In this document: piece after piece, positions 1 to 22,204 of the stretch
Layout: each line of letters starts with the position of its first letter
How positions within the stretch are numbered: position 1 is the stretch's first letter
Origin: a virus
IMG/VR virus record: IMGVR_UViG_3300013131_000273
Location: 1-22,204 of that record
Length of the DNA stretch: 22,204 nucleotides
Strand: one strand, 5' to 3'
Position numbers and translations under genes: made by a program
The notes under the pieces: model-generated
The model's input: the letters and a program-made list of their open reading frames with translations, nothing else
Databases searched by the model: none
Told to the model about the DNA's origin: nothing

Positions 1-43
1 GGGTGAATACTTCTCGACGGGTGCGGCGAGCGCCGACGCCTGA
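1..43 (+). CDS. 3' end of an upstream gene (partial)
   Basis: Reading from base 2 gives 13 codons (GEYFSTGAASADA) and a TGA at 41-43, followed 25 bases later by a strong intrinsic terminator. This is what the end of an upstream same-strand gene would look like. The fragment is too short to identify, and only the placement before the terminator supports it. Confidence 0.4.
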   Translation, partial: GEYFSTGAASADA

Positions 44-68
44 CCCCAGGTAGCGGTGGCGAACTCGA

Positions 69-107
69 CGCCCGGACCCTCCTTACGGCGGGTCCGGGCG
101 TTGTCTT
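69..107 (+). terminator. Intrinsic terminator upstream of the modification operon
   Basis: A perfect 11-bp GC-rich stem (69-79 with 90-100) encloses a 10-base loop and is followed by a T-rich tail (TTGTCTT, 101-107). It lies just after the upstream stop codon and ahead of the modification operon, so it should isolate the operon from read-through. It is the best hairpin in this part of the window. Confidence 0.8.
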
Positions 108-143
108 ATCTAACGGTCACTAGAGGTGCGGTAGCTCTCTCGC

Positions 144-180
144 CCCCGACCCCTCGGGGAGTAAAGTAGCCCTCGGAGGT
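144..180 (+). promoter_or_regulatory. Leader hairpin and ribosome binding site deciding the dioxygenase start
   Basis: A 6-bp stem with a CCCC loop (144-149 with 154-159) lies 15 bases before GGAGGT at 175-180. The GGAGGT touches an ATG at 181 with no spacing but is 6 bases from the in-frame ATG at 187, so 187 is the likely start. The leader between the terminator and this site must hold the operon promoter, but I could not pick convincing -35/-10 boxes. Confidence 0.5.
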
Positions 181-186
181 ATGAGT

Positions 187-1365
187 ATGGACCAGCCCGA
201 TCCTCGCGCTGAACTACGAACGAAAGACGGGCTGGAGTGGTGGGAGTGGAAGCGCGAGGACGGTGTTCGCCAGATCCACCTCACGGGCAAGGGTTGCCTC
301 TCTGATTCCGAAACCGACGCGCTCGCCGGGGAGTTCCTCACGGAATCCCACTACTCGGTCCTACTGAGAGACGAGGACGCCGACGTGTACCGACCGGAGT
401 CGGTTAGCGCGCTCGCTATGTTCGCCGGGGGCGAATCGGAACCCGTTGAGGAACGGCTACTCGTTTCGATCCGGCGGGGCGCGCTCCCGAAGTCGGTGAC
501 CCGTCCGGCCTGGGGGATTCTCCGCAAGGCGGCTCACGCCTCCAAGAATCGCGGCTTCGCGGCGGGGAAGGCGACCGCCGAAGGGCTGGGGAAAGACCCG
601 TCCCGGTTTATCTCGCGGGGCGGGGCGACGGCTCGGTACCTGACCCAAGACGGTATGCTCTCCGAGACTTCCGAGAGCAACATGGTTCTCTCGGGCATCG
701 TCGGTAACTTCAACTCGACCCCCCGGAACCCCTACTGCCGTCAGACGGCGTTTACTCGGGATAACTTCGACGAGTTCCTGACGGCGATGCCGCTCATCGA
801 GGAGGCGAACCTCGCTTTCAAGAAGCTCGTCCCGACCCGCTGGGAGAATCAGCGCCGCTTCGTTCAAGATACCGACCTCGCCAAGAAGGGGTGGACGCTC
901 GGCGATACGGTGTTCTCCACGATCACGGTCAACAAGAACTACCAGACCGGCGTCCACAAGGACGCCGGGGATCTCCTACGGGGATTCGGCAATCTGATGG
1001 TGCTGGAAGGTCCGACCCACGCTTACCGGGGCGGTCATACCGTCTTCCCGAAGTTCCGGGTCGCCGTCGATCTCCGGGAGGGGGATTTCCTGGGGATGGA
1101 CGTTCATGAGTGGCACGGTAACACGGCGCTCTCCTCCGCCGTCGAGGGGGAGGACGATTGGGAGCGGATCAGCGTCGTCTGCTACGTCCGGGTAGACATG
1201 ACGAAGTGCGGCACCCAGGAAGAAGAGTCCCAGAAGCACGAAACCTGGCAACAGCGCTGGCGCAATCCCCTAGAGCAGCACGCCTTCCGCCTAGAGGAGG
1301 ATCGCGTCTATCAGGAGGGGCTCGCCTACGCTTCTAGCGTACTGTTCAATACCGAGGAAACGTGA
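187..1365 (+). CDS. TET/JBP-family 2-oxoglutarate/Fe(II) DNA base dioxygenase
   Basis: This 392-residue protein is predicted to hydroxylate the 5-methyl group of a pyrimidine in DNA (thymine, or 5-methylcytosine if a C5-methyltransferase exists elsewhere), giving a 5-hydroxymethyl base. The double-stranded beta-helix motifs are visible: the HxD metal pair in GVHKDAGD (H257, D259), a GGHTVFP strand, the distal metal ligand in HEWHGNT (H310), and an Arg for 2-oxoglutarate in ERISVV (R327). The stretches FSTITVN, DAGDLLRGFG and RISVVCYVR match the TET/JBP subfamily rather than AlkB or prolyl hydroxylases. The N-terminal 130 residues are less conserved. The ATG at 187 is chosen because GGAGGT sits 6 bases upstream. 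It is the first gene of an operon whose next members act on hydroxymethylated bases, and its stop overlaps the kinase start by 4 bases. The family call is firm; the substrate base is not determined. Confidence 0.88.
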   Translation: MDQPDPRAELRTKDGLEWWEWKREDGVRQIHLTGKGCLSDSETDALAGEFLTESHYSVLLRDEDADVYRPESVSALAMFAGGESEPVEERLLVSIRRGALPKSVTRPAWGILRKAAHASKNRGFAAGKATAEGLGKDPSRFISRGGATARYLTQDGMLSETSESNMVLSGIVGNFNSTPRNPYCRQTAFTRDNFDEFLTAMPLIEEANLAFKKLVPTRWENQRRFVQDTDLAKKGWTLGDTVFSTITVNKNYQTGVHKDAGDLLRGFGNLMVLEGPTHAYRGGHTVFPKFRVAVDLREGDFLGMDVHEWHGNTALSSAVEGEDDWERISVVCYVRVDMTKCGTQEEESQKHETWQQRWRNPLEQHAFRLEEDRVYQEGLAYASSVLFNTEET

Positions 1366-1949
1366 ACGACCGTTCATCCGAGAAGAAGGTACTCTGGGTC
1401 CTGGGGGAGCCGGGGGTCGGTAAGACGACGCTCGTTCGCGAGCTAACGAGGGGGCTCGACCTCTCGTTCGTTGAGAATCCGAAGTGGACCCTAGCCGAAG
1501 GAATCGCTCTCGCCGGTCACTACAAGGGCGGTACGTTCGACGGTGCGGATACTGTCCCGTACAACGGCGTCGAGGCGGCGCTCCAGTACTGGGAGGGGAA
1601 CCTGCGCGATAGGTACCCGTTGACCCTGCTCGACGGGGATCGATTCTCGCACGATGGCGCTCGGCAGTTCTTCTCCGAGAGGGCGGCGACCTACGCGGTA
1701 CTGCTAACGGCCCCAGAGGAGCTAGTCGCCGCTCGTCGGAAGGAGCGGGGGTCGAACCAGTCCGCTACTTGGATCGCGGGACGCAAGACGAAGTCCGCCC
1801 GATTCTTTGAGGGCTTCGCTGATTCCCGGTCCCTAAAAATCGACGGTTCCCTGGCCTCCAGCGAAATCGCGGATCGGGTACGGGACCTACTTCAGAACGG
1901 GTCGGGCGTCAGCGAGTCGGACAACCCGCTCGCGTGGTTTGGGTCATGA
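1362..1949 (+). CDS. P-loop kinase of the 5-hydroxymethylpyrimidine DNA kinase type
   Basis: This 195-residue protein starts at GTG within a GTGA overlap with the dioxygenase. It has a Walker A loop (GEPGVGKTT, residues 15-23), a Walker-B-like Asp in TLLDGDRF, and a basic lid region with SNQSATWIAGRKTKSARF. These are features of the kinases that phosphorylate 5-hydroxymethyl-dU in phage DNA (HMUDK, studied in Salmonella phage ViI and Pseudomonas phage M6). The inferred role is to activate the hydroxymethyl group made by the dioxygenase as a phosphate or pyrophosphate leaving group. The helical domain found in some HMUDK proteins is absent here; a helical protein is encoded next instead. The kinase fold is certain from the P-loop. 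The DNA substrate is inferred from the lid motif and the neighbours. Confidence 0.75.
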   Translation: MNDRSSEKKVLWVLGEPGVGKTTLVRELTRGLDLSFVENPKWTLAEGIALAGHYKGGTFDGADTVPYNGVEAALQYWEGNLRDRYPLTLLDGDRFSHDGARQFFSERAATYAVLLTAPEELVAARRKERGSNQSATWIAGRKTKSARFFEGFADSRSLKIDGSLASSEIADRVRDLLQNGSGVSESDNPLAWFGS

Positions 1950-2878
1950 GCGACGTTCTGTCTCTGTTCGACGTTTCTCCGCCGAAGTTAGACGACCGCC
2001 CTTACCAGGAGCGGCCCCTGTTCGATTCGTTCGTCGCCTTCTCCAAGGCGCAACTCCACAGCGGGGACATCGACCCCGCCTACCCCGTTCTGAAAGAGAT
2101 TTACCGGAGGAGGGGGTACTCTCCAGACCAGGCGCTCTGGCACACGCTGCTCTACGTCACCTGGTACAACCTCGGGTCCGCTGAGCGGGCTTTCAGTCAG
2201 TATCCCGACCCGTCGAAGAGCCTCGACGAACCGCTCGTTCTACCTACCGGCACGGAACGTCGCTCGTTTCGGGGGAACGACCTAGCCCGATCCCATCTAA
2301 ACTCGCTGCTAGACTTGTCGAAGCCGCACGGGTCTCTGCTCGCCTGGTTGAGAAAAGCGAGCGAGAAGACCGGGGAAGAAGGCTGGGACGGGGTGCGAGA
2401 GGAGTTCCAGCGCGTCAAGTACGCCGGTCCCTGGAGCAGCTACAAGCTGGCGGACCTACTCGCCCACGTTCACGATTTTCCGATTACGGCTTCAGACCTG
2501 GGCATCGGCGGAGCGAGCGAGACGGCGGGTCCGATTCCGGGCATGGTAATTCTCACCGGATACGACTGGAAGAAATGCGCGACCGACCTCTCGGTCCAGC
2601 GAGAGCTTCTCGCTCATAGCCGGTCGAGGGGGGTACCGTTCTCGGGTCTCGACCAGCTGGAGACTTGCCTCTGCGACTTCAACTCGCTCTCCAAAGGGCG
2701 GTACTATGTCGGTCACGACATCGACCAGCAGATGGAGCACCTCAAGAGCGCCTCTGAGGACTTCTGGGAGGCTAGGACCGTCTCTTTCCCCTCTCGATAC
2801 TTAGGAGAGCGTAACGGATGGGTCGGAGTCCGTAAGCATCTCAAGAGCGTTTTTTTCTTGACCGGAGAGATACGATGA
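1946..2878 (+). CDS. Amino acid:DNA transferase-like protein (aGPT-PPlase2 type)
   Basis: This 310-residue, mostly helical protein starts at the ATG in an ATGA overlap with the kinase, which is preferred over an upstream GTG at 1934. The segment LDQLETCLCDFNS...KGRYYVGHDIDQQ (about residues 237-262) has the conserved Cys/Asn and GHDID residues I associate with the family first called alpha-glutamyl/putrescinyl thymine pyrophosphorylases. That family was later shown to transfer glycine or serine onto phosphorylated hydroxymethyl-dU in DNA. The proposed role is to displace the phosphate with an amino acid or amine. Its position directly behind the kinase fits. I cannot tell which amino acid is used, and it could instead be a detached helical domain working with the kinase, since the two helical families are related. 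Confidence 0.65.
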   Translation: MSDVLSLFDVSPPKLDDRPYQERPLFDSFVAFSKAQLHSGDIDPAYPVLKEIYRRRGYSPDQALWHTLLYVTWYNLGSAERAFSQYPDPSKSLDEPLVLPTGTERRSFRGNDLARSHLNSLLDLSKPHGSLLAWLRKASEKTGEEGWDGVREEFQRVKYAGPWSSYKLADLLAHVHDFPITASDLGIGGASETAGPIPGMVILTGYDWKKCATDLSVQRELLAHSRSRGVPFSGLDQLETCLCDFNSLSKGRYYVGHDIDQQMEHLKSASEDFWEARTVSFPSRYLGERNGWVGVRKHLKSVFFLTGEIR

Positions 2879-3717
2879 CCGATCTGTTCGGAGTGAAACA
2901 GGAGCCTCTCCTGGCGGACGCTACCCCGATTGAGATGGTGACGGATCGAATCTCAGTGAAGAGGGAGGACTTGTGCTCCCCCCATCCAGGCCCTTCCTTC
3001 AGCAAGATCCGGGGCGTGCTGAAGCACATTGAAAAGCGAGCCGAGAGCGAGATCGGGGTCCTCGATACCTACCACTCTAAAGCTGGTTGGGCGGTATCCT
3101 ACGTCTCCCACCACCTGGGCAAGAAGGCGCTCGATTTCTACCCTCGGTACAAAGACGACGGACCGGAGCTTCGCCTTCAGCAGAAGATGGCCGCGCAGTA
3201 CGGCGCGGAACTGTTTGAACTTACGGCGGGTAGGAGCGCAATTCTCTACCATCGCGCCCGTAAAGAGTGTAATAGCCGAGGGGCCTATCTTATGCCTAAC
3301 GCCCTGAAGCTACCGGAGACGGTGGAGGAGTGCGCCGAGGAAGTCCTACGCACTCCCGACCTTCACAGGTACGCAAACCTGGTGATCAGCGTATCGTCTG
3401 GAACGATAGCGTCGGGTGTCCTTCGCGGGTTCGCGAAAGCAAAAATCTATCCGAATGTCTGGCTCCACGCGGGTTACTCCCGCTCTGAGTCCGAGCTTCG
3501 TCGATATATCGCAACGAAAGTACCGAAGCTGACCTTCTGGCCCTCTGACGTGAATCTCGTCGATGAAAAGTATGGGTACAAGGACGCCGCGAAGGTCGAG
3601 GACCCGCCTCCCTTTCCCTGCAACCCCTACTACGATCTGAAGGCGTGGAAGTGGCTCGGGTCTAAAGGTGTGGGGGCGATGAAGGGTAGCGTCCTCTTCT
3701 GGAACATAGGAGCATGA
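2875..3717 (+). CDS. Fold-type II PLP-dependent enzyme (cysteine synthase/ACC deaminase-like)
   Basis: This 280-residue protein starts in an ATGA overlap. KREDL followed by PSFSKIRG is the usual beginning of a tryptophan-synthase-beta/ACC-deaminase-like domain, and K44 is the candidate Schiff-base lysine. A segment resembling the substrate loop (YHSKAGWAVSYVSHHLGKK) and a Ser/Gly-rich phosphate-binding turn (SVSSGTIASGVLRGF) follow in the expected order. At 280 residues it is shorter than typical members. Related PLP enzymes occur in phage thymine hypermodification clusters, where they act on the amino acid already attached to the base, for example by decarboxylation. That reaction is inferred from context here. 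Free amino acid metabolism is the alternative, but the tight operon placement argues against it. Confidence 0.7.
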   Translation: MTDLFGVKQEPLLADATPIEMVTDRISVKREDLCSPHPGPSFSKIRGVLKHIEKRAESEIGVLDTYHSKAGWAVSYVSHHLGKKALDFYPRYKDDGPELRLQQKMAAQYGAELFELTAGRSAILYHRARKECNSRGAYLMPNALKLPETVEECAEEVLRTPDLHRYANLVISVSSGTIASGVLRGFAKAKIYPNVWLHAGYSRSESELRRYIATKVPKLTFWPSDVNLVDEKYGYKDAAKVEDPPPFPCNPYYDLKAWKWLGSKGVGAMKGSVLFWNIGA

Positions 3718-3718
3718 C

Positions 3719-4468
3719 ATGGGGATTGTGAATTACGAAGGTAAGTTGACCTACTACGTCATGGGGAAGTACCCCCTTTCGATCCACGAAGAGGACCTGG
3801 ATACGGCTTCGACAGGGGCTGGATCCCGAGGGTACTTCTATTACCTCCAGAAGAAGCCTCTAGACCTGGACAAGAACAATCGGTGCTTCAACCAGATGCT
3901 GGACGTGGCGGTCGCGTCCGGTCTTCCGAACCATCTCCGGGTCGTTGAGTTCTTCGGGGGCATCGGTTCGTCCGCGACCATCATCCAGGAGCGACTTCGC
4001 CCTCAAGAACACCTTATCTGGGACCTCGATCCGTTCTGCGCTCGGCATCTGAAGCGGGCGTTTGAAAATCGAAGCGGAGTGACCGTGACGGAGGGGGACG
4101 CTTACGCCCAGGCTCCTCTTGCGGTCACTCCGGACACTCTCCTCGTCGCCGATTTCAACACGTTCTCCATCCTGTACTTGACGAAGGAGAGACCGGAGGC
4201 GAAGGCGCTTGGAGCGTCCCTCGCGGCGCGTCCGAGGTGGGCGGTTCTCACCGACTCAGCCGTCAATAAGTTTCATCTCAATCGCGTTCCGTATGAGAGA
4301 GTGTTCGGGCGCGAGATCCGGTCTATGGAGGAGTACGGGGCGGCTCTCAGCGAATACCTCTCTCAGAGGTGGGGATACCGGATCGTTAGTTCTGCCGGGC
4401 ATCGAAACGCGACCTACTACTTGGTCGAGGCCGGGAAGTCGGTTCCTTTCCAGACCTTGAAGCTGTAA
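3719..4468 (+). CDS. SAM-dependent methyltransferase-like protein of unknown target
   Basis: This 249-residue protein starts at ATG 3719, with AGGAG 6 bases upstream. RVVEFFGGIGSSATII (from about residue 74) looks like motif I of a Rossmann-fold methyltransferase. It is followed by LIWDLDPFCARHLK, where the acidic residue would bind the SAM ribose, and by LLVADFNTFS (D145), which occupies the motif IV position. It lacks the Pro-Cys and ENV motifs of C5-cytosine methyltransferases, and DFNTF is not the DPPY/NPPY of N-methyltransferases, so it may methylate the new side chain or have lost methyl transfer. About 70 N-terminal residues are unassigned. It sits between the PLP and radical SAM genes in the same operon, so a tailoring step is the likely role. 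Confidence 0.55.
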   Translation: MGIVNYEGKLTYYVMGKYPLSIHEEDLDTASTGAGSRGYFYYLQKKPLDLDKNNRCFNQMLDVAVASGLPNHLRVVEFFGGIGSSATIIQERLRPQEHLIWDLDPFCARHLKRAFENRSGVTVTEGDAYAQAPLAVTPDTLLVADFNTFSILYLTKERPEAKALGASLAARPRWAVLTDSAVNKFHLNRVPYERVFGREIRSMEEYGAALSEYLSQRWGYRIVSSAGHRNATYYLVEAGKSVPFQTLKL

Positions 4469-4481
4469 CAGAAGGATTTAC

Positions 4482-6887
4482 ATGGATCTCGATGCATGGC
4501 TCGCGGACGACCTGGCTTCGGAAGAAACCCGAGAGGCGTACCAATACTTCATGAAGCCGGAGCCCCGCGACATCGTCGGGGACCTAGAAACGGACCCCGA
4601 GACGGGAATCCGCTCTCGGCTCATGAAGATCGGAATGGTGCGGGGGACAAAGGACGACGACAAGAAGACCGTCCGCGTCTACCTCGATCCGCTCCCTCAT
4701 ATCCGTCTTGACGAGGGGAAGCCGCTCCAGGGCTGGTACAAGTCGAAGCACGAGGAACCGGGGGTTCGTAACCGACCCTGCTTTACGGACGCGGTGCTCA
4801 CCCAGCCCTATGGAGGCTTCTGCTCGGTGGGTTGCGCGTTCGCGGTATACTCTGGGGAATGGATCGATACGCCATCCGGACCGAAGCTAGTAGACGCGAT
4901 CCGCATCGGGGACATCGTGTGGGGTCGAGCGCCCGAGGGAATCGTTCCGACTCGGGTCTCCGACAAGATCAAGAAATGGTCTCCCGACGGGATTCAGATC
5001 ACCCTTTCAAACGGACAGCGAGTTCGATTGAATGGGGAGCATCCGATCTGGGCTCCTCAAAAGGGAGGTTGGATCGAAGCCCGCGACCTTCGTCCTGGGG
5101 ACGAAGTGGAGAGCTTCTCCGATGACCTCATCCTGCGAGAAGTGCGGGAAGCCTACGGGTACAAGCGCGGGGAGGTTTTGCTCGGGTTGCAGGAAGATCC
5201 GATGGAGAGAATCCTTCAAAGAGCACCCGCATCCACGGAAGAAACCGCCTCGCGCCTGCGAACGATGTTCGGGTCTGACTCCGAATCGAAGTCGGAAGTT
5301 TTGCAAGGCTTGTTCTCCGATCGCGCGATCCGAGAGGATGCGAGGCAACGCGCGGGGCGAGAAGGAACAGAAGTTCTGCTCGTGCGGGGCACCTATCTTG
5401 CGTCGGAGGAAGATCTGCGAGATGTGTCTCGTCGAACACCGTCGAACAGCTCCTCGGGGCAATACGAACGGGCGTTCCTTGAAGGGGCAGAAGAAGTCCG
5501 CCGAATGGATGCGCAAGTTCTGGGTTCGTTTCCATTCCGAGCGGATGAAATGGCCTACGAAGGGGCTGCGTTCTCCCTACGAACGGAAGGACGGAACGCT
5601 CGTTTCTCTTCGTTCCAGCTGGGAGTGGAGGGTGGCTACCTTTCTCGACGCTATGACCGCTCGGAAGCTCCTCACGTCGTCGATGTCCGACCGATACCGG
5701 CAGGCTATGTCTACGATCTCGAAACGGCTACCGAGAACTACTACCTGAAGGGTTCGGAGAATCCGCGCTCTCCGGCTCTTCTCGTACACAACTGTTACGT
5801 CAACAGCGGCTTCAAGGGCTATCGGGGGTCAGGTCTGATCTCAGTCCCGATGAACTACGGCGCGCAGGTCCGTAACAGCCTCAAGAAGATGAAGACCTCG
5901 GCAGCGGGGTACTTCAGCTCCTTCACCGACCCCTTCCTCCCTCTGGAGGACGTGTACCACAACACCCAGGAAGGCGCTCAGGCGTTCGTCGATGAGAAGC
6001 TGCCCGTCTTCTTTCTCTCGCGGCTCAAGTACCCGTCCTGGGCTTACGACATCCTGCGGAAGAACCCCTACAGCTACGCACAGAAGAGTATCAACTGCGC
6101 GAACCCCGAGGACTGGAAGCGACTCTCTCCGGGAGCGGCTTCGCTTGCCGTTCACATGGAAGACATCCGCGAGCTGCGTAAAGCCGGTATTTACGTCAGT
6201 ATCCAGGTGAACCCCATCGTTCCCGGCGTCGTCAATCACGACGACGTGGAGCGGATCTTTGAGATGCTCGCAGAAGCCGGGGCGAATCACGTCATCGTCA
6301 AGTTCGTTGAGGCGGGGTACTCGTGGGCACCGGCGATGGCGGACAGAATCAAGTTCCGCTTCGGCGAGGAGAGGGGTCGGAAGTTTGAGAGCCTCTTCAC
6401 CGAGAACATCGGGGGTCAGCGGACCATCGTAGAGGACTACCGTCTAGAGGGGCACCGCCGCTACCAGAAGGCGGCTACCCGTCTGGGGATGACCTACGCG
6501 ACCTGCTACGAGTACCGGATGGAGCGGGATGCGACGGGTCGAGTGACTAACAAGACGGGGGTTTCCGTAGGCAAGGAGTTCCTGACGGCGGATCAGTGCC
6601 ACGGTCATCGCGTTCCGATGTTCACCCGGAACCACATCAACGAGCCTTTCCAAGAAGTCCAGGAGTGCCCCCCCACGGGTTGCCTGTCCTGCGCGGACGA
6701 CAACGGAGGTAAGTCTCGTTGCGGGTCAGACCTATTCGGCTCGGCCCCTGCTCTTCGGCTTCCTGACTTGAAGGTCGGCGTCTACGAAGAGGTACCCGAA
6801 AAACGTAAAAAGTCTCTGCCCGTGGTCGGCAACTCTGGCCCTTCGCTTCCGAAGTCGATGTCGGAGTTGTTCGATTTCGACGAGTAG
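4482..6887 (+). CDS. Radical SAM enzyme precursor interrupted by an intein
   Basis: The 801-residue precursor should splice to a 484-residue enzyme. C114 and C118 lie before the intein and C438 immediately after it; once joined they read CSVGCAFC, the CX3CX2C motif that binds the [4Fe-4S] cluster. The C-extein continues with features like the SPL/COG1533 radical SAM group (SSFTDPFLPLE, and INPIVPGVV-like strands written here as VNPIVPGVVNHDD). Near the end is a second Cys set, C729, C734, C737 and C747 in precursor numbering (CX4CX2CX9C), which may hold an auxiliary cluster or zinc. Radical SAM isomerases in phage M6-type clusters rearrange a glycyl-thymidine side chain, and a similar carbon-skeleton step is the working guess here. 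AAGGA lies 5 bases before the ATG. It is the last gene of the operon, followed by a 29-base gap. The radical SAM class is firm; the reaction is inferred. Confidence 0.85.
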   Translation: MDLDAWLADDLASEETREAYQYFMKPEPRDIVGDLETDPETGIRSRLMKIGMVRGTKDDDKKTVRVYLDPLPHIRLDEGKPLQGWYKSKHEEPGVRNRPCFTDAVLTQPYGGFCSVGCAFAVYSGEWIDTPSGPKLVDAIRIGDIVWGRAPEGIVPTRVSDKIKKWSPDGIQITLSNGQRVRLNGEHPIWAPQKGGWIEARDLRPGDEVESFSDDLILREVREAYGYKRGEVLLGLQEDPMERILQRAPASTEETASRLRTMFGSDSESKSEVLQGLFSDRAIREDARQRAGREGTEVLLVRGTYLASEEDLRDVSRRTPSNSSSGQYERAFLEGAEEVRRMDAQVLGSFPFRADEMAYEGAAFSLRTEGRNARFSSFQLGVEGGYLSRRYDRSEAPHVVDVRPIPAGYVYDLETATENYYLKGSENPRSPALLVHNCYVNSGFKGYRGSGLISVPMNYGAQVRNSLKKMKTSAAGYFSSFTDPFLPLEDVYHNTQEGAQAFVDEKLPVFFLSRLKYPSWAYDILRKNPYSYAQKSINCANPEDWKRLSPGAASLAVHMEDIRELRKAGIYVSIQVNPIVPGVVNHDDVERIFEMLAEAGANHVIVKFVEAGYSWAPAMADRIKFRFGEERGRKFESLFTENIGGQRTIVEDYRLEGHRRYQKAATRLGMTYATCYEYRMERDATGRVTNKTGVSVGKEFLTADQCHGHRVPMFTRNHINEPFQEVQECPPTGCLSCADDNGGKSRCGSDLFGSAPALRLPDLKVGVYEEVPEKRKKSLPVVGNSGPSLPKSMSELFDFDE
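4842..5792 (+). mobile_element. Intein with Ala at position 1, inside the radical SAM cluster motif
   Basis: The intein spans 317 residues (precursor 121-437). It starts AVYSGEWIDTPSG and ends LLVHN, with Cys+1 as the first C-extein residue. Block A-like (VYSGEWI, then LVDAIRIGDIVWG), block B (NGEHPIW, His187), block F (YVYDLETATENYYL, Asp412) and block G (H436-N437) are all present. Residue 1 is Ala, so the usual acyl shift at Cys1/Ser1 cannot occur. This matches class 2 (KlbA-type) inteins, in which Cys+1 attacks the upstream bond directly. Block F has Asp rather than the Cys of class 3. The borders are fixed because only this split restores CX3CX2C. About 190 residues between blocks B and F do not resemble an endonuclease in this frame, but another frame does. 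Codons such as cga, ttg and aat are commoner here than in flanking genes. Confidence 0.9.
5122..5748 (+). CDS. Out-of-frame homing endonuclease-like ORF nested in the intein, probably truncated
   Basis: This frame, shifted relative to the intein, encodes 208 residues from the ATG at 5122, with GGAG 10 bases upstream. It stays open further upstream to an ATG at 5032, but recognisable protein begins at MTSSCEKCGKP. Three zinc-knuckle units follow: C5/C8 with C20/C23, C46/C49 with C61/C64, and C86/C88 with C99/C102. Then comes GTLVSLRSSWEWRVATFLDA (E168), which resembles the opening of PD-(D/E)XK/EDxHD-type phage homing endonucleases. The expected later catalytic part (a PDF-like strand and the following acidic or basic residues) is missing, because intein blocks F and G occupy that DNA in the other frame. 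Either this is a decayed endonuclease overprinted by the intein frame, or two compensating frameshifts separate it from an in-frame fusion. The in-frame intein translation over the same DNA contains no Cys. Confidence 0.6.
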   Translation: MTSSCEKCGKPTGTSAGRFCSGCRKIRWRESFKEHPHPRKKPPRACERCSGLTPNRSRKFCKACSPIARSERMRGNARGEKEQKFCSCGAPILRRRKICEMCLVEHRRTAPRGNTNGRSLKGQKKSAEWMRKFWVRFHSERMKWPTKGLRSPYERKDGTLVSLRSSWEWRVATFLDAMTARKLLTSSMSDRYRQAMSTISKRLPRTTT

Positions 6888-6916
6888 CGTTTTCTAGCCT
6901 AGCGGCGACCGGGGGT

Positions 6917-7333
6917 ATGACCTCCCCCGCGACATGGGAGTACGCCGGAACCGTCGTCCGAGTAGTGGACGGCGATACCGTGGTGCTCCGCCTCACCAAG
7001 ACGTTCACGCAGGAAATCGACTTCGGTTTCTTCGTGAAGGACTCGATGAGCCTCACGAAGTCTGCCGAGATTGACTTCCGGCTCGCGGGTATCAACGCCC
7101 CAGAGAAGGTCGGTCCCAACAAGACGAGGGGCGAGGCGTCCAAGCGAGCCCTTGAGAGTCTGCTCGCGCAGGGGAGCATCCGGGTCGTCAGCTACAAGCC
7201 CGACAAGTACGGGCGATGGCTCGCGGATCTCTACGTCACCCCGGCGGGCAAGCCTGAGTTCCACGTCAACGCGAAGCTAATCGAGCTAGGTCATGCCGTC
7301 CCGTGGGACGGTCGCGGCAAGCGCCCCTCGTGA
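6917..7333 (+). CDS. Staphylococcal nuclease-like (SNase/thermonuclease) protein
   Basis: This 138-residue protein has the OB-fold nuclease motifs in order: VVRVVDGDTVVL (D18, D20), FRLAGINAPEK (R55, E63) and KYGRWLADLY (R100). These correspond to D19/D21, R35, E43 and R87 of staphylococcal nuclease. The calcium ligand D40 is replaced by N60, a change also common among homologues. About 20 extra residues (30-50) lie between the first strands. No clear signal peptide precedes the domain, so it probably acts inside the cell on DNA or RNA, perhaps host nucleic acid. The start at 6917 has a poorly spaced G-run before it. It begins 29 bases after the modification operon and its stop overlaps the next small gene by 4 bases. 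Confidence 0.85.
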   Translation: MTSPATWEYAGTVVRVVDGDTVVLRLTKTFTQEIDFGFFVKDSMSLTKSAEIDFRLAGINAPEKVGPNKTRGEASKRALESLLAQGSIRVVSYKPDKYGRWLADLYVTPAGKPEFHVNAKLIELGHAVPWDGRGKRPS

Positions 7334-7431
7334 AGGCTGACTTGTCTTGGGGCGAGATTGCGACCCTCGCGTTCTTGCTCGTCGTGATGATCGTGGTCGG
7401 CGAGTTCTCGCGCGACGACGACCGTCGTTAG
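7330..7431 (+). CDS. 33-residue single-pass membrane protein
   Basis: The GTG at 7330 overlaps the nuclease stop in a GTGA, the same arrangement used elsewhere here. The product has about 11 polar N-terminal residues, a hydrophobic core (ATLAFLLVVMIVVG) and a charged tail (EFSRDDDRR), so it should cross the membrane once. There is no sequence clue to function. Phage genes of this size and layout include small inner-membrane effectors, but that is only an analogy. The start overlap and the clean amphipathic layout are the support. Confidence 0.6.
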   Translation: MKADLSWGEIATLAFLLVVMIVVGEFSRDDDRR

Positions 7432-7454
7432 GTCATGCGGGGGGTAACTAGACC

Positions 7455-7961
7455 GTGAACCTCACGGTCGAACAGAAGCAATCCCTCCAAGAGTTCTACC
7501 TGTCGTGCCGCCATCTTCTGGCGAGCGGGCTGTCCTCCGAGCACTTCGTCAAGCGGTCGTTTGAGGAGATGATCGCCGGGGTTCGCCTCCATGAGGCGTG
7601 GCGACCGACGCACATCTCCCGGAGCGCCGCCGATGAGATCGTCGCGGGCCGGAAGTCGAACGTCCAACGGGCGCACGGCGTTCTACCGGGGAGACTCGAC
7701 CGGCACGCCCGCACGATCTCGCTCTTGCGGGGGGAAGCGAAGCCGTTTGATGAGTGGTGGGAGTTCTTTTGCCTCCACGATTCGACGGTTCTCGTCACGA
7801 AGCGTGAGCACAACGAAGGGCTCACGCCTGACTTGATCGAGCTACCGGCCCCGGAGCAAGGGTTGTTCGCCTCCCACGGTTTCAAGGTGAGGATCCGTCA
7901 AACCTCAGAAATCGCGTGGTTGAAGTCGGCGCTCGCGGGTTCCTTTATAGTTCCGCGCTAG
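7455..7961 (+). CDS. Unrecognised 168-residue phage protein
   Basis: It starts at GTG 7455, 23 bases after the small membrane protein. The sequence looks soluble and mixed alpha/beta, with no membrane segment or paired cysteines. It is rich in Arg/His around SRSAADEIVAGRKSNVQRAHG and RLDRHARTISLLRG, followed by EWWEFFCLHDSTVLVTKREHN. I do not recognise the family. The basic His/Arg patches would be compatible with nucleic acid binding, but no catalytic motif is evident. The composition and codon use match the flanking phage genes. Confidence 0.65.
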   Translation: MNLTVEQKQSLQEFYLSCRHLLASGLSSEHFVKRSFEEMIAGVRLHEAWRPTHISRSAADEIVAGRKSNVQRAHGVLPGRLDRHARTISLLRGEAKPFDEWWEFFCLHDSTVLVTKREHNEGLTPDLIELPAPEQGLFASHGFKVRIRQTSEIAWLKSALAGSFIVPR

Positions 7962-8011
7962 GAGAACGGACGCGGTTCGCTCCGGTCGCCCTTAGAAGGA
8001 CTGACTCCTCG

Positions 8012-8320
8012 ATGCCTTCGCCCGCACCCTCCCCCACCCCTTCCAAGCCTCCCGGCAGTTTTGCTTCGGTGTGGTCGAAGTGGGGTGACTTTGCGACGAA
8101 GATTCTCACGATTCTCGTCATCCCCATGACGGGGATGGTCGTGACGTTCTACGTCCGGCTCTCGCTAGCCGAGGAGCGCATCGCGCAACTCCAAGAGCGT
8201 TGCGATGCCTATGGTAGCCGGGTTGATGACCTAGATCGTCGCCTTAGTGAGACGGGCGCTCAAATCCGTGAGGCCCGTGTGCTAGTCGAAACCATCCGAG
8301 ACAACCTGCGTCGCCCGTGA
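8012..8320 (+). CDS. Small membrane-anchored coiled-coil protein
   Basis: The ATG at 8012 is preferred over a GTG at 7916 because AGAAGGA lies 11 bases upstream and the earlier start would overlap the previous gene. The 102-residue product has a Pro/Ser-rich N-terminus, one hydrophobic segment (ILTILVIPMTGMVVTFYV, about residues 30-47) and a charged heptad-like region (AEERIAQLQERC...DDLDRRLSE) running to the end. With the next gene, of similar layout, it may form a membrane-associated pair, for instance for lysis. No lysis enzyme is visible nearby, so the role is open. Confidence 0.65.
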   Translation: MPSPAPSPTPSKPPGSFASVWSKWGDFATKILTILVIPMTGMVVTFYVRLSLAEERIAQLQERCDAYGSRVDDLDRRLSETGAQIREARVLVETIRDNLRRP

Positions 8321-8334
8321 AGGAGCCCGACCCC

Positions 8335-8631
8335 ATGAGCCATATCGACCCTCGCGCCAAGATCGCGCTCGGATTCGTATTCCTCGCGCTTTCGATGTCG
8401 GTGACGTTCTTCGTTCCGGCCCCACCCCCTCCGCCGTTGACAATCTCAGCGGCGACCTTTGCAGAGGTCCGGCGGGTGAGCGCGACGGAAAACTACCGCG
8501 ATGAGCGGGTCGCGGATGAGCGGGTCGCGGAGGAATCCGAACGCCTCTTGCGCGAGGTGACGGCGCTCCGTGAAGAGTTGAACGACTTGGATCGGATCGG
8601 ACCGGCGGTATCGTCTCCCGCGCCTCGTTGA
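8335..8631 (+). CDS. Second small membrane-anchored coiled-coil protein
   Basis: The ATG at 8335 has AAGGAG 9 bases upstream; a GTG at 8317 overlapping the previous stop is the alternative. The 98-residue product has one membrane segment (IALGFVFLALSMSVTFFV), a proline run (PAPPPPP) as a possible linker, and then an acidic/basic helix (ENYRDERVADERVAEESERLLREVTALREELNDL, described here by its pattern of charged heptads). The topology, a short anchor, Pro linker and coiled coil, is reminiscent of spanins or other periplasmic coiled-coil proteins, but no lipobox partner is seen. It sits between a similar small gene and a helical protein. Confidence 0.6.
   Translation: MSHIDPRAKIALGFVFLALSMSVTFFVPAPPPPPLTISAATFAEVRRVSATENYRDERVADERVAEESERLLREVTALREELNDLDRIGPAVSSPAPR
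8500..8529 (+). repeat. Exact 15-bp tandem duplication within the coiled coil
   Basis: The unit GATGAGCGGGTCGCG occurs twice head to tail (8500-8514, 8515-8529) and encodes DERVA twice. It keeps the reading frame and lengthens the helix by five residues. It is probably a recent replication slippage event. Confidence 0.85.
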
Positions 8632-8648
8632 AGGCAAGGAGACTAGAG

Positions 8649-8945
8649 ATGACCGACGCGACCATCCAGGCGACCGACCTAGAGAAGAAGCTGACCCCCG
8701 AAGAGGTCCAGCAGATCACCAAGCTCCACCGTGACGCGCAGGAGCTAGTTCAGAACATCGGCCAATCGGAAGTCCGCAAGGCCCGCTTCCTTGCTTCCCT
8801 CTCGGAGGTCGAGGAGAAGGCGCAAGCGGTCATGAACGCCGCTGCCGCCCGCCTCGGTATCGCCCCCGGCACCCCGTGGCAAATGACTCCCGACGGAACC
8901 GTCGTGGTGCTCCCTGACCCCCGCAAGGGTCAGACCGCTCAGTAA
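8649..8945 (+). CDS. Small helical protein of unknown function
   Basis: The ATG at 8649 has AAGGAG 7 bases upstream, which is better than a TTG at 8628 that overlaps the previous stop. The 98-residue product is charged and helical (EKKLTPEEVQQITKLHRDAQELVQ), ending in a short beta-like tail (WQMTPDGTVVVLPDPRKG). I do not recognise the family. It precedes the structural block and could be a scaffold or regulator. Codon choice is strongly biased, like the structural genes after it. Confidence 0.65.
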   Translation: MTDATIQATDLEKKLTPEEVQQITKLHRDAQELVQNIGQSEVRKARFLASLSEVEEKAQAVMNAAAARLGIAPGTPWQMTPDGTVVVLPDPRKGQTAQ

Positions 8946-8981
8946 TCCCGCCCGCCCTCATCGGTCGGAGGGGAGGTAACC

Positions 8982-10364
8982 ATGACGTGGACCCCCACTA
9001 CCTACCCCCTCCCACCGATGAACGTGATGGTGGTGACGCCCTTTGAGAAGGGCGCTCTCGACATCCGTTGGGACGACCCCGCGCTGTTGGGCGCTAACTC
9101 CGCTTACAACGTGCTCGGGGTCAACGTCTACAAATCGGTGTCGAGCGACCGGGGACCGTTCCAAAGGGTCAACTCGTTCCCGGTCGGGGGTACGTTCTTC
9201 CGGGATTTCACCGACGTGGCGCTCGTCGCCGACGAGGTCATCCCGTGGGACGCGGGGTGGCAGTCTCGCGGCCACGCGCCGAACGACCCTCGGTGGACGC
9301 TCAAGACCCGCTACCCGATTTACAAGCCTCGCACGCAGGGTATCTACGCGAACTCGCCCGTAGATGTATTGGCGACCGTGAACGGCGTCCCCGCGTGGGT
9401 CACCGACGTATTCGGCCAGAGCAATGAGGTCACGCTCGGTAACTACTTGCAGTTGAACCCGACGAACGATAGGTTCGTGTTCTCGCCGATTCCGTCCGGT
9501 CCTGCCGATGCCGTCGTGGTGTCCTACTACACGCTGCGGAACGTCGTCTCGGTCGGCGTAGACAAGAAGACGTTTTACCGGCTCACGACGGTCGCTGAGG
9601 ACGCTTCCCAACCGGGAGGTCTGATCGAGACGCCGCTCAACGTCACCCAACCGTCGAGCGATATGCAAATCGAGCAGCTCGACTACATCTGGCGCGAGGG
9701 GATGCGCCGGAACCGCTGGATCCTTGAACAGGGCGGCGAGCGGGTCAAGCTCTTCTGCCAGAAGGTCACGGGCGTGCCGTGCGAGTGTCGCCTAGAGATC
9801 GACGCTCGCTCCCGCGCCTACAACAAGCAGCCCTCCAACAGGTGCAAGGTCTGCTACGGGACGGGGTTCGTCGGCGGCTACGAAGGCCCCTACGACATCA
9901 TCGTCGCCCCGGACGACGCCGAGAAGCGCATCTCCCAAACCATCACGGGTCGCCGGAAGGAGCACTCCTACGAGGTGTGGATGAGCTTCTCGCCCATCGT
10001 CTCGCAACGCGACTTCATCGTGAAGCAGAACAACGACCGCTACTCGATTGGTCCGGTGCGTCGCCCGACGAACCGAGGCAACGTGATGCAGCAGCACTTC
10101 AACATCGCGTACCTCGACTCCCCGGACATCCGGTACTCGGTACCCATCGACGGCGCGGACGCCTCGCCCAATCTCCCGTGGCCTCAGACCCGCTACACCT
10201 ACACGCCGTACCGCGAAACGTACAACGCCGTGGATACGCCGCCTTGGCCCGTCACGCCGGATGCGAACCTCCCGCTCGCGACCGACAAGAACGGTCACGG
10301 TGAGGTGCCTGATCCCGTCCAGATTCGCTGGCGTACCGGGACTGGGGAGAACCAGAACTACTGA
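8982..10364 (+). CDS. Putative virion structural protein with a zinc knuckle
   Basis: This 460-residue protein follows a strong GGAGGGGAGG site. The N-terminal part has a fibronectin-like feel (ALDIRWDDP...YNVLGVNVYKS), with beta-strand repeats up to about residue 220. The middle holds C267/C269 and C288/C291 in PCEC...NRCKVCYGTGF, a DnaJ-like zinc knuckle. The C-terminal third has conserved-looking segments with many Tyr and Pro (PDIRYSVPIDG, TPPWPVTPD). The size, lack of enzymatic motifs and place at the head of the neck/tail block suggest a head-tail connector or other virion component. The exact role is not established. Confidence 0.6.
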   Translation: MTWTPTTYPLPPMNVMVVTPFEKGALDIRWDDPALLGANSAYNVLGVNVYKSVSSDRGPFQRVNSFPVGGTFFRDFTDVALVADEVIPWDAGWQSRGHAPNDPRWTLKTRYPIYKPRTQGIYANSPVDVLATVNGVPAWVTDVFGQSNEVTLGNYLQLNPTNDRFVFSPIPSGPADAVVVSYYTLRNVVSVGVDKKTFYRLTTVAEDASQPGGLIETPLNVTQPSSDMQIEQLDYIWREGMRRNRWILEQGGERVKLFCQKVTGVPCECRLEIDARSRAYNKQPSNRCKVCYGTGFVGGYEGPYDIIVAPDDAEKRISQTITGRRKEHSYEVWMSFSPIVSQRDFIVKQNNDRYSIGPVRRPTNRGNVMQQHFNIAYLDSPDIRYSVPIDGADASPNLPWPQTRYTYTPYRETYNAVDTPPWPVTPDANLPLATDKNGHGEVPDPVQIRWRTGTGENQNY

Positions 10365-10975
10365 TGGCTCCCGCCAAGAAAGTCCGAACTCGGTACGCCC
10401 GTCCGCTTCAGAAACGGGCGGGCGAGATTCGACTAGAGCGGAAAGACCTCGCTTTTTTCGGGAAGTGTCTCGTCAAGTTCGTCAAGGAGGAAGCCCGCAA
10501 GGACGCCTCCAAGTCGAGTCAGATCCCCGACACGAAGCGGTTTTTCGAGTCGTTCTCTTACCGGGTCACTACCGGCGGTATCGAGATTACTTCGACCTGG
10601 CCCTGGATGGAGATGATCGTTGAGGGAACTGACGGGCCGTTTCCGATGACCTGGCTAACTCAGGAAGCCTACGCGAAGGGCGGCGCTCCCGACGGCGGAT
10701 CCGAGCCCCAGGGTATCCGCAAGGGGTCTCTCTCCGATAAGCCGAAGCCTAGTAAGATCCTGCGTATTCCTATGAGAGCTAGCTCAGGGGAGATGGTCAT
10801 TCGCACGGCCCCTCTGATGATCAAGGACGCCTGGATACACCCCGGAGTCGCCAAGCACAACTTCGTGAATCGAGCTTTCCGAAAGGCTCAGGAAGTCTGC
10901 TTCCGAAACTGGGCGCGGAAGGGGAACCTAGAAACCGCGCTCTCCAAAGAGCAGGCGAAGAGGAAGAGCAAGTGA
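10364..10975 (+). CDS. Tail completion/neck-like protein
   Basis: This 203-residue protein shares one base with the previous stop (TGATG). It starts with a basic segment, continues with a helical region (FFGKCLVKFVKEEARKDA), then strands (GGIEITSTWPWMEMIVEGTDG), and ends with AWIHPGVAKHNFVNRAFRKA. The 'HPG...F..RAF' pattern is typical of small tail-completion or head-tail connector proteins of the gpS/HK97-gp10 sort. A role at the head-tail joint is inferred. Codon use is less biased than in the sheath region, closer to the modification operon. The next gene overlaps it in a GTGA. Confidence 0.5.
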   Translation: MAPAKKVRTRYARPLQKRAGEIRLERKDLAFFGKCLVKFVKEEARKDASKSSQIPDTKRFFESFSYRVTTGGIEITSTWPWMEMIVEGTDGPFPMTWLTQEAYAKGGAPDGGSEPQGIRKGSLSDKPKPSKILRIPMRASSGEMVIRTAPLMIKDAWIHPGVAKHNFVNRAFRKAQEVCFRNWARKGNLETALSKEQAKRKSK

Positions 10976-11598
10976 ACGGCGAAGTCGAGATTATCTGTAT
11001 CGGCGACAGCGCTGTGATTCCTGACCTGGGGCTGACCCTGTCTCGGGGTTCGCGGACGAACCTGAGCGCGTCGAACGCTTCCCGGTCGAAAGACCTGACT
11101 ATCGCTAGGGCGAAGGGGCTCGTCGCGGTACGAGAAGTCCGGGTCGCCATTCTCCGGCAATCCCCCCAGGAGTCTATGACGAAACCCCCGGACGAAGACC
11201 TGCTGAAGAAGCTGAACCGTCTGAACCGGCCTAATCCCGCTCCCCCTGCTTCGGAGAGCCCGGAGCTAGTCGCGGCGTTGCGAGACCTGACGCGAGAAAT
11301 CGCAGCTCTCCGCGCTGAGATGCAACAGAAGCCCGCCGTCTCGACGGATACCTCCGCTATCGCGGAAGCTGTGAGGTCGGCTCTCTCGGGCCTGTCTTTC
11401 GTAGCGCCGACCGCCTCGGGTAACGGTGCGACGATTTATTCAGGTTCTCCAGACGAGGAGCGATTCATTCCGTCGGGTATCGTACCAACGAACCTCAAGG
11501 CGGACATCTCCCCCAACACGACGAACGAGGGCGCGGGGTCACTAGAGGACGCCCAAGCTGCTCTTCGGGAGGCAAGGCGACGTGCCCGCGAAACCTAA
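10972..11598 (+). CDS. Coiled-coil structural-block protein
   Basis: The GTG at 10972 overlaps the previous stop. The 208-residue product has a compact beta N-terminus (VEIICIGDSAVIPDLGLTLS, with SRSKDLTIARAKGLVAV), a Pro-rich linker, a helical coiled-coil segment (VAALRDLTREIAALRAEMQQ) and a disordered tail containing ERFIPSGIV. I do not recognise a named family. The layout (small folded head, linker, helix, peptide motif) suggests an adaptor in the virion or its assembly. Its end overlaps the upstream GTG of the actin-like gene by 17 bases. Confidence 0.55.
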   Translation: MNGEVEIICIGDSAVIPDLGLTLSRGSRTNLSASNASRSKDLTIARAKGLVAVREVRVAILRQSPQESMTKPPDEDLLKKLNRLNRPNPAPPASESPELVAALRDLTREIAALRAEMQQKPAVSTDTSAIAEAVRSALSGLSFVAPTASGNGATIYSGSPDEERFIPSGIVPTNLKADISPNTTNEGAGSLEDAQAALREARRRARET

Positions 11599-12616
11599 GA
11601 AGTCACAGGAAGACATGGCAAAGCACCTCGGAGTCGGCCTCGACGTAGGCACCATGAACTTGGTCTCGGCCCGTAAGACCGACAAGGGCATCGAGACGCG
11701 CCGGATGCGCGATGCCTTCCTCGACCTCCCGCCGGAGTCGAAAAAGATGCTCAAGCTCTCAGGCGTGAGCTATGTGGACCGGGGCGACGAGATCCTCATC
11801 CTCGGAGACGCCGCGCTCGACACCGCCAACATCTTCGGACGCGAGGCTCGCCGTCCGCTCTCGGGCGGGCTCGTTTCCTCGACGGAGACGGACTCCCTAG
11901 AGGTGCTCGGGCTCCTCGTGCGGAACGTGCTCGGGGAACCCTCGGAGGAGGGAGAGCATTGCTACTTCTCGGTGCCCGCTGCCCCCATCGACATCCCCGG
12001 TCGGGATGTCGTGTACCACCGGGGCATCTTTGAGCGCATCGTCTCGGAGTGCGGCTACACGCCCACGGCGGGCAACGAGGCGATGGCGATCATCTACGCG
12101 GAGACGGCGAAGGAGGGCTTCTCGGGCATCTCGATCAGCTTCGGCTCCGGGATGAGCAACGTCGCGCTCGCCATGAACACCATCGAGGGTCTGACGTTCT
12201 CGGTGGGCCGGGGCGGGGATTGGATCGACTCGGGCGCGGCGAAGTCGATTGGCTCGACGCAGGCCCGCATTTGCGCCATCAAGGAGAAGGGCATCGACCT
12301 CAACAACCCGCAGGGCCGGGACCAAGAGGCGCTCGCCTTCTACTACAAGAACTTGATCGAGTACGTCATCGACCAGATCGCCCTCCAGTTCAAGAGCATC
12401 GAGGGGAAGTTCGCGCTTCCGAAGCCGATCCCGCTCATCATCTCGGGCGGTACGTCTAAGCCGACCGGCTTCGTTGAGTTCTTCACCAAGCTCTTCGACA
12501 AGAGGCGCAAGCGGTTCCCCATCGAGGTGAGCGAGATCCGCGCCGCCTCGGACCCGCTCAACGCCGTCGCGAACGGCCTCTTGGTGCAGGCTCTTCAGGA
12601 ATACGACAATGACTGA
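11582..12616 (+). CDS. Actin-fold (ParM/MreB/Hsp70 superfamily) ATPase-like protein
   Basis: This 344-residue protein shows the actin-superfamily nucleotide pocket. Phosphate 1 is VGLDVGTMNLVSA (D21, G23), phosphate 2 is GISISFGSGMSNVA (residues about 182-194), and the adenosine motif is LIISGGTSKP (G289-G290). The Asp normally found in phosphate 2 is Ser (S186), so ATP hydrolysis may be altered. In related bacterial proteins actin-like filaments position plasmids or phage DNA; which, if any, applies here is unknown. A GTG at 11582 has GGGAGG 9 bases upstream. An ATG at 11615 would remove 11 residues and avoid overlap with the previous gene, but its AGGA is too close. It lies unusually among neck and tail genes. 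Confidence 0.75.
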   Translation: MPAKPKKSQEDMAKHLGVGLDVGTMNLVSARKTDKGIETRRMRDAFLDLPPESKKMLKLSGVSYVDRGDEILILGDAALDTANIFGREARRPLSGGLVSSTETDSLEVLGLLVRNVLGEPSEEGEHCYFSVPAAPIDIPGRDVVYHRGIFERIVSECGYTPTAGNEAMAIIYAETAKEGFSGISISFGSGMSNVALAMNTIEGLTFSVGRGGDWIDSGAAKSIGSTQARICAIKEKGIDLNNPQGRDQEALAFYYKNLIEYVIDQIALQFKSIEGKFALPKPIPLIISGGTSKPTGFVEFFTKLFDKRRKRFPIEVSEIRAASDPLNAVANGLLVQALQEYDND

Positions 12617-12674
12617 GAGCCGCGTCCTCTCGGACTGCGCCTTGGTACACGCCCCGCACCACTTCAAGAAGTGA
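12609..12674 (+). CDS. Possible 21-residue micro-ORF between structural genes
   Basis: An ATG at 12609 overlaps the end of the actin-like gene, with AGGA 8 bases upstream, and reads MTESRVLSDCALVHAPHHFKK before a TGA. It ends 5 bases before the next gene, whose own ribosome site is weak, so it may act by translational coupling. No homology can be claimed, and it may be a chance ORF. Confidence 0.3.
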   Translation: MTESRVLSDCALVHAPHHFKK

Positions 12675-12679
12675 GATAG

Positions 12680-13801
12680 ATGTACTTCTTCCTTACGGAG
12701 GCCGTGCGCCGTCGGTTCATCAAGGAGCTTCGCGGCTATTGGGCGAGCCATCCTCGCTATCAGGACATCGTCGATAACATCCAAGGCAAATACAGCTTCG
12801 ACGAGCGCCCACAGTACGGCATCGTCCTAAAGACCGGCTCTGCCTCCAAGGTGCAGTTCAGCCCCGACAACTTCATGGGGACGGTCAAGAGCTACGTCGC
12901 CCTCGCGAAGATCCCCGGATACCCCGGCCTCTCAGTCGAGTGGGTCCGGGAGGACTCCCTCGCCTTACAACAGAACGACGGTCGGTTCCCCTCCCCCTCG
13001 GGTGTCTACTACTGCGAGATGTCGAGCGAGGACGAGTTCTATGTGGACCCGCTCCTCGACGTACACGACGAAGTAGTGACCCTGGTTACGCAGTCTGAGG
13101 GAGTCCTCCAGAGAGTCCCCTTCGCCGGGAGCCTTCGGATCTTTGAGATGCCGAGCGCCCGCCCTCTCGCCCCCGGTCGCGACTACACCGTCGGAAACGA
13201 CGGGGTAACGATCTACCTGAAGACCCCGCTCGCGAGCGGGATGGGTCTCTCGGCGGACTACCGATACCCCGGCGAGACGACGGGACCGTGGAAGGTACTG
13301 CCCCAGTCGGGCCTGATCGGGGCGATTCCGGGATGCGTACTTGTGTTTGGTCGCCGCTACCAGAAGGGCGACCGATGGGCGATTATCGTTTCCAGTATCC
13401 GCGAAGAGGCGTACCTGGAATACGGCGGGAAGTGGGAGCTGTCGGTCGATATTGACATCCTCGCCCGCGACGTGAACTCCCAAGCCGAGATCGCCGACCA
13501 GACGGCGATGTTCCTCTGGGCGAATCTCCGTCCCGCTCTCATCGACGAGGGCATCGACGTTCAGGACGTGTCGATGGGCGGGGAGTCCGAAGAGGTCTAC
13601 GACGAAAACGCCGACGACTACTTCTACAACTCGACGATCTCGATGACCATCCAGACGGACTGGTTCATGATGGTCCCGGTTATCCCCCGTATCCTCGGCT
13701 ACCAGGAAGAGGTCTCGGGTATCCCCGACGAGCTCAAGCTCCGGGCGTTCCAGGATCCGTTCTTCTCTGGGAAGTTCAAGACTTTCGAGAAGATCCTCTG
13801 A
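12680..13801 (+). CDS. Putative neck/tail structural protein
   Basis: This 373-residue protein starts at ATG 12680. After a helical start (EAVRRRFIKELRGYW) it is largely beta, with a middle domain (SLRIFEMPSARPLAPGRDYTV, then GLSADYRYPGETTGPW) and a C-terminal alpha/beta part. That part includes a helix (SQAEIADQTAMFLWANLRPAL) and a final strand set (STISMTIQTDWFMMVPVIP). No enzymatic motif is visible. Its place between connector-like genes and the sheath suggests a neck or tail terminator role, comparable to T4 gp13-15 in position only. The next gene starts one base after its stop. Confidence 0.5.
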   Translation: MYFFLTEAVRRRFIKELRGYWASHPRYQDIVDNIQGKYSFDERPQYGIVLKTGSASKVQFSPDNFMGTVKSYVALAKIPGYPGLSVEWVREDSLALQQNDGRFPSPSGVYYCEMSSEDEFYVDPLLDVHDEVVTLVTQSEGVLQRVPFAGSLRIFEMPSARPLAPGRDYTVGNDGVTIYLKTPLASGMGLSADYRYPGETTGPWKVLPQSGLIGAIPGCVLVFGRRYQKGDRWAIIVSSIREEAYLEYGGKWELSVDIDILARDVNSQAEIADQTAMFLWANLRPALIDEGIDVQDVSMGGESEEVYDENADDYFYNSTISMTIQTDWFMMVPVIPRILGYQEEVSGIPDELKLRAFQDPFFSGKFKTFEKIL

Positions 13802-13802
13802 T

Positions 13803-14246
13803 ATGCCCGTCTACCGTTTCCAGTGTGCGGAGTGCGGGTTGAGCTTCTCGGCGAGGGTCGCCGCCGGAACCGAAAAGACGGGCTGCGAGTCCTGCGGCAA
13901 GGAGGCTTCCAAGAACCTCCCTCGGGGCTTCTCTTCCTCGACGGAGGTTTCCGTGGGCTCGCTAGACGCGCCCCCCGCTTCGGGATTCGCTTCCCACGAC
14001 TATGAGGTAGACCGGATCGTCGGTCAGGACTCCCTCAACAAGTGGAAGGGGATCTCCAAGCGCCAGAAGGACAAGCTCCGCGTCATGAAGGAGCACAACG
14101 TCACCGGCTTCGACATCCGAAAGACGGTTGACGGCTCTTATCGTCCTATGAACCCCGCCGAAAGAAAAGCCTCCGAGCGGTCTCGCAACTTCCACTTCAA
14201 GATGGCCGACCATCTCAAGAAGGCGAAGGAACAGGATCGCAAGTAG
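13803..14246 (+). CDS. FmdB-type zinc ribbon protein
   Basis: This 147-residue protein opens with MPVYRFQCAECGLSFS and has C8/C11 and C28/C31, the two-CxxC zinc ribbon of the FmdB/CxxC_CXXC_SSSS family. The remainder is basic and helical (KWKGISKRQKDKLRVMKEH, ERKASERSRNFHFKMADHLKKAK). FmdB-like proteins occur in many phages with no settled function. DNA or RNA binding is a reasonable guess from the basic tail. Its position just before the sheath may point to regulation of late genes or a virion role. Confidence 0.7.
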   Translation: MPVYRFQCAECGLSFSARVAAGTEKTGCESCGKEASKNLPRGFSSSTEVSVGSLDAPPASGFASHDYEVDRIVGQDSLNKWKGISKRQKDKLRVMKEHNVTGFDIRKTVDGSYRPMNPAERKASERSRNFHFKMADHLKKAKEQDRK

Positions 14247-14296
14247 GTTCCGGCCTCGGCCTGGTCAGATAAATCCCTCGGGCTTTACAACCCCCG

Positions 14297-14335
14297 GTCC
14301 CGCTTGGGACTCGGTTCGGAGCCTCTAAAGCTCCG
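14297..14335 (+). promoter_or_regulatory. Structured leader of the sheath gene
   Basis: In the 114-base gap before the sheath gene two hairpins lie in tandem. One has a 5-bp stem with a GCTT loop (14297-14301 with 14306-14310), the other a 6-bp stem with a 7-base loop (14317-14322 with 14330-14335). Neither has a T-tract, so they look more like mRNA-stabilising leader structures than terminators. AGAGAGG at about 14344-14350 is the likely ribosome site. A promoter may lie upstream, but none stands out. Confidence 0.4.
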
Positions 14336-14360
14336 CTAGCAAGAGAGAGGTTCATCGACC

Positions 14361-17300
14361 ATGCCCAGTCTTCTTCGCGGCGGCTACGCGCCCCCCGGTG
14401 TATACACCCAGACGTTCTTCGGTTCCGCTCCCGGTGCAGTCCCGGTTCCCAATCGGATTCCGGTGTTCGTCGGTACGGGCGTCGAGATCCTGAGCCGATT
14501 GAATCTGCCCGTGGTCCGGGGCTCGTCCTCGACCATCGACCAGCAGATTGTCGATGAGGACCAGTCCGGTCGCGCCGTCGTCAGCGTCTCGCCCAGCGGC
14601 GCGGTGACTCTCGGTTCGTTCAACGGGACCCTCCAGAAGTTCCAGGTTCGCAACTTCCCCATCGTCTCGGGCGACGGTACGGGCACCCCGGCGACGGACA
14701 CCTCCTCGGTGACCTGCCGCGTCAACGGCTTCCCGATTGTCGTTCTCGGCCTCGACGCCGCGAAGGGCATCGTCGAGATTTCGGTCGCCCCCCAGGCGGG
14801 CGATACGGTCGTTTGCACTTATTTCTTCGACCGCACCGACACGCTGATCACCGACACGGTTTCGGATCAGGTCACGGCAGAGTCGGCGATCATCGACGGG
14901 GCGCGGGGCCAGAACTTCTCCTTCGTCGCGGCGACGACGGACGTGTTCTCGGTGTCGGTGGACGGGCTTCCGTTCGTGAATATCACGATGCCCTCCTCGG
15001 CCCCCTCGGTATCGGCGGCGGTCGTCGCGGCAACGATCTCAGGCGCAACGGGCATCGGCTCGCTCGTCGCCTCGACGTTCGTGGACAATCTCGGCCAGAC
15101 CCGTATCCGCCTCACCGCCGACAAGTCCATCGTCATCGGCACGGGTACGGCGAACACGGCCCTCGGCTTCGTCCCGAATACGGCGACGAGCCGCAACCGT
15201 ATCTTCTACACGTTCAACGGCCCCATCGTTGACGGTGAGGGAGGCGGTCTGACGACGACGGATCCGGCGGACGTGACGGTTCTCGTCAACGGCCTCCAGG
15301 TCATCCCCTCGGCGGTAGACGGCTCGACGCGGGCGGTGACCCTGCCGTTCGCCCCGGCCCCCGGCAGCACCGTTACGATCCGCTACTACTTCAACACGTG
15401 GCAGGATACGTTCGACTACCTCGCCAACGTCGGCGTCACCGAGATCACCCGCGCAGCGGTCACCCCGGACTCCAACGGCGCGGGCGTCTTCATCCAGGGC
15501 GAGAGCTACGTCCTCAAGAACGACACGATTGTCTGGGGTACGGCGGCGCTCGTCTCCTCGGGCGTCCACACGGAAGGCGGAGTCACCTTCGGTACGTCGC
15601 AGGTCTCTGCGATGCTCGTGGACAACCGCGCGTACCTCGCGGAGTGCTCCGCGACGGTCAACTCCTCGGGTCCGGTCGCGGTCGCCTCGACGACGGTGTT
15701 CCAGCTTCCGTATCAGCCCACGACGGGCAACGGTCGCGGCAACCCGCTCTCGACCAGCCTCTACAACACGGTTGCGAACGGTCGGATGGATCTCCCGACG
15801 ACCCGCCCCGACCTCGTGATTGCGTACTGGGGCTTCGGCGTTCTCGACGCCCTGGAGCGCGGTCCGGTCACCGTCCTCAAGGTGGACCCGGATCTCTCGC
15901 AGGTCACCCTCGCGACCCCGGTGCCGGAAGGCGCTTCGGTCTACGCGACCTTCTACTACAACATCCTCGTAGACGCCGCGTTCATCGGCTCCTCTACCGG
16001 ATACACGCTCACCTCGGCGGTCGCGGGAGCGGGCGGCATCGGCACCTACACGATCTCTGGCCCCTCGGGCGCGAACCTCTACGGGGCGAGCCTTACCGGG
16101 AAGGGTTCCGACCTCACGACGGTCCAGATCGTCTTCCCCTCGGGTTCGGAGTTCACCCCGGATTCGCGCCTTGAGGGCGGCGTTCCGGTCGAAGAGGTCG
16201 TCACCGTCGAGTTCGCCTCCTCAGACGAGACGCCCGCTCGGTTCACGGCTCCCGGCCCCGGTCCCTACTATCCCGTAGAGAACATCTCGGATCGGTTCCG
16301 TATCACCTTCAGCGGTTCCGACCAACAGACCGGCCTCGCGGCGGGTATCGACCTCTCCTCTCCGACGTTCGGCTCTCGCGGCGGCGCGTTCGCCTCCTAC
16401 GTCGGCGCGGAGGTCGAGTACACGGCGGCTTCCGGCCAGACGACCTACGACCTGACGGCGGGTGTCGATGACGAGATCAACCTCGTCCTCGACGGCGTGT
16501 CGATCTCGGCCTCGACCGGCACGGTAGCCGGTGCAGACGCGACGACGTTTGAGGCGGCGCTCAACTCGGCGGCGGTCGCGGTCGGTAACGAGCCCTACTA
16601 CGTCTCGGCGGGCGCGTTCCCCTCAGGCTTTGAGGTAATCGTCAACGAGTACGACCAGATTCGCCTCCACTACACGGGCGACGTTTCGGGTCCGTCGGGC
16701 GCGGTCACCTTCACGCTCCCGGTCGCGGTCTACGCGAGCGCGGGCGCTCTCGCGACGGCTATCGACGCGCTCGGCCTGACCCCCGGCGGTAGCACGGTCA
16801 ACTGCTCGGCGACGGCGGACGGGAACCTCCGGTTCACGCTCACCTCTCTCGCGGTCGGCGACGCGGCGGGTTACATCGAGTTCATCACGAACGCGACCCC
16901 TGCTCGGGACTTCACGATCCTCGCGGGTTTGAGCGCGGGAGCGGCGACGAACGACGACCAGGCCAAGCTCTACAACGGTCCCGTCGCTCGCGTTGTCGGT
17001 ACGACGACTACGGCGGGTCGCCGTCCGTATGACCGGATTGTCCTGCGCAACCGTATCTTCCCCGGCGCGGGCGTCTACACGTCGTTCCACTCCTCAGTCG
17101 CCCAGACCCTCCTCCAGCTCCAGGGCGGTTCGGGTCAGTCGAAGGCGGGCCTCCTCATCGGGAATACCGGCGAGGCGACCTACGGCGCGAACGTCAAAGG
17201 CGCGTCGGTCCTGGCGCTCACGGGCTGGTCGGAAGGTCAGTACCCGACGGGTACTCCGGGCCTCAGCGGTCAGCCCCTCGTCACGTTCTACGACGGGACG

Positions 17301-19316
17301 GGCACGGTCCCCGCGAACAACTACTTCGTCTTTGAGGCGAATAGCGTCCTGGTCCCCGTGACGTTCACGGCGTCTGGTGCGGGTACGGCGACGGCCCTCG
17401 GTCCGGCGTCGAATCCGGCCTCGGTCATCGGCCAGATCATTGCAGCGGTCGGCGCGACGACGGCGAACGTCTCCGTGTACCAGGAAGGCGCGGGCGTCCG
17501 GCTCGTCTGCGACGACCTCACCCCCTCGGCGACGCTTACGGTCGGCGCGGGTTCGGCCAACGGGATCCTCGGGTTCTCGGAGGGCGATACCTCGGTGCCG
17601 TCGGGCGTGACCGCGAAGCAGCTCGCCTCGGCCCTCATGAACCACGCCGCAGCGAACGGCAACTTCGCTAGCGTGACCATGAACGGGTATCAGAGCCCCA
17701 ACGTGGCCTACTTCGCGGGTCGGGCGCTCGCCTCGGTCGAACTCGATTCGACGGGGAACGAGTACCTGTACCTGGAGTGCGGGACGCAGGGCGTGACGGC
17801 TTACGGTGTCGCGTCGAGCATCCTCTTCAAGACGCCGGTCGCCGACGACGTACTCGTGACGGGTACGCTCCTCCTAATCAAGGCGGGCGACGGGTCGAGC
17901 GGCGAAGCGGCCATCAACGGCTTCTTCGTCATCTCGACGGATCCGGCGAACGGCTCCGGCTCCGCGAACACCTCGGTCCTCAACTCCGGCGTCGGCCAGG
18001 ACGGCTTCGTCGGCCAGACCTACCGCGACGAGGTAACGGGCTTGACCTTCACGGTCCTCCCGCGTGCGGGTGCGATCCCCTACCCGACGGGGCCGAATGC
18101 GACGCTTACCTTCCGGGTAAGCAAGACGTTCACCACCGACGGGAACATCCCCACCCTCGCCATCCCCGGCGTCGAGCTTACCGTGACCAACACGGCGGGC
18201 GTCGTCTCGGGCGACTCGGCCCTCGTTGAGACTTTCAAGAAGACCGGCGACGAGCCGGACATCGGCGAGGTCTACTACGTCAGCTACCGCTACCAGAAGC
18301 AGGACTTCACCCCCCGCCTCTTCTCGCGGCTCTCGGACGTAACGGCGGAGTACGGCCTCGTTAGCCCGGACAACCCGCTCTCCCTCGCGGCCTATTTCGC
18401 GTTCCTCAACGGCGCGAGCGTCATCGGCACCTACCAGGTGCTCAAGCAGTCGGGATCCTCGCAGGCCAGCGAGCAGGCGTACCTCGACGCCCTCGTCGCG
18501 CTAGAGGGGGCGAGCCTCCCCGGTAATCTCAACCCGACGGTGCTCTGTCTCCTGACCCCAGCGACGCAGAACCTCGCCAAGGCGACGGCGATTCACTGCG
18601 ACATCCAGTCCTCGATCCGCTACCGCGCCGAGCGCACGGCGATCTTCGGATTCGCCTCGGGCACCCAGCCCCTTGCGGCGGGCGCTATCGCTACGGCGAC
18701 GGGTTCGACTCGCGTTCGGTTCGTCTACCCGGACATCGCGACGATCACGCTCACCGACTTCCTCAACCAACAGCGCGATTACCTCGTAGACGGTCGGTAC
18801 CTCGCCGCAGCGGTCACGGCGGCGACGACCTCGATGTCGGTGGATCCGGCGACCCCGTGGACGGGGCGGCTCCTGTCGGGCTTCACCGCCCTCCAGCGCC
18901 GCCTCGACGCGGTACAGGCGAACCAGGTCGCGTCTCGCGGCGTGACCGTCATCGAGGACCGGCTTCCGTTCCTCCGAGTCCGTCACGGCCTCACGTCGGA
19001 CATGACGAACGTCCTGACGAAGACCCCGACGGTGATCCAGATCGCCGACGAGATGCAGCGTCGGTGCCGACTGGTGCTTGACCCGTACATCGGTATCAAG
19101 TTCCTCCCCCAGGTCATCGGCCAGATCGAGGGCCAGCTCTCGGAGATGTTCAAGCGGTCAATCGCCGAGCAGCTGATCACCTCGTTCACCGGGATCAACG
19201 TCGCGGTCGATCCCGAAGACCCGACGGCAATCCTCGTCGAAGCCTACTACGTCCCGGTTTTCCCGCTGCTCTACATCCAGATCACCCTCCGGGTGTCGGC
19301 GCAGTCCCAGGTCTGA
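14361..19316 (+). CDS. Giant contractile tail sheath protein
   Basis: This 1651-residue protein begins like tail sheaths (GGYAPPGVYTQTFF). From about residue 1303 it carries a typical sheath core (FTPRLFSRLSDVTAEYG, LAAYFAFLNGA), ending with LTSDMTNVL, PYIGIKFLPQVIGQIEGQLSEMF and a beta C-terminal arm (LYIQITLRV). The sheath forms the contracting outer tube of the tail. Typical sheaths have roughly 400-700 residues; about 1000 extra residues are inserted here. Three related beta units start near residues 117, 305 and 486, with the shared pattern V-(V/L)NG...V(T/E)(L/I)...P..G..V...Y(F/Y)(F/Y). Other segments (about 185-275, 684-850, 988-1075) resemble the Ser/Thr/Gly-rich beta units of flagellin-like insertions. 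These may decorate the tail surface. Two hairpins precede the gene and one follows it, and codon bias is strong, as expected for a highly expressed protein. Confidence 0.85.
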   Translation: MPSLLRGGYAPPGVYTQTFFGSAPGAVPVPNRIPVFVGTGVEILSRLNLPVVRGSSSTIDQQIVDEDQSGRAVVSVSPSGAVTLGSFNGTLQKFQVRNFPIVSGDGTGTPATDTSSVTCRVNGFPIVVLGLDAAKGIVEISVAPQAGDTVVCTYFFDRTDTLITDTVSDQVTAESAIIDGARGQNFSFVAATTDVFSVSVDGLPFVNITMPSSAPSVSAAVVAATISGATGIGSLVASTFVDNLGQTRIRLTADKSIVIGTGTANTALGFVPNTATSRNRIFYTFNGPIVDGEGGGLTTTDPADVTVLVNGLQVIPSAVDGSTRAVTLPFAPAPGSTVTIRYYFNTWQDTFDYLANVGVTEITRAAVTPDSNGAGVFIQGESYVLKNDTIVWGTAALVSSGVHTEGGVTFGTSQVSAMLVDNRAYLAECSATVNSSGPVAVASTTVFQLPYQPTTGNGRGNPLSTSLYNTVANGRMDLPTTRPDLVIAYWGFGVLDALERGPVTVLKVDPDLSQVTLATPVPEGASVYATFYYNILVDAAFIGSSTGYTLTSAVAGAGGIGTYTISGPSGANLYGASLTGKGSDLTTVQIVFPSGSEFTPDSRLEGGVPVEEVVTVEFASSDETPARFTAPGPGPYYPVENISDRFRITFSGSDQQTGLAAGIDLSSPTFGSRGGAFASYVGAEVEYTAASGQTTYDLTAGVDDEINLVLDGVSISASTGTVAGADATTFEAALNSAAVAVGNEPYYVSAGAFPSGFEVIVNEYDQIRLHYTGDVSGPSGAVTFTLPVAVYASAGALATAIDALGLTPGGSTVNCSATADGNLRFTLTSLAVGDAAGYIEFITNATPARDFTILAGLSAGAATNDDQAKLYNGPVARVVGTTTTAGRRPYDRIVLRNRIFPGAGVYTSFHSSVAQTLLQLQGGSGQSKAGLLIGNTGEATYGANVKGASVLALTGWSEGQYPTGTPGLSGQPLVTFYDGTGTVPANNYFVFEANSVLVPVTFTASGAGTATALGPASNPASVIGQIIAAVGATTANVSVYQEGAGVRLVCDDLTPSATLTVGAGSANGILGFSEGDTSVPSGVTAKQLASALMNHAAANGNFASVTMNGYQSPNVAYFAGRALASVELDSTGNEYLYLECGTQGVTAYGVASSILFKTPVADDVLVTGTLLLIKAGDGSSGEAAINGFFVISTDPANGSGSANTSVLNSGVGQDGFVGQTYRDEVTGLTFTVLPRAGAIPYPTGPNATLTFRVSKTFTTDGNIPTLAIPGVELTVTNTAGVVSGDSALVETFKKTGDEPDIGEVYYVSYRYQKQDFTPRLFSRLSDVTAEYGLVSPDNPLSLAAYFAFLNGASVIGTYQVLKQSGSSQASEQAYLDALVALEGASLPGNLNPTVLCLLTPATQNLAKATAIHCDIQSSIRYRAERTAIFGFASGTQPLAAGAIATATGSTRVRFVYPDIATITLTDFLNQQRDYLVDGRYLAAAVTAATTSMSVDPATPWTGRLLSGFTALQRRLDAVQANQVASRGVTVIEDRLPFLRVRHGLTSDMTNVLTKTPTVIQIADEMQRRCRLVLDPYIGIKFLPQVIGQIEGQLSEMFKRSIAEQLITSFTGINVAVDPEDPTAILVEAYYVPVFPLLYIQITLRVSAQSQV

Positions 19317-19323
19317 GACGAGA

Positions 19324-19357
19324 GGGGAGGGGCCGTTTCGACGGTTCCTCCCTCCCC
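19324..19357 (+). terminator. Hairpin after the sheath gene
   Basis: Eight bases after the sheath stop, a 7-bp GC-rich stem (19324-19330 with 19351-19357) continues through a G-C and a G-T pair, then a bulge, to a 3-bp inner stem (19333-19335 with 19342-19344). There is no T-tract. It could be a weak terminator or an mRNA-end stabiliser that sets the sheath to tube ratio. A TATAAG at 19369-19374 could be a -10 box for the tube gene, but no -35 was found. Confidence 0.5.
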
Positions 19358-19413
19358 GGTTCCGGCTCTATAAGCCCCGATCCGTAGGCGCTACGCTAAC
19401 CTGAAAAGGTAAC

Positions 19414-20250
19414 ATGACTGCTACTACCACAGGTAACAAGGATAAGAGCCCCGCAGGGGGAGCCCAAGGTAGCTCCTACCTGTACGACTACGGCACCAGC
19501 CCGAATACTCGGGTCGCCGTCAGCCAGAAGGTCCGGCTCCTAGCTCCGGTCTACGGGGCGGGGACCAAGACCCTCTACCAGATGGGCGTTGTCTCTTCGT
19601 TCGCCCCGTCGATCTCCCGTAACGTCGATGCCGTTCGTGGTATCGGCTTCGGGGACATGATTGCGGAGCTGGTCCCGTCGGTGACGGAGCCGGTGACGGG
19701 TTCGATGGAGCGTGCCCTCCTCTATCTCGCGAACCTTTGGCAAGCCACGGGCTACTCGGGCGGCGTAGACGGTCCGGTGCGCTCTCTTGCGCACCACCGT
19801 TGGCCGTTCGACATCATGCACCAGCTCGTGTTCTCGTCGCTCGCGGACGCGGACCTGGGCCACGCGAACACGGGCGCTTCGGATCCAGCGGGTACGGGCG
19901 GCTTCGGAAACGGCGTCAAGGCGGTCCAGTATCCCACCCCGACGCTCCCAACGCCGAACCCTTATGGCTCGACGAGCCCGCTCGGTCACTCAGCCATCAT
20001 CACGATGTACGAGGCGTGCTGGTTCACCTCGTGGTCGGCGACGTACTCGCAGGACGCGGGCCAGATCATGGAGTCCGGCGACGTAACCGTCTCGGACGTT
20101 CACGACTTTGCCTCCGTGTACGGCGAGTTCCTTCCGACGGGTAACGACCCGACCGTTGAGCAGCTCGGCTCAATCCGCTACGGGTCAGATTCGGCGTTCT
20201 CGGGCGGGCTGTTTGCGGCAGGGGTACTTACCCCGCCTGCCGTTCCCTGA
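19414..20250 (+). CDS. Tail tube protein
   Basis: This 278-residue protein is encoded directly behind the sheath, the usual myovirus order. It has a disordered Gly/Ser/Thr start, strands (KVRLLAPVYGAGTKTLYQMGVVSSFAPSISR) and a C-terminal pattern (WSATYSQDAGQIMESGDVTVSDV). That pattern matches tube proteins that end in a beta-barrel strand around 'G.I..E...V...'. It should form the inner tube through which DNA passes, packed inside the sheath. It is larger than T4 gp19 (about 160 residues); the extra is mainly a middle insertion (GHANTGASDPAGTGGFGNG and onward). AAAAGG lies a few bases upstream. A strong terminator follows. Confidence 0.75.
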   Translation: MTATTTGNKDKSPAGGAQGSSYLYDYGTSPNTRVAVSQKVRLLAPVYGAGTKTLYQMGVVSSFAPSISRNVDAVRGIGFGDMIAELVPSVTEPVTGSMERALLYLANLWQATGYSGGVDGPVRSLAHHRWPFDIMHQLVFSSLADADLGHANTGASDPAGTGGFGNGVKAVQYPTPTLPTPNPYGSTSPLGHSAIITMYEACWFTSWSATYSQDAGQIMESGDVTVSDVHDFASVYGEFLPTGNDPTVEQLGSIRYGSDSAFSGGLFAAGVLTPPAVP

Positions 20251-20274
20251 TCGAGCCTCCCGCTAGGGTAGAGT

Positions 20275-20314
20275 ACGGGGAGTCGGGATTCGTCCCGGCT
20301 CCCCGTCGCCTTTT
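20275..20314 (+). terminator. Intrinsic terminator with a TTCG loop after the tube gene
   Basis: An 8-bp stem (20275-20282 with 20299-20306) and a 5-bp stem (20284-20288 with 20293-20297), separated by a one-base T/G mismatch, close a TTCG tetraloop (20289-20292). TTTT follows at 20311-20314. It should end most late transcription from the sheath/tube genes, reducing expression of the chaperone gene whose ATG is at 20325. Confidence 0.85.
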
Positions 20315-20324
20315 CGGAGATTCT

Positions 20325-21638
20325 ATGAAGCTCACCCTACAAGACCTCCAGGCCGCGATGTCCCCTCTTTCCGAAATCGGGAAGGGCGAGTTGACGTTTG
20401 AGGTCAACGGCGTAGCGATTTGCCTCCGGGCGCTCGCCCCCGACGAAGAAATCCAGATCCAGCGATACGCCCGCCAAGCCGTCGCCGACGGTGACTACAG
20501 CGACCAAGCGAACGCCTTGGAGTATCTGGATCGGTTCCGTATGGGCGCGCTCAGCTACAGCATCGTCCAGGTCGGAGCCCTTGACTTTCGGAAGGTCGAT
20601 TACGTCGAGACGGGAGAGAAGCTCCCCAACGGAACCGCGATCAAGGTCCGAAAAAACGAGGCAGTGATAAAGCTGATCTCTAACTGGTCGCGGAACATGA
20701 TCAACGCGACCTTCAAGAAGTTCAGCGAGCTAGCCAACAAGGTCGAGGTCGAGGTCGAGAGCCTCATCGAGTTCGACGAAGTTGACTACGACGCGGAGAT
20801 TTCCCGCCTAGAAGAGCGTCTCAAGGAAGTCCGCGACGCCAAGAACAAGCACCAGCTCTCCACGAGGGACCCCCGTACCGACCTCCGCAAGCAGGTCGCC
20901 GCCTCGGGCAAGACTCTGGCTCCCGCTCAAAGCGGAGACGCTCCCCGCGCTTCCAACGCCCCCCTAGAGGAGAGCGAGGCGCTCGCGGTTCCGCTCGACG
21001 TAGACCGGGACGTCGAGGAGAGCTACGAGCCGGAGCCCGACGAGGACGCCTCGGAAGAGTCCTACGGCGACGCGGAAGAGCCGGAAGATTCTTACCCGGA
21101 TGAGATCGGCGAGCCCGTCGAAGAGTCGTCCGAAGAGTCCGCTCCGGCCCTCGTATCCCCCGCACCCCAGAGCAGTAGGGCGTCGGTGTTCGATAGGGCG
21201 AAGGGAATCGTGTCTCCCGCCGCCCCGGCCCCTAAGCCCCCCGCGCCGACCCCGCCTGTCGAGGCGACCCCGCCCTCTCAGAGAGCCGAGAGTGCAAATC
21301 CGGTAGCCCTGACCCAGTTTGATGAGGTGACGAATTCGCTTGTCGATACGAACGACCCGGACGAGATGAACCGCGCTATCGAGGCGGAGAACGCCCGCTT
21401 GCTCCAGAGGCGGGCGCGGGCGGCGTCGGCTCCCCACCTCGCCGCTCGACAGGCCGACGAGGCGGTGAACCCGTCGTCCGAAAGGGCGGTCCTCGCGGGC
21501 AAGAAGGACGGCATGGAGGTTTACAAGATGCCGACCCAGACGATGAGCGACCGGAAGGGTCCTCCCTCCGCTCCCGTATCCGCTGCTTCCAAGGTTCCGA
21601 AGCCCACGTCGAACCCGAAGTTCCGCCCCGTTCGATGA
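20325..21638 (+). CDS. Tail assembly chaperone-like protein with a long acidic/Pro-rich tail
   Basis: This 437-residue protein has a folded N-terminal part of about 200 residues. It opens with ELTFEVNGVAICLRALAPDEEIQIQRYAR, continues through helices and ends in a coiled-coil segment (YDAEISRLEERLKEVRDAKNK). The rest is low-complexity: acidic (EPEPDEDASEESYG) then Pro/Ala rich, ending in basic residues (SNPKFRPVR). The position after the tube gene and before the next tail genes is where tail assembly chaperones lie. The N-terminal pattern (beta strands then 'L.p.d...i...a') is typical of those proteins. The start is 11 bases after the terminator T-run, with CGGAGA as the ribosome site. The adaptor tail could bind other tail parts. 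The chaperone call is by position and pattern, not certain. Confidence 0.55.
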   Translation: MKLTLQDLQAAMSPLSEIGKGELTFEVNGVAICLRALAPDEEIQIQRYARQAVADGDYSDQANALEYLDRFRMGALSYSIVQVGALDFRKVDYVETGEKLPNGTAIKVRKNEAVIKLISNWSRNMINATFKKFSELANKVEVEVESLIEFDEVDYDAEISRLEERLKEVRDAKNKHQLSTRDPRTDLRKQVAASGKTLAPAQSGDAPRASNAPLEESEALAVPLDVDRDVEESYEPEPDEDASEESYGDAEEPEDSYPDEIGEPVEESSEESAPALVSPAPQSSRASVFDRAKGIVSPAAPAPKPPAPTPPVEATPPSQRAESANPVALTQFDEVTNSLVDTNDPDEMNRAIEAENARLLQRRARAASAPHLAARQADEAVNPSSERAVLAGKKDGMEVYKMPTQTMSDRKGPPSAPVSAASKVPKPTSNPKFRPVR

Positions 21639-21647
21639 GGGGGGTCG

Positions 21648-22204
21648 ATGCTCCCCGCGACGACCAAGGAACAACGGGGGCCGATGTACCGGGATCTGGA
21701 GAGGTTTATCTCTCCGGGGTTCATCACGACCACGGTTCGGATCGGGGACATACCGATAGGCATCCGCTCTCTCGGACCTAACGACCTAGACCTTCTGAAA
21801 TCGGTCGCCCGAGAGTCCCGAGATGACTGGACCGCGTGGCTGGTTGCGGCTTCGATCTGGATGCTCGACGGGCACTATCTCCTGGGCGACTATCCGGCTC
21901 CGATGAAGAGCGTGTTCGATTGGGTGAACCGATCGAACCGGATTACGATTCGGGCGCTGTTCAGCGTCGTGGCGTCGTTTTTCTTGCGTTACCAGAAGGT
22001 GAACCCCCTCCTGGAGTCCTACTTGTACGAGGACATCTCACGGAGGAAGTGGGCCTCGGCGAAGACTCTGAACGCCTACTTGATGGAGGGCGGGTTTCCG
22101 GGATCAAGTCGAATCGGGATGAACCCGTACCAGGAAATCTGGGTCGATTGGAACCAGCGCGAGGACTCCCGTCAGAGCGACGAGTATTCCTGGGACCTCA
22201 CGAA
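21648..22204 (+). CDS. Second chaperone/baseplate-assembly-like protein (cut by window end)
   Basis: An open frame of 185 codons starts at ATG 21648 after GAGGGGG and runs off the window without a stop. It opens with MLPATTKEQRGPMYRDLERF, then FITTTVRIGDIPIGIRSLGPNDLDLLKSVARES, and continues with helical, Trp/Tyr-rich sequence (DDWTAWLVAASIWMLDG, VFDWVNRSNR, YLYEDISRRKWASAKTLNAYL). The strand-turn-helix near its start resembles the start of the preceding gene. It begins 9 bases after that gene's stop in the same frame, so a simple stop separates the two; no frameshift signal is needed. It is probably a tail assembly or baseplate assembly factor; the full length is unknown. Confidence 0.6.
   Translation, partial: MLPATTKEQRGPMYRDLERFISPGFITTTVRIGDIPIGIRSLGPNDLDLLKSVARESRDDWTAWLVAASIWMLDGHYLLGDYPAPMKSVFDWVNRSNRITIRALFSVVASFFLRYQKVNPLLESYLYEDISRRKWASAKTLNAYLMEGGFPGSSRIGMNPYQEIWVDWNQREDSRQSDEYSWDLT

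Follow-up and report, generated by a model that had tools for sequence, protein, structure and literature searches.

A viral operon predicted to build hypermodified thymine couples a TET/JBP-type dioxygenase to an M6-type remodeling tail

We analyzed a 22.2-kb fragment recorded from a virus, referred to here in its full length as the window, and located at positions 181–6887 a six-gene operon that probably builds a hypermodified thymine after replication by placing a TET front end before the chemistry of phage M6. In the proposed pathway, the TET enzyme would turn thymine in DNA into 5-hydroxymethyl-dU by hydroxylating its 5-methyl group, a P-loop kinase would phosphorylate the hydroxymethyl group and an amino acid:DNA transferase (ADDT) would exchange the phosphate for an amino acid linked through its amino group, glycine being the most likely. 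A radical SAM enzyme would then shift the bond from the nitrogen to the alpha carbon, and a PLP enzyme would remove the carboxylate to yield 5-(2-aminoethyl)-dU or a close relative. The remaining protein, which is methyltransferase-like, may modify the side chain further or serve an unrelated function. We infer the first five of these steps from homology, from the genes present and from patterns of mutual exclusivity. The same order of glycine attachment, radical SAM isomerization and subsequent PLP decarboxylation was reportedly described by Lee et al. in 2022. The likely purpose of the modification is protection from host nucleases. Because the PLP and radical SAM enzymes of the window are close homologues of M6 proteins, we take 5-(2-aminoethyl)-dU, which M6 DNA contains (PMC6449724; PMC11946847), as the default product.

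The original prediction had described a six-gene hypermodification operon, joined mostly by 4-base overlaps and preceded by a terminator. All six forward genes were verified (Table 1), the last of them at 4482–6887, and three of the five junctions are 4-base overlaps (GTGA at 1362, ATGA at 1946 and ATGA at 2875), the last two being gaps of 1 and 13 bases. Upstream of the operon, RNA folding identified a strong hairpin (−35.1 kcal/mol, z −5.24), in agreement with the prediction, but the structure has no clear T-run and is missing from the list returned by a consensus terminator scan; we therefore regard a terminator as only likely. The functional assignment held: Tet_JBP, Ploopntkinase3 and ADDT matches exceed their Pfam cut-offs, which does not place the kinase and transferase in unrelated families, and the PLP and radical SAM proteins resemble M6 gp52 and gp53.

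Table 1 Features of the operon region and its upstream boundary
Feature	Position	Strand	Evidence
GC-rich hairpin, probable terminator or insulator	about 66–103	+	RNA fold
TET/JBP-type 2-oxoglutarate/Fe dioxygenase, 394 aa	181–1365 (alternative start 187)	+	PF12851, phrog_24024
P-loop kinase, predicted 5-hydroxymethyl-dU DNA kinase, 195 aa	1362–1949	+	PF18751
Amino acid:DNA transferase (ADDT / aGPT-Pplase2)	1946–2878	+	PF18724
Fold-type II PLP enzyme, M6 gp52 homologue	2875–3717	+	phrog_7093
Predicted class I SAM methyltransferase-fold protein (gene 5)	3719–4468	+	AF2 model, Foldseek
Radical SAM N-extein (M6 gp53 homologue), first two CxxxCxxC cysteines	4482–4841	+	
Intein in radical SAM gene, 317 aa (951 nt)	4842–5792	+	Intein_splicing PF14890
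Out-of-frame ORF in intein, three zinc-ribbon motifs	5122–5748	+ (+1 frame)	codon bias
Radical SAM C-extein: third cluster Cys, SAM domain, Cys-rich C terminus	5793–6887	+	

The first gene product matches Tet_JBP (7.8e-18, 64.7 bits; cut-off 34.9) and phrog_24024 (2.4e-72). Its residues H259, D261, H312 and R329 are invariant in an alignment across three homologues; from knowledge of the family, we take the first three to form the HxD...H iron site and R329 to be the 2-oxoglutarate arginine. The adjoining kinase matches Ploopntkinase3 (1.5e-7, 31.6 bits; cut-off 27), has an invariant Walker A motif in the alignment (GEPGVGKTT) and is 29% identical to gp4 of the Gordonia phage Wooper, annotated as a 5-hmU DNA kinase. 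Sequence searches against the PDB returned no match for either protein. In another contig (L006, 97.6 kb), in which ADDT was not detected, a TET domain and a P-loop kinase are fused in one 723-aa ORF (8983–11154), which supports consecutive steps for the two enzymes. From this fusion and the operon context, the kinase of the window is predicted to phosphorylate 5hmdU in DNA.

For the third gene, the match to the ADDT profile (1.6e-13, 51.3 bits; cut-off 26.2) is complemented by profile matches to the PDB entries 25qc (ADDT, 3.8e-16) and 8z2m (glycinyltransferase, 5.1e-10). This resemblance to solved glycinyltransferases is in line with glycine as the added amino acid. The PLP enzyme falls just below the PALP cut-off of 35 bits (34.8 bits, 1.5e-8), matches phrog_7093 at 9.7e-85 and is 54% identical to M6 gp52; a sequence search against the PDB gave no match. 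Across nine homologues, the lysine in its F-S/A-K-x-RG motif is invariant. The radical SAM gene belongs with phrog_9252 (1.4e-203), a phage family annotated as ‘DNA repair photolyase’. In its predicted spliced form (484 aa), the protein is 62% identical to M6 gp53 over almost the full length, with 65% identity over 345 aa for the C-extein. The M6-type tail thus retains the catalytic lysine of the PLP enzyme, and its CxxxCxxC motif is whole once the intein is removed. These data agree with the original proposal that an amino acid is attached and then remodeled by a PLP enzyme as well as a radical SAM enzyme, for which the ADDT and the M6-like proteins provide sequence-based support.

To place the operon among related loci, we gathered records by their ADDT, PLP and TET genes and typed them with profiles. 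Among 62 whole records, 34 carried TET and 11 a member of the thymidylate-synthase-like hydroxymethylase family, with no overlap between the two (P = 4e-5, kinship ignored), although most records are fragments and absences are therefore weak. For the 19 records longer than 50 kb, the corresponding numbers were ten and five (P = 0.011, kinship again ignored). No thymidylate-synthase-like hydroxymethylase was found among the ORFs of the window, itself a fragment, or in the 265.9-kb contig L007. As the original prediction had suggested, this mutual exclusivity favors hydroxylation on DNA and not in the nucleotide pool. Besides the window, at least two other contigs hold the full set of TET, kinase, ADDT, PLP and radical SAM genes, namely L007 and, with the genes ordered differently, L032; we therefore consider it a recurrent permutation and not a one-off. 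In the radical SAM tree, the window and L007 pair within the M6-type clade (100/100), whereas L032 and its relative L033 form their own branch away from that clade. TET thus came together with such a tail on two or more occasions, or the tail itself was exchanged. Scanning bacterial genomes with the radical SAM protein uncovered four loci, spread over three MAGs, and every one of these loci has a thymidylate-synthase front end. In a separate contig (L029, 7793–10137), a gene resembling inositol-1-phosphate synthase, assigned by eye, adjoins a TET gene of the window type, with a kinase and ADDT about 5 kb upstream.

An intein that the initial reading of this DNA had overlooked interrupts the radical SAM gene. 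The ORF comprises 801 aa with the intein and 484 aa without, and the insertion, with boundaries ...FCSVGCAF / AVYSGEW...LLVHN / CYVNSGF..., is precise when compared to the uninterrupted M6 and L007 proteins. It lies directly before the third cysteine of the CxxxCxxC motif, a residue invariant among all radical SAM homologues aligned. The Intein_splicing match (7.7e-4) is beneath its curated cut-off; the residues at the splicing ends are intact (Ala1, HPIW, the C-terminal His-Asn and the +1 Cys). These features predict that the iron–sulfur cluster motif of the radical SAM enzyme becomes continuous only after the intein has been spliced out. In a further contig (L014, 4689–7282), intein halves divide the second radical SAM gene and flank an ORF that has weak restriction-endonuclease-like matches. 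As in the window, the gene is broken ahead of the third cysteine of the cluster motif.

Within the intein, a second ORF of 208 aa starts with ATG in the +1 frame and encodes three CxxC-type zinc ribbons. Codon bias shifts into this frame at about 5320–5690; a +1 frame open over such a length is expected by chance in about 0.3% of cases, and three zinc ribbons appeared in 1 of 20,000 shuffles. Profile searches gave weak zinc-ribbon matches only and no recognizable nuclease domain, and no relatives were found in phages or viral contigs. The ORF may be a hidden homing-endonuclease gene, but because no nuclease domain is detectable we treat it only as a candidate or a remnant. An assignment as a complete Vsr-like homing endonuclease was unsupported, with no catalytic domain detected. 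Out-of-frame endonucleases within phage genes have been published (PMC11855218). Like the window, ShiLan-type insertions carry an additional out-of-frame ORF in an insertion that is open in the host frame, but the ShiLan insertion encodes an HNH nuclease and has no intein splicing motifs (PMC11855218), whereas the window combines a recognizable intein with a zinc-ribbon ORF whose nuclease domain is unproven. A second case of an ORF hidden in an intein was noted in the TerL gene of Mycolicibacterium phage phi1_186018 (L030, 600–1700), where a Cys/His-rich ORF in another frame resembles an endonuclease VII-type HNH protein (family named by eye).

Gene 5 had no family match in profile searches, no match in a sequence search against the PDB and none in a single-sequence scan of viral contigs. 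An AF2 model built from two alignment rows was poor (pLDDT 46), and four rows gave a usable one (pLDDT 72.7, pTM 0.75). According to this model, the protein is a class I SAM methyltransferase (Rossmann) fold: Foldseek matched it to PDB methyltransferases with a best E value of 1.5e-7, at TM scores of only 0.4–0.5, and to two uncharacterized phage methyltransferases with E values down to 4.6e-16. Profile scans of viral contigs recovered few relatives. In L023, L037, L021 and the Pseudanabaena phage Pam3, a relative of gene 5 adjoins genes for a PLP or radical SAM enzyme, and we accordingly view gene 5 as a recurrent accessory. Since each of these four contigs places its relative next to hypermodification genes, we reject the view of gene 5 as peculiar to a single phage. 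A further permutation is seen in L021, L018 and L024, where two divergent radical SAM pieces come after the PLP enzyme; neither ADDT nor an M6-type radical SAM enzyme was found on these three contigs, and L021 is the one with the gene 5 relative.

The presence of a methyltransferase-fold gene within the operon raises the question of whether cytosine and not thymine is modified, with TET making 5hmC from 5mC, the tail building an amino-acid-derived cytosine and gene 5 supplying the methyl group. Phage TETs acting on 5mC are known, and Burke et al. reportedly showed in 2021 that TET enzymes in other phages do so; counting against the thymine reading, 5mC could also be supplied by the host or by an undetected methyltransferase. 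We nevertheless find the cytosine route improbable. Motif IV of gene 5 reads DFNTF (DFNxF) and not the Pro-Cys of C5-cytosine methyltransferases; given this and the missing PF00145 match, we reject the idea that gene 5 supplies TET with 5mC as a C5-cytosine methyltransferase. In addition, PF00145 was absent from all TET records tested (the window, L006, the 265.9-kb L007 and Wooper), L007 holds the same five enzymes without gene 5 and TET replaces a hydroxymethylase family specific for deoxyuridylate. The exclusivity of TET and thymidylate-synthase-like genes, the lack of PF00145 and the TET–kinase fusion together favor thymine in DNA as the TET substrate.

Even with thymine as the substrate, the end product could differ from that of M6 and be a new base, if the tail stops early or is diverted to give glycyl-thymidine or an amine or carboxylate methylated by gene 5. 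Several patterns point this way: gene 5 is absent from M6 and recurs beside radical SAM/PLP modules in five contigs, its relative in L037 occurs without a PLP gene, and L033 lacks PLP unlike its otherwise similar close relative L032, so that tails do vary. On the other hand, gene 5 is missing from L007, which has a radical SAM protein 88% identical to that of the window, and the structures that its fold resembles best are small-molecule and RNA methyltransferases of a generic kind; we consider a new thymine product possible but rather unlikely. The more specific proposal that gene 5 is a dedicated side-chain methyltransferase, contributing to a TET-made undescribed base such as N-methylated 5-(2-aminoethyl)uracil or methylated glycyl-thymine, is likewise tentative and somewhat doubtful. 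The final base need not be new, and gene 5 is the best reason that it might be; it also provides a defined candidate for an uncharacterized tailoring step. Finally, the operon might be inactive, with the intein blocking the radical SAM enzyme and the pathway stalling at an earlier intermediate. The split Fe–S cluster motif and an intein endonuclease region that looks degraded or displaced into another frame would fit such a loss, but the intact splicing ends, the open exteins with strong codon bias and the presence of all catalytic cysteines make it highly improbable. Hypermodification of thymine along the M6-like route, with splicing of the radical SAM protein, thus remains our preferred reading.

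Compared to known systems, the operon overlaps with the 5-(2-aminoethyl)-dU pathway of Pseudomonas phage M6 (Yuavirus), with which it has the PLP and radical SAM enzymes, an ADDT (20% BLAST identity to that of M6) and a P-loop kinase in common. A thymidylate-synthase-like enzyme and aGPT-Pplase1 are present in M6, FP1 and Pam3. The window differs from M6 in having TET and neither of these two genes, in the addition of gene 5 and in a kinase from another subfamily; the missing aGPT-Pplase1 counts against the preferred pathway. Pam3 also shares the gene 5 homologue, PLP, radical SAM, ADDT and kinase, but with the thymidylate-synthase front end and no TET. The sets of Rhodococcus phage Tonitrus and Gordonia phage Wooper contain, like the window, TET, aGPT-Pplase2 (ADDT) and a 5-hmU DNA kinase. 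Their fifth gene is a different one, a ParB-like gene is also present, and the PLP or radical SAM tail is absent from the set. The window TET is longer than the actinophage enzymes and belongs to a distant subfamily (24% identity). Of the two IMG/VR contigs with the full five-enzyme set, L007, the source of the closest radical SAM relative, lacks the intein and gene 5, and L032 differs in gene order, a ParB gene, an additional ORF and its separate radical SAM lineage.

The combination had been considered apparently new. This may apply to the joining of TET with an M6-type tail but not to the co-occurrence of PLP and radical SAM enzymes, both of which M6 has. TET, ADDT and kinase sets were already published for phages such as Tonitrus (PMC11955845) and are annotated in Wooper, and the five-gene set recurs in L007 and L032. 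Judged by sequence, the operon rearranges parts already known and adds one methyltransferase-like gene. We found no description of this exact permutation in the open-access literature, a search that key papers on the topic fall outside. The data suggest a modular first step in thymine hypermodification, in which one and the same remodeling tail would receive its substrate from hydroxymethyl-dUMP synthesized ahead of replication or from TET action on completed DNA, with phages apparently exchanging these front ends. A TET enzyme working on DNA could set the modification by sequence, without replacing thymine throughout, and the enzyme set might be used to make DNA with site-directed aminoalkyl-thymine.

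A third class of hypermodification locus was observed in L014, L017, L019, L020, L035, L037 and L072. These loci contain a kinase, ADDT and an M6-type radical SAM enzyme, most of them also PLP and ParB, together with a second, different radical SAM enzyme; members of the TET or thymidylate synthase families were not found in them. The second radical SAM enzyme may functionalize the thymine methyl group in an oxygen-independent manner.

Outside the operon, the window encodes a Volactin family protein (actin-like, 1.1e-73) at 11582–12616, in a region of phage structural genes. A further large gene at 14361–19316 encodes a 1651-aa protein with the N terminus PGVYTQ and weak Pfam matches only. It is possibly a giant tail sheath protein, in which case the virus would be a contractile-tailed phage.

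Follow-up and report, generated by a model that had tools for sequence, protein, structure and literature searches.

The question raised by this locus is which base its TET/JBP dioxygenase oxidises. The window, which is an entire IMG/VR record of 22,204 bases, is a linear fragment of the genome of a bacterial virus, and at its left end the TET gene heads an operon on the + strand whose genes overlap or nearly abut, in the order TET, kinase, ADDT, PLP, orf5 and radical SAM (Table 1). A first-pass annotation had regarded the substrate as ambiguous between thymine and 5-methylcytosine (5mC). The ambiguity is real, as Asp264 of the enzyme matches a 5mC-binding residue; however, the matter is less open than that annotation suggested, as both the relatives and the M6-like genes favour thymine. 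We propose, with a probability of roughly three in four, that the window TET oxidises thymine in DNA to 5-hydroxymethyluracil.

Table 1. Left-end features of the window and the basis of each assignment
Feature	Coordinates	Strand	Basis
TET/JBP dioxygenase	181..1365, start 187 preferred	+	PF12851, AF2 model, Foldseek
P-loop kinase, probable hydroxymethyl-base DNA kinase	1362..1949	+	Ploopntkinase3-like
Amino acid:DNA transferase (ADDT, aGPT-Pplase2)	1934..2878	+	PF18724, E 1.6e-13; ADDT tree
PLP enzyme	2875..3717	+	phrog_7093, E 9.7e-85; ~53% identity to M6 gp052
orf5, class I SAM-binding transferase-like protein	3719..4468	+	Predicted fold, PDB fold matches
Radical SAM protein, intein-interrupted	4482..6887	+	phrog_9252, E 1.4e-203; M6 gp053 family
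Intein coding region, 317 aa	4842..5792	+	Ala first, Asn last, Cys+1

The TET open reading frame (394 aa from position 181) probably starts at ATG187, which is the better start codon because its spacing to the ribosome-binding site, 7 nt past GGAGG (175-179), fits better. The protein matched PF12851 (Tet_JBP) with E 7.7e-18 and 64.7 bits, against a curated cut-off of 34.9, and retains the iron ligands H259, D261 and H312 and the 2-oxoglutarate residue R329. Its AF2 model had a pLDDT of 91.9, and the 26 best PDB matches of this model in Foldseek were CMD1, TET2, NgTet1 and CcTet. A search of PDB sequences with the single TET as query returned no match, and a PDB search with the TET profile A1 led to TET2 and NgTet1. 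Judged from sequence and model, the gene is apparently real and intact, and the earlier identification of a TET/JBP dioxygenase at 187-1365 was borne out by the PF12851 score and the conserved catalytic residues. In L001:9983-12154, a single ORF of 723 aa carries TET fused to a kinase. A gene with a ParB-like nuclease domain was observed before or close upstream of TET in L003:6973-7602, L013:1-750, L014:1-804 and L015:1-810, in phages from different TET clades. Rfam had no match in the window.

The genes that follow TET had been described as resembling enzymes acting on hydroxymethyl-uracil, and this description agreed with the family matches of the kinase, ADDT, PLP enzyme and radical SAM protein. 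DNA of Pseudomonas phage M6 carries a hypermodified thymidine, 5-(2-aminoethyl)deoxyuridine, according to the accessible text of PMC6449724. The M6 5-NedU cluster (gp051-gp058, NC_007809) comprises ADDT, PLP, radical SAM, a kinase, HMUDK_hel and a dUMP-hydroxymethylase homologue (DUHMT). The ADDT, PLP and radical SAM genes of M6-type thymidine hypermodification are all present in the window, in the same order as in M6. The window PLP enzyme showed 52.8% identity to M6 gp052, with 69 records matched, and the radical SAM protein of L002, an intein-free orthologue that is a close relative of the window's, showed 62.4% identity to M6 gp053 by tblastn, with 75 phage records matched. The radical SAM and PLP enzymes were reportedly assigned by Lee et al. 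in 2022 as the isomerase and decarboxylase of the M6 path. The two clusters differ in their front ends: M6 has DUHMT, a HMUDK_HMUD1 kinase and HMUDK_hel and no TET, whereas the window has TET and a kinase matching Ploopntkinase3, not the M6 family, and no M6-type kinase with its helical partner HMUDK_hel was found in the window. The window ADDT also falls in a TET-type clade, unlike the M6 system. Among the matches listed, the HMUDK_hel model hit 0 of 246 TET loci vs 44 of 45 DUHMT loci, which may be because TET itself chooses the sites. The M6 gp055 family was considered as a thymine restorer and was dropped, its Pfam name being HMUDK_hel. The kinase was likewise rejected as a marker of uracil on its own; it is not diagnostic because the same family sits near methyltransferase-linked TETs (24/72 loci among the matches listed).

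Within the radical SAM gene, the intein interrupts the CX3CX2C motif immediately ahead of its third cysteine, and the +1 nucleophile of the intein is therefore a cluster ligand. Another frame inside the intein region holds a 238-aa ORF (5032-5748) with repeated CxxC zinc-ribbon-like motifs, which gave weak Pfam zinc-ribbon matches and no phage matches, and which is possibly an overlapping homing endonuclease gene. The remaining gene of the operon, orf5, has a predicted class I methyltransferase-like fold with TYW2 as its best PDB match. The motif of C5-methyltransferases is Pro-Cys-Gln; orf5 has Asp-Phe-Asn in its place, and no DNA C5-methyltransferase was among its 50 listed PDB fold matches, so that orf5 was rejected as a hidden C5-methyltransferase. 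It recurs in PLP/radical SAM clusters, namely L121, L124 and L155, where these two genes flank it, and L012, L111 and L144; L081 and L082 have it near a TET. It is probably a pathway enzyme.

Phage TET systems of the cytosine type have a C5-methyltransferase gene close by, and the first-pass observation that none is visible in the window was correct for PF00145 (0/1). Since the window is a linear fragment, this shows little about the virus on its own. Relatives were collected from viral contigs with four queries beyond the first, and home-made HMMs were run over the ORFs of 316 sequences, or 315 once L098, which duplicates the L002 locus, was dropped. The locus sets are samples because two of the relative scans took the best 80 of 584 and the best 80 of 257 matches, and many loci in the screen are short, the Melnitz set likewise. 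Among the matches listed, C5-methyltransferase was found in 0 of 84 loci of the window's TET clade, in 0/4 of the DLP6/Cr30/C48C1/S-CBWM1 group, in 67/72 of the Melnitz clade, no more than 3.5 kb from TET in every case, and in 3/86 of the actinophage clade, always farther away than that. In a TET tree of 64 representatives, thinned at 70% identity with named isolates and window relatives always kept, methyltransferase accompanied 7 of 8 members of the Melnitz clade vs 0 of 25 on the window side (Fisher p 1.9e-6). PF00145 was also missing from the whole records of all six isolates with kindred TETs (HTVC112P, DLP6, Cr30, P12024L, S-CBWM1 and C48C1), from eight further isolates and from 26 further viral whole records, of which the radical SAM set contributed six; one of ten whole records searched contained it, that of Melnitz, in the other clade. 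Conversely, ADDT, PLP and radical SAM occurred in 0/71 methyltransferase-linked loci among the matches listed. The methyltransferase-linked phage TETs are said to act on cytosine, as in the work of Burke et al. of 2021. In P12024L and S-CBWM1, a TET-associated glycosyltransferase (PF20691) adjoins TET (L006:12853-13611, L007:5207-6061); with no PF00145 in either whole record, these two phages may carry a glycosylated thymine similar to base J.

In the screen, TET and DUHMT did not occur together. Across the 315 sequences, among the matches listed, TET was present in 246 loci (247 before L098 was dropped), DUHMT in 45 and both in none, and the 54 loci with TET and ADDT contained neither C5-methyltransferase nor DUHMT. 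At the position where thymidylate synthase reads uracil and where T4 dCMP hydroxymethylase has Asp, the DUHMTs have Asn in 41 of 41 cases. No dUMP hydroxymethylase (PF00303 homologue) was found in the window in this locus screen. The PF00303 search was sensitive enough for the divergent enzymes of M6, Pam3 and Bhz59, which matched at 66-72 bits in phages with no TET match. Cr30 was the only one of ten records searched to match PF00303; it has TET as well, and its protein, which matched almost the entire profile with 372.9 bits, is likely an ordinary thymidylate synthase.

The large relatives allowed these comparisons to be made on longer records. The search of the rest of the genome that the first-pass annotation had suggested, for a C5-methyltransferase or a hydroxymethyl-dUMP synthase, was transferred to the relatives' whole records of up to 266 kb, where neither was found: the 265,895-base record of L002 has TET, with PF00303 and PF00145 not found within it. 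The 288,255-base record of L100 has PF00303, with TET and PF00145 not found within it. L099 has ADDT and radical SAM, and neither TET nor PF00303 was found in its record. L099 and L001 come from the same metagenome, their tetranucleotide profiles correlate at 0.978 (21 kb of each), and they may be one virus, so that L099 is a weaker counter-example, though still a standing one. In L099:8880-9866, ADDT is split into two neighbouring ORFs by a frameshift or an assembly fault. At 14361-19316, the window encodes a 1651-aa sheath-like structural protein (the name is a guess) with no PHROG match. The first 480 residues of this protein were 74% identical in L099's 248-kb record, 65% in that of L002 and 54% in that of L100; the 98-kb record of L001 lacked them. 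In the accessible portion of its text, a survey covering 224 jumbo phages mentions no TET/JBP among its findings (PMC7824862).

Phylogenetic analyses of the downstream enzymes indicated that the front ends have been exchanged. In the radical SAM tree (71 of 73 matches, with L098 and one short row left out), the three TET rows need two label changes, which are forced by starred branches, and a single TET clade was rejected by the AU test (p 2.5e-5). The window and L002 stand beside the DUHMT cluster L100, and L074, a second radical SAM-containing TET cluster that lies on a 9.9-kb contig and has a long branch, groups with the DUHMT clusters L155 and L164. The PLP tree (49 rows) also required two changes, with L100 adjacent to the window and L164 adjacent to L074. 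In the ADDT tree, thinned from 114 rows to 64, the DUHMT clusters L100 and L164 lie inside the TET-type ADDT clade, and three changes are forced. The trees count changes between TET and DUHMT, with gain and loss treated alike. TET and DUHMT thus replace each other before the same downstream enzymes, and the gene set, its order and its relationship to M6 are likewise evident; the label changes on three trees indicate that either front end can supply downstream enzymes of a single lineage. We consider it rather probable that, at least twice and in jumbo-sized phages as well, a thymine-hydroxylating phage TET displaced, or was displaced by, a dUMP hydroxymethylase as the first enzyme of an aminoethyl-uracil pathway, so that the dioxygenase chooses the modified sites in place of the kinase with its helical partner.

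The base pocket points in the other direction. Positions were mapped with the alignment from the PDB search by profile A1, with phage position 264 corresponding to NgTet1 Asp234 and TET2 Asn1387, and position 337 to TET2 His1904. In solved complexes, TET2 Asn1387 and NgTet1 Asp234 bind N4 of 5mC (PMC11040006), and CMD1 Asp350 and Arg418 bind its N4 and O2 (PMC7854593). In the accessible text of the latter, Asp350 is described as unfavourable for O4 of thymine, and no reaction with thymine was found, the D350N variant included. Asp264 and Arg337 of the window TET match CMD1 Asp350 and Arg418, so that the pocket looks CMD1-like and, by sequence and model, would favour cytosine. Among the matches listed, position 264 is Asp in 84/84 members of the window's clade and 69/72 of the Melnitz clade (3 gaps), and Asn in 86/86 of the actinophage clade; position 337 is Arg in 84/84, Asp in 65/72 and Leu in 82/86, respectively. 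This difference at position 337 suggests specialised pockets in the clades. The actinophage clade is nearly methyltransferase-free too, yet its pocket differs.

The pocket is the main argument for a reading that we consider unlikely, in which TET acts on 5mC that comes from the host or from a methyltransferase that escaped recognition, and the downstream enzymes, which would have acquired or always had tolerance for cytosine, yield an aminoethyl-cytosine-like base. That the methyltransferase-linked clade has Asp264 as well, and that related kinases occur near its TETs, agrees with this reading. However, it would require two independent base switches, and the screens above gave neither a C5-methyltransferase in the window's clade and the 26 further records nor ADDT, PLP and radical SAM beside the methyltransferase-linked TETs. 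In our judgement, the repeated exchange with DUHMT weighs more than the pocket evidence from Asp264, and thymine is favoured because the records of the large relatives lack C5-methyltransferase and dUMP hydroxymethylase and the downstream enzymes are common to M6-type pathways. The observations that count against thymine oxidation include the invariant Asp264, the presence of TET and PF00303 in Cr30, the lack of either in L099, the short contig of L074 and the fragmentary state of the window.

Two further explanations appear improbable. TET might oxygenate 5-methylpyrimidines with scant regard for the base, its biological substrate being set by the DNA on offer and mostly thymine. NgTet1, which has the same Asp, reportedly showed weak or minor activity on thymine in the work of Pais et al. 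of 2015, and oxidation of thymine by TET in mouse cells is cited in PMC7854593; the clade-specific residue at position 337 speaks against such indifference, and we regard this explanation as quite improbable. The lowest probability is given to a dUMP hydroxymethylase outside the 22-kb window that makes 5-hydroxymethyl-dUMP, with TET doing otherwise, e.g. further oxidation. The window is a fragment and Cr30 holds both TET and a PF00303 protein, but DUHMT accompanied TET in none of the 246 loci among the matches listed, and a search that does detect the M6, Pam3 and Bhz59 enzymes found no PF00303 in the 266-kb record of L002.

Considering thymine as the preferred substrate, we propose the following scenario. 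Once the phage has replicated its DNA, TET would hydroxylate certain thymines of that DNA at their 5-methyl group, and the adjoining kinase would phosphorylate the resulting 5-hydroxymethyluracil. By analogy with M6 and from the Pfam family, ADDT may then swap the phosphate for an amino acid, which is probably glycine. As in M6, rearrangement and decarboxylation by the radical SAM and PLP enzymes may follow, and the final base, similar to 5-(2-aminoethyl)uracil, would block restriction. With TET as the front end, the choice of modified sites would rest on the dioxygenase. If this is true, two unrelated chemistries, oxidation of thymine in DNA and hydroxymethylation of dUMP, converge on one base that a shared set of decorating enzymes then receives, and the first step of base J has a phage counterpart. 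The proposed reaction is that of the kinetoplastid thymine hydroxylases JBP1 and JBP2, from thymine to 5-hydroxymethyluracil in DNA, to which the window TET is likened by reaction alone. A thymine dioxygenase would also be a potential tool with which modified thymines could be introduced into ordinary DNA. As the first step varies among related clusters, the base specificity of phage TETs can be tested directly.

Thymine hydroxylation feeding a kinase/transferase path had been called a new route in the first-pass annotation, and this holds in part: a cluster for thymidine hypermodification that contains a TET was already proposed by annotation in the actinophage Tonitrus (PMC11955845, in its accessible text). 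In the literature within reach, which leaves out most subscription journals, neither an assay of a thymine-oxidising phage TET nor the pairing of TET with M6-type PLP/radical SAM enzymes or a repeated exchange with DUHMT was found. The actinophages Tonitrus, Wooper and Reprobate have TET, ADDT (aGPT-Pplase2, ~36% identity) and a kinase, as in the window; PF00145 and PF00303 were not found in their clusters, and PF00303 was not found in the five TET actinophages searched. However, no PLP/radical SAM back end was seen in the actinophage clusters, and their TET is ~20% identical to the window's and belongs to another clade with Asn264 and Leu337. The Melnitz-type TETs share the TET/JBP dioxygenase and Asp264 with the window, but form a separate clade with the closely linked C5-methyltransferase and without ADDT, PLP or radical SAM. 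Beyond the operon, a volactin-family actin homologue (PF25216, E 1.1e-73) is encoded at 11582-12616 of the window, amid tail genes.

Follow-up and report, generated by a model that had tools for sequence, protein, structure and literature searches.

A radical-SAM gene in a single IMG/VR virus record of 22,204 bp (the whole stretch analysed, hereafter the window) contains an in-frame intein, and this intein carries in its +1 frame a nested open reading frame (ORF) whose zinc knuckles and short helix resemble the front part of a homing endonuclease. We put at about 0.74 the probability that this is a phage intein with a +1 overprinted homing endonuclease that has since degenerated, and regard it as a member of a widespread architecture. 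The features concerned, all on the plus strand, are the following.

4482–6887, plus strand: host gene for a radical-SAM protein, with the intein in frame (phrog_9252 match; homology to M6 gp53).
4842–5792, plus strand: intein of 317 aa, from Ala1 to VHN, followed by a +1 Cys (boundaries from M6 gp53 and from empty sites in relatives).
4842–5121, plus strand: N-terminal splicing half of the intein, with blocks A and B, ending in RPGDEVESFS (pLDDT about 89–96 in blocks of residues 1–90).
5108–5111, plus strand: GGAG, Shine-Dalgarno-like, 10 nt ahead of ATG 5122 (from the sequence and from enrichment in relatives; function putative).
5122–5748, plus strand: nested +1 ORF of 208 aa, probable relic of a homing endonuclease (ORF, profile and permutation).
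5134–5190, plus strand: zinc knuckle 1, CEKC...CSGC (sequence).
5257–5313, plus strand: zinc knuckle 2, CERC...CKAC (sequence).
5377–5427, plus strand: zinc knuckle 3, CSC...CEMC (sequence).
5611–5655, plus strand: first helix of a T7-endonuclease-I-like nuclease, RSSWEWRVATFLDAM (HMM match, aa 163–178 of the nested ORF).
5656–5667, plus strand: putative deletion junction, where the nuclease core would have been lost between the RSSWE helix and the intein C half (model confidence rises again at residue 273).
5658–5792, plus strand: C-terminal splicing half of the intein, with blocks F and G (model confidence; sequence).

The host protein matches phrog_9252 (‘DNA repair photolyase’) and is a homologue of gp53 of Pseudomonas phage M6. 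A single 801-codon frame (4482–6887) spans both host gene and intein, and a split intein or fractured gene is thereby ruled out. M6 gp53 has GCAFCYVNSG at the junction, against GCAF-[317 aa]-CYVNSG in the window, which places the insert at 4842–5792. The insertion point, between CAF and CYVNSG, lies ahead of the third Cys of the CxxxCxxC motif; this Cys doubles as the +1 residue of splicing, so the radical-SAM motif stays interrupted unless the intein is spliced out. The same junction is uninterrupted in all 43 checkable IMG/VR relatives, the closest at 85 percent identity (45 relatives of the downstream half, omitting L045 and L046, which begin inside the gene).

The insert displays intein hallmarks, including a C-terminal VHN followed by Cys and a precise insertion with empty sites in relatives. 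An AlphaFold2 model, computed from a full-length-row alignment of the window intein and 20 relatives, shows high confidence for about residues 1–97 and 273–317. In a Foldseek search with this confident part, intein-like and intein structures rank first, and VIA-align of the model with the Mtu RecA intein (2in0) gives a Z of 19.4 and an rmsd of 1.8 with 132 aligned. The Pfam Intein_splicing match has an E of 0.00077, yet falls below the family cut-off. That the two splicing halves form a Hint fold is a confident prediction of the model. By contrast in confidence, pLDDT is below 50 at intein residues 108–272, nearly the same stretch as that overlain by the nested ORF (residues 94–272); these residues are predicted to be disordered, and no fold is claimed for this linker. 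Class 2 inteins have Ala1 and lack a Cys for the block F branch. The window intein begins with Ala1 and has no Cys at all, so that none is available for a block F branch; this fits class 2 and speaks against class 3. The sequence-only reading had described the in-frame intein as Cys-free and devoid of nuclease-like motifs, which agrees with the zero Cys count and with the host protein, intein included, having no nuclease family match listed in Pfam, PHROGs or NCBIfam. The intein protein matched no IMG/VR relative.

The nested ORF lies wholly within the stop-free intein ORF, starting just past block B and ending at block F. It can be read as 238 aa from ATG 5032 or as 208 aa from ATG 5122; the latter, directly after block B (RPGDEVESFS), is the natural start, and the frame continues through block F to a stop at 5746–5748. 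Its 12 Cys make up three pairs of CxxC/CxC motifs (C4 knuckles), with RSSWE following at 5611–5625.

We then permuted the synonymous codons of the nested frame, keeping its protein and codon usage. The intein frame acquired a mean of 8.7 stops and was stop-free in 0 of 5,000 permutations, compared with 0 stops observed, while the third frame held 5 stops against 5.7 expected. The intein frame has therefore been kept open while the nested protein stayed recognisable, and a recent double frameshift or sequencing error is unlikely.

Weak intein matches led to two phages with endonucleases in another frame of their inteins. Relatives of the nested protein of Vibrio phage K391 occur in 41 phage records, many beneath a gene annotated as helicase. 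In all seven loci inspected out of these 41 (Vibrio, Pseudomonas MR14 and Corynebacterium phi673), the endonuclease sits in +1 within one stop-free host frame, with 15–24 stops in the third frame. An IMG/VR scan for K391-type endonucleases (best 80 of 94 loci) yielded 70 nested loci, all in +1, whose third frames contain 3–33 stops. The other ten comprise three loci that extend to a contig end and whose longest other frame is stop-free (L148, L153 and L191), one with a single stop (L215), and six that look free-standing. The endonuclease frame is intact over the match in 69 of the 70 nested loci; the exception, L152, has two stops and was left out of the later permutation and close-pair sets. 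Downstream, HN or SN followed by Cys, Ser or Thr is present in 70/70 (one was first matched at an earlier spot), and the helicase-type nested endonucleases likewise start just past block B and end at block F. The 60 distinct nested endonucleases come from contigs of 28–68 percent G+C. Together, these counts suggest that nesting is the rule in this one endonuclease family. The contrast drawn in the sequence-only reading with standard inteins, in which the endonuclease is in frame, is accordingly unsafe, out-of-frame endonucleases being common in the surveyed phage inteins.

The helicase-intein endonuclease family is EDxHD/Vsr-like. Pfam DUF559 is found in 42/42 scanned members of profile family A3, PDB sequence matches include 3hrl (5.7e-13) and I-Bth0305I (3r3p, 0.013), and with an endonuclease model of pLDDT 93.4 the first Foldseek match is I-Bth0305I (E 2.5e-3, TM 0.70 by target). 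Between K391 and Vibrio phage 1.088.O, 35 of the 41 nucleotide differences in the nested stretch fall at third positions of the endonuclease frame, changing 6/256 residues in the endonuclease frame and 34/255 in the intein frame. A second close pair shows 7/204 versus 23/203, and 16 close IMG/VR pairs with overlapping membership total 218 endonuclease-frame versus 476 intein-frame changes. In these close pairs of relatives, fewer changes fall in the endonuclease frame than in the overlapping intein frame. The intein frame is constrained in its turn: for the 60 distinct nested endonucleases, permutation predicts a mean of 9.6 intein-frame stops (2.9–19.0), while 60/60 have none. Some stop-free permutation arose for only 5/60, in at most 5.3 percent of trials, and the third frame carries 17.9 stops against 16.6 expected. 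Translation starts show a further regularity. A Shine-Dalgarno match of at least 4 nt precedes 38/61 nested starts versus 28 percent of 8,674 control ATGs, and one of at least 5 nt precedes 36/61 versus 8 percent; in Vibrio loci the match is often a GAGG within the block B codons for DEV.

These results bear on the explanation that the window endonuclease was formerly in frame and was shifted by two indels, real or introduced by sequencing, near 5120 and 5660. An incomplete nested product on one virus contig would suit such an event, but an accidentally shifted frame should contain about eight stops where none is seen (0/5,000 permutations stop-free), and the same +1 geometry recurs in the 70/80 loci (best 80 of 94) of another family. 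We consider this explanation improbable. The permutation result likewise speaks against indels near 5120 and 5690, which the sequence-only reading had given as grounds for refuting its own proposal.

The identity of the window nuclease is suggested by its RSSWE helix. A consensus query for this segment retrieved T7-endonuclease-I-like proteins, among them L052 and L053, in which three zinc knuckles are followed by RSxWE and then by xPDFYL and IEIKG. Profile A2, made from five proteins with zinc knuckles and RSxWE, has invariant PDF and ExKG motifs and matches T7 endonuclease I (PDB 1m0d) at 1e-11 as its nearest solved relative. EDxHD, first considered for the window nuclease and among the families named in the sequence-only reading, was dropped on account of this match. 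No DUF559 core was detected in the nested ORF, with E values up to 1 allowed. The window ORF has in common with L052 and L053 the knuckles and the RSxWE helix, which we take to hold the first catalytic Glu of T7 endonuclease I, and the match ends after FLDAM (nt 5655). Unlike T7 endonuclease I, the window product has neither a PD nor an ExK motif, and none is supplied by any other of the window's 189 ORFs of at least 60 aa. With both motifs missing, the nested product cannot be an active nuclease of the T7-endonuclease-I-like type. Judged by a 16-residue match and three knuckles, the nested ORF is probably the front part of a T7-endonuclease-I-like homing endonuclease, preserved as a relic. 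Of the nested, overprinted endonuclease gene originally proposed, the overprinting thus stands, backed by the stop-free intein frame and by the nested relatives of the other family, and the knuckles and first nuclease helix are kept; the loss of PD and ExK makes the gene a relic.

For the nested ORF, tblastn recovered no homologue from phages (E up to 10) or from plasmids, and neither did pattern scans of IMG/VR and GTDB, an alignment led by the window ORF, or a phmmer search of the PDB. Against eight RSxWE-type proteins, phmmer with the nested ORF likewise gave no match, and MAFFT misplaced the RSSWE helix among them. That no relative of the nested ORF was found in these searches weighs against the overprinted-relic reading. 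Another reading is that the nested ORF still encodes a small working zinc-knuckle DNA-binding protein without a nuclease, which would bind at the target site or control the host gene. The start, Shine-Dalgarno-like site and stop are all there for such a product and its zinc knuckles look complete, but the short form is conserved in no homologue found, and the final 30 codons of the ORF are a mere +1 reading of the intein C half; this role seems to us unlikely. Only a slight chance is left for the view that an intact overprinted endonuclease persists in the phage population and that the missing core reflects assembly collapse or a local variant. The window is a single virus record of 22,204 bp and intact forms are known in other families, yet both frames would have to stay open across the point of collapse.

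Related loci were surveyed for nesting. In the first RSxWE set, of which 48/80 loci were examined, none has an other-frame ORF covering the whole stop-to-stop nuclease ORF, and in the survey of proteins with zinc knuckles plus RSxWE (best 80 of 152 loci) none is nested in an intein. The window is consequently the only nested case found of this type, which tells against the preferred reading; the same zero indicates that the method does not generate nesting by itself. L296, nested by coordinates in a 146-codon frame, has no intein motifs and was excluded from the count. At L234, one of the 80 loci of this survey and on the same contig as L059, an intein N half is fused in frame to the nuclease, followed by a stop and by the C half in another frame.

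The motifs themselves were evaluated by permutation and profile scoring. The shifted ORF with three CxxC/CxC sets and an RSSWE segment, which the first inspection had picked out, is present as described, and its six CxxC/CxC motifs were reached in 0/5,000 intein-frame synonymous permutations. Against a profile built from 28 viral nucleases the helix reaches 10.4 bits, a score matched by 0/20,000 shuffles; because the nuclease family was picked after the motif was seen, bit score and shuffles test the match and not the choice of family. The nested ORF also has the top profile score among the window's 189 stop-to-stop ORFs (at least 60 aa), the next reaching 2.5 bits. Openness of the nested frame is by itself weak evidence, being retained in 733/5,000 intein-frame permutations. 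That the nested frame is open by chance in a GC-rich gene, as this figure and the codon likelihood would favour, is very improbable in view of the knuckle pairs and the helix score.

Under the overprinted-relic reading, the long frame would be translated into a precursor whose splicing restores CxxxCxxC. The endonuclease would come from a second initiation event, at the internal ATG after block B (5122 in the window), and could have cut intein-free alleles, with repair then copying the whole element, as in homing. After fixation, an in-frame deletion of about 75 codons may have taken out the catalytic core, both frames staying open, and the intein-frame linker would be a disordered loop tolerated by splicing.

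Several known systems resemble the window in part. The phage helicase inteins of Vibrio, Pseudomonas and Corynebacterium share its +1 frame, block B start, block F end and stop-free intein frame, but have an intact EDxHD/Vsr-like nuclease and Cys1 and are placed mostly before CHH-type motifs. In fractured genes, a free-standing endonuclease sits between the two parts of a split intein. As in the window, intein and endonuclease are coupled there without being fused into one protein, whereas the window intein is one continuous frame; L059/L234 represents the split form with a related RSSWE nuclease. TerL6-f terminase inteins are also contiguous, with a linker that hides an other-frame endonuclease; in 4/4 inspected loci, including mycobacteriophage Chandler gp6, it is of the HNH/endonuclease VII type and lies in +2, in contrast to +1 in the window. 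The Chandler gp6 intein is reported to splice (PMC5050341), so a hidden endonuclease is compatible with splicing.

The nearest published case of the architecture that we found is the ShiLan element, whose out-of-frame HNH lies in an insertion; in the relevant sections the authors argue that this insertion is not an intein (PMC11855218). As described in these sections, ShiLan likewise has a zinc-finger endonuclease read in a different frame from the insertion around it, which is itself open in the host frame. No splicing domains are detectable in ShiLan, and it is argued not to be removed by splicing, whereas in the window a full predicted Hint fold encloses the nested ORF; the two nucleases are also of different types. 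Compared with ShiLan as presented there, the Hint fold rules out the window as an element of that type. For overlapping frames, the same sections cite Gorbalenya 1998 and a bioRxiv preprint on non-canonical actinophage inteins (PMC11855218), and an out-of-frame HNH in a methylase is mentioned in a passage of another paper (PMC12613952).

When inteins are read in a single frame, an endonuclease in another frame is recorded as absent, and nested endonucleases offer an explanation for odd intein linkers of low similarity. We are evenly divided over a broader proposition, taken as a whole: that overprinting is a general third route beside in-frame fusion and free-standing genes; that it has at least three separate origins, involving nucleases unrelated to one another (DUF559/EDxHD in +1, HNH/endonuclease VII in +2 and T7-endonuclease-I-like in +1); that the conserved block B codons GAY GAG GTN often supply a ready-made Shine-Dalgarno sequence; and that it is a plausible stepping stone from contiguous inteins to ‘fractured’ split inteins with a free-standing endonuclease. 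The last element is plausible because one intein-frame stop could turn the contiguous into the split form, and the nested loci open a way, one that can be tested, towards split inteins. Non-canonical intein architecture in actinobacteriophages is reportedly the subject of a 2025 bioRxiv preprint by Gosselin et al., which by title and citation may describe overlapping frames. Part of the generality of overprinting may already be in print in that preprint, and the architecture of the window intein is cautiously regarded as a new form of something already known, part of it perhaps in the same preprint. The nested loci also form a large, naturally occurring collection of genes that overlap on the same strand and have divided roles, one frame serving catalysis and the other a stop-free loop. 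The window itself would mark the end of the life cycle, in which the hidden endonuclease decays and the splicing frame is retained.

Over 5122–5660 the codon likelihood comes out 17.9 log units higher for the intein frame, and the synonymous codon scores of both frames are intermediate; both observations go against the overprinted-relic reading. Codon-usage tests did not separate the frames and were not counted as support. Codon adaptation is low, at −0.014 and −0.087 for the two frames and −0.001 for the splicing domain versus 0.326 for other genes, and the low values for both frames and the splicing domain are as in a recent arrival.

The intein in the window interrupts its radical-SAM host protein at an iron-sulphur motif. 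Its flanks (4830-4841 and 5793-5795) place the insertion exactly ahead of the third iron-sulphur Cys of the radical-SAM CxxxCxxC. Because intein-containing Rv2578c radical-SAM proteins are separated in NCBIfam as a family of their own, inteins may target proteins of this class repeatedly. The intein-bearing gene is preceded, in this order, by:

181-1365, Tet/JBP oxygenase gene
1934-2878, ADDT (amino acid:DNA transferase) gene
2875-3717, PLP enzyme gene

By the appearance of this gene cluster, the region adjoining the intein gene (181-3717) looks like a DNA hypermodification pathway. Immediately downstream of the intein-bearing gene lies a further ORF:

6917-7333, staphylococcal-nuclease-like ORF (Pfam SNase, 1.7e-9)

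Other host proteins were found among the relatives of the nested DUF559-type endonuclease of Vibrio phage K391 (L138–L217, the best 80 of 94 loci). Many of these nested-endonuclease inteins are inserted in helicases ahead of CHH/CHx (DE|CH-type motif), and several reside in clamp-loader-like ATPases. Six of the same best 80 of 94 are apparently free-standing copies of the endonuclease (L175, L178, L184, L185, L194 and L197), whose contrast with the nested copies could reveal the direction of evolution. A second case of a decaying nested endonuclease is L152 (3501-4094), with two stops in the endonuclease's own frame while the surrounding intein frame is still open.

One terminase-like gene (L059 and L234, on one contig) is a split-intein locus whose nuclease is of the same type as that in the window. 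Here, the N half of the intein is fused, in frame, with an RSSWE nuclease that is followed by a stop, past which the C half carries on in another frame.
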